Assembly: GCF_000970285.1 (NCBI RefSeq) | Contig: NZ_CP009516.1 | Span: 682,001 to 746,000 of the forward strand | Reading direction: 5' to 3' | Length of the DNA: 64,000 nt | Source of the DNA: Methanosarcina horonobensis HB-1 = JCM 15518 | GTDB lineage: Archaea; Halobacteriota; Methanosarcinia; Methanosarcinales; Methanosarcinaceae | Shown: positions 1-64,000 of the stretch, in pieces | How positions within the stretch are numbered: position 1 is the first letter of the stretch | How the letters are laid out: every line of letters starts with the position of its first letter | The notes under the pieces: generated by a model | What the model was told of the DNA's origin: nothing | Database searches by the model: none | Seen by the model: the letters and a program-made list of their open reading frames with translations, nothing else | Program-made: the position numbers and the translations under genes

Positions 1-1
1 A

Positions 2-64
2 GCTTCCACTACCCTGATATCTATGGAGATTGTAAAACACATAAGTGCAGGGAAGGAACGCTGA
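2..64 (+). CDS. Possible 3' end of a gene entering from the left
   Basis: One forward frame is open from the window edge to TGA at 62-64, with a helix-like tail ending in ISAGKER. A second forward frame is also open to 69, so the assignment is weak. The tail is too short to assign a family. It would be convergent with the leftward antiporter gene that ends at 160. Confidence 0.25.
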   Translation, partial: ASTTLISMEIVKHISAGKER

Positions 65-159
65 CATAAAGGAAGATGCAGAAAAGGGTGGTATCTTCTT
101 ATCTTTCCTTATCGAAAAGCATATTCCCGTTTCTTTTAAAACTCCAGATATTTATGCCA

Positions 160-1353
160 TTATCCAATATTCATTTCATTGCAGGTTCTGTTTTTTCTTT
201 CAGTTTTTATAGCAAACTTCAAAAGCGAAGGTGAAACCAGAATGGACACAATAACCATAAACACCATTGCTGAGAATGTTTCCTGATCGATAATTCCAGC
301 TCCTGTGCCTATTGTCAGCATCACAAGTTCTATTCCTGCTCTGGGCATGACCACTATCCCGAAAGCAAGGCTTTCACAAAAATTGAAGCCTATAGCTTTT
401 GATCCTATAAACCCTCCGATTAGCTTTCCTGAGAGAGCCAGGAGAGTAACCATGGGGACAAAAAAACCTGCATTTATCAGGTCGTATAAGTCAATTGAAA
501 AGCCTATGAATGCGAAAAAAAGAGGGATTAAAATCCCGTAAGCCAGTCCTTCTACTTTGCTCTGCACATCCGGCGTCCTGGCAAGGGAAATTTCCGAAAT
601 TAACATTCCTCCTATGAACGCTCCTATGGTTGCATGAAGCTCAAAAAACTCCGCAAGATAGGCAGAAAATAGTGCTATCATAATCACAAGGGAAAATACT
701 GCTTCCTTTGCATGCATTTTCTGAGAATATATAAATAGCCTGGGAAAAAAATATTTTCCGAGAATGTACATAATTAGCAGAAATAACAGGATTTTTCCTG
801 CGATCGTAAGAATAGCCAGAATTGAGGGTGCACGGTTAAAACGGGCAAAAGTGACCACAATAGAGAGCAGGGATATCCCTATAATATCGTCCAGGATTGC
901 CGAGGAAAGCATTACTTTCCCGGGTTTGCTGGAAAAGTAATTAAGGTCTATAAGGGTACTGAGCACCGTTGCTATGCTTGTTGGGCTAAAAGCAATTGCT
1001 ATAAAGAGGCTTTGAACAAAACTGAAGTCAAAGATCTCTCCAAGTGCAAAACCGAAAGCAAAGGCAAAGGCTATCTGAGAAAGTGTGGGGACAAAAGCAA
1101 CTAATGCCGCAGGCTTCATGTCCCTTAAACTAACTTCTTTATATCCTATAGTAAAAAGCAAGAAAATGGATCCGAGTTGAGCAAAAAAAGTGACTATTCC
1201 GGTTTCTACATCCAGAAAAAGCGCTCCAAACAGAATACCAGCCAGAATTTCTCCTGTTACTGAGGGGATGCCAATTCTTTCTGCTGCTTCACCCAGAACT
1301 TTTACGCTGAGAATTAGAAACAGTATCTGGAACAGAGCACTTATGGCTGTAAT
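160..1353 (-). CDS. CPA2 (Kef/NapA-like) cation:proton antiporter, start codon unclear
   Basis: This is a polytopic membrane antiporter of the monovalent cation:proton antiporter-2 family, expected to exchange Na+ or K+ for H+. The first in-frame TTG is at 1161, but that start would cut off the first helix. The same frame continues upstream with convincing family sequence (helix SALFQILFLILSVKVLGE, then VTGEILAGILFGALFL, typical of the Kef N-terminus) back to a stop at 1366-1368. No ATG, GTG or TTG occurs between 1161 and that stop. ATT at 1353 or ATA at 1344, just after an AAGGGGG tract, are the only plausible initiators unless a one-base indel is present. No C-terminal TrkA-N/RCK domain is present. 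A CBS-domain gene lies immediately upstream on the same strand and could regulate it (inference). Confidence 0.8.
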   Translation of the reverse strand: MTAISALFQILFLILSVKVLGEAAERIGIPSVTGEILAGILFGALFLDVETGIVTFFAQLGSIFLLFTIGYKEVSLRDMKPAALVAFVPTLSQIAFAFAFGFALGEIFDFSFVQSLFIAIAFSPTSIATVLSTLIDLNYFSSKPGKVMLSSAILDDIIGISLLSIVVTFARFNRAPSILAILTIAGKILLFLLIMYILGKYFFPRLFIYSQKMHAKEAVFSLVIMIALFSAYLAEFFELHATIGAFIGGMLISEISLARTPDVQSKVEGLAYGILIPLFFAFIGFSIDLYDLINAGFFVPMVTLLALSGKLIGGFIGSKAIGFNFCESLAFGIVVMPRAGIELVMLTIGTGAGIIDQETFSAMVFMVIVSILVSPSLLKFAIKTERKNRTCNEMNIG

Positions 1354-1493
1354 CCCCCTTCTTTTTTACGTTAACTCCGTCTAAAATTGTCTGCTACTTA
1401 ATATTCTATGGAGGCTTCTTTCATTCTATTTCATTTTCTCTTTTAACCTTTGTTTTCTTTAATTCCCTTTTGAGCCTCCTCTTTAATTCTCTT

Positions 1494-2165
1494 TTATAAG
1501 CCTGCGTCCTCTTTTTTTCCTTCTTTTTTTCTTCTTCTGCAAATCTCCTCTACAAGATCTCTCTTTGATAAGATTCCTACCAGCTTTCCAGCTTCACTTA
1601 CACATATCTGGTCAAACCTGTGTTTCATCATAAGGTCAGAAGCATCCTTCAGTGTGGATTTTAAGGAGATTGTCACCGGATGGGTAATCATAATCTCTTT
1701 TGCGTTTTCTCCTAGTGACCTTCTGGCTGTAAGGGGCGTATGCCTCTCTCTGGGCATCAGGCATAGAAGCAGAACCTCAAGAATAATGTCAAGATCAATA
1801 ACACCTGCAAGTTCCCCTTTTTTATTAACTACCGGCAGGGTATGGTAAGGATTCTTTGCAAAAACTGAAAACACTTCTTCAGTAGGCGTGTCTTCGTTTA
1901 CTGTTACCGGATCTCTGGTCATAAGCTCTTCAATCGTCATCCAAAGACAGCCTTCGGACCCCCTGACAATTGATTCGAAAAATGCTTCCGAACCCTGAGA
2001 AGATCCCTGAACGGCTTCTGAAAACTCGTTCCCTTTTCGGAAATTTTTTTCAGGTTCTTCATTATCGTTGCCTTTTTTTCCAGAAGTTTTTCCCTGCGTA
2101 AAACTCTTTGCCAGAATGAACACCCCACCCACAGCTATCTTTATATTCTGATTCTTTCTGTTCAC
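1494..2165 (-). CDS. CBS-domain pair protein
   Basis: A tandem CBS (Bateman) module occupies roughly residues 76-215: the first repeat begins IEELMTRDPVTVNEDTP and the second begins AKEIMITHPVTISLKST and ends VGILSKRDLVEEI. Such modules usually bind adenosyl nucleotides and control a partner protein. The GTG at 2165 adds about 75 low-complexity, charged residues before the first CBS repeat. An internal ATG at 1940 would give a compact CBS-only protein, and neither start has a strong ribosome site. The C-terminus is very basic (RRRKKEGKKED). The gene lies upstream of the CPA2 antiporter on the same strand, so a role in controlling that transporter is possible but unproven. Confidence 0.8.
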   Translation of the reverse strand: MNRKNQNIKIAVGGVFILAKSFTQGKTSGKKGNDNEEPEKNFRKGNEFSEAVQGSSQGSEAFFESIVRGSEGCLWMTIEELMTRDPVTVNEDTPTEEVFSVFAKNPYHTLPVVNKKGELAGVIDLDIILEVLLLCLMPRERHTPLTARRSLGENAKEIMITHPVTISLKSTLKDASDLMMKHRFDQICVSEAGKLVGILSKRDLVEEICRRRKKEGKKEDAGL

Positions 2166-2259
2166 CCCACTTACTATTTGCTTCCGGGTTTATATATAAA
2201 ACCCGGAATCTCTGTTTCGCTGCCGGGAAAAGGGTTATCCTGTTTTTTCAAGATTGTTC

Positions 2260-3846
2260 TTATTTTTCAAGATTGTTCTTATAATAGAGCGTGAAATCTC
2301 TTCCAGGGCGTAGAGTAAAATTATAAGAAGAGTATTCTTCTTCAGGAAGTTCTCTGTACATATCATAGGATATGGGAACGATTATGGCATCGTATTTACT
2401 GCTTGCTGGTGGTTTTGAGGAGTACGCTGCTTTTTCGTAGTCCCGCAGGTACCAGGGCAGGGGCCAGTAGAGTTTACTCGGGTCAATCACGTAAATCCTC
2501 AGGGTTTCAGGACTTCCGTCGAATGCCTCTATCTTTTCCATAAGCTCCCTGATATCAGGAGACGCCTGCGTGTATGTCATCAGTTCTGACGGCTCCATAC
2601 TCCTGTAATAGTTCACCGAGATACACTGACCCATAGAGACCAGCAGAGTGAGTACCAGAATTCCTGCCAGTAAAATGCGGTTTTTATTTGAGTAATTTGC
2701 CTCTTTTGGTTGGCCGTTTTCAGTATTTCGGGAAAATGTCTCTCCAAGGAGAGCTCCTGCAAGGACTCCGAAAGGCAGGACAATGTGCACGACAAGCCAG
2801 GGGACCTTCTCCTGAAGATATGAATAAAGCAGCAGACTTGTAAGGGCCCAGTAACAGAGGAAAAGGAAAAATGAATAATTCTGTCCGTTATTTCGCCCTT
2901 TGTTCCTCAGAAAATGGAAAAAGCCAGCAGTTCCAAAGAGTATAATCGGGATCTCGTATCTAAAAAGGATGGGGATATAATAGTAAAAGGGGCCTCCTAT
3001 CCTTTCTATCCTGTGCATTGCCATCCAGTGATTAAAAGCCCTTTCCACGATTGAGATAAGGGATATATCGTTTCTGAAAACGCTGGAATAAAAAAACAAT
3101 ATGATAAAAATAGAAAGTGCCACTGAAAGAATGATTTCAGGAAGGTAGGGCAAAACAGCCGAAGTCTTACGGAGAAGGGTCTTCTGCAATCCCAGGTTCT
3201 CTTTTTTCCAGTCTGAATAAACCCGGTATAGTAGGCCTAGTCCGGCATAAGCTCCGAAGATGAGAAGGATAAGGTAAGCGTTTTCTTTAGAGGACACGGC
3301 AATGGCAAGAGATGAGGCTGTCAGGATGAGGTAAGGATACCTCTTGGGGCTGTGAATATTGTCGAGATAGCGGAATGCACCTGCAACAGCAGCCAGGGTG
3401 CAGAATATAATTATCATATCGTTTCTGAAGAACCTTGAAAAGTACACCATACTTGGAGAAAATGCAAGCAGAAACATCGACCAGAGAACCCCTCTTTTTC
3501 CAAGTTCTTTCTTCAGCAGAAAAAGCACAAGAATAGTTGTAACTCCGAAAAAGACCGGAATCAGGCGAGCTGTTGCATCGTTTATTCCCAGGAAATGAAA
3601 GACGGCTGCTGTAGTATGAAAGAGAAAGGGGCCGTGATAGGCAGGATCATAGCTGTATTCTCCGTTTTCAAGTAATTTGAGGGTAAAACTGGAGTGTACG
3701 CTTTCATCATGATGAAAAACTCTTTCTCCAAGCTCGAACAGTCTAAGGATCAGGGCAAAAAGAACAATTAGAAGTCCGTAAAGCCAGTAGTTTTTATCCG
3801 GGAGCCCCTGCGAATCCGCGTTTTCGTTATCTGGACTTTGCTGCAT
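2260..3846 (-). CDS. Agl23-like multi-pass membrane protein (GT39-type glycosyltransferase fold)
   Basis: A large membrane protein of about 528 residues with roughly ten or more hydrophobic helices. It resembles the TIGR03663 family (flippase activity-associated protein Agl23), related to the dolichyl-phosphate-mannose-protein mannosyltransferase fold. The first extracytoplasmic loop carries the acidic FHHDESVHSSF segment, the site type used for metal and lipid-phosphate sugar donors in GT-C enzymes, followed by YDPAYHGPFLF. A charged extracellular tail rich in Tyr and Pro follows the last helix. A role in cell-surface glycan or N-glycan assembly is inferred from family membership. ATG at 3846 is preferred over TTG at 3855 because AAGGT sits 9 bases upstream. 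It is divergent from the MoaD-like gene, with about 80 bases between them. Confidence 0.82.
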   Translation of the reverse strand: MQQSPDNENADSQGLPDKNYWLYGLLIVLFALILRLFELGERVFHHDESVHSSFTLKLLENGEYSYDPAYHGPFLFHTTAAVFHFLGINDATARLIPVFFGVTTILVLFLLKKELGKRGVLWSMFLLAFSPSMVYFSRFFRNDMIIIFCTLAAVAGAFRYLDNIHSPKRYPYLILTASSLAIAVSSKENAYLILLIFGAYAGLGLLYRVYSDWKKENLGLQKTLLRKTSAVLPYLPEIILSVALSIFIILFFYSSVFRNDISLISIVERAFNHWMAMHRIERIGGPFYYYIPILFRYEIPIILFGTAGFFHFLRNKGRNNGQNYSFFLFLCYWALTSLLLYSYLQEKVPWLVVHIVLPFGVLAGALLGETFSRNTENGQPKEANYSNKNRILLAGILVLTLLVSMGQCISVNYYRSMEPSELMTYTQASPDIRELMEKIEAFDGSPETLRIYVIDPSKLYWPLPWYLRDYEKAAYSSKPPASSKYDAIIVPISYDMYRELPEEEYSSYNFTLRPGRDFTLYYKNNLEK

Positions 3847-3924
3847 TGTTTCCAAACCTTCGGTGATGACTGCTTCTTATGAGGCATAGGTATATTTAAG
3901 GAATAGGATGAAATAGTCTTCCTC

Positions 3925-4218
3925 ATGGCTGAAGTAAGAGTTAAGTTATTTGCAAATCTGCGCGAGGCAGCAGGTACACCGGAACTCCTGCTTTCCGGAG
4001 AAAAGGTTATTGATGTCCTTTTGTCCCTTACCGAAAAATATCCCGGGTTAAATAATATCATTTTTGAAAAGCCTGATGAAAGTGATGGAGGTCCGGTTCT
4101 TTGTGGCTCAATTAACGTCTTGGTAAATGGAAACAATGTCCGGCATCTCGAAGGGCTTGATACTGATCTTAAAGATTCGGATGAAATCGGAATTCTGCCT
4201 CCTGTTTCCGGAGGATAA
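3925..4218 (+). CDS. MoaD/ThiS-like ubiquitin-fold protein (small archaeal modifier candidate)
   Basis: A 97-residue beta-grasp protein beginning VRVKLFANLREAAG, the usual MoaD start, and ending with the diglycine tail PPVSGG needed for adenylation and thiocarboxylation by an E1-like enzyme. In archaea such proteins act as the sulfur carrier of molybdopterin synthase, as a protein modifier (SAMP), or both. The next gene, moeA, starts 20 bases downstream on the same strand, which supports a molybdopterin role. Which of the two roles applies here cannot be told from sequence. Confidence 0.9.
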   Translation: MAEVRVKLFANLREAAGTPELLLSGEKVIDVLLSLTEKYPGLNNIIFEKPDESDGGPVLCGSINVLVNGNNVRHLEGLDTDLKDSDEIGILPPVSGG

Positions 4219-4237
4219 CTTTTCAGGGGTCAGCAGT

Positions 4238-5431
4238 ATGGGCAGGATATTCAAAGAACGTACTTCCGTTGACGAAGCTCTACAGCTTTTTCTTGATAGC
4301 TTCTCTTCTCTCAGGAGTGCCGAAGAAGTGCCGCTTGAAGTCTCTGCGGGCAGGGTACTTGCAGAATCTGTAATTTCCGGGAGGGATGTCCCTCATTACA
4401 GGCGTGCTGCAATGGATGGATATGCTGTCAGGGCATCTGATACTCCGGGTGCTTCTCCTGCAAATCCCGTAATTTTACAGCTTTCTGATTGGGTAGAGGA
4501 AGGAACCACTATCTGGGTCCATACAGGGGCTTTTCTGCCTGAAGGAGCCGATGCGGTTGTAATGGTTGAGGATACCGTTACAGCCGGAAATATGGTTGAA
4601 ATCAGGGCTCAGGTTTATCCTGGAAGGAATGTGGGGCAGGTTGGAGAAGATATAAAAAAAGGAGACCTGATTTTTGAGGCAGGACACTTCCTTCGCCCCT
4701 GTGATGCTGCAGTCCTTGCCTCCCTTGGAATGGACAGGATGAAGGTTTTCAGAAAACCGGTAGTTGCAGTTATCCCCACAGGAGACGAGCTGATAAGCCG
4801 TGAGAAATCCGGAGAACTCCCCCCTCCGGGAATGATAATTGAGACCAATGGGCTTATGGCTACCCTTTATGTGAAAAAATGGGGAGGAATTCCCAGGTGT
4901 ACGGGAATCATACCTGATCACCCTGAGAGTATAAAAGAAGCAATAGAGACAAACCTTGATGCCGATATGATCCTCCTCTCAGGTGGGACTTCAGTCGGGA
5001 AAAGAGACCATGCCCCCGGAGTTGTCGAATCTCTGGGAAAACTGCTTGTGCATGGAATCGGGGTCAGTCCCGGAAAACCTGCAGCCCTTGGTGTGATAGG
5101 TAAAACTCCTGTGGTTTGCCTTCCAGGCTATCCGGTTGCCGGACTTGTTGCTCTATACTTCTTTGTCCGCTCCGGGATAAGGAAACTGGGATCGATTCCT
5201 GCCCTCCCTGAGCCTGTCCTTAGAAAGCGCCTGGCTGCAAAAATAAGTTCGAAAATAGGTTATGTTAATTTCATTCGTGTTGTTTTTGAAGGAGAAAGGG
5301 TACGCCCGCTTATGGGAGCCGGGGCAGGAGTCCTGAGTTCGGTTGCAAAAGCTGACGGTTACGTGCTGGTACCTGAAAACGTGGAAGGGTACGAGGAAGG
5401 ACAGGAAGTGGACGTCTTTCTAATTGAATAA
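4238..5431 (+). CDS. moeA: Molybdopterin molybdenumtransferase MoeA
   Basis: A 397-residue MoeA that inserts molybdate or tungstate into adenylylated molybdopterin, the last step of cofactor synthesis for enzymes such as formylmethanofuran dehydrogenase. The N-terminal domain holds RRAAMDGYAVRASD. The central MPT-binding domain shows LSGGTSVGKRDH followed by GKPAALG and CLPGYPVAGLVA, and a C-terminal beta domain completes the protein. The reading frame extends upstream to 4127, but ATG 4238 is chosen because it has an AGGGG ribosome site at 4225-4229 and avoids overlap with the upstream gene. It forms a short operon with the MoaD-like gene. Confidence 0.95.
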   Translation: MGRIFKERTSVDEALQLFLDSFSSLRSAEEVPLEVSAGRVLAESVISGRDVPHYRRAAMDGYAVRASDTPGASPANPVILQLSDWVEEGTTIWVHTGAFLPEGADAVVMVEDTVTAGNMVEIRAQVYPGRNVGQVGEDIKKGDLIFEAGHFLRPCDAAVLASLGMDRMKVFRKPVVAVIPTGDELISREKSGELPPPGMIIETNGLMATLYVKKWGGIPRCTGIIPDHPESIKEAIETNLDADMILLSGGTSVGKRDHAPGVVESLGKLLVHGIGVSPGKPAALGVIGKTPVVCLPGYPVAGLVALYFFVRSGIRKLGSIPALPEPVLRKRLAAKISSKIGYVNFIRVVFEGERVRPLMGAGAGVLSSVAKADGYVLVPENVEGYEEGQEVDVFLIE

Positions 5432-5586
5432 AACCGACATCCGGAAATGGACACATAAACGGACACGAATAACTTTTTTTGTTTCTTCACTCTATATAAA
5501 TGAATAAAATTTTATACTTACAGGAGGTAATAGGAAGGACATAACCGTCCGTCATTCCAATTTTTAGTAATATTAAAGTGAAAAAA

Positions 5587-5967
5587 ATGTCCTCATCAGA
5601 TAAAGAAATGGATAAGATTTTTTTAATAGGAGTCGGTGGCTTTTTGGGAGCTGTTTGCCGATTTTTGCTCTGCGAGCTTGTGGAAGGACAGCTGGGCATC
5701 CTTTCTGTAAATGTGCTTGGAAGTTTCATGCTTGGCATGATCATGTATGATACTGAATACCTGGGCTTCATAGGTCCTAAAGGAAGGATCGCATTCGGGA
5801 CAGGATTTATGGGGGCATTTACGACCTTTTCCACATTTGCAGTCCAGTCTTTCAGCATGCCCTTTCTTCCTGCCCTTGGAAACATCAGTGCCAACCTCTT
5901 TCTGACCCTTACAGGCGTATTCTTTGGCAGGAGCGTTATAAAGTCTCTCTCAAACAGGGAGGTTTGA
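5587..5967 (+). CDS. crcB: CrcB/FluC fluoride channel, subunit 1
   Basis: A small four-helix fluoride exporter of the CrcB/Fluc family. It shows GGFLGAVCRFLL in helix 1, SVNVLGSFMLG with the conserved Asn-x-x-Gly-Ser of helix 2, and [14 protein letters not shown] in helix 3, which carries the phenylalanine-box and TTFSTF Na+-site motif. GTG at 5578 is an alternative start. ATG 5587 is preferred because the GTGA at 5578 can itself serve as a weak ribosome site. A second crcB gene starts 3 bases after this one ends, so the channel is probably a heterodimer. The upstream leader (about 5500-5577) shows a TATA-like CTATATAAATG but no fluoride riboswitch consensus. Confidence 0.9.
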   Translation: MSSSDKEMDKIFLIGVGGFLGAVCRFLLCELVEGQLGILSVNVLGSFMLGMIMYDTEYLGFIGPKGRIAFGTGFMGAFTTFSTFAVQSFSMPFLPALGNISANLFLTLTGVFFGRSVIKSLSNREV

Positions 5968-5970
5968 AAT

Positions 5971-6339
5971 ATGCTTCCTGTTTCAGGTCTCGGAGAGCTC
6001 GTTTTGATAGGTACGGGCGGTTTTATAGGGGCATCCCTTCGCTATACGATTTCAAGCCGCGTGCCAAAGGTCCTGAATATTCCGGCAGGAACCCTTACTG
6101 TAAACTTTCTGGGGAGCATAGTGCTTGCTCTCCTTACCTTTTCCTCTGAGCCCAAATCCGTGGTCTATCTGGTAAATATCGGAATTCTCGGTTCCTTTAC
6201 AACCTTCTCGACTTTTGCTTACGAAACCTTCAAGCTCTTAGAAGAAGGGCAGAATGTTTCATTTTTTATGAATATCTTTCTAAATGTCATGCTCTGCCTT
6301 CTGGGAGTAAGCATCGCATATCTTGCTCTCAGACTTTGA
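5971..6339 (+). CDS. crcB: CrcB/FluC fluoride channel, subunit 2
   Basis: A second four-helix CrcB protein of 122 residues, with [14 protein letters not shown] in helix 1, [14 protein letters not shown] in helix 2 and [14 protein letters not shown] in helix 3. All motifs expected of a working subunit are present in both copies, so neither looks decayed. GGAGGT, within the last codons of the first crcB, gives a good ribosome site for ATG 5971. The tight spacing implies co-translation. Paired crcB genes generally form antiparallel heterodimeric channels (family knowledge). Confidence 0.92.
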
Positions 6340-6511
6340 TTTTGAAAAATTTTAAAGCATCAGCTGTTAAAAGCAGCAGTTTAAAGCATTTTCAAAAAAT
6401 CTTTTTGAGAGATAGAGCTATTGGAAACTAACCCTTTTATTAATAAAAAAGATTTTAAATAGCGTAAGAATTGATTAGCTGAAAAATTGATAATTAAAAA
6501 TGGTAAAATAG

Positions 6512-7113
<602 letters not shown>

Positions 7114-7836
7114 GTGATTCCCGTAAAAAATGATTCCATTGAGACCAGGCTTGCCGAAGTGAGGGAGGAACTTCTAGGTTTAAAAAATTTTCCGGACTCC
7201 GAGTTTGTCGGCATAATCAAAGAACTTGGGTTCAGGTGTGAATTCTGTGCTCGCTGCTGCACTAAAGAGTTTAATGACCATGTGTTTTTGCTTGACTCAG
7301 ATCTGGAAAGAATACGGAATATAGATCCTGGTGCCATCACTCCTGCTCCGTATTATGAGTTTTGCGACCAGAAGAGCAGGTTCTATGTTTCCGGTTATGC
7401 CCTGAAAACAAAACCTGACGGTTCCTGCATTTTCCTTGAGAACAGGAGATGTAAGATTTATGAGAGCCGCCCTTCGATCTGCAGGGTGTATCCCCACATG
7501 CTGCACAGGGAAGCCGATGAAACCGGAAAAATAGACTGGCGGCAGATAAGCGGCTTAAACGAGCATGGGAGCTATCATTCAGAACTCGACGATTCAACCT
7601 GTGAAGCAGTCGCACTGGAGACCAGGGCTTATGAAGAAGCTTATCTCAAACAGATGATTGACTTTTTCGAAGCTGTGAGGACTCACTTCGGGAAAAAAGG
7701 CTTAAAACACGTCCAGAGAACCTATGACCGCAAAATGAGAGAATTTCTTAAAAGTGAATGCGAACTGGAAGTTTTCGTGTATTGTAAAGGCAGGTTTGAA
7801 AAGCACAATCTTGAGCCCGATATCGAGAGTCTTTGA
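7114..7836 (+). CDS. YkgJ-type cysteine-cluster protein (zinc/iron-chelating domain)
   Basis: A 240-residue protein with the PF03692 cysteine-cluster domain. The cysteines lie in CEFCARCC near residues 39-46, then in CIFLENRRCKIYESRPSICRVYP, giving the usual CxxCxxCC...C...C...C spacing for metal or Fe-S binding. The family is widespread but its chemistry is mostly unknown. An N-terminal helix of about 35 residues and a C-terminal helical region of about 90 residues frame the cluster. GTG 7114 is the first start in frame, with AAAAGG just upstream. No partner gene is evident; the next gene is about 200 bases away. Confidence 0.85.
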   Translation: MIPVKNDSIETRLAEVREELLGLKNFPDSEFVGIIKELGFRCEFCARCCTKEFNDHVFLLDSDLERIRNIDPGAITPAPYYEFCDQKSRFYVSGYALKTKPDGSCIFLENRRCKIYESRPSICRVYPHMLHREADETGKIDWRQISGLNEHGSYHSELDDSTCEAVALETRAYEEAYLKQMIDFFEAVRTHFGKKGLKHVQRTYDRKMREFLKSECELEVFVYCKGRFEKHNLEPDIESL

Positions 7837-8039
7837 GATAGATATCTCGTTGATTTATTCCATCTATATTCCCAGTTTCAATGAAATATTAAATAATATT
7901 AATTTGAGTTACAGATCACTTGAGATGTGTTGTCAATAAGATTTGATATTTTTCTTTTCAATACCAGTTACTAATATCTTTTTATAAGTAGCTCCACTTC
8001 TATTGTTAGGGTTTTAGGTTCCAAAATTGGAGGAGCTAT

Positions 8040-8552
8040 ATGTCCTTTAAATGTTTCATATTGAAGAGGTTGATTGCATGGGATAGAATCCCGTACCATT
8101 TGAGATGGGAAAAATCTGTAAGTGGTATTGGGATGATATATGTAAACACTCTGGAAATTATGCAGGAAAAATATGGAAAAGACGGTGTAAATAATTTAAA
8201 CGAAGTTATGTATAATATCGGCATTGGACAATCAACTGAAATCCTGGAAATGCTGGATTTAGAAAGAGATCTGGAAGGTTGTGCCTATGTATTGTTAGCA
8301 ATGCATAGGGTTTTTGGGATCAAAAGCAAAATAGTACATAAAGATAACCACAAAATAGTAATTCATGCGAGGAAGTGTCGCTGGGGAGGACATTTAACAA
8401 AATGGAATGTCAGAACTTGTTTATCCATAGATAATTATGAAGCAGGGTTGATTGAAGGCATATTACCACTTTCGAAACATGAATATACTAAAAGGAGAAG
8501 TCGCGGTGACGATGTCTGCGAACTTGTTATCAGTTTCAGCGGTAACAGTTGA
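8040..8552 (+). CDS. ATC-hydrolase-like / V4R-like small protein
   Basis: A 170-residue soluble protein that resembles the L-2-amino-thiazoline-4-carboxylic acid hydrolase-like family (PF14196). It has an N-terminal helical half (YVNTLEIMQEKYGKDGV), a middle VFGIKSKIV plus KIVIHARKCRWGGH, and the ending SRGDDVCELVISF, where the Gly-Asp-x-x-Cys motif is shared by this family and by V4R ligand-binding domains. Most archaeal members have no demonstrated hydrolase activity, so a small-ligand sensing role is equally possible. GGAGGAG at 8029-8034 is a very good ribosome site for ATG 8040. The gene is isolated. Confidence 0.6.
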   Translation: MSFKCFILKRLIAWDRIPYHLRWEKSVSGIGMIYVNTLEIMQEKYGKDGVNNLNEVMYNIGIGQSTEILEMLDLERDLEGCAYVLLAMHRVFGIKSKIVHKDNHKIVIHARKCRWGGHLTKWNVRTCLSIDNYEAGLIEGILPLSKHEYTKRRSRGDDVCELVISFSGNS

Positions 8553-8686
8553 TTTTTCCTCTATTATTGACTTCCCACTCCCCTGATAGTACTGAAGATA
8601 TGGCACTAAAGACAATACTTCCGGTAATAAGTTCTGTTATAAATTAGAATGGCTACATTAGAATAACTATAACGGCAAAAGGAAAT

Positions 8687-9385
8687 TTAAGAAATAATTT
8701 CATTCTTTTTCCCTTTTACCTTCCACTTAAGGAGCATTCCTTCTTCTATTTTCTCAGCCGAAAGTAGTTCAAGTTCAAGGAGTTCGGCTTCTGTGAATCC
8801 TTCTCCGTCCGTAAAGGTCGGAGCTGTTTTCCCTCCTATGATAAGGTTTCCAACGAAAGTATAGACTTCATCAACAAGGCCTGCGGAGAGCATGCCCCAG
8901 TTCAGGGTTGCCCCTCCTTCGACCATGAGGGTGTCTATATCTATTTGCTTCAGTTTTGCCGCAAGCTCCTTAAGGTCAACTTTAAGGTCTCCTGTTTTTA
9001 TGATCAGAGCTTTTTCTTCCAGGCTTTTGATTTTTTCTGCAGGGGCTGAATTTGAAACCGCAATTATCCTGAGCCCTTCCCCTTTTTTGAATATATCGGC
9101 ATCCAGAGGGGTTCTTGCGGCACTGTCAACAATAATCCTTACCGGATTTTCACTTTTTCCGGCAGCTTTTCTTGCGTTTTTCCTTTCAGGAGATTTTACA
9201 GTCAGGCTCGGGTCATCGGCAAGTACGGTTCCTATCCCTACCATGATCGCATCTGCCTGAGCTCTGAGTTCATCCACTCTCTCAAAGTCAAGTTTTCCGG
9301 AAATCTTTACCTGTTTTCTCTCCTTTGTTGAGAGCTTGCCGTCAGCTGACATAGCAGAATTTATAAAAATAAAGGGCCTGTCCAT
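8687..9385 (-). CDS. arfC: 2,5-diamino-6-(ribosylamino)-4(3H)-pyrimidinone 5'-phosphate reductase
   Basis: A 232-residue NAD(P)H-dependent reductase of the RibD C-terminal/dihydrofolate-reductase-like fold. It reduces the ribosyl side chain of the second riboflavin and F420 precursor in archaea. Visible motifs are FIFINSAMSADGKLS at the N-terminus, DAIMVGIGTVLADDPSLTVK, VRIIVDSAARTPLDADIF, and MVEGGATLNWGMLSAGLVDE. The length and the absence of a deaminase domain match the archaeal stand-alone enzyme rather than bacterial RibD. AGGAG lies 8 bases before ATG 9385. It is a single gene with flanking spacers of more than 130 bases. Confidence 0.92.
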   Translation of the reverse strand: MDRPFIFINSAMSADGKLSTKERKQVKISGKLDFERVDELRAQADAIMVGIGTVLADDPSLTVKSPERKNARKAAGKSENPVRIIVDSAARTPLDADIFKKGEGLRIIAVSNSAPAEKIKSLEEKALIIKTGDLKVDLKELAAKLKQIDIDTLMVEGGATLNWGMLSAGLVDEVYTFVGNLIIGGKTAPTFTDGEGFTEAELLELELLSAEKIEEGMLLKWKVKGKKNEIIS

Positions 9386-9537
9386 TTTACGGCTCCTGAA
9401 AAAAGTATTAAATTGAAGAACACATTTAACTGAGGAACATATTTTTTATTTTTTTGCTGAAATATGTTTGAGCAAGGGTTTAAACTACTCTGCCCCGGCT
9501 CAAAACTGTTCTCCTCAGATATTTTAGTCTGGCTTAT

Positions 9538-10389
9538 TCAGGACTCTATCAGGGGTTTCAGGAGGTCGTGGTCCCTTAAGAGACCCTGAAGTTTGCGGTT
9601 CGAATTAATGATCGGTATCTGGTCGATCCTGTTGCGTTTCATTTTTCTTGCGCAGTCGCTGATAGATGCAATATAGGTAGCTGTGATAGGTTCCCGGATC
9701 ATGATGTCGCTTCCGATAAGGTTGGGGACTTTGATCCTTGACACGCTGTAGTAAATACTCATGGTATCTCTCATGGACTCCCAGGTCCAGGCATCGTCAT
9801 CCTGCCCTGCGGACATATCCGACATCTCCACGCTGTCCTCAATAACACTGGCAGAGATAATGTCCCGGTCCGAGATAATCCCTATGAGTTCAAGAGCAGC
9901 ATCAAGCACAGGCACAGCCTTAACACCGGCAAGCTCCATGATCCTGGCTACGACAGGCAAAGGTGTTTCATTGTAGATTGCAACTACTTCCTTTTCCACA
10001 TAGTCTTTGATCGGAATATCTATATTCATATCCGCAATTGCGCCCACGACATCTGCAACCGTAACGAGTCCCACAAGCTTTCCATCATCAACCACTGGGA
10101 GCCTTCTGATACCGTGCTGCAGGAGCAGGCGTGCGGCAGTCTGCAGGTCCGATCCAGGGGATATGGTTATCGGGTCTCGTGTCATTAGAAGGGCCAGCTG
10201 TTCCTCCTCAGGGTTTTGTAAGAGGTTTGTCCTGGTTACGATTCCTACTACTCTGGAATCTTTGAGTACCGGGACTCCCGAGATATGTTTGTTCTTAAGA
10301 ATTTTAAGAACCTCGTCCCTGGAACCAGGCAGGGTCGCGCATGCGACGTCCCTTACCATGATATCTTCTATGAAGATGTTTTTTGGCAT
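9538..10389 (-). CDS. Protein with four CBS domains
   Basis: A 283-residue protein made almost wholly of four CBS repeats. Repeat starts are visible at IEDIMVRDVACATLPG, LALLMTRDPITISPG, IKDYVEKEVVAIYNET and GSDIMIREPITATYIA, and each ends with a VVGIVTR- or LIGIISD-like strand. Two Bateman modules of this kind bind AMP/ATP or S-adenosylmethionine and signal energy or methylation status. There is no catalytic or DNA-binding domain, so it must act through a partner. A GGTG ribosome site lies 8 bases before ATG 10389. The uspA gene ends 81 bases upstream on the same strand, so the two nucleotide-sensing genes may share a transcript. Confidence 0.88.
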   Translation of the reverse strand: MPKNIFIEDIMVRDVACATLPGSRDEVLKILKNKHISGVPVLKDSRVVGIVTRTNLLQNPEEEQLALLMTRDPITISPGSDLQTAARLLLQHGIRRLPVVDDGKLVGLVTVADVVGAIADMNIDIPIKDYVEKEVVAIYNETPLPVVARIMELAGVKAVPVLDAALELIGIISDRDIISASVIEDSVEMSDMSAGQDDDAWTWESMRDTMSIYYSVSRIKVPNLIGSDIMIREPITATYIASISDCARKMKRNRIDQIPIINSNRKLQGLLRDHDLLKPLIES

Positions 10390-10470
10390 ATAATTTACAC
10401 CTGTATTGTCCTCTGAATCCTGGATTTTTGTTCTATCGCTACTTCTTCAAAAGGCTTCAATAAAGCAAAA

Positions 10471-10929
10471 TCAGCTCTTTTCTCCACTGCGGACGACCAT
10501 TACCGGAACCTTCGAGCTTCTTACTACTTTTTCTGCAACGCTGCCCAGAAGGAACCTGTCAAGTCCGGTTTTTCCAAGTGTCCCCATAACTACAAGGTCA
10601 GCGTTGTTATTCTCTGTGAACTCGATGATTACATTACTTGGATTTCCTTCCCAGACAATCTCTCTCACCTCTACCCCTGCAGCTTCTCCCTGATACTTTA
10701 CGGCAGAAACCGCTCTTTCACCCTCTTTTCTCAGGATTTCGTACATTGCTTCCCAGCCGCCATCCGAGCTCATTGGTATTGACGAAAAAGCAGATGTGTC
10801 CACCACATAAAGTGCGTGAACTGTAGCCCCGCTGAGTTTTGCAATTTCAATTCCGTAAGAAATTGCCCTCTGGGTATTCTCGGATCCGTCTGTTGCAATT
10901 ACTATGTTCCGGTAAAACTCGCTCGTCAT
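10471..10929 (-). CDS. Universal stress protein, UspA family, ATP-binding type
   Basis: A 152-residue UspA domain. It begins NIVIATDGSENTQRAI and carries the ATP-binding signature Gly-x2-Gly-x9-Gly-Ser in GTLGKTGLDRFLLGS, so it belongs to the nucleotide-binding subgroup. The C-terminus VPVMVVRSGEK is typical. A GGAG site lies 8 bases before ATG 10929. It starts only 19 bases after the amidohydrolase ends and is followed by the four-CBS gene, so the three may form one leftward operon. The cellular target is unknown. Confidence 0.92.
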   Translation of the reverse strand: MTSEFYRNIVIATDGSENTQRAISYGIEIAKLSGATVHALYVVDTSAFSSIPMSSDGGWEAMYEILRKEGERAVSAVKYQGEAAGVEVREIVWEGNPSNVIIEFTENNNADLVVMGTLGKTGLDRFLLGSVAEKVVRSSKVPVMVVRSGEKS

Positions 10930-10948
10930 GTCTCGTTCTCCATTTGTT

Positions 10949-12058
10949 TTACGAATGAAGTACAGCTAATATATCATCAGGCCTTGCCCGTTTTGTGATT
11001 CCACCTACAGGATCCTGTATCCCTGCAAGATTATTCGAACTCCCGTTCAGGATCATTAAATTGGCTTTATTTCCCTTTTCGATAGAACTCGCGGAATCTG
11101 GCCCCATTACAAAAGAACCATTAAGTGTGCAAATTTTAAATACTTGTCTATCATCTATCGAAAATACTTTAGACATAAATTCCATTTCGGCAAACATATT
11201 TACAGAATTTAACATTACATTATCCGTCCCGGCTGCTACTCTAATTCCAGTTTCAAGCATTTCAGCTATCGGTGCCATTCCCACTCCTGTTACGAAGTTT
11301 GACCTCGGACAGACAACAACCGGAATTTCTGCCTGAGCCACTTCATTAAGGTCTTTTTCTGTGGCCTGTGTTAAATGGATCAATAGGTCTGGCTCCAGAG
11401 ACAGGGCGTTTTCAATGTCACTTCTGTCCTTTTCCCCAGCGTGGATTGCAAAAAGTTTTTTTCTATCCCGAGTACACGCTGTAATCCCCTGCAGGAGTTC
11501 CATTTCGAGATCGTTTGCTCCGCTTATTCCAAGTCCGTCGGAATGAAGTAAAATCCTTCTTACTTCAGCAAGCACTACTTCCAGAGGAAGCTGGGGTTCA
11601 GTGGGTCTTCCAAATATCAGGGAATGCAGTTCAAGTCCCTCAAGGGCTTTATTAAGGGCTGCAACTCCTACAAGTCCTCCTTCTCTAAAATCCGCAAAAG
11701 CACAGGTTCCTGTCTCTATCATATCCAGTAAAGACCTTCTAATGTGCTCTACAAGTATTTTATAAGAAGTTTCCCTGAGAATTCTATGTTTTAATCCATC
11801 AGGAGGTTTTACAAGGGAGTCAAGGTCTCTCTGAATTCGAAAACCTGAAGTTTTTCCCAGTAAAGGATCTTTACAAACCGAGTCTCCAAGATGAGTATGC
11901 GCATTGACAAAACAAGGAGCTATTATGTTTTTAGAACGTGTGCACTCCTCTCCAACTTCAGTAATAATCCCGTTTCTTACACAGATATATCCCTCTATGG
12001 GTATCAGTTCGGGACCTGCAATAATTGTTCCTGAGATTACCTGTTCAGTGCCGTACAC
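10949..12058 (-). CDS. Amidohydrolase-superfamily protein (chlorohydrolase/deaminase-like)
   Basis: A 369-residue metal-dependent hydrolase. It shows NAHTHLGDS (His-x-His of the TIM-barrel metal site), HAGEKDRS, HLTQATEKDL, and AAGTDNVMLNS with the metal-binding Asp. The outer beta domain is formed by both ends (IISGTIIAG-type start, KGNKANLMILNG near the end). The pattern is closest to the deaminases and chlorohydrolases that act on amino-substituted rings; the substrate is not predictable. It is somewhat shorter than the usual 400-440-residue MTA/SAH deaminases. GTG 12058 has GAGGTG 8 bases upstream. A leftward TATA box is visible near 12122-12136. It heads a likely operon with uspA. Confidence 0.85.
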   Translation of the reverse strand: MYGTEQVISGTIIAGPELIPIEGYICVRNGIITEVGEECTRSKNIIAPCFVNAHTHLGDSVCKDPLLGKTSGFRIQRDLDSLVKPPDGLKHRILRETSYKILVEHIRRSLLDMIETGTCAFADFREGGLVGVAALNKALEGLELHSLIFGRPTEPQLPLEVVLAEVRRILLHSDGLGISGANDLEMELLQGITACTRDRKKLFAIHAGEKDRSDIENALSLEPDLLIHLTQATEKDLNEVAQAEIPVVVCPRSNFVTGVGMAPIAEMLETGIRVAAGTDNVMLNSVNMFAEMEFMSKVFSIDDRQVFKICTLNGSFVMGPDSASSIEKGNKANLMILNGSSNNLAGIQDPVGGITKRARPDDILAVLHS

Positions 12059-12248
12059 TAATACGCACCTCTGCGATTCATCAATCGCCTGTGCTCAGTT
12101 TATGGAACACCAAACATATACATCATATATAACCTTTCCTTAAGCCCTTTTCATATTCTTCGAGCTTTTTTCCCTGTTCCGGCTATGCAGAATTTTTTCA
12201 TGTTTAGCAAAACTCTCAATTATACCTGCATAACAAAATTATTTTTAC

Positions 12249-12259
12249 CGATATATTTA
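12249..12259 (+). promoter_or_regulatory. BRE/TATA promoter of the structured RNA at 12.3 kb
   Basis: CCGATATATTTA is a strong archaeal BRE plus TATA box. Its centre is about 27 bases upstream of GGGCTTCAG at 12281, the natural position for transcription start of the RNA described next. Confidence 0.6.
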
Positions 12260-12280
12260 TTAGTTATTAAATATATATAT

Positions 12281-12460
12281 GGGCTTCAGTCGCATTGTAT
12301 AGGTCCTTGCACGAGATAATGGAAAATCCTGACTGTGAGTGTATAGACAACCCCAATGCGATACATCGATAGTGTGATACTGCCCGGCACGAGGGTAACT
12401 GAAAGGGACTGCGGAAAACCAGAGTGTGATCTTTCGGAGTTAGTGCGCCCGGGCCACAGC
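12281..12460 (+). ncRNA. Structured RNA, probable double-hairpin H/ACA-like guide
   Basis: No convincing protein is encoded here, but two consecutive closed hairpins are. Hairpin 1 closes with an 8-bp stem, 12290-12297 with 12354-12361, followed after one base by ACA (12363-12365). Hairpin 2 closes with GCCCGG 12382-12387 and CCGGGC 12449-12454, again followed after one base by ACA (12456-12458). Hairpin 2 has an inner stem, GAAAG/CTTTC plus AACT/AGTT, whose base is 14 nucleotides from the ACA, the spacing expected of a pseudouridine guide pocket. A UGUGA near each apical loop could be part of a kink-turn. A strong promoter precedes it and a U-rich run (12465-12488) follows. I compared it by eye with SRP RNA and RNase P RNA and saw neither signature. 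The rRNA target was not identified. Confidence 0.55.
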
Positions 12461-12733
12461 ACTATTTTATTAAGGTTTATTTTTGTAAAACTTAATCATA
12501 ATAACTTTCGTGTGCCTAAATAGCTTTTTAGCTTTTATAACGGGTGCTTTTATATTTAATTTCGAAATGCGTGCTTGATTGGCTGACCATGTAATGTTGT
12601 CCCATATTTGGTTATGGCTCCCCAGTTTTCAGTTGTTTTTCATTGACTCGATATCTTTTATTGCTAATTGGCTCTTATTGCTAATCGGTTACTTCGTTAG
12701 TGATTTATATAATATCTTCGAAAAGTGACACAT

Positions 12734-13051
12734 ATGTCCTTTGAAGAGGCAATAAAAGGTCTGGATTCTGGTATTGTTATCGACATCGAAGTCACTCCGG
12801 GTTCCAGGTCGCTTTCTGTTCCCAGCGGCTATAATGAATGGCGCAGGAGAATTGAAGTAAAGCTGACTAAAAACGCCCAGAAAGGAAAGGCAAATGAACA
12901 GCTTATTGAGAGCCTTGCCCAACTCTTCGGGATAAGCAGCTCGGATATCCTGATAAGTAGCGGAGCTACAAGCAGCAAAAAGTCCTTACTGATAAAAGGT
13001 GTCTCCTACCAGCAGGCGGTTTCGGTTTTTGGTGCCCGCTTAAAAAGCTGA
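12734..13051 (+). CDS. DUF167 family protein
   Basis: A 105-residue protein of the DUF167/YggU family, a small alpha-beta fold of unknown function. The conserved core is visible: IDIEVTPGSRSLSV, KAQKGKANEQ-like NAQKGKANEQLIESLA, and SDILISSGATSSKKSLLIKG. ATG 12734 gives the usual MSFEEAIK start; GTG 12725 is an alternative 9 bases upstream. No clear ribosome site is seen, so the mRNA may be leaderless or weakly translated. It runs in the same direction as the Toprim gene 82 bases downstream. Confidence 0.88.
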   Translation: MSFEEAIKGLDSGIVIDIEVTPGSRSLSVPSGYNEWRRRIEVKLTKNAQKGKANEQLIESLAQLFGISSSDILISSGATSSKKSLLIKGVSYQQAVSVFGARLKS

Positions 13052-13133
13052 ATCCTATAATGCATGAACCGGAACTGCAAAACCCGGTTTTCCGACTATA
13101 TTTCCTGTTTAATAAAAAAGGTTGCAGAATAAC

Positions 13134-13586
13134 GTGACTGATGTTGAGGTCTATAGAAAAAGGCTGGAAAGAATTGAGGAATTGCTCCTGGAACTTTCAG
13201 AATACTCTGAAAGGGGAGCAGTGATCATTGTTGAAGGAAAAAGAGATATTCTTTCCATGAAACGGCTCGGTATTAAAGGCAGCTTCGAGCTTGCAACCCG
13301 GCATTCTCTTTTTAATTTCTCTGAAAGGATAGCGAGTCTGGGGTGTGAGGTTATCATACTCACGGATTGGGATAGGAGAGGCGACCTGCTTGCTGCCAAA
13401 CTTTCCGAATACTTTGGAAATTTCGGAATAAAACCCGAGCTTCAAATCCGAAATAAACTGAAGTTAATAACACAAAAAGAAATCAAAGACATAGAAAGTC
13501 TGTACACTTATGTGTCCAAACTCAGGTCAAAAACAGGTTTGTCTTTTAATTATGAGTACGGAACTGGTACAGAACTCGAGAATTAA
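13134..13586 (+). CDS. Toprim-domain protein, UPF0292 type
   Basis: A 150-residue protein with a single Toprim domain. The catalytic glutamate lies in [13 protein letters not shown] and the Asp-x-Asp motif in [11 protein letters not shown], both intact. The small archaeal UPF0292 proteins consist of this domain alone, and their substrate is unknown; Toprim domains act in primases, topoisomerases and RNase M5-type nucleases. GTG 13134 is preferred to the upstream TTG 13122 because AAGGTTG then lies about 10 bases upstream. It is followed by two stem-loops, 13620-13702. Confidence 0.88.
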
Positions 13587-13619
13587 TTAACCTTATATGA
13601 TATTGTAATTGAAGTAATA

Positions 13620-13702
13620 TTTTAGCAAAAATTCTGCTAAAAATAGTCTCCATGTAAAGTTTTTGCTAAAATGAATCTCTAAAAAGAGATTCCCTTTTTC
13701 TA
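13620..13702 (+). terminator. Tandem stem-loops with T-run after the Toprim gene
   Basis: The first stem is TTTTAGCA/TGCTAAAA, 13620-13627 with 13635-13642. The second is GAATCTCT/AGAGATTC, 13673-13680 with 13685-13692, loop AAAA, followed by CCCTTTTTCT. A third segment at 13660-13671 is complementary to 13620-13631, so two foldings are possible. The position between convergent genes suits termination. Confidence 0.55.
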
Positions 13703-13785
13703 TTGAAGAAAAAGAGAAAGTTAAAAATTATATTTAAATTATATTTACTTCAGATACGTGTATTTTAGATGGAAAAGCGAAATCC

Positions 13786-14202
13786 TTATTGTTTATGCAT
13801 AGGATTGGATGATTCTCCTTTCTCCTGAATCATATCCATGCTTTGCTGGTTTTTTTGATGATTGAAGGTTCTGTCAAACTCCGGATATTTTTGAAACTTG
13901 CCAGCCAGTTCTTCAAACATCTTATGTCTGGGACTGATAATAATTATGTGTGCAGGGGGATGAATCTTCTTCAACCTGCTAATCGCTGCTCCAGCGTGAT
14001 TATTTAACTCTACAAGGGCTGCAGAGTTGCATTTTGACTTGAGTGATACGCCCATTACACTTACAAGAAGCTCATCAGCATAGTTTGGTTCTATACATTT
14101 GGGAGTCGCTGAAAATTGAATATGTCCGTATCGTTCTAGGTCATGTAATGCTATTTTTACTTTATCCGAGTCGTCTGCCCGGACTAACGCGAATGATTTC
14201 AT
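13786..14202 (-). CDS. DUF356-like protein
   Basis: A 138-residue soluble protein. It resembles the methanogen DUF356 family: KSFALVRADDSDKVKIAL at the start, then LERYGHIQFSATPKCIEPNYADELL, and a Rossmann-like strand AHIIIISPRHKMFEEL. The function of the family is unknown. The last 30 residues are polar and probably disordered. GGTGGTG lies about 9 bases before ATG 14202. It is monocistronic and convergent with the DUF167/Toprim pair. Confidence 0.65.
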   Translation of the reverse strand: MKSFALVRADDSDKVKIALHDLERYGHIQFSATPKCIEPNYADELLVSVMGVSLKSKCNSAALVELNNHAGAAISRLKKIHPPAHIIIISPRHKMFEELAGKFQKYPEFDRTFNHQKNQQSMDMIQEKGESSNPMHKQ

Positions 14203-15097
14203 TTTTTACACACCACCAATCTACTGAAGTTATCCCCATTTCGATATGGATTTACCCCTATAATAAACTTTGTGTATGAAACGGCTTAGTAGACGACCAT
14301 TACTATTCCAGGCGAATGCGGCATCCTTAGCATATTAATTGTACTAAAAATGGTCATTTCCGGAGCCGTAGTATTTTGTCCGCCTTTCTTCTTATGCAGA
14401 ATATGCTAAAAAATTACAGGGGTGATCCACAATATCTTTTTTCAAGATTTCGTATGCTTCTCCACGGAATGAAACCGTTATCCTATAGTTATAGGCATCG
14501 TATATATATTCGTTTTGAAATAATATTTCCTTCACAAGAAAACTTTACTCAAAGTCCTGTTTTACTTGCGCTTTTTTTAAAAAAATATTTTTTTTCTTTT
14601 GATATTATGTAATTACTTTTTGATTGCGTACACTCTATTTTTTAACTCTCCAGATCAATCTGAATAATATTTTTTTCTGAGCTGTCTCTTAATTAAACGA
14701 GTGTTCAAGCCGTGATTGTTTTTATATATTTACTTAATATCATTTCTCAATTATATAAAATAAACATTATATCTAACTTCACAGATGAAGTTCTGTCATA
14801 AAAGCCAGAATTTACTTCACCAGATGGTATCTTTTATTTAGAACCTTACCATATCATATACCGAAACAGTATACAAAAATATTTATCATAGGACTCTCTG
14901 TGTTCTTTTTTTCATCTCCATGTATGAAAAAATTCAAACACTCCATGGACTGGGTCCTTCTCTTATAATTTCAATTAATTACATCTTACTTAGCTCTTTG
15001 ACCCTGAAGTCTGGTTCAATAACCGGGTTCTGTTTAAGAACCGTTTACAGTCTATCAGGTGAAGTCTTCATAGTTATTGCATAAAGACGGTGAGTAT
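14203..15097. other. Long AT-rich intergenic region upstream of proA
   Basis: About 900 bases separate the DUF356-like gene from proA. Short reading frames inside it have poor composition and no ribosome site, so I call no gene. TATA-like runs occur near 14727 and 14877. CATTACTATTCCAGGCGAATG and later segments show no repeat that I recognise. It may hold a long proA leader. Confidence 0.45.
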
Positions 15098-16441
15098 ATG
15101 GCTGAAGATATTGAAACTAAAGTGATTAAGGCGAAAAAAGCTTCAATTGAGCTTTCCAGTATAAGTGAAGAGGTAAAAAACAGGGTTCTTAAAGCTATGG
15201 CAGAAGCCCTGGATAAGGAGAGAAAAATTATCCTTGAGGCAAATTCAAAGGATCTTGAACATGCAGCCGGACTGAAGGATGCCGGGAAGCTCACCCAGGC
15301 CCTTGTAGACAGGCTTAAGGTTACGGACTCAAAGATTGACGGGATGATAGCAGGAATCAGGGATGTCATAAAGCTAAAAGACCCTGTGGGAGAAACGCTT
15401 TCCACACTCGAACTCGACAGAGACCTGATCCTCTATCAGGTTAGCTGCCCTATAGGCCTTATAGGAGTTATCTTTGAGTCCAGACCGGACGTCGTACCCC
15501 AGGTAATGTCCCTCTGTCTGAAAAGTGGGAACGCAACAATTTTCAAAGGTGGAAGTGAGGCAAGGGAGTCAAACCGTACTATTTTTGATATCCTTGTAAG
15601 AGCTATAGAATCCACTGAGGGCATGCCGAAAGGAGCTTTCCAGCTCATGGAAACCAGAGAAGAGATCATGAGCCTTTTAAGCCTTGATGCATATGTCGAC
15701 CTCCTTATTCCGAGAGGTTCCAATGAATTTGTCAAATTCATCCAGGATAACACAAAGATCCCTGTACTCGGGCACACAAGTGGTATCTGTCACATTTACG
15801 TGGATGAGTTTGCAGATCTTGATACGGCCTGGAAGGTTTGTTTTGATGCAAAGGTCCAGTATCCCGCAGTCTGCAACGCCATAGAAACCCTGCTTGTAAA
15901 CCGCAGCATTGCAGAAACTTTTCTGCCGAAGATGGCGGAAATGTACATCAAGGCAGGAGTTGAACTGCGCTGCGATAAGGACAGCTATTCTCTGCTTACA
16001 AAAAAAGGTCTTTCTTCTTTCTCAAGAGCAACTGAAGAGGACTGGAGCCTTGAATATAATGACCTTATCCTTTCAATAAAACTCGTGGATACAATAAAGG
16101 AGGCAATTGATCATATAAACACCTTCGGTTCTCACCACACCGATGGAATAATCACCGAAAATGCTTCACGGAGGAAAGAGTTCATAGGATTAGTCGACTC
16201 TTCAAGCGTCATGGTGAACGCTTCAACCCGTTTTGCGGACGGTTACAGGTATGGAAAGGGTGCCGAGGTCGGGATCAGTACGAACAAGATCCACTCCCGG
16301 GGACCTGTTGGTATGGAAGGGTTGCTGATTTACAAGTATATCCTTATGGGTAAAGGTCAGGTTGTTGCCGACTATGCAGGAGAAAACGCAAAACCCTATA
16401 CTCACAGGAAGCTTGACCTTAAGTTTGAGGATGTGAATTAA
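15098..16441 (+). CDS. proA: Gamma-glutamyl phosphate reductase
   Basis: A 447-residue enzyme that reduces gamma-glutamyl phosphate to glutamate semialdehyde with NADPH, the second step of proline synthesis. Family marks are IGVIFESRPDVVPQV, LKSGNATIFKGGSEA, LGHTSGICHIYVDE, and the catalytic-cysteine region YPAVCNAIETLLVN. The C-terminus has GTGAEVGIS-like KGAEVGISTNKIHSRGPVG. ATG 15098 with GGTGAG just upstream is preferred over TTG 15077. It leads the proA-proB-proC group; bacterial-type proline genes are not universal in archaea. Confidence 0.97.
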   Translation: MAEDIETKVIKAKKASIELSSISEEVKNRVLKAMAEALDKERKIILEANSKDLEHAAGLKDAGKLTQALVDRLKVTDSKIDGMIAGIRDVIKLKDPVGETLSTLELDRDLILYQVSCPIGLIGVIFESRPDVVPQVMSLCLKSGNATIFKGGSEARESNRTIFDILVRAIESTEGMPKGAFQLMETREEIMSLLSLDAYVDLLIPRGSNEFVKFIQDNTKIPVLGHTSGICHIYVDEFADLDTAWKVCFDAKVQYPAVCNAIETLLVNRSIAETFLPKMAEMYIKAGVELRCDKDSYSLLTKKGLSSFSRATEEDWSLEYNDLILSIKLVDTIKEAIDHINTFGSHHTDGIITENASRRKEFIGLVDSSSVMVNASTRFADGYRYGKGAEVGISTNKIHSRGPVGMEGLLIYKYILMGKGQVVADYAGENAKPYTHRKLDLKFEDVN

Positions 16442-16482
16442 CACATCCTTGAATAAATACGTCCTTGAATATTTATGATATG

Positions 16483-16490
16483 TTTATATA
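16483..16490 (+). promoter_or_regulatory. TATA box upstream of proB
   Basis: TTTATATA in the 150-base proA-proB gap is well placed for an initiation site near 16512 and a leader of about 85 bases, suggesting that proB can be transcribed independently of proA. Confidence 0.4.
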
Positions 16491-16595
16491 TTTGAATTGA
16501 AATACCAGCGCAGGTTAAGTGCAGAAACCGGGAATCCCGGCTGCAGCTGAGATCAACTGCAGTCGCCTTCCAAATAACCTCAAGAGGCACTTCCA

Positions 16596-17753
16596 TTGAC
16601 AGATAGAAAACAATTTTTCCATGATGTTAATAAAATCGTTATTAAAATCGGAACTTCTTCAATCACCAGAAAGGGCTGTGACAATACTAAAGAAAACTGC
16701 AACATTGATCCGGTATTCATGGAAAGCATAGCTTTCCAGGTTTCAGAGCTCAGAAAACAGGGAAAAGAGATAATTCTTGTAAGTTCGGGAGCAATAGGTG
16801 TAGGGCTTAACGAGCTGGGCATAGCTCCCAAACCTCGTGAAATCCCTATCAGACAGGCGGCTGCAGCTGTCGGGCAAAGCATACTGATGCAGGACTGGAG
16901 CAGGGCTTTTTCTAAATATGGGATGAAAGTTGCTCAGATCCTTCTTACCTACGAATTTTATTCCGATAGAGTAACCTATCTTAACCTGAGAAACAGCATC
17001 TCAACCCTTCTGGAATACGGTGTCGTCCCGATAATAAACGAAAATGACTGTACCTGTACAAATGAGATTGAAGCGATCTTCGGGGACAATGACAAGCTCT
17101 CTGCAATGGTTGCAAGCAAAATTGATGCTGACCTCCTGGTCATTCTTTCGGACATTGACGGGCTCTATGACAGGAACCCAAAAACGCATAGTGACGCAAA
17201 ACTGCTGACCCTTATAAAAAAGATCACACCTGAGATTGAAAGCTACGGGGGCGACCCTACGAGCTTCAAAGGCGTGGGAGGGATGCGGACCAAGATAAAA
17301 GCTGCGAAAATCTGTAGCATGGCAGGCTGCTATGTCGTGATTGCAAATAGTGAATTAGAGGATGCAGTCCTGAAGATCGTTTCAGGAGAAGAAATAGGGA
17401 CTCTTTTCCTTGCTGAGAGGCATGTTCAGAAAAACCGCGCTCGCTGGATCATCCTTGCCAGGGCTTCCGGTACAATCCGTGTGGATGCCGGGGCAAAAGC
17501 TGCGGTCCTGGGGAAAAACAGTCTTCTCCCGGCAGGCATTATGGACGTGGAAGGAACATTTGATCGAGGAGATGTCGTAAAACTCGAGTGTGAAGGTAAA
17601 GTCTTTGCAAAAGGGATTACTGACTATACTTCTGAAGAGCTCGTTAAAATAAAAGGAACTCATACTGACCGGATTGAAAGCGTTCTGGGCTATAGTAATT
17701 ACAACAATGTTATTAAAAAGGAAAATATCGGTATACTGGAAGAATTGAACTAA
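16596..17753 (+). CDS. proB: Glutamate 5-kinase with PUA domain
   Basis: A 385-residue kinase that phosphorylates glutamate, the first and normally feedback-inhibited step of proline synthesis. The amino acid kinase domain shows VIKIGTSSIT, ILVSSGAIGVGLNELG, IINENDC and FGDNDKLSAMVASKI, then ILSDIDGLYDRNP. A C-terminal PUA domain (about residues 285-370) begins GTIRVDAGAKAAVLGKNSLLPAGI. TTG 16596 is the start, supported by AAGAGG about 9 bases upstream. Full-length with both domains intact. Confidence 0.97.
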   Translation: MTDRKQFFHDVNKIVIKIGTSSITRKGCDNTKENCNIDPVFMESIAFQVSELRKQGKEIILVSSGAIGVGLNELGIAPKPREIPIRQAAAAVGQSILMQDWSRAFSKYGMKVAQILLTYEFYSDRVTYLNLRNSISTLLEYGVVPIINENDCTCTNEIEAIFGDNDKLSAMVASKIDADLLVILSDIDGLYDRNPKTHSDAKLLTLIKKITPEIESYGGDPTSFKGVGGMRTKIKAAKICSMAGCYVVIANSELEDAVLKIVSGEEIGTLFLAERHVQKNRARWIILARASGTIRVDAGAKAAVLGKNSLLPAGIMDVEGTFDRGDVVKLECEGKVFAKGITDYTSEELVKIKGTHTDRIESVLGYSNYNNVIKKENIGILEELN

Positions 17754-17927
17754 TCCCGCAGGGCTCATGAAGACTCTGGAACCCTCTGGTCCTTGAACCA
17801 TATCTCAATCCTGGGAGACCGGACTACTCCCTACTTAATTCTCTGAAGAGTCGACGGGTAACAAATGCGGCAAGCTTTGAACTAATCTCTTGCCTTAAGC
17901 TTTGAGATCAGTCCCTCTTAAACACAG

Positions 17928-17991
17928 CTAATTTACGGTCAATTTGTAGTCAGTTTACAGTTAATTTACAGTTAATTTACAGTTATTTTCT
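17928..17991 (+). repeat. 11-bp tandem repeats in the proC leader
   Basis: The unit AGTTAATTTAC occurs twice exactly (17960-17970, 17971-17981), with degenerate copies before (AGCTAATTTAC at 17928) and after (AGTTATTTTC). It ends shortly before the proC ribosome site. It could be an operator array or simple slippage. Confidence 0.5.
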
Positions 17992-18012
17992 GGAAATAAG
18001 GAGATTTTATAC

Positions 18013-18825
18013 ATGACAAACCGAAAAATAGGATTCATCGGGGCAGGGAAAATGGGTTCTGCTCTTATGCAGGGCATCATTAAAGCCGAAATCGTACCGC
18101 CTGAAAATATCGGTGCAAGCGATGTATACGAGCCTTTTTTAAAAGAGCTGCAGGCAAAGCTGGGAATCCGTGTATCAACAGATAATGCTGTTATTGTCAG
18201 AGAGTCGGATATTCTCATTCTTGCAGTAAAGCCCCAGACTCTGGGTTCTGTGCTTGCAGATTTGAGAAACGAAATTACTTCTGAAAAACTCGTGATCTCA
18301 ATTGCTGCAGGAGTGCCTCTCTCCACCTATGAGGGTGCTCTACTTGAAGGCACCAGGGTTGTGCGTGTTATGCCAAATATAGCAGCTACGGTTTCGGAGG
18401 CTGCTTCAGGAATTTCTCCAGGAAAGAACGCAACCCCTGAGGATGTGAAAGCTGCCCTTGAGATCTTTTCTGCTGTCGGCACGGCAGTTCAGGTGCCTGA
18501 ATCCCTGATGGATGCCGTTACCGGGCTTTCTGGCAGCGGGCCTGCTTTCATTTTCCCGGTCATAGAGGCTATGGCTGACGGAGCTGTTCTTGAAGGTATG
18601 GACAGGAAAAGTGCCCTTACTCTTGCAGCTCAGACCGTACTCGGAGCCGCAAAAATGGCACTTGAGACAGGCATGCATCCGGGAGAACTCAAAGATATGG
18701 TTACGTCTCCTGCCGGAACCACTATTCAGGGAATTCATGCCCTCGAAGAAGCCGGAATCAGGGCAGCCTTTATGAATGCAGTCATAAGGGCAAGTGAGCG
18801 CTCAAAAGAACTTGGGAAGAAGTGA
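18013..18825 (+). CDS. proC: Pyrroline-5-carboxylate reductase
   Basis: A 270-residue NAD(P)H-dependent enzyme for the final step of proline synthesis. The Rossmann motif is KIGFIGAGKMGSALMQGI at the N-terminus, followed by ILAVKPQTLG, VRVMPNIAATV, and the C-terminal LSGSGPAFIFPVIEAM and VTSPAGTTIQGIHALE signatures. AAGGAG about 9 bases before ATG 18013 is a strong ribosome site. Together with proA and proB it gives a complete glutamate-to-proline route in one 3.7-kb stretch. Confidence 0.97.
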   Translation: MTNRKIGFIGAGKMGSALMQGIIKAEIVPPENIGASDVYEPFLKELQAKLGIRVSTDNAVIVRESDILILAVKPQTLGSVLADLRNEITSEKLVISIAAGVPLSTYEGALLEGTRVVRVMPNIAATVSEAASGISPGKNATPEDVKAALEIFSAVGTAVQVPESLMDAVTGLSGSGPAFIFPVIEAMADGAVLEGMDRKSALTLAAQTVLGAAKMALETGMHPGELKDMVTSPAGTTIQGIHALEEAGIRAAFMNAVIRASERSKELGKK

Positions 18826-19445
18826 AATTAGTTTCTTCCTTTCTCTTTGATTTTATCTCAATCTATTTTTTTTATAAGTTTTAAAAGCGTAAATTTATTA
18901 AGAAAAAAGCAGGTTTCGAGACAAATTTTTCCTTTTTTCTACTTTCTGACATCCCTGATGTTATTCATCTTTAACTTTTTTCCAGTAGTTAACGGTCAAT
19001 TATTATAAAATTAGGTAAATTTTATATATTAGTGCCTTCAATATTAATTACCTGATAAAAGCTGAGCATGCATAACTGGGATTAACGGGGTCATACTGCA
19101 TTTTTTTACCTGCTTTTAATATGGAAATCTACATTTCCGTGAATGGGAGTACGTTCTCAAGGCGAAGTTTTCCATATTTGATTGAGGCAGTCGAATGAAC
19201 TGAAACATCGCTTAATCAAAAAAGAAAATAAATCCAAAATCGTGATGAACTGCGGTGAAACGGGGTTCTGGACCTTCTCCGTTCGCCATGGAGGAATCTC
19301 TTATGAGTTAAGAGGTTCCTCTTCAAATCCTTTTTATTCAGTTTACTTCCTACTTATTATTCGTTGCAGGTTTTTATCTAAAAAAGTAGAATAACGTTTT
19401 TTATATCCTTAAAAAAGTAAAGTAATGATTTTTAATGTTCTAAAG
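18826..19445. other. Intergenic region with possible small RNA and hairpin
   Basis: A 620-base AT-rich gap between convergent proC and the peroxiredoxin gene. TTTATATATT at 19021-19030 could start a transcript near 19050 that would meet seven Ts at 19101-19107. A 10-bp inverted repeat, 19118-19127 with 19169-19178, encloses a 41-base loop with an internal small stem. The open frame at 19182-19394 has a poor protein-like composition and no ribosome site, so it is not called. Confidence 0.35.
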
Positions 19446-20132
19446 TTATTTCTGGGTATCCTTTTTCAGGCATATAAACCAGTCGAGGCAGCATTTGCCT
19501 TCTTCTTCTTTTCCAAGCCTTTCTTTTACTCCTTCCATTGTATTAGGAGGCGGGATGATCACATCATCTCCTGGCTGCCAGTTAGCCGGAGTTGCAACTT
19601 TCTCGGTTTCATTCTTCTGCAGGGCGATCACAAGCCTCTTGATCTCCTGCATATTCCTTCCGGTTGACAGCGGGTAATAGAGTATTGCTCTGATTTTTGC
19701 CTCAGGGTCTATGATAAATACAGCTCTTACAGCCTGTGTAGTTGAGGCTTTTGGCTGAACCATGCCATACTTTTTTGCAACGTCCATCTTCAGGTCAGCT
19801 ATTACCGGGAATTTGACTTCTACATTTTTCATTCCATTATATTGTATTTTTTCCTCGATCCGTTTAAGCCAGGCAATATGGGAAAAGATACTGTCTATGG
19901 AGAGTCCTATGAGTTCTGTATTCATTTTTCTGAAATCTTCCTGCATACTGGCGAAGGTCATGAATTCCGTAGTGCATACAGGCGTAAAGTCTGCAGGATG
20001 GCTGAAAAGGATAACCCATTTTCCTTTATAGTCATCCGGGAAATTGATTGTTCCCTGTGTTGTCACTGCGGTAAATGAAGGGGCGTCTTCTCCAATGAGA
20101 GGCATATGTATTTGCTCGGATACTGCTTCCAT
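19446..20132 (-). CDS. Peroxiredoxin (Prx6-like/archaeal long type)
   Basis: A 228-residue AhpC/TSA-fold thiol peroxidase that reduces H2O2 and organic peroxides in the cytosol. The peroxidatic cysteine is C53 in HPADFTPVCTTEF, with the conserved Pro, Thr and Cys. Further cysteines C214, C215 and C221 near the C-terminus (GKCCLDWFIC) resemble the resolving cysteines of archaeal Prx6-type enzymes. The long C-terminal dimerisation domain starts near GRNMQEIKRLV. GAGGTGAG upstream of ATG 20132 is a good ribosome site, and a leftward TATA box is seen near 20267-20283. Confidence 0.95.
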   Translation of the reverse strand: MEAVSEQIHMPLIGEDAPSFTAVTTQGTINFPDDYKGKWVILFSHPADFTPVCTTEFMTFASMQEDFRKMNTELIGLSIDSIFSHIAWLKRIEEKIQYNGMKNVEVKFPVIADLKMDVAKKYGMVQPKASTTQAVRAVFIIDPEAKIRAILYYPLSTGRNMQEIKRLVIALQKNETEKVATPANWQPGDDVIIPPPNTMEGVKERLGKEEEGKCCLDWFICLKKDTQK

Positions 20133-20435
20133 AATGTTCTCACCTCATATTTTACTGCCATCTTTCTCCGTTATCTGAAGTACGATTTCAGGTTATCGGC
20201 ACCGAATCCTGAAAACCACTACCTGTTCCCTTAATCGTCCCCAAAAACTACCTTACTATTATTTTCCGTTGTTATATATCCCTTACTGATGAACGGAAGA
20301 AAAACCCTTCTTTTTGGAAATTCCGCTTTTATAATCTTTTTTATAATATCCTGGCTTATTTCTTCAATAAGTCTCATGCTCCTTTTTGCCTGAAAAACAA
20401 TTTATGTAAGCAACTCCTTTTTGTATGGGGGTTAA
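20133..20435. other. Divergent promoter region, 303 bases
   Basis: Spacer between the leftward peroxiredoxin gene and the rightward DUF523 gene. TTATATATCCC at about 20272-20282 reads leftward as a TATA box (GGGATATATAA), giving the peroxiredoxin mRNA a leader of roughly 110 bases. I see no gene here. Confidence 0.4.
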
Positions 20436-21416
20436 ATGAGAGAGTTTTCTCGACCGAAGGTTGTTGTTAGCAGATGTCTTGAGTTCGATCACTGTCGATA
20501 TAACGGAGATATGATTAGCAGTCCTGTGGTGGTAAAACTTAAGAAACACGCTGATTTTCTGCCTGTCTGTCCGGAAGTGGAAATAGGGCTTGGAGTCCCA
20601 AGAGACCCTGTGAGAATTATCCTTGATGGAGGGGATCACAGGCTTATTCAACCTTCGAGCGGGAAGGATGTCACTGAGAACATGAAAGCTTTCTGCACCA
20701 ATTTCCTTGATTCTATAGAAGATATCGATGGTTTTATCCTGAAGTTCAGGTCTCCGTCCTGCGGGTTCAAAGATGTGAAGATTTACCCATCTGCCGGAGA
20801 GCGGGGTGCAGTTGAAAAAGCTTCAGGATACTTTGGGGGAGCAGTTCTTGAGAAGTACCCTCACCTTGCTATTGAGGATGAAGGCAGGCTCAGGAATGCC
20901 CGGATAAAAGAGCATTTTCTCACGAAAATTTTTACATTTGCAGCCTTTCGGAAAGTAAAGTCCGAAGGCAGTATGAAGGATCTGATTAACTTCCATATGC
21001 AGAACAAATTTCTTCTTATGGCTTACAATCAGACTGAACTCCGTAAACTAGGGGAAATTGTCGCAAATAGAGAGGATAAGCCCATCAAAGTGCTGATTTC
21101 CGATTATGAAAAGCACCTTCAAAGTGCTCTCTCCAGAGCTCCCAGATATACTGCAACCATCAATGTGTTAATGCATGCTTTCGGACATTTTTCGGATCAG
21201 CTTTCGAGTCGTGAGAAGACCCTGTTCTTTGACTGGGTCCAGAAGTACAGAGAAGGAAAAGCTTCGCTCTGTCCTGCACTAAACACACTCAGGTTATGGA
21301 TTGTAAGGTTTGAGAGCAACTACCTCATGCATCAGACCTTTTTTGAACCGTATCCCGAAGATTTGATGGAAATAGATCCCATAGAATCTCACTTGAGAGA
21401 AGATCTCTGGAAATAA
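20436..21416 (+). CDS. DUF523-DUF1722 fusion protein
   Basis: A 326-residue protein with two families joined. The N-terminal DUF523 half (about residues 7-160) contains VVVSRCLEFDHCRYNG, LPVCPEVEIGLGVPR and FRSPSCGFKDVKIY, with cysteines suggestive of a metal or Fe-S site. The C-terminal DUF1722 (YbgA-like) half is helical, from about residue 185 onward (FHMQNKFLLMAYN, LMHAFGHFSDQLS). Neither domain has a settled function; the fusion is common in archaea and bacteria, and some studies place such domains near tRNA thiolation or photolyase genes. No partner gene is nearby; a secreted protein gene follows after 35 bases. Confidence 0.88.
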   Translation: MREFSRPKVVVSRCLEFDHCRYNGDMISSPVVVKLKKHADFLPVCPEVEIGLGVPRDPVRIILDGGDHRLIQPSSGKDVTENMKAFCTNFLDSIEDIDGFILKFRSPSCGFKDVKIYPSAGERGAVEKASGYFGGAVLEKYPHLAIEDEGRLRNARIKEHFLTKIFTFAAFRKVKSEGSMKDLINFHMQNKFLLMAYNQTELRKLGEIVANREDKPIKVLISDYEKHLQSALSRAPRYTATINVLMHAFGHFSDQLSSREKTLFFDWVQKYREGKASLCPALNTLRLWIVRFESNYLMHQTFFEPYPEDLMEIDPIESHLREDLWK

Positions 21417-21451
21417 GGTTTTATTAAGGTGTTTCTGGATAGGTGTTAATC

Positions 21452-22543
21452 GTGAAAGCTAGAACCAAACTGACATTTCTTTTCTTACTCACTTACCTGG
21501 CAGGGGTTATCTTCTTCTGGCCTTTTTCTGAGGTATCCGGGGGTTCTGGCAACGAAGGAACACAAGAAAACTTACTGGGAACAGAGAGCGAGAATTTTTA
21601 TATTTCTGATAATCTTGTCACAGAAGAATCCACAGTATCAGGAGGGCCTTCCAGATCCTATTCCTGGAACTATGAGGGTTACCGATGGCACCTTACTTTA
21701 CTGCTTGACGATAAGCTCTATGATGCATACAAGTCAAGGACGCGCAAAAGAGACTATGACCTTTTTGCTTCTGACCCGTATGATGACTGGTTAATTAAAA
21801 ATATTGCAGATACTCTCCTTTCCCTCTCAAAGGAGTATGGGCTTGAGGAAAAGAAGATACCGGGTCTTTGTGTTTCTTTTATTCAGTCCCTGAACTATAC
21901 CTCAGACCTTGCAAGTTCCGGATATGATCAATATCCTCGTTTCCCTTACGAGACTCTCTATGATAATGGGGGAGACTGTGAGGATACCTCTATTCTTTCG
22001 GTAGCAATCCTGCAGGAAATGGGATACGATGTCGTCCTCCTGGAACTTCCGGAACATATGGCCCTCGGAATAAAATGCGATCCTGAAACGGAAGGTCGGA
22101 GTTTTGAATATAACAATAACTGCTATTACTATCTGGAGACTACGGGAAGCAACTGGCAGATAGGGGAAATGCCTGAAGAGTATGAGAACGAGCAAGTTGA
22201 TGTCATTCCTGTGTACAGAAGACCCTTTGTTAATCTTGATTTCAGTGCTCAATGCGAGTACTCGCACAAAGAAGGGGTGGTAGATGTTAACGTCACTCTG
22301 AGAAACGTGGGCTCCGAGATCGCTGAAAATGCCACCGTTTACGTTGCCCTTCAGGCGGAGGATGAGAGTACCGCATGGGATCAGGTAGAAAGTGATCCTG
22401 TAAGAGTCGAGCCGGAAGTGGCTTATCATTTTACTGCAAAGGGGCTAAGAGTTCCGGGAGGCAAGACTTTCAGGGTATATGTGCGAACTGTCGGGGAAAA
22501 TCTTTTCTCTGAAGAAATTACGAGTGAATGGGTAAGTATCTGA
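21452..22543 (+). CDS. Exported transglutaminase-like protein with C-terminal Ig-like domain
   Basis: A 363-residue protein with an N-terminal hydrophobic segment (TKLTFLFLLTYLAGVIFFW) acting as signal peptide or anchor. A transglutaminase/cysteine-protease-like core follows: Cys176 in NGGDCEDTS, His202 in PEHMALGI, and an acidic residue in YYLETTGSNW as the likely third member of the triad. The last 120 residues form a CARDB-like beta domain (VDVNVTLRNVGSEIAENATVYV). It therefore probably acts at the cell surface on protein or peptide cross-links; the substrate is unknown. GTG 21452 is preferred because AGGTG lies 6 bases upstream; GTG 21443 is an alternative. Confidence 0.85.
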   Translation: MKARTKLTFLFLLTYLAGVIFFWPFSEVSGGSGNEGTQENLLGTESENFYISDNLVTEESTVSGGPSRSYSWNYEGYRWHLTLLLDDKLYDAYKSRTRKRDYDLFASDPYDDWLIKNIADTLLSLSKEYGLEEKKIPGLCVSFIQSLNYTSDLASSGYDQYPRFPYETLYDNGGDCEDTSILSVAILQEMGYDVVLLELPEHMALGIKCDPETEGRSFEYNNNCYYYLETTGSNWQIGEMPEEYENEQVDVIPVYRRPFVNLDFSAQCEYSHKEGVVDVNVTLRNVGSEIAENATVYVALQAEDESTAWDQVESDPVRVEPEVAYHFTAKGLRVPGGKTFRVYVRTVGENLFSEEITSEWVSI

Positions 22544-22748
22544 TAGAAAAGTTTCCTTGGTTTGCAGGTTAAACTTAAAATCCGAAACTTCAATAAATTT
22601 AGACAAACTCAAAAAAATAGAGAGTTATCTATAAATTGCATATATGCAATCCATTATATTAGGGAAAATTAAGTAAAACCCGGACTAATCAAATGGTCTG
22701 ATATTCTTCAGACAACTCAGGATGTTTTTCTGGGGTGGAGGCAATGAT

Positions 22749-22928
22749 ATGAAGAAACTATACAGGTCAAAGAGGAACAAAATTATTGCCGGCGTATGTG
22801 GGGGTATAGGCGAATACCTTGATGTGGATCCTACGCTTGTAAGGCTTTTATGGGTCCTCCTTTCTCTGCAGGGGATTGGAATAATCGGTTACATTATAGC
22901 CTGGATTATAATTCCCGAAGAACCTTAA
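22749..22928 (+). CDS. PspC-domain small membrane protein
   Basis: A 59-residue PspC domain: KKLYRSKRNKIIAGVCGGIG at the N-terminus, YLDVDPTLVRLLWVLLSL, then a hydrophobic helix IGIIGYIIAWIIIPEE. Family members are membrane-stress or phage-shock type proteins. ATG 22749 has GGAGG 7 bases upstream; ATG 22722 in the same frame would add nine residues of unlikely sequence. It is monocistronic. Confidence 0.92.
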   Translation: MKKLYRSKRNKIIAGVCGGIGEYLDVDPTLVRLLWVLLSLQGIGIIGYIIAWIIIPEEP

Positions 22929-23152
22929 AAAATTGGAAGCTTCAGACTCCTGAAGTGCTTCTTCCTTTTTGTATAAACTTGCAGTAAATCAGCAAACATA
23001 CTGCAATACTCTTTTTCATAATTGAATTCCCGGAAAAGAATCCTCGGGAATTTTTCAGTTTACTGATACATTTTAGGTAACTTTCAGTTTACTAACTATT
23101 TTCAGTACTGATGGCTTATTGCCTGAACTGTAATTCCCGAGCTTGAAGATTT

Positions 23153-24427
23153 TTACTGGCCGAAAAGCTGGTCCACAAACCATTTGGGATCGAATTTTTG
23201 AAGGTCTTCGTAGCCCTGACCTACCCCGAAAAAGAGAATTGGCTTGCCTGTGATGTAAGCAATGGATATGGCAGCTCCTCCTTTTGCATCAGCATCGATT
23301 TTTGTCAGGATAGATCCGTCAATCGGGACAGCATCATTGAATTGAGATGCCCTTTCTACCGCATCGTTTCCGGCTACGGCTTCGTCCACGAAGATTATAA
23401 GGTCCGGAGAGCTTACCCTGCAGATCTTTTCCATCTGGGCCATAAGGTTCATGTTTGTATGCATGCGGCCTGCCGTGTCGGAGAGCACAAAATCGATCTT
23501 GTGAGCTTTGGCATACTGGACAGCATCATAAATAACGGCTGCAGGGTCGGCTCCTGCCTGATGCTTTATCATCTTTACCCCCAGTCTGCTTGCATGAATC
23601 CCTAGCTGGTCAATAGCGCCTGCCCTGAATGTGTCTCCTGCGGCAAGAACTACGGAGTAACCCGATTTAAGCAGTCTGTGTGTCATCTTTGAAATGGAAG
23701 TCGTTTTTCCGGTTCCGTTAATCCCAACAAAAACGATGTGAACAGGTTTTTCCCGGTTCTTGACATAATCATCAAAATCAAAGGTATTGGCAGATACAAC
23801 ATCAAGAATTGCTTTCTTCAGAGCTACCTCAACTATTTCTCCGGTATTGCTCCCTATCCTTTTTGTCGTGCCTGTGAGCTGGTTCTTCACGGACTCAACA
23901 ATTGCTTCTGAGACTGAGAGAGCAAGGTCACTTTCCAGGAGACCCATTTCGAGTTCCCACAGAGGCTCTTCCAGATCTTTGGCATCAAGATATACTTCCC
24001 TGTTAAACACGAGAGCTTTGGCTTTCTGAGCAAACCCGACTTTAGGAGTGAGCTTTTTGAAAAAAGATTTTTTCTCTTCAGAAGGCTTTTCTTCCTCTTC
24101 TTCTTCTTCTTCTATCTTCTCTGCAGCCTTCTTTCTGTCTTCAACCTTTTTCCTGTATTCGGCTTTTTTCAGATCCTCTATCGAAATACGGGCGACTTCC
24201 TGAGAAGCAGTTTCCTTTTCGATTTCGGGACTTTCTTCTTTCAGGGCAGCCTCAATGGTTTTTTCCTCAATTATGGGTTCGATTTCCTCTTCGAGGCTTT
24301 CTTCACTCTCAGGCACCTGTTCAACGATTACTGGTTCGACTTCCACTGCCTTTTCATCAATCGTTTTGCTAAATGCCTTCTTAAAACTCCCAAGTTTCTC
24401 TTTAAATTTATTGAACACAGGATCCAT
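23153..24427 (-). CDS. ftsY: Signal recognition particle receptor FtsY
   Basis: A 424-residue SRP-family GTPase that docks SRP-ribosome complexes at the membrane. An acidic, Glu-rich N-terminal A region (about residues 20-125, including a run of six Glu) is followed by the helical N domain and the GTPase G domain. Nucleotide motifs are GINGTGKTTSISKM (P-loop), DTFRAGAIDQL, LSDTAGRMHTNMNLM and LTKIDADAKGGAA. The C-terminus FDPKWFVDQLFG is typical. It is the last gene of the leftward translation cluster, 176 bases beyond prefoldin alpha. Confidence 0.97.
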   Translation of the reverse strand: MDPVFNKFKEKLGSFKKAFSKTIDEKAVEVEPVIVEQVPESEESLEEEIEPIIEEKTIEAALKEESPEIEKETASQEVARISIEDLKKAEYRKKVEDRKKAAEKIEEEEEEEEKPSEEKKSFFKKLTPKVGFAQKAKALVFNREVYLDAKDLEEPLWELEMGLLESDLALSVSEAIVESVKNQLTGTTKRIGSNTGEIVEVALKKAILDVVSANTFDFDDYVKNREKPVHIVFVGINGTGKTTSISKMTHRLLKSGYSVVLAAGDTFRAGAIDQLGIHASRLGVKMIKHQAGADPAAVIYDAVQYAKAHKIDFVLSDTAGRMHTNMNLMAQMEKICRVSSPDLIIFVDEAVAGNDAVERASQFNDAVPIDGSILTKIDADAKGGAAISIAYITGKPILFFGVGQGYEDLQKFDPKWFVDQLFGQ

Positions 24428-24540
24428 CCCGAAAAGATCAGTAAAAAATAGGTAAAATTTGATGAGTAATTGAAATTAGTAATCTAATATGCTAGAGTTA
24501 TAGTTAGAGCTAACTAAATAATTAATGTTAATGATATTAT

Positions 24541-24577
24541 CCGATTATCAAATCGGTTTTCGGATTCTTCGAATCCG
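24541..24577 (-). other. Two adjacent hairpins between pfdA and ftsY
   Basis: CCGATT-ATCA-AATCGG (24541-24556) and CGGATTC-TTC-GAATCCG (24561-24577) are perfect stems with tiny loops, four bases apart, in the pfdA-ftsY gap. No T-run follows on the minus strand, so mRNA processing, stability control or partial attenuation is more likely than simple termination. Confidence 0.45.
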
Positions 24578-24603
24578 TTACCTGTGCCTGAGCCAGGTTT
24601 TTC

Positions 24604-25032
24604 TCATGCCTGGCCAGGTTGATATTTTGCAGCTTCTGTTTCAAGGGCCTGCATTCCCTGTGCAAGTTTAGTCAGTGAAGCATTCATCTGCTCAAGGATT
24701 TTTGTAAGCTGCTCTTTGCGGCGGTTAAGAGTTTCGATAGCTTCCTCAGCAGTTTCCTCTGCACTGAAGCCTGCTCCGAGATTGACAATAACTTTCTCCG
24801 GATTCTTAACTTCAGCGTAAACGTAGGAACCAAAACCTACCGGAACCATCGTTTCTGCAGTCTTACCTGCTTCTGAAGCTGCTTTCAGCTCATTTATTGT
24901 CACAATGGTCTGATCGCAGCTGGCAATGGAAGCCTGTACCATGCTCATTTCCTGCCTGAGCGCTTCAGCCTGCCTCTGGAGTTCCTGATGCCTGGCTGCC
25001 AGAGTCCTGATCTCTTCACTGACTTCTGCCAT
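24604..25032 (-). CDS. pfdA: Prefoldin subunit alpha
   Basis: A 142-residue subunit of the hexameric prefoldin chaperone, which holds unfolded proteins in coiled-coil tentacles and passes them to the thermosome. The N-terminal and C-terminal helices form the long coiled coil. A central beta-hairpin segment (VPVGFGSYVYAEVKNPEKVIVNLGAGF) builds the beta-barrel platform. ATG 25032 is preferred to GTG 25041 because GAGGAG lies 8 bases upstream. The preceding LX gene ends six bases upstream. Confidence 0.96.
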   Translation of the reverse strand: MAEVSEEIRTLAARHQELQRQAEALRQEMSMVQASIASCDQTIVTINELKAASEAGKTAETMVPVGFGSYVYAEVKNPEKVIVNLGAGFSAEETAEEAIETLNRRKEQLTKILEQMNASLTKLAQGMQALETEAAKYQPGQA

Positions 25033-25037
25033 ATCCT

Positions 25038-25238
<201 letters not shown>

Positions 25239-25263
25239 TTATTCTGGAACAGATGGATGATAT

Positions 25264-25923
25264 TCACTCCAGGAACCCAAGAGCTTCTTCTATTCTCCCG
25301 AGTTCCGGTCCTGTTGTCTCGGAGCCTGCTACAAAATTCTTTGAATTCGCGAGCAAGCCTGAACCAAGCATCTGGGTCCCGAAGTTAGTAGTCCCTATGT
25401 TTACCGGAAGTTCGAAGATCTCTTCCAGAGTTTCTCTTTCCGAAGCTGTCACTTTAGGGTGCACAAGAAGCCCTTTATTTGTAACGACTCCTGCCATCCC
25501 TACATTCTTAATCCCGGCAATTGTTCCCCTGTAGACCTCCACCTTAAGGGTTCTGGCAATGACTTCCAGAGCTCTGTCTGAAAGTTCGGGATGCACAAGG
25601 GCTGCGGAATCGTTTGCAAGCACGATGTTTCCTACCGCGTTCAGCCTGTCCGGAAGGATGCCTGCAGGGACTCCTATGATTTTCTGCATCTCTTCGATAC
25701 TGGAACCATATGGAAGCAAAAATCCATTTGAGTTGCCTCTGGAAAGGGCTCCTACAACGGTACTTCCGTTTATGAGAGTCTCAACGACCCTCACATCCAG
25801 TACCTCTTCGAGTATGGTGCAGACCTCCGGCTTTGTAAGAGGAGGAACGAGAGCAAGATCTTCTGTACAGGTTGCAAATACCCCTATGATTGAGGTATCG
25901 TAAATATCCACTGTTCGAATCAT
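25264..25923 (-). CDS. eif6: Translation initiation factor aIF6
   Basis: A 219-residue anti-association factor that binds the large ribosomal subunit and blocks premature joining. It folds as a pentein (five-fold pseudosymmetric alpha-beta propeller), and repeated segments are visible: [71 protein letters not shown]. Start is ATG 25923, with no obvious ribosome site. It lies 31 bases after L31e in the operon. Confidence 0.97.
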
Positions 25924-25954
25924 ATTCTTTGGTTTTTCGCTTTATCTGGTATAT

Positions 25955-26428
<474 letters not shown>

Positions 26429-26630
26429 CTAATTCTGTTAATTTACAGTTATATCCGGTAATTAGCTGATTATGATTTCAACCCTGTAATTGCGACTCTA
26501 CCACGCCTGAATGAAAGGCTGATCTGCAACCATATCCTGTAAATTCTATAATAGTATGTGGTTAATCTGCAGCAGTATAGGGGTTGAATATAACTCGATT
26601 CTATAAATCTTTATTCCAGAATTTTTCATC

Positions 26631-27275
26631 TCAGGAAGGCTTCCAGTTTTTAAATACATTTTCTTCTTTTTTCAGGGAAAATTTCTTCCTTGAAAGTACA
26701 TGGGACTGGAAATGGACAGGAAATAGCTGCCTGATTTTCTCCTCTCCCTGTCTCTGCCTGACTAACTCCCTGAGTTCTGTTTCGTAATCTGCTTTCTGTG
26801 TACTCTCACTCGGACCCTGTTCAATACTCAGGTAATATCCTACAAGAGAATCCACAACCTTTTTGCCGTAGCCTTTAAGGGGGCAGAAATATTGAACTCC
26901 AAATCGGTCTTCAATGCTTCTTATCTGTGAAATTGAAAGCACTGGAACTCTATCATCTCGCCTGGTTCCGTCGGCAATAAGTTTGACTGCCGGATCCAGG
27001 GCAAGAGTTTCGACAGCTCTCTCATGGATATAATTGATAGCACTTTTCGGGAATCCGTCTCTCTGTAACAGCTCGTATGCCTTTTCCAGGATTTCTCGAT
27101 CAAGGGAAAGGGTCCTGTGAGGAAAATGTAACTCTGCAGCAGTTTTTGCTGCGATTTCTCCTGTAGGAAGCAGTCCGAAGTTACAGGTTACAAGTTCTAC
27201 CTCAAAAAACGGTTCCAGTAAAAGGGCAGAAAGTGAACTGTCCTTACCTCCACTGAAGAGGACCGAGACTTTCAT
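26631..27275 (-). CDS. PP-loop superfamily ATPase (COG1365-like)
   Basis: A 214-residue protein with the PP-loop SGGKDSSLSALLL at the N-terminus, used to adenylate a substrate before thiolation or amidation. Further conserved points are FPHRTLSLDRE, LIADGTRRDDRVP and YFCPLKGYGKKVV. The family is archaeal, and this gene usually sits beside PDCD5 and L39e, as here, so a tRNA- or translation-linked modification is likely, but the substrate is unknown. It starts five bases after the PDCD5 gene ends. The last 50 residues are basic. Confidence 0.82.
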   Translation of the reverse strand: MKVSVLFSGGKDSSLSALLLEPFFEVELVTCNFGLLPTGEIAAKTAAELHFPHRTLSLDREILEKAYELLQRDGFPKSAINYIHERAVETLALDPAVKLIADGTRRDDRVPVLSISQIRSIEDRFGVQYFCPLKGYGKKVVDSLVGYYLSIEQGPSESTQKADYETELRELVRQRQGEEKIRQLFPVHFQSHVLSRKKFSLKKEENVFKNWKPS

Positions 27276-27280
27276 TGTGC

Positions 27281-27637
27281 TTAAACCCGGGTTATGGACG
27301 TCTTGCGTTTCTTTGGCTGCATCCGCATCAGGAGTGTTTTCAGCTGCTCGTCGTCGATTTGAGACTGGAGCCTCCCACTCTGGGCAAGCGAAATCAGTTG
27401 CATCTCAAGCTGTTCCCCAAGAGCTGGCCTTGACATTTTAAGAGTTGTCAGGCGTTCTCTTGCTTCGGGAGTCAGGATCTGCCTCAGTATAGCCTGTTTC
27501 TGAGCTTCCATTTCAGCTCTTGCCTGCTCCTGCTGATATGCTGCCTGCACATCGGATGGCTGCTGCGCCTGCTGCCTCTGGATTTCTGCAAGTCGTCTCT
27601 TTCGGATTTCTTCGAGTTCGTCATCCATATTAGACAT
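27281..27637 (-). CDS. PDCD5/TFAR19-family DNA-binding protein
   Basis: A 118-residue helical protein of the PDCD5 family: [41 protein letters not shown], and a C-terminal [14 protein letters not shown]. Archaeal members bind DNA and, in eukaryotes, assist chaperonins or apoptosis. A Gln-rich stretch ([17 protein letters not shown]) links the N-terminal helix to the core. ATG 27637 has GGTG 6 bases upstream; GTG 27646 is an alternative. It sits between S19e and the PP-loop gene. Confidence 0.94.
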
Positions 27638-27726
27638 GGCAATCACCGAAAAAACCGGTTTTCTGGAATATGGTTATAGTTTAGAAAGGGTGCCGGATTT
27701 CAGGTCCCTTTCTGAAGGATTCTGTC

Positions 27727-28307
<581 letters not shown>

Positions 28308-28463
28308 TGCTGGTTTAGCTGGCTACGGACTCTTAAAATTTGGGCCGGAAGGCCCGATAATGCCGGTTAATATGAAAGTAGTCTAAACTGGAAAATGGGG
28401 TTGATAAATTTATTGGTTAATATATACATTTTTCGGTAATCTACCGGACAGGCTTACTAAATG

Positions 28464-29741
28464 TTATTCTTCTTTTTTAAATGTTTGTGCCCTTCCCGGT
28501 CCTACGGATATATAATTGACAGGGACTTTCATAAGCTCTTCTAATCTTCTGACATAGTTTCTGGCATTTTCCGGAAGCTCGCCATAGGATTTTACTTCTG
28601 TCAGGTCGGCTTTCCAGCCAGGCAGGTCTTCATACACAGGACTGCATTCCCATAGGTCTTCGGTAAGTTCCGGGGGATAGTCCAGACTCTCTCCTTTATA
28701 TTTGTATCCTACGCAGATCCTGAGGGGGTCAAGCCCTGTAAGTACGTCCAGTTTGGTAAGGGAAATTTCCGTATATCCGTTGAGGGCAATAGCCTTTTTA
28801 AGTAGTGGAAGATCGAACCAGCCGCATCTTCTGCCTCTACCTGTAGTTGTTCCGAATTCTCCTCCGGCCCTCTGTATTCTCTCTCCCAGTTCTCCGGTAA
28901 GCTCTGTCGGAAGCGGCCCTTCTCCAACTCTGGTTATATAGGCTTTTACTATGGCAATAACGTTGTCCACCCTTGTTGGTCCAACTCCTAGGTTGGCACA
29001 TGCAGAGCCTGCGATTGTAGAAGAAGAAGTTACGAATTTCTGGGTCCCATGTATGACATCAAGATGGGTGCCCTGCGCAGCTTCAGCCATTACATTTTTT
29101 CCTTCGTCAAGAGCCTGATTGATTTCTTTGGAAGCATCCGTAACGTAAGCAGCAAACTGTTTTCCCAGTTCCAGGTACTTTTTTATGAGATCAGGATTCC
29201 GGACAATCTTCGGGTCTCCACCCATTGCCTCGATTTCTTTTTCTTTCTGAGGGGCAAGTTCTTCAAGCCTTTTAAGGAAGCGTTCTCTGTCCACAAGCTC
29301 AGCCATTCGGATCTCATCTCTTGCTACCTTATCAATATACGCATAGCCGATTCCGCGTCTTGTGGTCCCTATTTTCGTTTCCCTTGCGGCTTCTCTGAGC
29401 CCGTCAAGCTCTATGTGATAGGGCATAATGATGCTGGTCTTTGCATCTACTCCGAGCTTACCTGCATCTACCTTTATCCCGTGCTTTTCAAACATTTCGA
29501 TTTCTTCGGCTAAAACCTCAGGGTTAAGGACAACCCCAGGCCCGATAAGGACCCTGGCATCAAGCAGGATACCTGAAGGGATCAGGTGCAGTTTGTAGAC
29601 CTCATCTCCTACCCTGACTGTATGGCCTGCGTTGTTCCCTCCCTGGAAGCGGGCAACAACGTCATAGTCTTTTGCAAGAAGATCGACAATCTTACCCTTT
29701 CCTTCGTCACCGAACTGCGCGCCTGTGATTATCGTAAACAT
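28464..29741 (-). CDS. purA: Adenylosuccinate synthetase
   Basis: A 425-residue enzyme that joins IMP and aspartate using GTP, the first committed step to AMP. Motifs are GAQFGDEGKGKIVD (GTP/IMP loop), FQGGNNAGHTV with the catalytic His, EAAQGTHLDV, and GVGPTRVDNV. The C-terminal KLDVLTGLDPLRICVGYK is typical. Length is normal for the family. Start ATG 29741. It is monocistronic, reading leftward, with spacers of about 150 and 240 bases. Confidence 0.97.
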   Translation of the reverse strand: MFTIITGAQFGDEGKGKIVDLLAKDYDVVARFQGGNNAGHTVRVGDEVYKLHLIPSGILLDARVLIGPGVVLNPEVLAEEIEMFEKHGIKVDAGKLGVDAKTSIIMPYHIELDGLREAARETKIGTTRRGIGYAYIDKVARDEIRMAELVDRERFLKRLEELAPQKEKEIEAMGGDPKIVRNPDLIKKYLELGKQFAAYVTDASKEINQALDEGKNVMAEAAQGTHLDVIHGTQKFVTSSSTIAGSACANLGVGPTRVDNVIAIVKAYITRVGEGPLPTELTGELGERIQRAGGEFGTTTGRGRRCGWFDLPLLKKAIALNGYTEISLTKLDVLTGLDPLRICVGYKYKGESLDYPPELTEDLWECSPVYEDLPGWKADLTEVKSYGELPENARNYVRRLEELMKVPVNYISVGPGRAQTFKKEE

Positions 29742-29982
29742 AAGCCTTGAATCGGGCTTAACCTTAATAAGGTTTTGTTCGGTTTGTTTATCCCGGATTC
29801 AACGTATTTTCAACCCTGAATTTCTTATCAATTCCCTTATAAGTTCCTTTTAGGTTTGCATGTGGTTAAAAGAGCAAATGGTTTCATAAACTGTATTTTT
29901 TCTTTGCTTTTAAAAACAGGAACACTAGATCTTTGAATGTAAAATGAAGTCAATATACAGGCAATTCTCGGTGAATGCAAAG

Positions 29983-30360
29983 TTAGAATAGTACGCCTCT
30001 GAAAATAAGCAAACTGAGGATCATCAGGATTATCGCAAGAATAATTGCTGTGTTTGCGCTTTCTTTATCGCTTCCAAAGATAATCGGGATAGGGCCGAGC
30101 ATGATTACTCCTCCTCCCCTGATTTTTGATTTGGCTTTTCCTGAGTAGCTCTCTTTCTTTTCAGGTCCTTCATACCTGAAAGAGTCTTCCGAATCAGCTT
30201 CTTTTCCGAACCAGTCCCTTCTTTTTGATTCTTCTTTTACAGGTTCGGAATTTTCTCGCAAGCCTATGGCTGCTCCGATTATAAGCATTAAAAACCCGAA
30301 GAGTGTTATGAAAATTCCAGTCAAAACAAGTAAGTTTCCAATCAACGTTTCGTCTTCCAC
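29983..30360 (-). CDS. DUF131 (TIGR00304) membrane protein, larger copy
   Basis: A 125-residue membrane protein with an N-terminal helix pair (NLLVLTGIFITLFGFLMLIIGAA), a charged cytoplasmic insert of about 50 residues (EESKRRDWFGKEADSEDSF), the family motif GGGVIMLGPIPIIFGS, and a last helix. TIGR00304/DUF131 is archaeal and of unknown function. GTG 30360 overlaps the end of the upstream paralogue by 19 bases. The insert is unusual compared with the short partner. Confidence 0.8.
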   Translation of the reverse strand: MEDETLIGNLLVLTGIFITLFGFLMLIIGAAIGLRENSEPVKEESKRRDWFGKEADSEDSFRYEGPEKKESYSGKAKSKIRGGGVIMLGPIPIIFGSDKESANTAIILAIILMILSLLIFRGVLF

Positions 30361-30587
30361 AGGAATAGATAGAGAATTGTTATCAATAGTCCAAGCCCGA
30401 GCATGTTTGTTGTAATTTCAGGTGTAGAACCGAATACTATCGGAATGGGTCCGAGCATTATCAGTCCGCCCATCTGGGTATTTGCGGGATGCTGTAACAT
30501 TGTAAGAACAATACCTAATAATATTATAATAAAGCCAACAAATGTGACTGTTGCGCCTACTCTTAGAAAATCTTCTGATGCACGCAT
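30342..30587 (-). CDS. DUF131 (TIGR00304) membrane protein, short copy
   Basis: An 81-residue two-to-three-helix protein with the family motif GGLIMLGPIPIVFGS between TM1 (VTFVGFIIILLGIVL) and TM2 (LGLGLLITILYLFLW). It is a paralogue of the adjacent larger gene, sharing the GPIPI(I/V)FGS motif. ATG 30587 has no strong ribosome site. The pair overlaps and is probably co-translated; the two may form a heteromer (inference). Confidence 0.82.
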   Translation of the reverse strand: MRASEDFLRVGATVTFVGFIIILLGIVLTMLQHPANTQMGGLIMLGPIPIVFGSTPEITTNMLGLGLLITILYLFLWKTKR

Positions 30588-31351
30588 GTGGAATGATATT
30601 ATGCTTTTATTATTAAATCTATCCTTTGAATTTTTTATTTCAGTGAGGACATCATTTTTTTTCTAATCTAATATGGCTAATTATGGACTTAAAAGAAATA
30701 ATTTATTCAATCAAGGGTAAATTTATGAGCTTGATTTAATATTTTAAACAAAGCCATCTTCTCTTATGTCTCACCTCCCGTATTTTTCTGACAATATGTA
30801 TGTATATCGTTCTGTTCTCAGGGCGAACATGTATAATAATGCCTCAATTTTATTTCTGCTTTCAGAGTTCTGGCTCTCTCATGAGAAATGTGGGGGCACT
30901 AAAAACTGACAATAATGTATAAATTAATAGAAGGAAAAATATAGGGTTTGAAAGAAACATAAAAAGATAGATTAGGTGGTAATGGATAAAGTAATTTTTC
31001 CGGGTCAGCACATACAGGTCAGTACATATTGTAGATGTTAGAGGAACTTATATATATCGTTTTTATATTTATGTATGCATATTTATTTCCCGTACCTTCA
31101 TATCCGGTATCTTAATATATACTGTGAACACGATAAGAACCTCTTCAATTGCATTTTAACCTTTAATCCGCAGGGACCTCTAACCCAACCTGCTACAGAC
31201 CAGCGAACTGTAAAGTCACTATCTCTTAACAGCATGCTGCAATTCAATCAAATTAATTGAAATAAACTAATATCACACAGGTTTAGAGACCAACTGGCTT
31301 GAAACCGATAGAGTTCAAATCAATTTTATTCGATAAAACAGGTGTTTTCAA
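30588..31351. other. Intergenic region upstream of pan
   Basis: A 760-base AT-rich divergent spacer. TATA-like runs are seen near 31049-31060 (TTATATATATCG) and 31110-31118. Only tiny frames occur, such as an 18-codon frame at 30983 with AGGTGG close upstream, and none is convincing. The pan leader probably lies in its last 200 bases. Confidence 0.4.
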
Positions 31352-32593
31352 ATGTCAGAAGACAGTGCCGTAAGATCCTCCCTGGAAGATATCAAGTCCA
31401 GGGTAGAGTTTCAGCTTGAGTGCGGGGAGATCAGTCCTGAGGATGTGAAATCTCTCTTAACCGAAATAGAAATACTCAAGGTCCAGAACGAAAATATGAA
31501 GGCACGGCTCCTTGAAGCCAGCGTAGCCACAGGCAGGCACCTTCAGGAGATTAACAAATTAAAAGCCCATCTGGAACAGCTTACAGAACCTCCGCTTTTC
31601 ATTGCGACCATTCTTGAGGTAAATGGGGAGATTGCCCTTATCAGGCAGCACGGAAACAACCAGGAAGTCCTCACGCAGATTCCGGAAGAATACCTCGGGA
31701 AAATAGAGCCCGGAATGAGAGTTGCTGTAAACGGGGCTTACTCAATAATCTCCATAGTAAGCAGGGCTGCAGATGTGAGAGCTCAGGTCATGGAACTTAT
31801 CAATTCTCCAGGCGTGGACTACAGCATGATCGGCGGGCTGGATGAGGTGCTTCAGGAAGTCCGTGAGAGTGTGGAACTCCCTCTTACCGAGCCCGAGCTT
31901 TTCGAAGACCTTGGAATCGAACCTCCATCCGGTGTTCTGCTTCATGGCGCTCCGGGTACCGGAAAGACCCTTATTGCAAAAGCCATAGCCTCTCAGGCAA
32001 AAGCCACCTTTATCAGGATGTCAGGCTCCGACCTCGTCCAGAAGTTTGTTGGAGAAGGCTCAAGGCTTGTCAAGGATATCTTCCAGCTTGCAAGGGATAA
32101 GTCTCCAAGTATTCTTTTCATAGACGAAATCGATGCAGTAGGCAGCATGAGGACCTATGACGGGACAAGCGGCTCCGCAGAAGTAAACAGGACAATGCTC
32201 CAGCTCCTTGCTGAGATGGATGGTTTTGACCCCAAAGGCAACGTAAAAGTGGTTGCGGCAACCAACAGGATCGACCTTCTTGACCCCGCCCTCCTCAGGC
32301 CAGGCAGGTTTGACAGGTCGATTGAAGTTCCACTCCCTGATGATAAGGGCAGGATTGAGATTCTGAAGATTCACACCCGCAAGATGAAACTTGCCGATGA
32401 TGTGGACTTTGAGAAACTTGCAAAGGTCCTTGCAGGCAGGAGCGGAGCCGACATAAACGTAATTGTCAAAGAAGCCGGTATCTTTGTCCTGCGCAGGCGC
32501 GGAAAAGAGATTACCATGGCAGACTTCATGAAAGCCTACGACAAGGTTGTAAACGTACAGGAGCCCACAATTCCGCAGGCTATGTTCGTATAA
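31352..32593 (+). CDS. pan: Proteasome-activating nucleotidase PAN
   Basis: A 413-residue AAA+ ATPase that unfolds proteins for the 20S proteasome. The N-terminal coiled coil (about residues 35-75, LLTEIEILKVQNENMKARLL) leads into an OB domain, then the AAA domain with GAPGTGKTLIAKA (Walker A), SILFIDEIDAVGS (Walker B), and LLRPGRFDRSIEV (arginine-finger/sensor region). The last residues are AMFV, so the usual Hb-Tyr-X proteasome-gating tail appears as Met-Phe-Val. AGGTG lies 8 bases before ATG 31352. Monocistronic, with a strong terminator. Confidence 0.97.
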   Translation: MSEDSAVRSSLEDIKSRVEFQLECGEISPEDVKSLLTEIEILKVQNENMKARLLEASVATGRHLQEINKLKAHLEQLTEPPLFIATILEVNGEIALIRQHGNNQEVLTQIPEEYLGKIEPGMRVAVNGAYSIISIVSRAADVRAQVMELINSPGVDYSMIGGLDEVLQEVRESVELPLTEPELFEDLGIEPPSGVLLHGAPGTGKTLIAKAIASQAKATFIRMSGSDLVQKFVGEGSRLVKDIFQLARDKSPSILFIDEIDAVGSMRTYDGTSGSAEVNRTMLQLLAEMDGFDPKGNVKVVAATNRIDLLDPALLRPGRFDRSIEVPLPDDKGRIEILKIHTRKMKLADDVDFEKLAKVLAGRSGADINVIVKEAGIFVLRRRGKEITMADFMKAYDKVVNVQEPTIPQAMFV

Positions 32594-32684
32594 CCTTACT
32601 AAAGCTCAAACAGAATCAAAACCGGATATAAACCGAAACAAAAAGAGTTCTTTCGGGCTGAAGGAATATGTTCCTCCTGTCCGC

Positions 32685-32728
32685 GCTGGGTAAGGCACAG
32701 GTCTGCCCGGCAATTTTAATATTTTTTA
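32685..32728 (+). terminator. Terminator after pan
   Basis: GCTGGG (32685-32690) pairs with CCCGGC (32706-32711) around a 15-base loop, followed by AATTTTAATATTTTTT. This is a plausible stem plus T-run terminator, 90 bases after the pan stop codon. Confidence 0.55.
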
Positions 32729-32806
32729 GATATCAGTCGAAAGGTTTATATTTTATAAATCACTTGAAGGTATGCTGTCTTAGAGGCAGTGCATAATTAG
32801 CAGCGT

Positions 32807-32881
32807 GCTCCGATAGTGTAGCTCGGCCAATCATTCAGGACTCTCACTCCTGCGACTGGGGTTCAAATCCCCATCGGAGCA
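32807..32881 (+). tRNA. tRNA-Glu (anticodon CTC)
   Basis: A 75-nucleotide cloverleaf: acceptor GCTCCGA with TCGGAGC, anticodon stem CAGGA/TCCTG with loop CTCTCAC giving CTC, T arm CTGGGGTTCAAATCCCCA with GTTCAAAT. Discriminator A; no encoded CCA. TTTATATTTTAT about 55-60 bases upstream is a likely promoter, leaving a short 5' leader for RNase P. Box A and B positions look normal, and there is no intron. Confidence 0.95.
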
Positions 32882-33220
32882 CTTTTCCTTTTTTATACTC
32901 TTTTTTGACATCAATTTTATACTCATTTTTTCTAATGTTCTTCCGTTAAAAACATCTTATGTCTTTTTTCTTATAATATAAATGCCTTCTATCCTCATAT
33001 CTGGATTTTTATAACTATACCACTCTATGCTGTCTGTCTAAGATCATCCCAGCTTTTTAAGCAATTCTTTTACGGGATAAGTGTCCCTTTTAGCAATCAA
33101 CCTGTATTCCTCTTTCGCCGCTTCCTATTTTCGTTCCAATGTATATCCTGTTTATATTTCCGGGATGAAAGTGTTAATCTAAAAGCAATTAATTACAGAA
33201 AAACAAAACAATTGGTAAAT
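32882..33220. other. Spacer between tRNA-Glu and the ADP-ribosylglycohydrolase gene
   Basis: 339 bases, T-rich just after the tRNA (TTTTCCTTTTTTATAC), consistent with RNA 3'-end formation. No gene or recognisable repeat is seen. Confidence 0.4.
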
Positions 33221-34168
33221 ATGGACTCCGGAACTATCTATATCGAAAAAAAGCTTCGCGGCTACCTCTTCGGCACAGCCTGTGCCGATGCTCTCGGACG
33301 TCCCGTAGAACTCCTGACCCTTGAGCAGATAAAGGAAAAATACGGAGAACAGGGGATTCTTGAAGTTCCATCTGATGCTTTCTGGACCGATGATACCCAG
33401 TTAATGCTTGTACTTGCCAGAGGTCTGCTTCGAGGAGCAGAACTCGAACTGCCCGAGCTTATGGATAACATCGCAGAGGAGCTTGTGCTCTGGCTTGACG
33501 AGCCTGACCTCGGGGCAGGAGCAACAACAAAAGGTGCAGCACTGAGTCTTAAGGACGGAATACACTGGAGCAATTCCGGACTGGACTCAAAAACGTGCGG
33601 GAGCCTTATGCGAGTTGGAATCCTCGGCTTCATCTTCAGTAATGATCCTGAAAAACTGATTAAAGCAGCTTCACTTTCCGGCAGGATTACTCATACTCAC
33701 CCGACCGCAGATGCCGCATCGATCGCAGGGGCATATGCAGTGAAACTGGCTCTTGACGGGGTAGCCCCCAAAGATATGTTTTTACCTCTTCTCCAGGTAA
33801 CGGAAGGAATCTCTGAAGAGTTTACGGAAGCTCTCAAAGGCTCTTATGAGCTTGCTTACAGTAACTTGAGTGATGAGGAGGCTATCCCGAAAATCGGGCA
33901 GGGCTGGTATGCGGATGAGACTTTTGCTCTTGCTTATTTCTGCATTTTGAGATCTCCTGATAATTATAAAAAAGCAATTCAAACCGCAGTAAACATAACA
34001 GGAGACTCGGATTCCGTTGCCAGTGTTGCAGGTGGAATTCTCGGAGCAAGGCTTGGAATTGAAGCAGTGCCTGCTTCTTGGATAGAATCCCTGAAGGAGA
34101 AAGAGAAACTGGAAGAAATGGTTAAACCTCTGCTTGAGAAGTATTTTCAGGTTTCAGGGATGAAGTAA
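33221..34168 (+). CDS. ADP-ribosylglycohydrolase family protein
   Basis: A 315-residue, all-helical hydrolase of the ADP-ribosylarginine hydrolase/DraG family. Its binuclear metal site is visible: SDAFWTDDTQLMLV (Thr-Asp-Asp), THTHPTADAASIAGAY, and the C-terminal GDSDSVASVAGGILGA with two acidic residues. It removes ADP-ribose from an arginine or another acceptor; the target is unknown. No nitrogenase genes are nearby that would point to DraG. ATG 33221 is chosen; TTG 33212 is an in-frame alternative. Neither has a good ribosome site. The DUF123 gene follows after 46 bases. Confidence 0.92.
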   Translation: MDSGTIYIEKKLRGYLFGTACADALGRPVELLTLEQIKEKYGEQGILEVPSDAFWTDDTQLMLVLARGLLRGAELELPELMDNIAEELVLWLDEPDLGAGATTKGAALSLKDGIHWSNSGLDSKTCGSLMRVGILGFIFSNDPEKLIKAASLSGRITHTHPTADAASIAGAYAVKLALDGVAPKDMFLPLLQVTEGISEEFTEALKGSYELAYSNLSDEEAIPKIGQGWYADETFALAYFCILRSPDNYKKAIQTAVNITGDSDSVASVAGGILGARLGIEAVPASWIESLKEKEKLEEMVKPLLEKYFQVSGMK

Positions 34169-34214
34169 GGTCTTAAGAAATCAATAAGGTCTTAAGAAAT
34201 CGAGGTCTTTGAAA

Positions 34215-34667
34215 ATGAATTTTTTGAGAATGGATTTTTCCGAAAAAGGAGTTTACTGCCTGATATTCGAAAACCGGGATTGTGTAATTGAAGTCGGCAA
34301 AAAAGGCCCTTTTTCGTTTTCTGAAGGCTTTCATATCTACACAGGCTCGGCTCTCGGACCAGGAGGCATGAAGAGGGTAAAAAGACATATCGACCTTTCT
34401 TTGAAGGGAGACAAGAATCCTAAATGGCATGTCGATTACCTCCACCTGAACTCTTCGTTCAGACTCGCGTGTGCGGTTTGTGCGGGCACTTCTGCCCGGC
34501 TTGAGTGCGAACTTGCCCGCAGGCTCGGAGGAGATTCGGTTTCGGGCTTCGGGTGCACGGACTGTACCTGTAGATCACATCTCTTTTACAGAAAAGAGAA
34601 CCCTCTTTCGGAGATCAAAGGAGTTTTTGAGGCGTTTGGGCTCCGGGCTGTTGTGCTTGAGTGCTAA
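34215..34667 (+). CDS. DUF123 (GIY-YIG-like) nuclease-type protein
   Basis: A 150-residue protein of the DUF123 family, a compact GIY-YIG-like domain often linked to endonuclease III. Visible signatures are GVYCLIFE, FHIYTGSALGPGGMKRVKRHI, PKWHVDYLH, and the cysteine-containing ending GFGCTDCTCRSHLFY. GAGGT lies 8 bases before ATG 34215. Four Cys near the end (CTDCTC plus others) could bind metal. It is downstream of the ADP-ribosylglycohydrolase gene. Confidence 0.88.
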   Translation: MNFLRMDFSEKGVYCLIFENRDCVIEVGKKGPFSFSEGFHIYTGSALGPGGMKRVKRHIDLSLKGDKNPKWHVDYLHLNSSFRLACAVCAGTSARLECELARRLGGDSVSGFGCTDCTCRSHLFYRKENPLSEIKGVFEAFGLRAVVLEC

Positions 34668-34832
34668 ATTATTGTAGAATGACGTATTAAGTGACGGATT
34701 ACTAAGTGACGATTGTTGTTTTCTTTAATCCTTCTTTTTTACAGAAACAGGAAAGTTTAAAGTAAGGCAGGATTTTATTTCAATTAGCAGAAAAATCAGA
34801 AAAACTGCTTTTATCTGATCAGAGGATGTTTC

Positions 34833-36362
34833 ATGGAACAATTCTCTTTTATCGCCTGTATGCCTGACAAACCCGGAGCCCTCCACAGGGCAGCCGAGAT
34901 TATTACGCGGTATGAAGGAAACATCAACCGGATCCAGTACTACCGGAGGATAGACAGGAATACCGTCTTTTTTGAGGTGACGGCGGCTCCGCAGGCTTAT
35001 AAGAAAATCCTTGAGGAACTGGAAAGAATAGGCTATCTCCAGACCTCCCTGCAGCCTGTAGCTTTTCTTAAATTCAATGTCTATCTCCCTAACTGCCCTG
35101 GGGCTCTGTTCGATTTTCTGAACCATACCACATCTTCAGGGGCAAATATCACTTTCCTTGACTTTGACGACAGGGGGCAGCACCCTGAAAGGCTTGTTGT
35201 AAGCCTGAACGTTGAAAACGCTAACCTTATAGATACTCTTCTGAACCGGCTCAAATCAAAGTACAGGCTTGAGATTGTCGAGTATGACACCACAGGGGAA
35301 AAGCTCGATGATACGGTTTTTTACCTGCGTCTTGCTCAGAAATTGAGATATTATCTCGGAAATGCAGAAGATGATTTTTTAATGAAATTTCTGCACGATA
35401 TCAACCATATTGCTCAGGAGCTCTCAAACCTGCGAAAAGATCCTGTCGAGGTCTTTGAGAACATACTGAAGGTTGGAGATACACTTAACCGAACTTCAGG
35501 AGCAGGATTTTATGTCGATATACAGAGGTTCAGGGTAAAAGATAACATTGAACTTTTCTGTTTTCAGCTTCCCTGCGGAGGAAATATTTATCTTTTCGAT
35601 ACTCCTGAAGAAAGGGTCATGATCGACACTGGCTATGGGATATACCAGCCAGATGTTGTCGATATGCTCCAGCATTATGGCCTTGGGAATCTGAATTTAC
35701 TCAAAAGAATTTATATTACTCACGCAGATGCCGATCACTGTGGGGCTGCAGGCTATTTTTCCGCTCCTTCTTATCTCAGCAGGGAAACCCTGAAAATTAC
35801 ACGGGAAACCAGCAGAGCTTACGGGTCCAGCAATCAGGGATGCATTCTGGAAGAAGTTTATACAAAAATGATTAACCTCTTCTCAAGGTTCACTCCTCCT
35901 TCAAACGTAATCCTTTTTCCGGATATTTCTTCCCAGGATAATAAGATTGAGAAAAGAGGAGCTTTTCCGGTTATTTCCCGTTTCAGGATAGGAGAGCTTG
36001 AATTTGAGACTCTTCAGGGCCTGGGAGGGCATATGCATGGGGAGGTCTTCTACCTCTGTCCTGAAGAAGGTCTGTTTTTCCCTCAGGACGCCGTTATTAA
36101 CTTCAGGAGTTTGAGCCCTGAGAGGACTGAGTACAATATCCTGGCTGATTACCTCATGACCTCGGTTAATGTGGATAGCAGCCTTGCAAAAGAAGAGCGG
36201 AACGCTCTCCTTTCTCTTATAATGGAACTCGACTCCGAACTTGTAGAAAAAGGGAGGAAATGCCTTGTCTGTTGCGGGCATGGTTCGGTATCGGTAATGG
36301 AAAATGGAAAACTTGTTGAGTGTTCCAGCTCAGAGAGATATCTTGCAAGAAAATCTCTGTAA
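34833..36362 (+). CDS. Double ACT domain - metallo-beta-lactamase fusion protein
   Basis: A 509-residue protein. Residues about 1-75 and 75-150 form two ACT-like ligand-binding modules (FIACMPDKPGALHRAAEI; FNVYLPNCPGALFDFLN). A helical linker (about 155-225) leads to a metallo-beta-lactamase fold with metal residues H297-A-D299-A-D301-H302, H400 in GGHMHGEV, D419 in FPQDAV and H483 in CCGHG. The first motif is HxDxDH rather than HxHxDH, so the metal site may differ from that of classical members. Amino acid binding by ACT domains would regulate the hydrolase; the substrate is unknown. The gene stands alone with good codon usage. Confidence 0.85.
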   Translation: MEQFSFIACMPDKPGALHRAAEIITRYEGNINRIQYYRRIDRNTVFFEVTAAPQAYKKILEELERIGYLQTSLQPVAFLKFNVYLPNCPGALFDFLNHTTSSGANITFLDFDDRGQHPERLVVSLNVENANLIDTLLNRLKSKYRLEIVEYDTTGEKLDDTVFYLRLAQKLRYYLGNAEDDFLMKFLHDINHIAQELSNLRKDPVEVFENILKVGDTLNRTSGAGFYVDIQRFRVKDNIELFCFQLPCGGNIYLFDTPEERVMIDTGYGIYQPDVVDMLQHYGLGNLNLLKRIYITHADADHCGAAGYFSAPSYLSRETLKITRETSRAYGSSNQGCILEEVYTKMINLFSRFTPPSNVILFPDISSQDNKIEKRGAFPVISRFRIGELEFETLQGLGGHMHGEVFYLCPEEGLFFPQDAVINFRSLSPERTEYNILADYLMTSVNVDSSLAKEERNALLSLIMELDSELVEKGRKCLVCCGHGSVSVMENGKLVECSSSERYLARKSL

Positions 36363-36440
36363 AAGGAAATACAGGTCCCATAAGAGAAGCTAAGACACTC
36401 GGGTTAAAAACATTATAAAGTCAATAAAATAATTTAATCT

Positions 36441-36566
36441 GAAGACAATCTAATTAATTAAAGATAAAGACAATATAATTGATTAAAGATAATTTGTGAG
36501 ATAATTGGCTTTAGCCGGTATCAGGTAGAGCCAAGGGTATAAGGTAAAGATATCAGGTAAAGCCAA
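36441..36566 (+). repeat. Two short direct repeat pairs upstream of the PAP2 gene
   Basis: A 24-bp unit like AAGACAATMTAATTRATTAAAGATA occurs twice (about 36441-36490). Further on, ATCAGGTARAGCCAAG occurs twice (about 36519 and 36551), the second copy next to the PAP2 start. They look like local duplications; a regulatory role is possible. Confidence 0.45.
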
Positions 36567-36584
36567 GAAGTGATTTACTTGTCA

Positions 36585-37148
36585 ATGGTTTCTCAGTTCG
36601 ATTATTATGTTTTGACGCTACTGAACTCTTTTTCCTTTCTGGACCCTTTTATGCTGTTTGTAAGTCTCCAATTCGATTATTTTCTTTTCCTTATCCTTGC
36701 TGCTCTCTATTATTTCAGAGGCAGGCAGGAGACAATACTTTTTCTTGTGTTACTTGTGTTTTCCTGGGCTGTAGCAATGTCTCTTAAACCTGTTTTTGCA
36801 GTCCCCAGGCCTGAAGCTGTTCGGTTTGTGACCTGTACAACAGGATACTCGATGCCAAGCGGACATTCTCTTATGTCCTTTGCTTTGGCCGTGTTTTTGT
36901 ATCCAAGGGCAGGAAAATTTAAAATTTTAGTCTGGATTTTTGCTGTAACGGTAAGCTTGAGCCGAATATTTATAGGAGTCCATTTCCCTTCGGATGTGAT
37001 TGCAGGCGCATTTCTGGGCTGCATAATTGGATTTTTCTGGCTGTATATAGAAAAAATATTGGTAAAATTCGGATTTTTAGGAGATACTTTAGAATCCAAA
37101 GAGGAAAGCAAAGACGAGGTTTTTGATCAACCCCTCCAACAGCCCTGA
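36585..37148 (+). CDS. PAP2-family membrane phosphatase
   Basis: A 187-residue integral membrane phosphatase with five or six helices. The signature is split as expected: KPVFAVPRPEAVRF (RP), SMPSGHSLMSFALAV (PSGH) and SRIFIGVHFPSDVIAGAF (SR-H-D). The family dephosphorylates lipid phosphates or polyprenyl pyrophosphates. ATG 36585 is preferred; GTG 36570 and TTG 36579 are in-frame alternatives after AGAAGTGAT. Preceded by a short direct repeat (ATCAGGTARAGCCAAG, twice). Confidence 0.9.
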   Translation: MVSQFDYYVLTLLNSFSFLDPFMLFVSLQFDYFLFLILAALYYFRGRQETILFLVLLVFSWAVAMSLKPVFAVPRPEAVRFVTCTTGYSMPSGHSLMSFALAVFLYPRAGKFKILVWIFAVTVSLSRIFIGVHFPSDVIAGAFLGCIIGFFWLYIEKILVKFGFLGDTLESKEESKDEVFDQPLQQP

Positions 37149-37595
37149 TCCGATGACCTGAATAATGATCTGGATAAATGTCTGACAGGATCCGGAGTAA
37201 ATGGAAATCAAATCCATTAAAAGTTTAACAAGACTTTCCGGATTAATTCCAAATTAATCGGGTTAGGTAGAAATTAGAAATATGTAAATTAAAATCTAGC
37301 AGAATTTAAGTTAAAAACTCATTAAGTTAAAACTCATAAATACGAAATTAAAAAAGCTGCAAGATTTATAGGCTTTTGTTTTAAGTTGATTAGGGGTAAA
37401 TCCGATCATTTTTTGTTCTTGAGTTTAAGCGTCATTAATTAAAACGTTGATACTTCTCATGCTGAACATTCATTATGTTCAGGTTTAACTCTCTAAGAAA
37501 CTGACGCATTCAGGTTTAACGAATTGAAACTTAACAGGCTGGCACTTGATATACTGACAGTTCTTGGGCCGGCGGCTCATAAGAGGATTAAGGAC
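37149..37595. other. Intergenic region with small repeats
   Basis: AT-rich. TAAGTTAAAA(A)CTCAT occurs twice near 37308-37337, TTCAGGTTTAAC twice near 37479-37520, and CTGAACAT/ATGTTCAG (37462-37469 with 37475-37482) forms a stem. I see no gene. Confidence 0.4.
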
Positions 37596-37916
37596 TTATT
37601 TTCCCCCTCTTCCTCCGAAAGACTGGCTGCTTCCTCCAGTCGATGCGCCACCTCCTCCTGATCCGCCAGTACCGGTTCCACCGAAACCCTGGCTTTTTCC
37701 TCCCACACCCTGACCGCCAGCTGTTTGACTGGCTGTTTCCATTGCCCTCATAACAGAATCAGCCGATTCATATTCCCGGTCAGGAATCATCTGCAAATCT
37801 TCAATCACATCACTGGAAGCATTCTGCTTTCTAGCATGCTCCACAATCTGTTCTTTTCTCATTGGAAACTGCATGCCCCTGAATATTTCCTGCATAGAAC
37901 TCGAACTTGCTCTCAT
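37596..37916 (-). CDS. DUF2795 protein with glycine-rich tail
   Basis: A 106-residue protein. Residues about 8-62 match the DUF2795 pattern: IFRGMQFPMRKEQIVEHARK and then LQMIPDREYESADSVMRAM. The last 40 residues are a Gly/Ser/Gln-rich low-complexity tail (GGTGTGGSGGGGASTGGSS). The family's function is unknown; these proteins are small and often stress-linked. ATG 37916 is the start. Monocistronic. Confidence 0.85.
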   Translation of the reverse strand: MRASSSSMQEIFRGMQFPMRKEQIVEHARKQNASSDVIEDLQMIPDREYESADSVMRAMETASQTAGGQGVGGKSQGFGGTGTGGSGGGGASTGGSSQSFGGRGGK

Positions 37917-38117
37917 ACCTTTTCACCTTCCCCATGTTTTGATGGATTTACCCCCATTTAAACAATTATATTAATCGTATAAATAAATACTTAATTATAT
38001 AATTTATAGGTGCTCCTTCCGATCTTGAAAATTCTCTTCTAATCGAGATTATTTTCAAACAAATATTTGCAAAAAAGCAGGTAAGAAAGTTTGAGATAAG
38101 CATCCTGCAAAAAGAAA

Positions 38118-38202
38118 TGCGAGGGGTGCGATTCGAACGCACGAATTCCTACGAAAATGGGTCCTAAGCCCATCGCCTTTGACCTGGCTGGGCAACCCTC
38201 GC
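38118..38202 (-). tRNA. tRNA-Leu (anticodon TAG)
   Basis: A leftward 85-nucleotide class II tRNA: acceptor GCGAGGG with CCCTCGC (38196-38202 and 38119-38125 on the plus strand), anticodon stem ATGGG/CCCAT with loop CTTAGGA giving TAG, a long variable arm (TTTTCGTAGGAATTC region), and T loop TTCGAATC. Discriminator A at 38118; no encoded CCA and no intron. Confidence 0.95.
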
Positions 38203-38290
38203 ACGAATGTTGCCTTTGTTTGATGATGTTGTCTTTATTTGATAATAAAATGAGAGAAAAGAAAATTTAAGACTATTTGAAAAAGTTAAA

Positions 38291-38362
38291 TGCGCCGACC
38301 GGGATTCGAACCCGGGTTTTGGGCTTGGAAGGCCCAAGTCATAGCCGCTAGACCATCAACGC
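38291..38362 (-). tRNA. tRNA-Gly (anticodon TCC)
   Basis: A leftward 72-nucleotide tRNA: acceptor GCGTTGA with TCGGCGC (two G-T pairs), anticodon stem TTGGG/CCCAA with loop CTTCCAA giving TCC, T arm CCGGG-TTCGAAT-CCCGG. Discriminator A at 38291. The tRNA-Leu gene lies 88 bases downstream on the same strand, so the two may share a precursor transcript. Confidence 0.95.
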
Positions 38363-38376
38363 AAACTGCAACACAT

Positions 38377-38538
38377 CTAGAGGTATTTGTTAGATATAAT
38401 GTTTTCGCTTGACATCACATCTTTTCTTATATATTTCTGTGTTATTGCGGATCTATCCTTTTTCTTTACTACAGTTTCTCCGGCTTTTATGATCTCTTCA
38501 CGTTTAGGTTTTGAAATATTGTTTTTCTTAGCATTCAT
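38377..38538 (-). CDS. Possible 53-residue basic protein
   Basis: ATG 38538 opens a frame with protein-like, Lys/Glu-rich composition and two likely amphipathic helices (PKREEIIKAGETVVKKK; SAITQKYIRKDVMSS). The ribosome site (CGGAACC) is weak. No family is recognised. It lies just upstream of tRNA-Gly on the same strand. It may instead be a fortuitous frame. Confidence 0.3.
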   Translation of the reverse strand: MNAKKNNISKPKREEIIKAGETVVKKKDRSAITQKYIRKDVMSSENIISNKYL

Positions 38539-39099
38539 GGTTCCGGTTAATAATATCTGGTTGATAAACTGAATCATGAGAAAAAACTTGCAGAATACCA
38601 TTGTTATTGTATATTTGAATTTTATACATGCAGTTTTATTTTATTGTCAACCAGATCTGCCGCAAAGATAAGACTATTAATATGAGTACTATAGAGTAAA
38701 TTCAAATAAATATATCTTTAACTATATAATATATTTTATCTCTGTTAAAGTAAGTTTTTTGGTTAAACCCTCCTTTTTTTGCTACAATTTGAAAGAAAAA
38801 AGCTTAAATTTGATGTGTCTACTTTGCAAAAATCCTAATTTATAAATATGCAAGTATACTATTTTTACTGTAAAAACAAAATTCTTCTCTTCAGAGAAAA
38901 ATCAACATTATTATTTTAAATGTTAAAGATAAATATCTGATTTCCCCTGTTTTTATCCCTGAAATCTTATTTCTCTGATAAGGAATATATACTCTTATAT
39001 AGGGCTAGGCATAAGTTCTCAAAACCTGCTTTCTTCTCTTACGCCGCCCTGGCTCCAAAACCGAGTTGAAGAAACCGACAGTACAAAGACGTGATATAA
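38539..39099. other. AT-rich intergenic region upstream of the ccmD-like gene
   Basis: About 560 bases with no convincing gene. TATA-like stretches are dense (for example near 38718, 38841 and 38985). The leader of the ccmD-like/ccmE transcript probably starts in the last 100 bases, after GGAATATATACTCTTATATAG. Confidence 0.4.
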
Positions 39100-39204
39100 A
39101 TGGACCCCTTCATTCTGGCGTTTGCAATAAGCTGGATACTTATATTTGCGTACCTCCTTTCACTACTCAAGACATATGCAGAGTTCAACAAAAGGTTAAT
39201 GTAA
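39100..39204 (+). CDS. ccmD: CcmD-like single-helix membrane protein
   Basis: A 34-residue protein: MDPFILAFAISWILIFAYLLS, then LLKTYAEFNKRLM. One transmembrane helix is followed by a short positively charged tail with an aromatic residue, which is the shape of CcmD, the small partner of the CcmABC haem exporter. CGTGAT lies 5 bases before ATG 39100. It ends 24 bases before ccmE, which supports the assignment. Its small size and divergence mean that the call rests on topology and neighbourhood. Confidence 0.6.
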   Translation: MDPFILAFAISWILIFAYLLSLLKTYAEFNKRLM

Positions 39205-39228
39205 TGATCGAGTTATACGGGGCTTAGA

Positions 39229-39609
39229 ATGAATAAAAAAAAGAAATCATTGCTTGCAGTTGCTTTTATTGCTGGCGTGTTCCTTGTAGGATTATACGGA
39301 GTCGACTCTTCTAATGGGTACATTACGGTATCCGAGCTTCTCTCTGATCCTCAGGACTATGCTGGCGAGAATATAAATGCCGTGGGAATCTTAGAAGCTG
39401 GAAGTCTTGAAAAGGCTCCCGGAATAACATCATTTGAACTGAAAGACGAAAATGATGAAAACCTTAAGATACATGTGAATTATGTAGGAGACCTTCCTTT
39501 CAACCATGCCGAAGGAAAACAGGTGACCGTCAGCGGAACAATGGTTTCCGAATCCACGCTTGAGGCAAATAAGATAGTTACAGGATGCCCGTCAAAGTAC
39601 ACGGAGTAA
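39229..39609 (+). CDS. ccmE: Archaeal-type haem chaperone CcmE (CXXXY variant)
   Basis: A 126-residue membrane-anchored OB-fold haem chaperone. The N-terminal anchor is SLLAVAFIAGVFLVGLYG, the OB fold follows (ELLSDPQDYAGENINAVGIL; KIHVNYVGDLPF; GKQVTVSGTMV), and the C-terminal haem-binding motif is C120-PSK-Y124. Most bacterial CcmE proteins use His in HXXXY; Cys in CXXXY is the variant known from archaea and some deltaproteobacteria. It fits with multihaem c-type cytochromes in cytochrome-containing methanogens. Six bases separate its stop from the downstream prenyl synthase start. Confidence 0.88.
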   Translation: MNKKKKSLLAVAFIAGVFLVGLYGVDSSNGYITVSELLSDPQDYAGENINAVGILEAGSLEKAPGITSFELKDENDENLKIHVNYVGDLPFNHAEGKQVTVSGTMVSESTLEANKIVTGCPSKYTE

Positions 39610-39614
39610 TGTTG

Positions 39615-40472
39615 ATGAATATTGAAGAATGGGAAGAATACAGATATGTAGAAGCCGGAATTAAGGACTCGGTTGCCCTGATCGAAGACTCCGGCTTAAA
39701 AAAAATGGTTGAGCATGTCTGTCATTCCGGAGGAAAAAGAATTCGACCAATTATCCTCCTTCTGGTCAGTGAGATCTGTTCAGGTTCATATTCCCGTAGC
39801 CTTAATGCAGCTCTTGCTGTTGAAATGATGCATTCGGCTTCCTTAATTCATGATGATCTGCTAGATCAGGGACTTGTCCGGAGGAACCTGCCTTCTGCTC
39901 CCGAAAAGTTCGGGCCTTCCAGAGCTCTGCTCTGTGGAGACTATCTTATTGCAAAATCAATTGCATTCATTTCTCCTTATGGGGAGAAGGTGATCCGGGA
40001 TTTCGGAAAAGCAGGAATGGATATGGCGGAAGGGGAAGTCCTTGACCTGAAGCTTGATGACGATAGCTTCGGAGAAAACGAATACTTTAAATGCATCTAT
40101 AAAAAAACAGCTTCTCTATTCGCAATCAGTGCATCCATTGGGGCTTATACGGGCGGGGCTGATGAAGCACTTGCCGAGCGTTTTAGCTTTTTCGGGAATG
40201 CCCTTGGAACCGCATACCAGATTGTTGACGATATTCTTGAGTTTCTTGAGGTAGTTGAGGGTAAAGAGTCTAAATTCACATCTGAAACCCTGCCGCACAT
40301 CTACATGAAAAGCATGTCAAAGGAAGAAGCCTTAAAGAAGTCCATGGATTGTGTAAAGCTGCACGTTAGTGCCGCAAAAGAAACCCTCGGGACTTTCAGG
40401 GCATGCCCGGCAAGAGACAAGCTTTTCCAGATTACCGATTATATAACCGTTGACATGCTTGAGAATCTTTGA
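39615..40472 (+). CDS. Polyprenyl diphosphate synthase (IspA/GGPPS-like)
   Basis: A 285-residue trans-prenyltransferase fold. The first aspartate-rich motif is D80-D81-L82-L83-D84 in SLIHDDLLDQG. The second is D205-D206-I207-L208-E209 in QIVDDILEF, where Glu replaces the last Asp. GGKRIRPIIL is the substrate-binding segment. The product chain length is not predictable; in Methanosarcina such enzymes could feed archaeal lipids or methanophenazine side chains (inference). ATG 39615 has GGAG 8 bases upstream. It sits directly after ccmE and 130 bases before a radical SAM gene. Confidence 0.88.
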   Translation: MNIEEWEEYRYVEAGIKDSVALIEDSGLKKMVEHVCHSGGKRIRPIILLLVSEICSGSYSRSLNAALAVEMMHSASLIHDDLLDQGLVRRNLPSAPEKFGPSRALLCGDYLIAKSIAFISPYGEKVIRDFGKAGMDMAEGEVLDLKLDDDSFGENEYFKCIYKKTASLFAISASIGAYTGGADEALAERFSFFGNALGTAYQIVDDILEFLEVVEGKESKFTSETLPHIYMKSMSKEEALKKSMDCVKLHVSAAKETLGTFRACPARDKLFQITDYITVDMLENL

Positions 40473-40605
40473 AGATCTTCACCTTTCCTGAAAAATGAAT
40501 TGATTCTGTTTAATTCCCGTGTATATAATGTCAAAATGATACTGTTCAATCTTACCAAAACCCTGGCAATCTCAGCTTTTGCCACTAACTTTATCAGGTG
40601 TATCC

Positions 40606-41787
40606 ATGCGAGTATATGATAGTCCGGTGATTAAGGTAAACGCCAGCACGGAAAATGAAAAGATGGTGCTCGATGCAGAAGGCCCTCTTTCCCATCTTGC
40701 AAAGCCCTTTCTAAAACGTATAAACAACATCTTTGCTGAAGAAAAACCCATTTCAATAAGCGAAAACGAGATTATATTTTCTACCTGGATCCCCCCTATC
40801 CCTGGTCCTGTTTTCAGCCGGGTCATTAGTGCTGAAATTGCAGCCATAAGGAAAAAACATGTTCCTGATCAATTTTCAATAGGGATTACCGCCCGCTGTC
40901 CAAACAGGTGTATTCACTGCGGAGCAGCCGACATAAAACCTGAAAAGGAGCTGACCCTTGATGAGATTTGCAATGCTGTGGATCAGAGCCTTGATCTTGG
41001 CACCTATCTTGTTTCCTTTGACGGTGGAGAAACAATGCTCAGAAACGATCTCGTTGAGATGGTCTCAAGGGTAGACAAAACAAAAGCAATTGCCACATGC
41101 TTTACCTCTGGCTTCAAGCTCTCAGAAGAACGAGCAGGAGCCCTAAAAGCTGCAGGCCTGTACGCTGCAAGGATCAGTCTGGATAGTCCCTTTGAAGCTG
41201 AACATGACCGTATCAGGGGTCGGAGCGGCGCATACAGAGATGCGGTTGAAGGAATTAAAAACGCAGGCGCTGCCGGAATTCTTACTGACATGTTTGTGGT
41301 CGTTTCTCCGCATAATATTGATGATCTTGAAGAGTTCTATTCCCTTGCAGTCGATCTTGAAATGAAGGAGATGTCAATCTATGAGATCATTGCAGTAGGG
41401 CGCTGGCTTGACCACGAGGATGAGGTAATAAGCGAGAAGGATGTATCCAGGCTTCAGACCTTCCAGAAAGCCATGAACAGCAAACCTGAAGGTCCGAGGG
41501 TTACAGCTTTTCCCTATTTCATGGGTCCTGAGCTTTTCGGCTGCTTTGCTGGCAGGCGCTGGATGCATGTTGCTTCTGACGGAGAGGTTATGCCCTGCGC
41601 ATACACTCCACTCTCTTTTGGCAATATATGTGAAGAGCCTCTGGAAGTTATATGGAAACGCATGGGAAAACATAACGCTTACAAAAAAGATGATGCAGCC
41701 TATTGTATGATGCGAAATCCTGAGTTCCGGAGAAAGTACATACATACAATCCCTAAAGGAGCAAGAATTCCTTACAGAATTAAATAA
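40606..41787 (+). CDS. Radical SAM protein, SPASM-like tail
   Basis: A 393-residue radical SAM enzyme. The 4Fe-4S cluster cysteines are C98, C102 and C105 (ARCPNRCIHCGAA), followed by YLVSFDGGETML (the GGE motif) and AARISLDSPFEAEHDR. The C-terminal part with CFAGRRWMHVASDGEVMPCAYTPLSFGN and a later C-containing segment (YCMMRN) looks like a SPASM/twitch auxiliary cluster. The N-terminal 85 residues carry no cluster. The substrate is unknown. AGGTG lies 5 bases before ATG 40606. Its position beside ccmE and a prenyl synthase hints at haem c or quinone-like cofactor work (inference). Confidence 0.85.
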   Translation: MRVYDSPVIKVNASTENEKMVLDAEGPLSHLAKPFLKRINNIFAEEKPISISENEIIFSTWIPPIPGPVFSRVISAEIAAIRKKHVPDQFSIGITARCPNRCIHCGAADIKPEKELTLDEICNAVDQSLDLGTYLVSFDGGETMLRNDLVEMVSRVDKTKAIATCFTSGFKLSEERAGALKAAGLYAARISLDSPFEAEHDRIRGRSGAYRDAVEGIKNAGAAGILTDMFVVVSPHNIDDLEEFYSLAVDLEMKEMSIYEIIAVGRWLDHEDEVISEKDVSRLQTFQKAMNSKPEGPRVTAFPYFMGPELFGCFAGRRWMHVASDGEVMPCAYTPLSFGNICEEPLEVIWKRMGKHNAYKKDDAAYCMMRNPEFRRKYIHTIPKGARIPYRIK

Positions 41788-41820
41788 TACCCTTAAGTGT
41801 TTTTAAAAGGAACTTTTTCT

Positions 41821-41869
41821 TACTAATTTTTTCTTACTAATTTTTTCTTACTAATTTTTTCTTACTCAG
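41821..41869. repeat. 14-bp tandem repeat in T-rich DNA
   Basis: TACTAATTTTTTCT occurs three times exactly (41821-41834, 41835-41848, 41849-41862), followed by a partial copy, in a very T-rich region just after the radical SAM gene. It could help terminate transcription and is likely to vary in copy number. Confidence 0.7.
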
Positions 41870-42677
41870 CTTTTCTTTTTTCCTTTTCTTTTTACATATC
41901 CTTTTTTTACATGTCCTTTTTATCCTGATTTTTTACCTTTGCATTTTTCCCTGCCTTTTTCTTCCTAAGTATTTTCCCCTATTTTTGAAGAATTGGATGG
42001 GATTTTTAAGTTAATATTTTTTCATTTTCTTTCTAAATTTGTATCTGATATTAAATCCTTTATTTGAGCTTTTTTCCCGAAAAAGTTCTTTTAATTTATC
42101 GAATTTTCAGGAATACTTTTTATTTAGGAAATTATCCAGCATAATCTGAATTGAAAAACCTATTTAAAAAAAGATGTAAATCTTTCTAAGATAATATATA
42201 CATTTTCCGGAAAATATGTCTACATTCTTTGGTTAAACATCATACATTTAATATTATTGTAATATTCTTTACTTTTCATAAATTTATTTTTCTCTTTTTT
42301 AACTTGGCTTTAAATTCTTGTCTCCGGTGGATTAGTGCTGTTTGTGTTTTAAGGCTGAGCATGGTTGTATAATATATTTTACAAAGTTTTACCTTAAACA
42401 CGTAAATCTCATATTTATTTTAGGATTAACCTTGGATCATCTATTAAAACCTTAATTCAAAAAAGCTGTTTTTCACGATTCCGCTCTTCTTTTGTGCAGG
42501 TAATTCCGGTATTTTTTGTCAATTAATTATATTCTACTGTTTCTATTTAATTATTTTTTACTGTTATATTTAATCTTTTGGATTTTAACCATATATTTTG
42601 TTATTTATATTTTTAAAATTCTTAAAAATTTCCTTCAAATTCGATATATAATGATTTATCATTATAGTTATCCTCCT
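41870..42677. other. Pyrimidine-rich and AT-rich spacer before the ATP synthase operon
   Basis: About 800 bases of T-rich then AT-rich sequence. No gene is credible: the open frames are leucine-, isoleucine- and phenylalanine-rich artefacts of T-rich DNA. The promoter element for the ATP synthase operon lies at its right edge. Confidence 0.5.
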
Positions 42678-42757
42678 CTTCTTCGACAAAACCGAAGCTG
42701 TTATATAGTTCTTTCGCGAAGGATTTGTTAACTACCTCCATTGGAGTAGGGATTTTT
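42678..42757 (+). promoter_or_regulatory. Promoter and leader element of the ATP synthase operon
   Basis: An inverted repeat CTTCG-ACAAAAC-CGAAG (42681-42697) sits directly upstream of TTATATAGTT (42701-42710), a TATA box. This would start an mRNA near 42730 with a leader of about 70 bases. ACTACCTCCATTGGAGTAG follows in the leader. A near copy of this whole segment occurs at 57106-57188. The palindrome overlapping the BRE position is a candidate operator. Confidence 0.6.
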
Positions 42758-42800
42758 AATTATTAATTTATATATTAAATTTTGAGAGACGGAGATTCAC

Positions 42801-43130
42801 ATGGCTAAAAATGAAATCTTATCCGAAATAAAAAAAGCGGAAGAGAGTGCTAAATCAATGGTTGATGAAGCCGTTGATTCCAAAAACAAGCGCATCTCCG
42901 ATGCTCGGGCCGAATCCAGGGAAATCCTGAGACAGGCCGAAATTGATGCACATAAAGCTGCACAAGACTCTTTTAAAGTAGGTGAAGAAAAGATCCTGGA
43001 GGAAAGAGATAAGATCGTCAACGATGGTGAAAAAAACGCATTAGCCATGTCCCAAAAAGCTCAAGCTAATATCGACAAATCCGTCAATTACCTTGTACAG
43101 GAGTTTGAGAGGGCGGTCCTTAATGAGTAG
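42801..43130 (+). CDS. ahaH: A1AO ATP synthase subunit H
   Basis: A 109-residue, almost wholly helical subunit that pairs with subunit E to form the peripheral stalk. It is rich in Lys, Glu and Ala with heptad-like spacing ([36 protein letters not shown]). GGAG lies 6 bases before ATG 42801. It is the first gene of the ahaHIKECFABDG operon and overlaps ahaI by eight bases. Confidence 0.94.
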
Positions 43131-45069
43131 ACCTAAAGAGATGACAAGGGCCGTTATTGTCGGGCATAAAAGCATTCTAAAAGAAACCATCGATTCATTG
43201 CATGATACAAATCTCTTTCATGTTGAAGATTTTGTCGAAGACGAGTCTGGTTTTAAGATCAGCAAGCCATTGAAAAACGCAGAAGAAGTCTCGAAAAAGC
43301 TTGTGAAGATCCGTTCTATCGCCAATTATTTGGGGATTGTAAAAAAAGAACCGGTAGTTCAGAAAACTGACTCTGTTCTGCGCGACCTTGATTCGAAGCT
43401 GAATGAACTGGATAGGGCAATTGCAACTAAAACAGAATCGATTGCCCAGCTCGAGAACGAGCTGAAAGACCTGGATTCCCAGAAAAGGGAACTCCTGCCT
43501 TACCTGTCCATCAATCTCGACTTCGATGACTACCGCGGCTACGAAAGCCTTAAGGTTTTCGCAGGTATGGTAAAAGGGAACCTGGATGGGAGTCAGATTT
43601 CAAGCATCACCAAAGCTTACGAGTTGTACTTTGACCCTCAATCAAAAACAACTGTACTGTTTGTAGCTAAAAGCGATGCCGACAAAGTCTACGAATTACT
43701 TCAGGGTCTTGGATTCAGAGAACTCAGAGTTCCGGAAAGAGGTGGTGTCCCAAGCGAGCTGTTAAGATTTATCGAACAGAAAGAAGCCGAAGTCACCAGA
43801 AAGATCGAGTCCTTAAGAAATGAAATCGAATCCTTGAAAACCAAGTATGCCGACTTCATCCTTGCCAGTGACGAGATCTTGACCATCGAGAGTCAGAAGG
43901 CAGAACTGCCTTTAAGAATAGCTACATCTGCAAATGCATTCATAATCGAAGGCTGGACTCCAACCGAGGATTATGACAAAGTTGTCAGTGCTGTCAACAG
44001 TGCCACCAACGGCAAGGCATACGTCACAAGTCTTGAAGTTGAAGAAGAGGAAGAGGAACACGTCCCTGTTGAGTACAACAACTCAAAAATCGCAGCGCCG
44101 ATGCAGCAGATCATGGACCTTTACTCCAGGCCCAAGTATACCGAACTTGATCCATCCTCAGTGATCTTAATTACTTTCCCACTGATGTATGGGCTGATTC
44201 TCGGAGACATCGGATATGCACTGATACTGGGAGCAATTGCGCTGGCTGTCAAAAAAGCAATGAAGTCAGACGCGGTGGGCGCTCTCATGAATATTCTGAT
44301 CTATTGTCAGATATCAACATTTATATTCGGAATTATTTATGGCGAGTTCTTAGGATTCTCTCTTGCGAGTTTGCATACGGAGCATGGATCGGTTCCAGGC
44401 CTGATTCCGGGCTGGGAAACTATTGTTCTGTTTGAAGGGCTCGGCGGCGAGGAATTTACATTCCCGATTCACAGAACTCACATGGTAATGACTATGATTG
44501 CAGTAACTGTCCTTATAGGACTGCTTCAACTGAATCTCGGGTTCCTGCTCGGATTTGCAAACATCTCCAGGCACCACGGAATGAAACATGCGGTTCTTGA
44601 AAAAGGCAGTTGGCTTGTTATTGAACTCGGTGTACTTCTTGCAGCCATCGGCTACCTTAACGGCACAGGACTGGCTTATGTCGGTGCTGTAATTCTTGTT
44701 CTCGGAATTGTGATGCTCACCATGGGTGAAGGTATTAAAGGTCCGATTGAATTGCCATCTCTTATGGGTAATGCTTTATCGTATGCCCGTATTATCGCAG
44801 TTGGTCTGTCTTCGATTTACATCGCTTCAACGGTCAATGATATTGCTTTTGAAATGATCTGGGCTGATCACTCCAAGATTGGTTTCGTAGCAATAGCTGC
44901 AATACTTGTGTTTATACTCGGACATGCACTTAATACTGTCTTGAGTATCATCGCTCCCGGGCTGCACGCACTCAGGTTGCAGTATGTAGAATTCTTCGGA
45001 AAATTCTACGAAGGCGGGGGCAGAAAATACAACCCATTCGGATACATAAGAAAATACACGGAGGAATAA
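43123..45069 (+). CDS. ahaI: A1AO ATP synthase subunit I (a)
   Basis: A 648-residue subunit with a long cytoplasmic helical N-terminal half (about 1-355, coiled-coil segments such as [19 protein letters not shown]) and a membrane C-terminal half with about eight helices. The conserved channel arginine lies in [15 protein letters not shown] near the end. It forms the ion path with the c ring and connects to the stalk. ATG 43123 overlaps ahaH by 8 bases, so translation is coupled. The upstream frame extension to 43093 is spurious. Confidence 0.97.
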
Positions 45070-45073
45070 AAAC

Positions 45074-45322
45074 ATGGTAGGAGAAGAACTAGTTGGTGGA
45101 CCTTTCCTGGACGCAGACGGAATGAAAGCACTCGGTGCAGCACTCGCAATCACAGTAACTGGGCTTGCATCTGCATGGGCTGAAAAAGAAATTGGTACCG
45201 CAGCAATCGGCGCTATGGCAGAAAACGAAGGGTTATTCGGTAAGGGTCTTATCCTTACTGTCATTCCTGAAACCATCGTTATCTTCGGTCTTGTCGTTGC
45301 ATTGCTTATCAATTCTGCTTAA
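45074..45322 (+). CDS. ahaK: A1AO ATP synthase proteolipid subunit K (c)
   Basis: An 82-residue hairpin of two transmembrane helices that forms the rotor ring. Helix 1 is ALGAALAITVTGLASAW and helix 2 contains the ion-binding Glu66 in VIPETIVIFGLVVALL. A single hairpin per subunit is present, not the duplicated forms of some archaea. Methanosarcina synthases are reported to couple to both H+ and Na+. It needs many more copies than the other subunits, and the mRNA just after its stop forms a hairpin array. Confidence 0.97.
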   Translation: MVGEELVGGPFLDADGMKALGAALAITVTGLASAWAEKEIGTAAIGAMAENEGLFGKGLILTVIPETIVIFGLVVALLINSA

Positions 45323-45507
45323 ATTTAAGAGCATATCCCGCTCTTAAATTTCTTAGAGCATCACTCCGAGCTTCTCTGGGTGTTTTTTCCTTGCCAGGCG
45401 GAGCTGGAGTGGTTATGTGCTCTAAGTTTCCCCTTAGGTATCGTTGCACTCTAAGCAGCTTAGAGTTTCTGCTCTAAGCTTTAGAGCACTTTTTTGCTCT
45501 AAATTTA
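45321..45507 (+). promoter_or_regulatory. Array of alternative hairpins between ahaK and ahaE
   Basis: A perfect 12-bp stem begins at the ahaK stop: AAATTTAAGAGC 45321-45332 with GCTCTTAAATTT 45340-45351. CTTAGAGCA 45352-45360 pairs with TGCTCTAAG 45418-45426, with an inner ACTCC/GGAGT stem. ACTCTAAG 45448-45455 pairs with CTTAGAGT 45459-45466. GCTCTAA 45471-45477 pairs with TTAGAGC 45481-45487, but the same arm can pair as TTAGAGCA/TGCTCTAA with 45495-45502. All stems reuse GCTCTAA/TTAGAGC, so several foldings compete. This suits differential mRNA stability or attenuation between ahaK and the A1 genes. Confidence 0.65.
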
Positions 45508-45522
45508 TTTGGAGGTGTAAGC

Positions 45523-46074
45523 ATGGGACTAGAGATCGTTATAAAAGACATCCAGGAGGGTGCAAGAGCTGAGGTTTCCCGTATAAAAACCGAAGGCGAT
45601 GCGAAGGCCTCCGAGATCACAAATGAGGCTAAAGAAGTACAGAAGAAGATGCTCGGGGACAGCCTTGCCAAGGTGGAAGAGGACCTCCAAAAGCTGCACC
45701 AGCAGGTTATATCAAGTGCAAACCTGGAAGTAAAAAGAATTACGCTTAACAAGCGCAAGGAACTTCTAGATAAGGTTTATAGCCAGACAGTTGAAAGCAT
45801 CAAGTCAATGCCGGCGTCCAAACAAGAAGAGCTATTGAAGCATATTATCAATAAGAATGAGGCCAGCGGTGCTAGAATTTATTCTAATAAGGAGTCAGAA
45901 GGGACCGTCAGGAAATTATCTTCATTAACTTATGCTGGTAATATTGACTGTATCGGCGGCGTTGTTCTGGAAAACGAAGACGGGACAGTCAGGTTAGATT
46001 TCACATATGATTCAATCCTGAAAAACGTGTATGAGCGTTCATTGAAGCAGATATCTGATATATTATACGGGTGA
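45523..46074 (+). CDS. ahaE: A1AO ATP synthase subunit E
   Basis: A 183-residue peripheral stalk subunit. The N-terminal half is a long helix (VIKDIQEGARAEVSRIKTEG...KMLGDSLAKVEED) that pairs with AhaH. The C-terminal half is a mixed alpha/beta head that binds the A3B3 top (NIDCIGGVVLENEDGTVRLD). GGAGGTG lies 6-12 bases before ATG 45523. It is the first gene after the hairpin array. Confidence 0.96.
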   Translation: MGLEIVIKDIQEGARAEVSRIKTEGDAKASEITNEAKEVQKKMLGDSLAKVEEDLQKLHQQVISSANLEVKRITLNKRKELLDKVYSQTVESIKSMPASKQEELLKHIINKNEASGARIYSNKESEGTVRKLSSLTYAGNIDCIGGVVLENEDGTVRLDFTYDSILKNVYERSLKQISDILYG

Positions 46075-46080
46075 TGTTCG

Positions 46081-47163
46081 ATGCGGCTTTTGGAGAGACT
46101 CTGGGGGAAAAAACCCTCACGAAAATCCGATAAAAAGAAAAAAGGCACTTCTAACTATGCTTATGCCGTAACCCGTGTTCGTGCGATGAAGAGTAAGCTG
46201 CTCCCAAAAGAAACGTATCCGCGGCTTCTCAATATGGGGATTGATGAAATTACCCGCTTTATCCAAGAGTCTGAATACAAAAACGACGTTGACGAACTGG
46301 CAATGAAATACAGCGGTGGCGATCTGGCAGAACATGCATTAAACAGGAATCTTGCGCTCACCTATGACAAGTTGCTCAGGATCACCTCAGGAGAATTGAA
46401 CTACCTGATCACTGCATATCTTATGAGATATGATATCTGGAATGTAAAAACACTTCTCCGCGGTAAACTTTACAATGCATCCGTTGAGGACATCCTCGAG
46501 TCTCTGATCTCTGCCGGGGAATTTACCTATACCTTCTTGTCAGAACTTGCAGCCAAGCCCACATATCAGGAAGTCATTGATGCCCTGAAAGAAACCGATT
46601 ATTATCCTCTGCTGCAGGAGTTTGACGGAAATAACCTGGCATACATAGAAAACGAGCTTGACAAGATGTACTATTCAAGCCTGTTTGCCGTAATCGGAAA
46701 ACCAAGATCCAAGGACCGGAAGCTCTACGCCAGGTTCATCAAACTCGAAGTCGATGTTAAGAACCTGGGTACCCTCTTCAGACTGAAAAAAGCAGGAGTT
46801 GAAAAGTCTGATGAGATCATGCCCCTTATGATTGAAGGCGGCCTTGAGCTGAAGCCCGAGAAATTGGCAACGCTTCCTTATGAACAGTTTATCGATGAAC
46901 TTCGTAAAACTGACTACTGGGATGCAATTTCAAGTGTCGCGGGTCTGGAAACGGCTTCTCTGACTACTGTTGAAAGCAGGCTCACAAGGTTCTATCTTGA
47001 ATCTGCAACCACTTATTCGCATGTATCTCCGATCTCAATTGTACCTATTATGGACTATATTATCCATAAAAATAATGAGGTCAACAACCTCCGGATTATT
47101 TTCAGAGGTAAGGAGGCTGGCCTCGATGATACACTAATTAAAGACCAGTTGGTGGTTATCTAA
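46081..47163 (+). CDS. ahaC: A1AO ATP synthase subunit C
   Basis: A 360-residue helical subunit, the funnel-shaped coupling between the c ring and the central stalk (V-type subunit d homologue). Features are [17 protein letters not shown] near the start, three similar helical repeats ([40 protein letters not shown]), and a basic N-terminus ([14 protein letters not shown]). GGTGATG lies 7 bases before ATG 46081. It ends with a one-base overlap with ahaF. Confidence 0.96.
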
Positions 47164-47468
47164 TGGAATTGGCAGTGATCGGAAAGAGCGAGTTTGTCAC
47201 GGGGTTCAGGCTGGCTGGTATCAGAAAAGTATATGAAGTCACTGATACCCCAACCACCGAGTCCGCGGTAAAATCGGTGCTTGAAGATAAGAGTATCGGG
47301 ATTCTTGTAATGCATAATGATGACATTGGTAATCTGCCGGAAATTTTAAGGAGAAACTTGAATGAGTCTGTCCAGCCTACAGTAGTAGCCCTCGGAGGCA
47401 GCGGAACAGGCTCAATGAGTTTAAGAGATAAAATAAAACAAGCGGTAGGTGTTGATCTGTGGAAGTAA
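47163..47468 (+). CDS. ahaF: A1AO ATP synthase subunit F
   Basis: A 101-residue central-stalk regulatory subunit with a small Rossmann-like fold: [19 protein letters not shown], then [19 protein letters not shown]. It activates ATPase turnover and contacts subunit D. GGTGG lies 8 bases before ATG 47163. The end overlaps ahaA by 10 bases. Confidence 0.96.
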
Positions 47469-49195
47469 AAGGTGAAATTTATCGTGTGGCTGGGCCTGTC
47501 GTCACCGCTATCGGCTTGGATGCAAAGATGTATGACCTTTGCAAAGTCGGTAACGAAGGGCTGATGGGTGAAGTCATCCAGATAGTAGGTGGCAAGACCA
47601 TCATCCAGGTTTACGAAGAGACAGGAGGCGTCAGACCAGGGGAGCCCTGTGTAACTACAGGTATGTCTCTGGCAGTAGAGCTCGGTCCGGGCCTTCTTTC
47701 CAGTATTTATGATGGAGTTCAGAGGCCACTGCATGTCCTGCTTGAAAGGACGGGCGGGTTCATCAAGAGAGGTGTCACTGCAGATGGGCTTGACCACAAA
47801 AAAATATGGGAGTTTAAGCCTGTTGCCAGAAAGGGAGATTTCGTAAAAGGCGGAGAAGTGATCGGTGTTGTTCAGGAAACAGTAAATATTGAACACAAGA
47901 TCATGATGCCGCCGGACAAGTCGGGCACAATCGCCGACATAAAGAGCGGAAACTTCACTGTTCTAGATACCATCTGTACCTTAACTGACGGGACAGAGTT
48001 GCAAATGATGCACAGATGGCCAGTCAGAAGACCAAGACCGGTAAAGAGAAAACTTACTCCTGAAAAGCCTCTGGTCACAGGGCAGAGAATTCTTGACGGA
48101 CTTTTCCCTGTAGCAAAAGGCGGAACTGCTGCAATTCCAGGACCTTTCGGGTCGGGCAAAACTGTTACTCAGCAGCAGCTTTCAAAATGGAGTGACACCG
48201 AGATTGTGGTTTATGTAGGTTGCGGAGAGCGCGGAAACGAGATGGCAGATGTTCTGTGGGACTTCCCTGAACTTGAAGACCCGCAGACCGGAAGGCCACT
48301 CATGGAGCGTACTATCCTTGTCGCTAACACTTCAAATATGCCTGTGGCTGCAAGAGAAGCATCTGTATATACAGGAATGACACTTGCGGAATACTACCGT
48401 GACATGGGATATGACGTCTCCCTGATGGCAGACTCCACCTCCAGGTGGGCAGAAGCCATGAGAGAAATCTCCTCCCGTCTTGAAGAAATGCCTGGTGAAG
48501 AAGGTTACCCGGCATACCTGTCTGCAAGGCTGGCAGAATTCTATGAGCGTGCCGGAGTTGCCGAGACTCTCTGTGGTGAGAAAGGTTCAATTACTGCTAT
48601 CGGTGCAGTATCCCCTCCAGGCGGTGACTTCTCCGAGCCTGTTACTCAGAACACTCTGCGTATCGTGAAGGTATTCTGGGCTCTGGATGCAAAGTTATCC
48701 CAGAGGCGTCACTTCCCTGCAATTAACTGGCTGAACAGCTACAGTCTGTACAAGGAAGATCTTAACGACTGGTTCACCGAGAACGTGGCTCCTGACTACG
48801 TTGCTATGAGGGAAAAGGCAATGGATATGCTGCAGACAGAATCCGAACTGCAGGAAATCGTGCAGCTTGTAGGTTCCGATGCTCTGCCGGAAGAACAGCA
48901 GCTTCTGCTTGAAATTACCCGTATGATAAGGGAAATCTTCCTGCAACAGAATGCATTCCACCCGATAGACACCTACAGCCCGTTCGCAAAACAGTACAGG
49001 ATCATGCAGGCCATCATGAAGTACGGAGACGCTGCAATGGATGCCCTGAAATCAGGTGTACCTGCTTCGGAAATTATCAAGATGGAGTCCAAGAACGACC
49101 TTCCCAAGGTCAAGTTTGAAGAGGATTTCGATGGCTCTTTGAATGCTGTCCTTGCAAAAATGGATAAGGAGTTTGCAGCCCTGGGAGGTAGGTAA
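47459..49195 (+). CDS. ahaA: A1AO ATP synthase catalytic subunit A
   Basis: A 578-residue catalytic subunit. It has the P-loop [13 protein letters not shown] near residue 235, the A-type non-homologous insert before it ([14 protein letters not shown] region), [16 protein letters not shown], and [24 protein letters not shown] 47459 is the start, within the last codons of ahaF, with GGTG about 9 bases upstream. No intein is inserted in the P-loop, unlike in some archaeal and yeast homologues. Confidence 0.98.
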
Positions 49196-49197
49196 CA

Positions 49198-50580
49198 ATG
49201 GTAAAAGAGTATAAGACAATCACTCAGATTGCAGGGCCTCTTATCTTTGTCGAGAAAACAGAGCCTGTGGGTTATAACGAAATCGTTAACATTAAAATGA
49301 CTGATGGGACTATCCGCAGAGGCCAGGTTCTGGACTCTTCTGCTGATATTGTGGTTGTCCAGGTTTTCGAAGGTACTGGTGGGCTTGACAAAGACTGCGG
49401 TGTAATCTTTACCGGGGAAACCCTGAAGCTCCCCGCATCCATCGACCTTCTCGGCAGGATCCTATCAGGCTCAGGAGACCCGAGGGACGGTGGCCCAAGG
49501 ATTGTTCCAGACCAGTTGCTGGACATCAATGGGGCTGCAATGAACCCGTACGCCAGGCTGCCTCCAAAGGACTTTATCCAGACAGGTATCTCCACAATCG
49601 ACGGAACGAACACCCTTGTCCGTGGGCAGAAACTGCCTATTTTCTCAGCTTCAGGTCTGCCACACAATGAAATTGCTCTGCAGATCGCAAGGCAGGCTTC
49701 TGTGCCAGGCTCCGAATCTGCTTTCGCAGTAGTTTTCGCAGCAATGGGTATCACCAACGAAGAAGCCCAGTATTTCATGAGCGACTTTGAAAAGACAGGC
49801 GCTCTGGAAAGGGCAGTTGTGTTCCTGAACCTTGCAGACGACCCTGCTGTCGAACGTATAGTCACACCGCGTATGGCTCTCACAGCAGCCGAGTATCTGG
49901 CATACGAGCACGGCATGCACGTTCTTGTCATCCTGACTGACATTACAAACTATGCAGAAGCTCTCCGTCAGATGGGTGCCGCCCGTAACGAAGTGCCTGG
50001 CCGCCGTGGATATCCTGGTTACATGTACACTGACCTTGCAACCCTCTACGAGCGTGCAGGTATTGTCAAGGGTGCCAAGGGATCCGTTACTCAGATTCCT
50101 ATCCTCTCAATGCCCGGTGACGACATAACCCACCCGATTCCTGACCTTTCAGGGTATATTACCGAAGGCCAGATCGTGGTTGCCAGAGAACTGCACAGAA
50201 AGGGTATTTACCCGCCAATTAATGTGTTGCCGTCCCTGTCAAGGCTGATGAACTCCGGTATCGGACCCGGCAAAACAAGGGAAGACCACAAAGCCGTTTC
50301 TGACCAGATGTATGCAGGTTATGCAGAAGGGCGTGACCTGAGAGGTCTCGTGGCAATCGTCGGTAAGGAAGCTCTGTCCGAAAGAGACACCAAGTTCCTC
50401 GAGTTTGCCGACCTTTTTGAGAACAAGTTTGTCCGCCAGGGCAGAAACGAAAACAGGACAATCGAGGATACTCTGGAGATCGGATGGCAGATTCTCACTC
50501 ACCTTCCTGAGAACCAGTTGGGTAGAATTGACAACAAATATATCCAGAAATATCACCCGGCTCACAGAAAGGCTAAGTGA
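49198..50580 (+). CDS. ahaB: A1AO ATP synthase subunit B
   Basis: A 460-residue regulatory nucleotide-binding subunit that alternates with A in the A3B3 head. It lacks a Walker A loop and instead shows [23 protein letters not shown], typical of A/V-type B subunits. Later landmarks are [19 protein letters not shown] and [26 protein letters not shown] lies upstream of ATG 49198, two bases after ahaA ends. Confidence 0.98.
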
Positions 50581-50585
50581 TCGCC

Positions 50586-51215
50586 ATGGCTCAGCAGGAC
50601 GTAAAACCAACTCGGTCGGAGTTAATTAATCTCAAGAAAAAGATCAAACTGTCAGAAAGTGGGCACAAGCTCCTGAAGATGAAAAGAGACGGTCTTATCC
50701 TTGAGTTTTTCAAGATCCTTAATGAAGCAAGGAACGTCAGAACCGAGCTGGATGCTGCCTTTGCAAAAAGTACGGAAAAAATCAATCTAGCCTCTGCTGT
50801 GAATGGAATGGTTGCAGTCAAATCAACTGCCTTTACAGCGAAGGAATACCCTGAGATTCAACTTTCAGGGCACAATATCATGGGCGTAGTAGTGCCCAAG
50901 ATCAGTTCTACTGGAGTCCGCAAACCCCTCTACGAGAGGGGCTACGGCATTATCGGGACAAACGCATATATTGACGAGACTGCCGATGCTTACGAGGATC
51001 TTGTAGAAAAGATCATCACTGCTGCAGAGCTGGAAACAACAATGAAAAGGCTCCTTAATGAAATCGAGAAGACAAAGAGGCGTGTTAACGCTCTCGAATT
51101 CAAGGTCATTCCCGATCTCATTTCGACCATGAAGTACATCCGTTTCATGCTTGAAGAAATGGAAAGGGAAAACACCTTCAGGCTAAAGAGAGTCAAGGCA
51201 AGAATGAGAGACTAA
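50586..51215 (+). CDS. ahaD: A1AO ATP synthase subunit D
   Basis: A 209-residue central rotor shaft. Two long helices at the N- and C-termini form the coiled coil (RSELINLKKKIKLSESGHKLLKMKRDG and IEKTKRRVNALEFKVIPDL). ATG 50586 is used because GTG 50577 overlaps ahaB by four bases and would add only Met-Ile-Ala. It stands before the last gene, ahaG. Confidence 0.96.
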   Translation: MAQQDVKPTRSELINLKKKIKLSESGHKLLKMKRDGLILEFFKILNEARNVRTELDAAFAKSTEKINLASAVNGMVAVKSTAFTAKEYPEIQLSGHNIMGVVVPKISSTGVRKPLYERGYGIIGTNAYIDETADAYEDLVEKIITAAELETTMKRLLNEIEKTKRRVNALEFKVIPDLISTMKYIRFMLEEMERENTFRLKRVKARMRD

Positions 51216-51228
51216 GATTGATTTGAAC

Positions 51229-51402
51229 ATGGCAGCGTGTAAGGATCGACCGAATCTGGTTGAAAGAACCATACTTAAGTTAGGTGAACCCGAAAACCAG
51301 GCCCGCCTGCTACAGGCAGCCTGGCGGATCTCCCTTTTAATGATGATCTTAGGGTTCATTATTATCTTAAAAACGATCTTTCCAAATTTTACCTTGACCT
51401 GA
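51229..51402 (+). CDS. ahaG: A1AO ATP synthase small subunit G
   Basis: A 57-residue protein with a soluble N-terminus (ACKDRPNLVERTILKLGEPEN) and one hydrophobic helix (ISLLMMILGFIIILKTIF). Its size, topology and place after ahaD match ahaG, the last gene of the Methanosarcina operon, whose role in the enzyme is unsettled. No strong ribosome site is visible before ATG 51229, 13 bases after ahaD. It is easily missed because of its size. Confidence 0.85.
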   Translation: MAACKDRPNLVERTILKLGEPENQARLLQAAWRISLLMMILGFIIILKTIFPNFTLT

Positions 51403-51586
51403 ACTCCAGGATAATCCTTTTTTCCAGTATCTTTCCTGAGTTCGTCATGGAATACTGTTTTTTATAACCCATTATATTGTTTATGATGTTGCTTTTTTCT
51501 GATTGTTACTTCTCTTACTCACTTTCCTGTTATCTGCCTGTTATCAGAAAGTTATTTTAACGACAAGTATCAATCCTAATTTCCTT

Positions 51587-53893
51587 ATGCAAAACGAAGC
51601 AAGACTTCTTCATGTGACCGGCACGGTGCAGGGTGTCGGTTTTCGTCCTTTCATATATAGGCTTGCAAAAGCCCATGGGCTTTCAGGATACGTGAAAAAC
51701 CTTGGAAACCATGTAGAAGTCCTTATTGAAGGAGAAAGGGCTGATATTCAAAATTTTCTTATTGACCTTCCTGAAAAAAAGCCCCCACTTGCCAGAATTA
51801 AGGAAATTAAAGTAAAAACTATCACTTTTTCCGGTTTTCAGGAATTTATTATCGTACATAGCGAACCCGGAATTTTTGAAAATTCTATAATTCCTCCTGA
51901 TACGGCTATCTGTGAGGAATGCCGGCTTGAGATATTCGATCCTTCTTCCAGATACTATCATTATCCTTTTACCGTCTGTACGAACTGTGGTCCCCGCTAC
52001 ACGACAGTCCGAACACTCCCATATGACCGCGAAAATACTACCATGGCAGACTTTCCTCTATGCGAACAATGTGAGGTAGAATACACCGACCCTCTCAACC
52101 GCAGATATCATGCCCAGCCTGTATGCTGTTCTAAATGCGGGCCGGAAATCTGGCTTTCGGATTCTAAGGGAAAATTGATCGCAAAGAATTATGGGGCAAT
52201 TGTAAAAGCCTCTGAGCTTCTTGAACAGGGATCAATCCTTTCAGTAAAAGGTTTCGGAGGTTTTCATATTGCCTGTAATGCCAGAAAGGACGGTTCTGTA
52301 AAGGAACTCCGAAGGCGGCTGGCTCGTCCGGAACAGCCTTTTGCGGTAATGGCAAAGAATATGGAAGTTGTGGAATCCTTTGCAGAACCCGGAGATGCAG
52401 GCAGAAAATGCCTCATGTCTGTCCGCCGCCCCATAACCGTACTTCCCAAATCAAAGAACTTCAGCCTGGCAGAATCGGTTTCTCCGGGGCTGCACAATAT
52501 CGGGGTTATGCTTCCATATACAGGCACACAAAATCTACTTTTTGACCTCGCGCCGGATTCCGTGTATGTTATGACTTCCGCAAACCTTCCAGGAAGGCCC
52601 ATGGTTGTTGAAAATGAAGAAGCTCTTGAAAAACTCAGAGGAATTGTAGATTTTCACCTGTTACATAACAGGGTTATTGCAAACCGAAATGATGATACGG
52701 TTATCAGGGTTGTAAACGGACAGAGAGCTTTTATCCGGCGTTCCAGGGGTTTTGTTCCCGAGCCTGTGGAGCTGCCTTTCGAAGTTGAAGCGGCGGCAGG
52801 AGTCGGAGCCGAGATGAACTCGACAATAACCCTGGTGAAAGGAAAACTGGCCTACATCTCCCAGTATATAGGAAATACCAGCCATGTAGAGACCTTCAGA
52901 TATCATAATGAGGTTTTTGAGCATCTGGTCCGGCTTACGGGCATAGAGCCTCTTAACTGGGGTTGTGACCTGCACCCATCCTTTAATACAACCGGATTTG
53001 CGATGAACAGGGGAGGAGAAAAAACCCTTCAGGTGCAGCACCATTACGCCCATATCCTTGCCCTCATGGCTGATAATTCTCTACCAGTAGATTCCCGAAT
53101 ACTTGGAATTGCCCTTGACGGAGTTGGGTACGGTGGCGATGGGACAGTCTGGGGAGGGGAATTTTTGGGTTCATCTTATTTCGGATACGAACGCCTGGGA
53201 CACCTGCTGCCCCAGCCTATGCCAGGGGGAGACCTTGCAGTAAAGAATCCTTCCCGCATGGTTCTGGGTATGCTTTCAGGAAGACTTGGAGAAGCAGAAC
53301 TTGAAGAGCTGCCTCTTTATTTCCCCAGGGGAAAGCAAGAATTCTCTACAGTCATGCAACAACTTCAAAAAAATATAAATATCAGTATGACCAGCAGCAC
53401 AGGGAGAATACTGGACGCGGCTGCAGCGCTTCTGGATATATGCAAAATGAGGACATATGAAGGGGAACCTGCAATGAAGCTCGAGTCCGCAGCAAAGAAA
53501 AGCACTCAATGGGTAGATCTTCCTCTGGTTTTCAGAAAGCGGGGAGACCCCGCAGTTCCTGTCCTTGATACGACCGAGCTTCTTCTTGGGGTTTATGAAC
53601 TTTCCGGTGGGAAATATTCCTCGGCTGATCTTGCATTTGCAGTTGAAGAGGGTCTTACGAAAGGAATTTCCGAAATTGCAATCTCCCTCGCCAGAAAAAA
53701 CGATTTTGACAGGATAGGGCTCAGTGGAGGGGTTGCTTACAATGACCATATCTCCTCAGGAATTGCAAGATACTTAAAAGAAGCAGGCTTTGAATTGCTT
53801 ATGCACCGACATGTCCAATGCGGTGATGGGTGCATTTCGTTCGGGCAGAGCCTTGTGGCCGGACTTGGAATAGATTCGGAAAGAACCCGATGA
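51587..53893 (+). CDS. hypF: [NiFe] hydrogenase maturation carbamoyltransferase HypF
   Basis: A 768-residue protein that turns carbamoyl phosphate into the thiocarboxamide that becomes the CN ligands of NiFe hydrogenases. Domains in order are acylphosphatase (HVTGTVQGVGFRPFIYRLA), two zinc fingers (CEECRLEIFD..CTNCGPRY and CEQCEVEYTD..CSKCGPE), YrdC-like (GFGGFHIACNARKDG; RRPITVLPKS), and a Kae1-like domain (HHYAHILALMADN; LDGVGYGGDGTVWGGEFLG; LSGGVAYNDHIS). All key motifs look intact. ATG 51587 starts at the conserved MQNEARLLHVTG; the longer in-frame extension to 51503 is hydrophobic and unlikely. No other hyp or hydrogenase genes are in the window. Confidence 0.96.
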   Translation: MQNEARLLHVTGTVQGVGFRPFIYRLAKAHGLSGYVKNLGNHVEVLIEGERADIQNFLIDLPEKKPPLARIKEIKVKTITFSGFQEFIIVHSEPGIFENSIIPPDTAICEECRLEIFDPSSRYYHYPFTVCTNCGPRYTTVRTLPYDRENTTMADFPLCEQCEVEYTDPLNRRYHAQPVCCSKCGPEIWLSDSKGKLIAKNYGAIVKASELLEQGSILSVKGFGGFHIACNARKDGSVKELRRRLARPEQPFAVMAKNMEVVESFAEPGDAGRKCLMSVRRPITVLPKSKNFSLAESVSPGLHNIGVMLPYTGTQNLLFDLAPDSVYVMTSANLPGRPMVVENEEALEKLRGIVDFHLLHNRVIANRNDDTVIRVVNGQRAFIRRSRGFVPEPVELPFEVEAAAGVGAEMNSTITLVKGKLAYISQYIGNTSHVETFRYHNEVFEHLVRLTGIEPLNWGCDLHPSFNTTGFAMNRGGEKTLQVQHHYAHILALMADNSLPVDSRILGIALDGVGYGGDGTVWGGEFLGSSYFGYERLGHLLPQPMPGGDLAVKNPSRMVLGMLSGRLGEAELEELPLYFPRGKQEFSTVMQQLQKNINISMTSSTGRILDAAAALLDICKMRTYEGEPAMKLESAAKKSTQWVDLPLVFRKRGDPAVPVLDTTELLLGVYELSGGKYSSADLAFAVEEGLTKGISEIAISLARKNDFDRIGLSGGVAYNDHISSGIARYLKEAGFELLMHRHVQCGDGCISFGQSLVAGLGIDSERTR

Positions 53894-54052
53894 ACTCGGA
53901 AGCGCTTGAATTCAGGAACAAGAAAATTAACTTTCGCCGCTTCTGATGATTCTTATCCGGAACTTACTCATTCAACATACTGAAATTTGATCCGAAAAAC
54001 TGAAATACAAAATTAAATAAATGATCCGTGCTTAATAAGAGTGGGAGCATAA

Positions 54053-54508
54053 ATGGGGTTAGGCAGTATACGAATTAGAGTAGTTACAAGCAGGGATGAA
54101 ATCCTTAGCCTTGAACGCGAGGAAAAAGCAGTTCATCTCGCTTTTCGACCCTCTGATAGGGACCTCTTCAGTCTTGTCAAGACCTGTCCGGGGATTGAAA
54201 TACTTCAGCTTCCTGCATCTTCCTATGACGGGCTCTCAAAATTTATCAAGATGTTTCTTGCCTCTTCGGGTATTCATCTTGTAAAGGGGGATGTCAGCGG
54301 GCACTGGCACGACCTTAATAACTATTTCGTAATCCCTTCCTATGTACTCGAAAAGATAAAGGAACTGGAAGTCCAGGGGAGGACTGAGGAAGAGATAATT
54401 GGCGAGGTAACAAATCTCAGGAAAATCAGCCCTGATATGGTTCTCCACCTTCTTCACAGTTCGTTCCTTTCAGCAGTCCCCGAAAGGCCAGATATGAACA
54501 AAATTTAA
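54053..54508 (+). CDS. DUF1699 protein, copy 1
   Basis: A 151-residue protein of the DUF1699 family, largely restricted to Methanosarcinales. Conserved stretches are RIRVVTSRDEILSLE, AVHLAFRPSDRDLFSLV, GIEILQLPASSY, and VKGDVSGHWHDLNNYFVIPS. A helical C-terminus (VLEKIKELEVQGRTEEEIIGEV) could be a DNA- or protein-binding helix pair. Its function is unknown. GGGAG lies 6 bases before ATG 54053. A paralogue lies at 58989. Confidence 0.85.
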   Translation: MGLGSIRIRVVTSRDEILSLEREEKAVHLAFRPSDRDLFSLVKTCPGIEILQLPASSYDGLSKFIKMFLASSGIHLVKGDVSGHWHDLNNYFVIPSYVLEKIKELEVQGRTEEEIIGEVTNLRKISPDMVLHLLHSSFLSAVPERPDMNKI

Positions 54509-54569
54509 CAGACAAACTAAGTCAATAATCCTAAAGTATTTAACAGCATGGAAACAGTTCACTTCCGGC

Positions 54570-56225
54570 TTACAGGCGCCTCCACCATTTCCGTGAGGTT
54601 TTCTGCTCTTCTATCTGCCTTAATCCTTCTGCTGAAAGTTTCTGCTGCATTCTGTATTTTCTGTTTTCTTCGTTGAGCCTGGAAACTTCTTCTTCTTTGC
54701 TTACGAGCGTTCTTTTGAGTTGTTTTATTAGATCCTCTTTTTCTCTGAGCTGTCCTGCAAGTTTCTCTTCTCCAGCATATCCAGAGATCTGTTTTTCAAG
54801 CTTTCTGACTTTTTCTTCGCTTGCGGCAAGCATGGCTTCAGCTGTGTTTACTCTTCTCTCTTTTCCGTTAAGCTTCTCTTCAATTCTCTTTATCTCTGCA
54901 CTCTTTGCAATAACCTCTTCAGCAAGGATCTTAAGGTCCCTGTCCTTTACTAAAATGCTTTCTTCAAGTTTTTCCATATCCCTTTGTTTTACCAGAATCT
55001 TCTCCTGAAGAGCCCTCGTTTCCCCAACTTTTGTTTTGAGTGCTCTACCAAGATTACTTATTTCCTCTTCTTTTCCGCTCAGCATGGACTCGAGTTTTTC
55101 TATCTCCTTATCCTTATCAGTAAAATTCTCAAGGAATTCCTTAAGTTTTAAGTCCTTTTTCTGAATCTCTGTTTCAAAAACGATTATAGCTTCTTCTTTT
55201 TCTTTCAGTCCGGTTTCAAGTTCTTCAAGGATGCTGCTGTATTGAGTAATCCTGCCTTCGAGTCCTTTTATTGCTTCATCTCTTTGAATAAGCTGATCTT
55301 CCAGTCCTTTTACAGCTTCATCTCTTTTAGCAAGGTAGTCCTCAAAGTTTTTTATTTTTTCGTTCTTCTCAACGATTTCCTGCTCAAGTTTCCCGATTTT
55401 CTCCGACTTTTCGAAGACGAGTTTATCAAGGTCTTTGAATTCGACTACTTTGCCTGTGAGCTTTTCTTCAAGGCTTCTTATGATCCCTTCCGAATCCGAT
55501 ATAGATTTTTCAAGAGTATCTATTTTTCCGGTTTTTGCTTCAAGTTCTTCCTTTAGAGTGCTGCTCTCTCTATCTCTGCCTGCAAACTGTTCTTCAAATT
55601 CTTTAATTCTCTGCAAGCTTTCTAAAAATTTTGTTTCCAGGCCTCTTAACTCAGAGTTCTTCTTTGCGAGCTGAAGATTAAGAGAATTTATCACTTCTTT
55701 TTCTTCCTCTTCTTTTTCTTTTATTTCCTCTGTTTCTGGAGTAAAAGAAATATCTTTTTTAGAAAAATCTATTTCAGAAAGGTTTTTTTCTGGTTCGGCG
55801 GCATAGAACTCATTTTTTTCTGTAAGAAGGCAGATCTGCCCTTTTGTATTTTCACAGATTTCAGCCCAGGCGAGAATTGAAGCTATTGGTGTTATCCTCT
55901 TAAATACGGTATCTCCTGTCTTGCAATTGTATACCTTGCTCGCAATGTAGCCTTCCACGGTATTCAGGTCCAGGTTCGGGTCTCCTAGCCTGGAGCCTGT
56001 TGCATTTCCTTTTTTTGCTTTTCCCCCGTTTTTCTGCAAAAAATCAACGGTTTCGGAAAATATCTCCCAGGAAAGAAATTGATGTTTTTTCAGGTTATCA
56101 ACATAAATTCCGTCTTTTTCGGCTCGGGCTTCGAAAAACTGCTTCCCGCTCATAAGTGGAATCTTTGCTGGATTTCCTTTTTTATCGAACTGATTTTTGA
56201 TTTTCGCAACAACAGGGTCTTCCAT
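54570..56225 (-). CDS. Long coiled-coil protein with a Methanosarcina-type N-terminal domain
   Basis: A 551-residue protein. The first about 130 residues are globular (VVAKIKNQFDKKGNPAKIP, HQFLSWEIFSETVDFLQ, DLNTVEGYIASKVYNCKTGD, ASILAWAEICENTKGQICLL). From about residue 180 to 535 it is a near-unbroken coiled coil rich in Glu and Lys with repeats of the type LEEKL or IKGLEGRI, ending TSRKWWRRL. The long rod suggests a scaffolding or filament-like role; none is proven. ATG 56225 with GAGG 7 bases upstream is chosen over TTG 56258. It is convergent with the DUF1699 gene, with 60 bases between their ends. Confidence 0.85.
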   Translation of the reverse strand: MEDPVVAKIKNQFDKKGNPAKIPLMSGKQFFEARAEKDGIYVDNLKKHQFLSWEIFSETVDFLQKNGGKAKKGNATGSRLGDPNLDLNTVEGYIASKVYNCKTGDTVFKRITPIASILAWAEICENTKGQICLLTEKNEFYAAEPEKNLSEIDFSKKDISFTPETEEIKEKEEEEKEVINSLNLQLAKKNSELRGLETKFLESLQRIKEFEEQFAGRDRESSTLKEELEAKTGKIDTLEKSISDSEGIIRSLEEKLTGKVVEFKDLDKLVFEKSEKIGKLEQEIVEKNEKIKNFEDYLAKRDEAVKGLEDQLIQRDEAIKGLEGRITQYSSILEELETGLKEKEEAIIVFETEIQKKDLKLKEFLENFTDKDKEIEKLESMLSGKEEEISNLGRALKTKVGETRALQEKILVKQRDMEKLEESILVKDRDLKILAEEVIAKSAEIKRIEEKLNGKERRVNTAEAMLAASEEKVRKLEKQISGYAGEEKLAGQLREKEDLIKQLKRTLVSKEEEVSRLNEENRKYRMQQKLSAEGLRQIEEQKTSRKWWRRL

Positions 56226-56593
56226 GCATGGGCCTCGTAACAGTCTTAGTTTCTGCAATATAATAAGTATAACATTTAATAAAAGTTATGTTTTTCCATA
56301 AGTTAATGCGGTAAAAGTAAGTGATCTTTCAGGATACGCAGGCATGATTTCCTCTACATGGGAGCTCCTTAAGAAAGAACTCCTGATCTGGAGAGAGACT
56401 TTTACTGCTGAATCTTAGCAGGTAATTGATGATTTTCAAATCGAGAATGGGGGCTTAAATCAGTAAGTAGAGACTCGAACATCTGAATTCTCTTCAATAA
56501 CTATATATACGTCGTAATTATTATGGAAATTGTTTATAGTATTAAATCCTAATTGTCCATTTATAATCACGTTGGAATTCAATCCCGGGTCTG
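56226..56593. other. Intergenic region between the coiled-coil gene and the regulator fragment
   Basis: About 370 AT-rich bases. A leftward TATA-like element (TTTTATTAAATG on the minus strand, near 56271-56283) may drive the coiled-coil gene. No gene and no remnant of the missing regulator N-terminus are seen. Confidence 0.4.
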
Positions 56594-56631
56594 GAATCAA
56601 CGCCATACTGAAAAATCAAAGGCGTTGATTC
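56594..56631. repeat. 11-bp perfect inverted repeat beside the regulator fragment
   Basis: GAATCAACGCC (56594-56604) and GGCGTTGATTC (56621-56631) form a perfect stem around a 16-base loop. The right arm overlaps the stop codon that bounds the regulator fragment. It could be a stem-loop terminator without a T-run, an operator, or a scar of rearrangement. Confidence 0.55.
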
Positions 56632-56871
56632 TGTAAACTTAATTGCTTTCTGTTAGAAGAAGGAAAAGATATCTTTATGGCTCTCTGGCTCTATGACAAG
56701 AACGGGAGATTTGACAGGACCACGCTTATAAGTTACGAGGAGAGCGCGCTGAAATGGGGAAGGGAACTTTTCACCTATTATTCCAGCATTTCAAATATGG
56801 TTTATAGTGACCCTGATTCCGGAAAGATGGAGTTCACGGGATATAATATCACAAAAGCCAGTAAATTTTGA
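56629..56871 (+). pseudogene. C-terminal fragment of a FilR1/DUF1724-type regulator
   Basis: A frame open from 56629 to TGA 56871, with ATG 56677, encodes a 64-residue piece (MALWLYDKNGRFDRTTLIS, then ALKWGRELFTYYSS). The pattern (glycine/tyrosine-rich strand, YDKNGRFD, then WG-x-ELF-x-YY) matches the C-terminal end of the FilR1/DUF1724 domain found in Methanosarcina winged-helix regulators. The frame upstream of ATG still looks like the family (FLLEEGKDIF). No winged-helix or N-terminal part is present, so it is likely a decayed remnant; a short expressed fragment cannot be excluded. Confidence 0.6.
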
Positions 56872-57105
56872 GTCATAAATGATAGTAGCAAATTCCGAAG
56901 TCTTAAATCTGGCAAATTCCTACTGAAATCAGTAAATTTCAGACCAATGAGCCAGTGGATTCTGAACTCTTTCAGAATTTATCTTTTATATCTTTGTATT
57001 TTTTCCGTATATTCGCCTTTATCTGCTATTTTATCCTTATTATCTTTCTTAAATCCCGTACTGTCTTAGCAATTCTCCTGACAGTTATTCTTATATACGT
57101 TTTTG

Positions 57106-57188
57106 CTTCTTCGACATAATCGAAGCTGTTATATAGTTGCTTCACACAGAATAACTAATCTAGCTACATCCATCTATACAGGATTTTT
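57106..57188 (+). promoter_or_regulatory. Near copy of the ATP synthase promoter and leader element
   Basis: CTTCG-ACATAAT-CGAAG (57109-57125) is followed by CTGTTATATAGTT. The 30-base core matches the aha promoter core (42681-42710) at 28 positions; both differences fall in the loop. Further downstream, CTAC-TCCAT and GGATTTTT are shared at similar spacing. It would drive transcription rightward, toward the tiny membrane proteins at 57606-57990. Confidence 0.55.
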
Positions 57189-57605
57189 TTGTTCAACAAT
57201 TTATAATAATAAATCCTTCGTGGATAACAGAGCTGGATAAATTTGTGCTTCGGATATTCATAACATAGGACTGGAAACGTAATAACTAAGTTAATATAAT
57301 GATGCTTCATAGATGATACCTGCTAAATTAAATAATGCTAACTTAATATAATTGCCTGAGTTTAAAACTGAATAAAAATCTCAGCTTTAATCAGGTATTA
57401 GGGGAGATTATTTTAATTTATTAATACAAACGCTTATTTACCTGAATGTAATTTCACTCAAGTCATGCTTTGACAGCCTTTTGCTGCCTCTGTGCTATTG
57501 ATAGTGTCGCCGAGTGGCTGAAATACCTTTAATTCACTCAGCCTTTGCTTGCGAGAGGAAGTTCTTAGACGCTTACAGGATAATTCAATCGGAGGGAAGA
57601 CAAAT
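57189..57605. other. Leader/intergenic region before the tiny membrane proteins
   Basis: About 420 AT-rich bases. Imperfect direct repeats (CTAAGTTAATATAAT near 57291 and CTAACTTAATATAAT near 57338) are visible. The first T-run after the promoter copy, GGATTTTTTTG at 57181-57190, might end a very short RNA. I see no protein gene. Confidence 0.35.
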
Positions 57606-57722
57606 TTGGTTAATATCAGAGTAAAAACTTGGATGATAGACCTGGTTTTTATGCATATTTTGTTTATTGCAATCCTGTATATAGTCTATGTTTTTATCGT
57701 GCCAGTAATAGTTCCCGGTTAA
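57606..57722 (+). CDS. Tiny membrane protein, 38 residues
   Basis: TTG 57606, with GGAGGG about 9 bases upstream, opens a 38-codon frame: MVNIRVKTWMIDLVF, then MHILFIAILYIVYVFIVPVIV. It has a basic head, one transmembrane helix and a short Pro-ending tail. The helix region resembles that of the next gene at several positions, including D-(hydrophobic)-(hydrophobic)-F and F-(I/V)-V-P. No family is recognised. Confidence 0.5.
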   Translation: MVNIRVKTWMIDLVFMHILFIAILYIVYVFIVPVIVPG

Positions 57723-57798
57723 TTACAGAGGAAATTTGACCTTAAAGGGTATATCTTATTCAAAAAATGATTGTAAATATGATTAAAGGTGGTCTCAA

Positions 57799-57990
57799 GT
57801 GACGGAAGGAATGAAATCTCAGATAGGCGACAATAACGCGAAAAAAAGAAAACAAGATCCGGATAATGGGGACAATAAATCAAAAGGACTGAAGTCCAAA
57901 AGTTATTATCTTGACGTGATCTTTATTCAGCTTTTGCTTCTGTTACTTCTGTATGGAGTCGCAAAGTTTGTTGTGCCCATGCTGTCTTGA
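57799..57990 (+). CDS. Tiny membrane protein, 63 residues
   Basis: GTG 57799, with AGGTGG 5 bases upstream, encodes a polar Lys/Asp/Asn-rich N-terminus (GDNNAKKRKQDPDNGDNKSKG) and one transmembrane helix with a Pro-ending tail (DVIFIQLLLLLLLYGVAKF, then VVPMLS). The helix aligns with that of the preceding 38-residue protein. No family is recognised. The 76-base gap and same strand suggest one transcript. A perfect 18-bp tandem repeat follows. Confidence 0.5.
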   Translation: MTEGMKSQIGDNNAKKRKQDPDNGDNKSKGLKSKSYYLDVIFIQLLLLLLLYGVAKFVVPMLS

Positions 57991-58003
57991 AGTTTTTAAA
58001 TTT

Positions 58004-58039
58004 GACTGAAAAACTTTCTGGGACTGAAAAACTTTCTGG
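58004..58039. repeat. Perfect 18-bp tandem duplication
   Basis: GACTGAAAAACTTTCTGG occurs twice in direct succession (58004-58021 and 58022-58039), just after the 63-residue membrane protein gene. It reads as a recent slippage duplication. Confidence 0.8.
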
Positions 58040-58988
58040 TTTTCTTCGGTAAGGCGTTTTAAGCTTTTCCGAAGCAGTACCATATTATTTTAAATTGATT
58101 TTTTTACATTCAAGTCGTTTATTGATTGTCTTGAGTTCTGGCTCCGGTTTTATTGCCTTTTTCTCATCTGTTCCCTGTTTGTGTCTCTTTTCCATGCAGC
58201 TTTGTTATTTGATAACTTTTCCCTACTCTACATGCTCCGCATCTCTTCCTGATTGTAGATCCTCTGACTGTCGTACAAAATGGATACCTTTATTAAAGAT
58301 CATTTTGTTAATAACAGGTCAATTATTTTCCAACAAGTTCAGTGTCTATTCAGACTTTTTAGTTTTCCCCAGATACCTTCCTTTTCGGTTGCAAAAAAGA
58401 AGTTCCAGTTAAATACAGAAATATGGTTTTGCAAACATGTTCAAAAGCCATGGAAATCGTTGAAGTTTTAACTGGGAATTGAGTCTTAGCTGGAAATTAA
58501 CGTACTTAGAGCTGAATCCGGATAATAGGAGGAATATTTGATTATGCTAATCCAGGTAAACATTAAAATTTAAAAAGATAACTGAATTTGGAGAATCAAA
58601 TCCATATAAGAACTTTAGCAAAACATAGATCAAAGAGAGCTTTTATAATATCCAATAGTTCATGTGACCTTCACAGAGATACATAACAAAATATTAACTA
58701 TGCCCTGACCTGCGACAAAACAAATATTATTCCAACAATATTCTGATTTTTTGTCGATTCTATTGCATATTCTTTTTAGAATGTAATGGTATTAATTTAT
58801 TTAATGTGTATGAGAAAGTGTGTCACTAGATAGTGATTGTTTTGTTATGTATGTAAAATATTCTAAAGTAAAAGAAAGAATGTAAATACTAGTTCTCTAT
58901 AAATAAATCATGTAATTATAGAAAAATATTTAATGAAGAATTTTTTACTATCAAATGAAAAAAAATCAATAGATCGGGAGGACAAACT
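58040..58988. other. Long AT-rich intergenic region before the second DUF1699 gene
   Basis: About 950 bases without a credible gene. Small frames are Ser/Phe/Leu-rich in T-rich DNA and lack ribosome sites. GGAGGA at 58531 precedes only an 8-12-codon frame. The last 150 bases hold AT-rich promoter-like sequence for the DUF1699 gene. Confidence 0.4.
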
Positions 58989-59396
58989 TTGAAAATAAGG
59001 GTTGTGAGTTCTAGAGAAGAAATCTTTACATTAAATCCAAACGAAAGAATAGTTCACCTGGCTTTCAGGCCTTCAAACAAGGATATTTTCTCTTTGGTCG
59101 AGAACTGCCCGAAGATTGAGGTAATACAGCTTCCTAAATCATACAGGCGCACGGTCTCAAAGTCCATAGAGATGTTCCTTGAAATGCAGCGGATCCAGCT
59201 CATAGAAGGAGATGTCTGGGGCCACAGAAAGGACATAAACGAATACTACCGCATTCCTTCCTCTATAATTGAGGAGATAAAGGAGCTGAAGATCGAAGGC
59301 AAATCCACTGAGGCTATTGAAGAAAAAGTCTCAAGGGAGAGTAAACTGAACCCTGAAATGGTCGCGTACATCCTCAGAAAGGATGTTATTGCTTGA
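58989..59396 (+). CDS. DUF1699 protein, copy 2
   Basis: A 135-residue DUF1699 protein: KIRVVSSREEIFTLN, RIVHLAFRPSNKDIFSLV, KIEVIQLPKSYRR, IEGDVWGHRKDINEYYRIPS, and a helical C-terminus VSRESKLNPEMVAYIL. It is clearly paralogous to the gene at 54053, sharing the HLAFRPS-x-(R/K)-D-(L/I)-FSLV block, and lacks the extra C-terminal tail of that copy. TTG 58989 follows GGGAGG by about 7 bases. It stands alone. Confidence 0.85.
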   Translation: MKIRVVSSREEIFTLNPNERIVHLAFRPSNKDIFSLVENCPKIEVIQLPKSYRRTVSKSIEMFLEMQRIQLIEGDVWGHRKDINEYYRIPSSIIEEIKELKIEGKSTEAIEEKVSRESKLNPEMVAYILRKDVIA

Positions 59397-59990
59397 GCCT
59401 CTTAAATGCTTTTTCAGGCTCCCATTTTATTTTTTTCTTTTAATTTTTATTGCTTTGTAATTTTTATTTTTTTTCTATTCGTGTTACCTTTTAACCTTAC
59501 CATCGTTAATTTTTATTACTTTTAAAGTTTTGTTACTTTTTTATTTTTATCACTTTTTATTTTTAATTACTTTTTTATTTTTATTGTTTTGTGATTTTAT
59601 AATATCACACTTTTTTCAACTCTTTTTCTCACTAAAGCTATTTCTAAAACGCCATCGGAATCGCACTTTTATCTTAAAATTTCCTTCCTATTCGAGTGTA
59701 GAAATTTTTCGGAGCTGATACTGTAAATTTCATTGAACTAATACACTGAGATATTCTCTAAATCCTGTAAATTCTTTTAAAAACATATTTGAGTATTTAG
59801 AGCACTAGTCTGTTATGTTCTAAACATGTATTTTCCTGGTTTCCTGGTTCTACTTGAGCGAAATTATTCTCCAGGCATTTTTTGTCTTAAACTCATACAG
59901 TGCTCTCGCTGGTTTTAGTGATGCCTGTAGAAAAGATCTAAAGGCTTTTTTCTGTCCAGCTTTACCTTTTCCCGTTTTTCAGTTAGGTGT
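59397..59990. repeat. T-rich low-complexity region with degenerate TTTTATTTTT units
   Basis: Between about 59415 and 59640, degenerate copies of TTTTTATTTTTAtca-like words repeat many times, giving extreme T bias on the plus strand. It follows the DUF1699 stop and may act as a multi-site terminator for it. The remainder to 59990 is ordinary spacer. Frames in it are artefacts of the base bias. Confidence 0.5.
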
Positions 59991-62000
59991 TCACCCTCCT
60001 GAGTTCCCGAACAGGATTGTGAACTCCGTCCCTTTATCTCTTTTGAGCTTTATACACCCGTCAATCTGATCAACAAGAATATTTACCAGCTGGAGCCCCA
60101 GAGACTTTGTGTTTTTAATGTCTACTCCCTCAGGAATTCCTTTTCCGTTATCCTCCACAGTCAGTCTAAACGGCAGGTCTCCTGCATTTGTGCATTCTTT
60201 TCCTATTCCGGAATTTTCGGCATTTAAAGTAAAACCATCTGTTTTGCAAAGGCTTATGAGGATCTTACCTTCAGTTCCTTTGGGAAAAGCGTGTTTTAGG
60301 GAATTGGACACCAGTTCATTAACAATAATGCCCAGGGGTACTGCAGTGTCCATATCAAGATAAACCCTTTCAAGATCCAGCTTTAGCTCAATATTCTCCT
60401 TTTGTACGGCATATGAACTGAGCAGGTCAGCAGTCAGTTTTCTGAGATAAGCTGCAAAATCAAGGGTATCAATTTGATTTCCTTTATACAATTCTTCATG
60501 GATAATAGCCATGGAGGTAACCCGGTTCTGGCTCTCTCTGAAGGCTTCAAGCATTTTTTTGTCGCTGAATTTTTCGGCTTCAAGGCTGAGCAGAGACGAT
60601 ATTACTTGCAGGTTATTTTTAATTCTATGATGGATTTCTTTTATACGCGCTTCATCGATTTTCTTCAGTGTATCTTCAGCTGCTCTACGTTCGGTAATAT
60701 CGCGGATCAGACTCTGTATATCTCCGTGCACTCCCGAACCTGCCGGAAGTTTTTGCAGTACTTCCATCACCCATTTGACTTCCCCATCTTTTCTGCGTAT
60801 TCTGTACTCAGTTTCAGTAGAACGGTCAGGGTTAGAGGTTAACTTTTGTATGTTTTCGAGAACATAGGGCAAATCTTCAGGCACAACTATTTCTGTCCAT
60901 TTAACCGTGCCGAAAAGGAAATCTTCTTTACTGTAACCTGTAATTTCTTCAACCTCTCCGCCAATGAATAAGGGCGCTAGATTCCTGTCAAGCCTGAACT
61001 CTATAAGCCCTTTTATATTATTCACGAGTGAATAGTGGTTCTTCTGTTTTATCTGCCCCCTTTTCGGCTCCGTTATACTTTCGGAGCCCGCTATCCTTAG
61101 ACCAAGCAATCTATATATTCGGCCCTGATCATCCTCGAGGAAAACGGTTTTTTGCTTGAATGCCTCCTCGCTCTTTTTAAGCTCCCTAAAAAGGAGGCTG
61201 TAAGGAGCTTCAAACCCTGTCTCAATTATCGCAGTATAAATCAGATAAAATGAAAGAATTTTAAAATAATGACCCAGAAAATTGAAAAACCCATATACAT
61301 CCACGTAAAGAGTAAAGGCAAGTTCTCCGAGGATTGTAACTACTATTGACGCCTCTACAAGCCTGAAAACACGTACGTCGAACTTATCTCGTTTTGTGTA
61401 TAAAAAAATAAGCGAACATAGAAGAATTAATGATATGATATATTCGCTTATAATCTTAAAAGGAGTAAGCCCTGAACCTTCTATGTAAGAATCTGGAAAG
61501 TTTCTAATAGTAAAGATTGAGAGAATACAGCCAGTTGTGATAACTGCGTATATGAAAAAAATTTTCCAGAAGAACTTGTTTTTTTCTCTGGCTCCAGTAT
61601 CTCCGTTTTCATTTCCTGCACTATACTCTTTTAACAGCAGTGGAGCTATAAACAGGGACATACTTTCCATATACCTGGCTGCAATCCAGAGCTGAGTAGG
61701 AAGGTTTGCATCAAATTGAGGAAAAATCCCCATTCCTTTGTATGCAAACGTATGGAGAAGGTCCAGGCTCGCAACAAAAAAATATGCAATTCCTATAAGT
61801 ATAAGATATCTGTTCTCCAGCCGGTCTTTTGATTTTGATACTATGAGAAAAACGACATATGCTACATATATGCTGAATAACTCTGCCAGAGTATGGAAGA
61901 GGAGGTAGTTACTCCGGCTGGTTATGTAGAGCAGACAGGCTAACGCTACCCAGAGTATTACTTCATAGGACTTTACTCTCGTTTTTCCCCTTAACACCAT
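59991..62000 (-). CDS. MASE3-PAS sensor histidine kinase (HisKA_2 type)
   Basis: A 669-residue membrane kinase. An N-terminal MASE3 sensor of about seven helices (residues about 10-240) contains FVASLDLLHTFAYKGM and PTQLWIAARYMES. A PAS/PAC region follows (about 320-440, EITGYSKEDFLFGTVKW; EYRIRRKDGEVKWVME), then a HisKA_2 phospho-acceptor region with EIHHRIKNNLQVISSLL, and a C-terminal ATPase domain (NELVSNSLKHAF; VEDNGKGIPEG; LGLQLVNILVDQIDG). MASE3 is common in Methanosarcina kinases; its stimulus is unknown. No response regulator is adjacent. AGGT lies about 9 bases before ATG 62000. Confidence 0.95.
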   Translation of the reverse strand: MVLRGKTRVKSYEVILWVALACLLYITSRSNYLLFHTLAELFSIYVAYVVFLIVSKSKDRLENRYLILIGIAYFFVASLDLLHTFAYKGMGIFPQFDANLPTQLWIAARYMESMSLFIAPLLLKEYSAGNENGDTGAREKNKFFWKIFFIYAVITTGCILSIFTIRNFPDSYIEGSGLTPFKIISEYIISLILLCSLIFLYTKRDKFDVRVFRLVEASIVVTILGELAFTLYVDVYGFFNFLGHYFKILSFYLIYTAIIETGFEAPYSLLFRELKKSEEAFKQKTVFLEDDQGRIYRLLGLRIAGSESITEPKRGQIKQKNHYSLVNNIKGLIEFRLDRNLAPLFIGGEVEEITGYSKEDFLFGTVKWTEIVVPEDLPYVLENIQKLTSNPDRSTETEYRIRRKDGEVKWVMEVLQKLPAGSGVHGDIQSLIRDITERRAAEDTLKKIDEARIKEIHHRIKNNLQVISSLLSLEAEKFSDKKMLEAFRESQNRVTSMAIIHEELYKGNQIDTLDFAAYLRKLTADLLSSYAVQKENIELKLDLERVYLDMDTAVPLGIIVNELVSNSLKHAFPKGTEGKILISLCKTDGFTLNAENSGIGKECTNAGDLPFRLTVEDNGKGIPEGVDIKNTKSLGLQLVNILVDQIDGCIKLKRDKGTEFTILFGNSGG

Positions 62001-62340
62001 CTGGTATGAACCTACCTTTTTTGAATTCCTGTTCTTTCCAAAGCTTACTTCTTTCTGTTTCTAAATAAATATCTTGCTTAATATAAAGCTGCGTCAGATT
62101 ATTTTGAAGATATCCATTTTTTATAGAGTATATATTTGTTTGAACGATATTGTCTTTTTTTTCGAAAATATGTCTGTATTTTAAATGCAAAACAAGAATC
62201 CCGTAACCTTCATCTCTTCATCCATGCCCTTATAATTAAACCTGATTTTTTACTTACAGGCGGATCACAATCTTTACAGCAGGATTACGGGATAGCCAGA
62301 TATTTATGGGAAAGCGATTAAGATGAATACGGGGGATAGA
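62001..62340. other. Divergent spacer between kinase and I9-like gene
   Basis: 340 bases. Contains TATA-like runs (for example TTTTTTATAGAGTATATATTTG at about 62118-62139) that could serve either direction. The frame entering from the kinase side is a shadow. No gene is called. Confidence 0.4.
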
Positions 62341-62613
62341 ATGACATCATCGAAACTTTCTGCTGAACTGACATCAATGGTCAAAGACAAACTTGAAATG
62401 GGATCTGAAGAGTCTATCGACATTAAAGTTATTCTGGAAAAAGATGCCGTTCTTGAAAAAGTAATACTTGAACTGGAAGGAAAAGGGCTTAAGATTAGAG
62501 ATATCCAGGAAGGTCCAGATGTGGTAATTACTGGCACACTTGCGGTACAAAACATTCCTGCAATTAACAGTGTTTCCGAGGTAGATAAAGTCGAGTACGA
62601 CCGCAGCTCTTAA
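62341..62613 (+). CDS. Small protein resembling a subtilase propeptide/I9 inhibitor fold
   Basis: A 90-residue soluble protein. The core IDIKVILEKDAVLEKVILE, then KGLKIRDIQEGPDVVITGTL, then VQNIPAINSVSEVDKVEYD follows the beta-alpha-beta-beta-alpha-beta order of the peptidase S8 propeptide/inhibitor I9 fold, including the ending in which the last strand follows a VxxVEYV-like motif. No subtilase gene is adjacent, so it may be a stand-alone inhibitor, or the resemblance may be fold-level only. GGGGGAT lies 5 bases before ATG 62341; ATG 62323 is an in-frame alternative. Confidence 0.6.
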   Translation: MTSSKLSAELTSMVKDKLEMGSEESIDIKVILEKDAVLEKVILELEGKGLKIRDIQEGPDVVITGTLAVQNIPAINSVSEVDKVEYDRSS

Positions 62614-62826
62614 TCCTGAAATACCGTACATGCAGACGAATGAAATTGTACGATAAGAGCTCCTTTTTTTAATTTTTTCGTTTTAAAAGGAAACTAGTAT
62701 TATAAATGAAACTAATTTTAAAGGAATTGATCTAAAAGGAACAAATCTAAAAAAGAGTTAACCTGAAAGGGAATTAACATAAAGAAAGTTCCAAAAAATA
62801 ATCAGCAGGTTCTGAAGAGTAAAATT

Positions 62827-63057
62827 TCAGTCCTTTTCCACCCAATTCCCTTTAGAATCCTTCTCGTACTTCTTTTTGACTGCGCTCCAGGCAACTTTGT
62901 GGGCAGTTTCTTCCCTTGAAGCGTCTCCTTTTCTCTCTGAAGGATCCTTATATTCTTCCCAGGCGTTGTTGAAGGCCTCTCTGTAGATATCTTGGCCGTG
63001 CTCAGGCAGGTTCTCCTTAACTGTATCCGGCAGTTCAGAATTACTTTTATATGGCAT
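62827..63057 (-). CDS. ChaB-family protein
   Basis: A 76-residue protein of the ChaB family: MPYKSNSELPDTVKENLPEHGQD is the usual start (its Leu-Pro-x-x-Val and Leu-Pro-x-x-Ala/Gly motifs are present), followed by IYREAFNNAWEEY and AHKVAWSAVKKKYEKD. ChaB was named for a cation transport regulator, but the function of these small proteins is unclear. AGGGGGAAATAA precedes ATG 63057, a good ribosome site. Monocistronic. Confidence 0.93.
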   Translation of the reverse strand: MPYKSNSELPDTVKENLPEHGQDIYREAFNNAWEEYKDPSERKGDASREETAHKVAWSAVKKKYEKDSKGNWVEKD

Positions 63058-63643
63058 TTATTTCCCCCTTTTAAGTATAGGGGATTATTTTTTAAAAACA
63101 TTCTGTGTAACCATTCTTAATAACTACAGGTTCATTTAAAAACCCATCGAAGTGTGGATAGTATGTCTGGAATAGTAGAAAAGATTTTTTGGATAAAATC
63201 TTGAAGAAATCGGATTTACGAAAAAGTTGAAAAGATTAATGTAAGAATAATAAGAAGAAACCCAGAGACGCTGTTCTACTGCATCCCCCAATACAGCCTC
63301 TTTGAATATTATCAATCATGCTCCCCCAAGCATGTTGATCCGAAGAAAAGAATAGCGACCCCCGGGTGATTTTTTATGTGATAGATTTTCCCCAACTCTC
63401 TATCCCATCTTACTTTCCAACTCCAGCATATAATAATGAGATAAATTATTTTAAATTAATTATGCCAAAAATCGTTCCGTAAAAAAATATATCATTATAT
63501 TAAAGATTTCAAAGCAAAGATAAATCCTCTATTTATTGCCTTCAATGAGATCGATATCTTTCACTCAGATAGCCTGTATCTTTACAGTCATTATGTTCTA
63601 GTCTTGCTCGTCATAAATAATATCATTGAAGACAGATATTCTG
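63058..63643. other. Intergenic region between ChaB and the cut kinase gene
   Basis: About 590 AT-rich bases. I see no coding frame, tRNA or long repeat. Confidence 0.4.
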
Positions 63644-64000
63644 TCAATTCTTTGTTCGGGATTGTTCATGGTCTTTCGAATCAAATGGGATTACGAATGT
63701 AAAGATACTGCCTTCCCCAATTTTACTTTCAACTCGAATTCTGCCTTTGTGCATCTCAATAAATTTCTTAACAAGGGCAAGTCCCAGTCCTGTTCCTTCA
63801 TGCTCGCGAGTGAGGTAAGGGTTCAATTGTTTAAACGGTTGGAAGAGTTTGTCCATATCACTCTTTGATATGCCTATACCTGTATCTTTTACACTGATCT
63901 GAACTAATTTGCCAAAACGCCGTGCTTCTATTGTCACTTCACCCTTTTCTCGGGTAAACTTTATAGCATTACTTGTAAGGTTGTATAGGATTTGTTTGAA
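63644..64000 (-). CDS. Sensor histidine kinase, C-terminal part (cut by window end)
   Basis: The ATPase domain of a histidine kinase reads leftward out of the window edge: ILYNLTSNAIKFTREKGEV (N box) up to 64000, then VKDTGIGISKSDMDKLF (G1/F box) and HEGTGLGLALVKKFIEMH (G2 box). The stop is near 63644, and the frame is open to the right edge, so the phospho-acceptor and sensor parts lie beyond. It belongs to the standard HATPase_c/HisKA type rather than the HisKA_2 type of the kinase at 60-62 kb. Confidence 0.93.
   Translation of the reverse strand, partial: FKQILYNLTSNAIKFTREKGEVTIEARRFGKLVQISVKDTGIGISKSDMDKLFQPFKQLNPYLTREHEGTGLGLALVKKFIEMHKGRIRVESKIGEGSIFTFVIPFDSKDHEQSRTKN

Follow-up and report, generated by a model that had tools for sequence, protein, structure and literature searches.

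The box H/ACA guides that most resemble the RNA described here have been reported from haloarchaea, Pyrococcus and Archaeoglobus fulgidus. The haloarchaeal HP1-HP2 RNA (sR-h45; Hvo1/Hvo2) has two hairpins; H. volcanii HP1 is assigned Psi2621 and HP2 Psi1956/1958, in H. marismortui numbering (PMC2584109), positions that correspond to E. coli 2586 and 1915/1917, respectively. The same paper gives HP1 and HP2 as homologs of stems II and III of Pf7, with a long spacer in halobacteria (PMC2584109). The Pyrococcus RNA itself (Pf7/Pab40) has three hairpins, and Pa40.3 targets L2016 (E. coli 1915). In P. abyssi the equivalent of E. coli 2555 is the target L2672, identified as such through the equivalence of U2669 with 2552, and it has been modelled with Pa35.1 (PMC4652768). 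Afu4 of A. fulgidus (Af4.1-4.3) is a further multi-hairpin guide, the third hairpin of which targets L1970, the counterpart of Pyrococcus L2016 (PMC4652768); it also has three hairpins, Af4.1 being directed to 16S rRNA. The Pyrococcus and Archaeoglobus RNAs are likened to ours by description.

The stretch of DNA analysed here (64,000 nucleotides, hereafter the window) covers bases 682001-746000 of the 5.0-Mb, single-contig genome of Methanosarcina horonobensis HB-1. At a probability of about 0.92, it contains the gene for a box H/ACA guide sRNA that would be transcribed independently, would direct pseudouridylation of 23S rRNA and would be the ortholog of haloarchaeal HP1-HP2 and of hairpins II-III of Pyrococcus Pf7/Pab40 (Table 1). 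The two RNAs are alike in hairpin order and in assigned targets (E. coli 2586; 1915/1917), and a covariance model seeded from the Methanosarcina RNA and broadened phylum-wide matches the haloarchaeal one. They differ in that a spacer separates the hairpins in haloarchaea, where hairpin 1 is also without the ACAACC arm that fits E. coli 2555. The published H. volcanii sequence was likened to the Methanosarcinales RNA by description, and we infer that it is the same RNA as the haloarchaeal one matched by the model. Compared with Pf7/Pab40, the Methanosarcina RNA has two hairpins rather than three. It is an uncatalogued member of the archaeal H/ACA pseudouridylation guides: our literature search found no published Methanosarcina H/ACA guide, and subscription papers may contain one.

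Table 1. Features of the predicted guide RNA locus (positions in the window)
Feature	Position	Strand	Remarks
H/ACA guide RNA gene	12283..12470	+	conserved stretch of the 50-genome alignment; both ends approximate
BRE/TATA-like promoter element CCGATATATTTATTAG	12248..12263	+	CCGRYATWTTTATA-type block conserved upstream in the genus (30 loci), its distance nearly constant
Hairpin 1	12290..12361	+	lower stem 12290-12297 / 12354-12361; upper stem 12306-12312 / 12339-12346
Hairpin 1 5' guide arm TATAGGTC	12298..12305	+	pairs 3' of 23S U2570 (6 bp) or U2601 (4 bp)
Hairpin 1 K-turn/K-loop region	12313..12338	+	GA 12313-12314, UGA 12336-12338
Hairpin 1 3' guide arm ACAACCC	12347..12353	+	pairs 5' of 23S U2570 (6 bp) or U2601 (5 bp)
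ACA box 1	12363..12365	+	one base (T) after lower stem
Additional basal helix enclosing ACA box 2	12368..12375 with 12459..12466	+	modest covariation support, Methanosarcinaceae
Hairpin 2	12382..12454	+	lower stem 12382-12390 / 12443-12454; upper stem 12399-12405 / 12431-12437
Hairpin 2 5' guide arm GAGGGTAA	12391..12398	+	GAGGGU pairs 6 bp 3' of 23S U1942
Hairpin 2 K-turn/K-loop region	12407..12429	+	GA 12407-12408, UGA 12427-12429; invariant in 33 sequences
Hairpin 2 3' guide arm	12438..12444	+	AGTTA (12438-12442) plus GT of lower stem
ACA box 2	12456..12458	+	one base after lower stem; invariant in 33 sequences

The gene is present in a single copy in this genome and lies between an amidohydrolase gene (10949-12058, minus strand) and a DUF167 gene (from approximately 12737, plus strand), which is followed by a Toprim-domain gene. 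This downstream pair (12725-13586, with a DUF167 gene of the YggU type) recurs near the RNA loci, DUF167 at 37/50 and Toprim at 36/50. A CCG-TATA element kept across the genus lies approximately 24 nt above the inferred start, which was placed by its distance from the TATA sequence, and the end was placed at the T-rich tract, giving a predicted RNA of approximately 185 bases; the covariance model matches 12288-12467. The 3' end is T-rich, and a terminator-like hairpin was looked for there and not found.

An earlier, sequence-only reading had described this region as a double-hairpin RNA resembling an H/ACA guide, bracketed by a BRE/TATA element and a T-rich end, with both hairpins closed by stems of 6-8 bp and each followed by one base and ACA. 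The comparative analysis bears this reading out: the promoter element is conserved genus-wide, the lower stem of hairpin 1 has 8 bp and that of hairpin 2 has 9 bp, and two covarying hairpins with pockets, K-turn cores and ACA boxes are found across the phylum, including the haloarchaea. Taken alone, the sequence gives an unremarkable minimum free energy fold (z = -0.79). In 33 aligned sequences from the order, 96% of the cells in the two-hairpin structure are paired and 16/33 pairs show two-sided changes, and none of 500 shuffles scored as high for percentage paired, number of pairs with two-sided changes or covariation score. When partners were slid by 1-3 columns as a control, pairing fell to 26-41%, and RNAalifold recovered nearly the same fold when given no structure. 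Two-sided changes reach 31/33 pairs in the phylum-wide alignment, which was fitted to the model and thereby favours covariation. The comparative evidence points decisively to a real structure, single-sequence folding saying little, and the G-U and U-G pairs place the gene on the plus strand.

Covariation backs the lower stem (8 bp and 9 bp, respectively), the pocket and the upper stem of both hairpins. Archaeal box H/ACA guides have some 7-9 bp in the lower stem and a K-turn or K-loop roughly 10 positions up from the pocket. In hairpin 1, 5/8 pairs of the lower stem show two-sided changes, the pair closing the pocket (C12306-G12346) is 16 nt from ACA, and 9-10 positions separate the pocket from the K-turn. 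Across the 33 sequences, the UGA and the A of GA are invariant in the core of this hairpin and the G of GA is kept in at least 90%; the first and last A of ACA box 1 are likewise invariant, the box being conserved as ANA. In Methanosarcinaceae there is modest support for an extra basal helix of 8-9 bp (88.5% of cells paired and two pairs with two-sided changes in 31 sequences), which encloses the second ACA box and would therefore place it in an internal loop rather than in a free tail.

Hairpin 2 is less regular. Its lower stem pairs GCCCGG-CAC (12382-12390) with GTG...CCGGGC (12443-12445 and 12449-12454), leaving a 3-nt bulge at 12446-12448, and both this stem and the upper stem covary. The covariation-supported pair C12399-G12437 closes the pocket, with 10 positions from the pocket to the second G.A. 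This pair is 18 nt from ACA, above the usual 14-16 nt (PMC4652768, PMC7991803) because of the bulge; in family f5, which is without the bulge, the distance is 15 nt. The sequence-only reading had rightly closed this hairpin with a stem, one base and ACA, and had also placed an inner AAC/GUU stem 14 nt from ACA, with pocket arms at 12388-12396 and 12442-12448. That part has to be given up: the alignment does not support the inner stem, as GUUA is invariant while the 5' strand takes the forms GGUAAC, GGUUAC and GGAAAC, and the closing pair C12399-G12437 puts the arms at 12391-12398 and 12438-12442 instead. GUUAGU of the 3' arm is invariant in the 33 sequences; its UAGU pairs 4 bp 5' of U1942 in 23S rRNA, and GUUA is able to form 4 bp on the 5' side of U1940.

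With the pockets fixed by covariation, all 873 uridines in the 16S and 23S rRNA of this genome were scored as targets. For hairpin 1, 23S U2570 ranks first (6+6 bp) and U2601 second (5+4 bp); for hairpin 2, 23S U1942 (4+6 bp) ranks second, behind 16S U1265 (4+9 bp). The order is unchanged when scores are averaged over 33 homologs. From their sequence context and our own counting, U2570, U2601 and U1942 correspond to E. coli 2555, 2586 and 1917. U1940 corresponds to 1915, and contiguous pairing at that position has a mismatch in Methanosarcina, so that 1917 fits best there. Shuffled arms reach the score of U2570 anywhere in 2% of trials, that of U2601 in 17% and that of U1942 in 33%; the pairing scores of the latter two are not significant on their own against shuffled arms. 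The weight of the target evidence comes from the matches falling on previously described sites, rather than from score alone. The rRNA pairing search proposed by the sequence-only reading lands on uridines described as pseudouridines in other archaea (PMC2584109, PMC4652768). The target uridines face the expected U-N gap, and in the relatives sampled the 23S target bases are nearly invariant.

An H/ACA guide whose hairpin 2 is directed in Methanosarcina mainly to 16S U1265 (L054:2765), a genus-specific target (UGUAAC-U-C-GCCCUCGUG), rather than to helix 69, would explain why this site has the best hairpin 2 score of all uridines, one reached by no shuffled-arm set. We nevertheless consider it unlikely. 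In 25 relatives for which both sequences could be followed, the U1265 pairing decays outside the genus without compensation while the guide arm stays conserved, and in one of them (G035) the target base is a C. In addition, 3/9 of the U1265 pairs use bases of the covarying lower stem (CAC/GUG), and most of the phylum retains the arms that pair with 23S rRNA. The U1265 match is probably either due to chance or specific to the genus.

Taken as a guide for 23S rRNA, the RNA would function as follows. L7Ae would bind the K-turn of each hairpin and Cbf5-Nop10-Gar1 the upper stem and ACA; genes for Cbf5 and Nop10 are present in the genome. The pocket arms would pair with 23S rRNA on either side of the U-N step, and the paired U would sit in the active site of Cbf5 and be converted to pseudouridine. 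Hairpin 1 would guide modification in the peptidyl-transferase/A-loop region, at U2601 and, with this pocket in another register, at U2570, and hairpin 2 would guide modification in helix 69, at U1942 and/or U1940. Hairpin 2 arms suited to 1917 and/or 1915 are kept in most lineages. In helix 69 itself, the position equivalent to E. coli 1918 is A rather than G in L089, L090 and L093 (f3) and in L087, L088 and L091 (f5); a U that matches this A (GGGUUA) occurs in some f5 guides and is missing from others.

Comparison of the hairpin 1 pockets shows that haloarchaea have kept the arm for 2586 and that the arm for 2555 is gone, as would be predicted were Psi2555 missing from this group. We tentatively suggest, at somewhat less than even odds, that a single hairpin 1 pocket used in two registers produces the pseudouridines at E. 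coli 2555 and 2586 in methanogens, and that haloarchaea have lost the 2555 register.

The same complementarity could serve another end. Some archaeal sRNPs have been proposed to act as chaperones or in assembly (PMC3608112), and pre-rRNA could likewise be held by arms that complement the peptidyl-transferase region and helix 69, so that the RNA might bind L7Ae and Cbf5 and yet serve 23S rRNA chiefly in chaperoning or assembly rather than in guiding modification. We regard this as very improbable, as the target bases face the expected U-N gap and coincide with pseudouridines described in other archaea (PMC2584109, PMC4652768).

Relatives of the RNA were found with a DNA query in 50/60 genomes of the order, with DNA identity of approximately 87-95% inside the genus and, for members of other families, 67-75%. 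A covariance model built on Methanosarcinales alone (R1) matches 161/295 genomes of the phylum, already including high-GC genomes that carry the haloarchaeal hairpin 2 motif, and a second model built from broader, phylum-wide hits (R2) matches 269/295 genomes and 99/107 genera. All 59 stretches obtained in a pattern scan come from records named as haloarchaea. When R2 was applied to 14 of these stretches, both hairpins were matched, in a single match in 13/14 and as two partial matches in the other; most of them have an enlarged spacer between the hairpins, in line with the published description of halobacteria (PMC2584109), and the same pocket motifs are present. In the Rfam search, the guide RNA region gave no match above the gathering score, to SRP, RNase P or any other known family, and only chance-level hits (E of approximately 5). 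The predicted guide RNA is conserved across nearly the whole phylum and has no Rfam entry. Least probable of all is that it is a regulatory sRNA or another structured RNA unrelated to H/ACA guides: it is a promoter-driven intergenic RNA, and many trans-encoded sRNAs have been reported in M. mazei (PMC3432209), but the pockets, GA/UGA cores and ACA boxes are nearly invariant, and this, the phylum-wide conservation, the rRNA complementarity and the lack of any matching Rfam family speak against such a reading.

Two departures from the usual arrangement were seen. Three f10 genomes (L156 in G073, L157 in G119 and L187 in G063) carry a version of approximately 100-120 nt consisting of hairpin 1 only, and no hairpin 2 was found beside it. 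Another genome (G060) has two full-length copies of the RNA, on contigs C24 and C9.

The understanding of the H/ACA mechanism is left unchanged by this guide RNA. What changes is that a phylum-wide guide missing from Rfam acquires a well-defined structure and predicted targets in the genetically tractable Methanosarcina, and that lineage differences in the pockets predict which of four 23S uridines would be pseudouridine in each lineage. If the dual use of the hairpin 1 pocket is true, a single RNA would record how ribosome modifications were gained and lost within the phylum.
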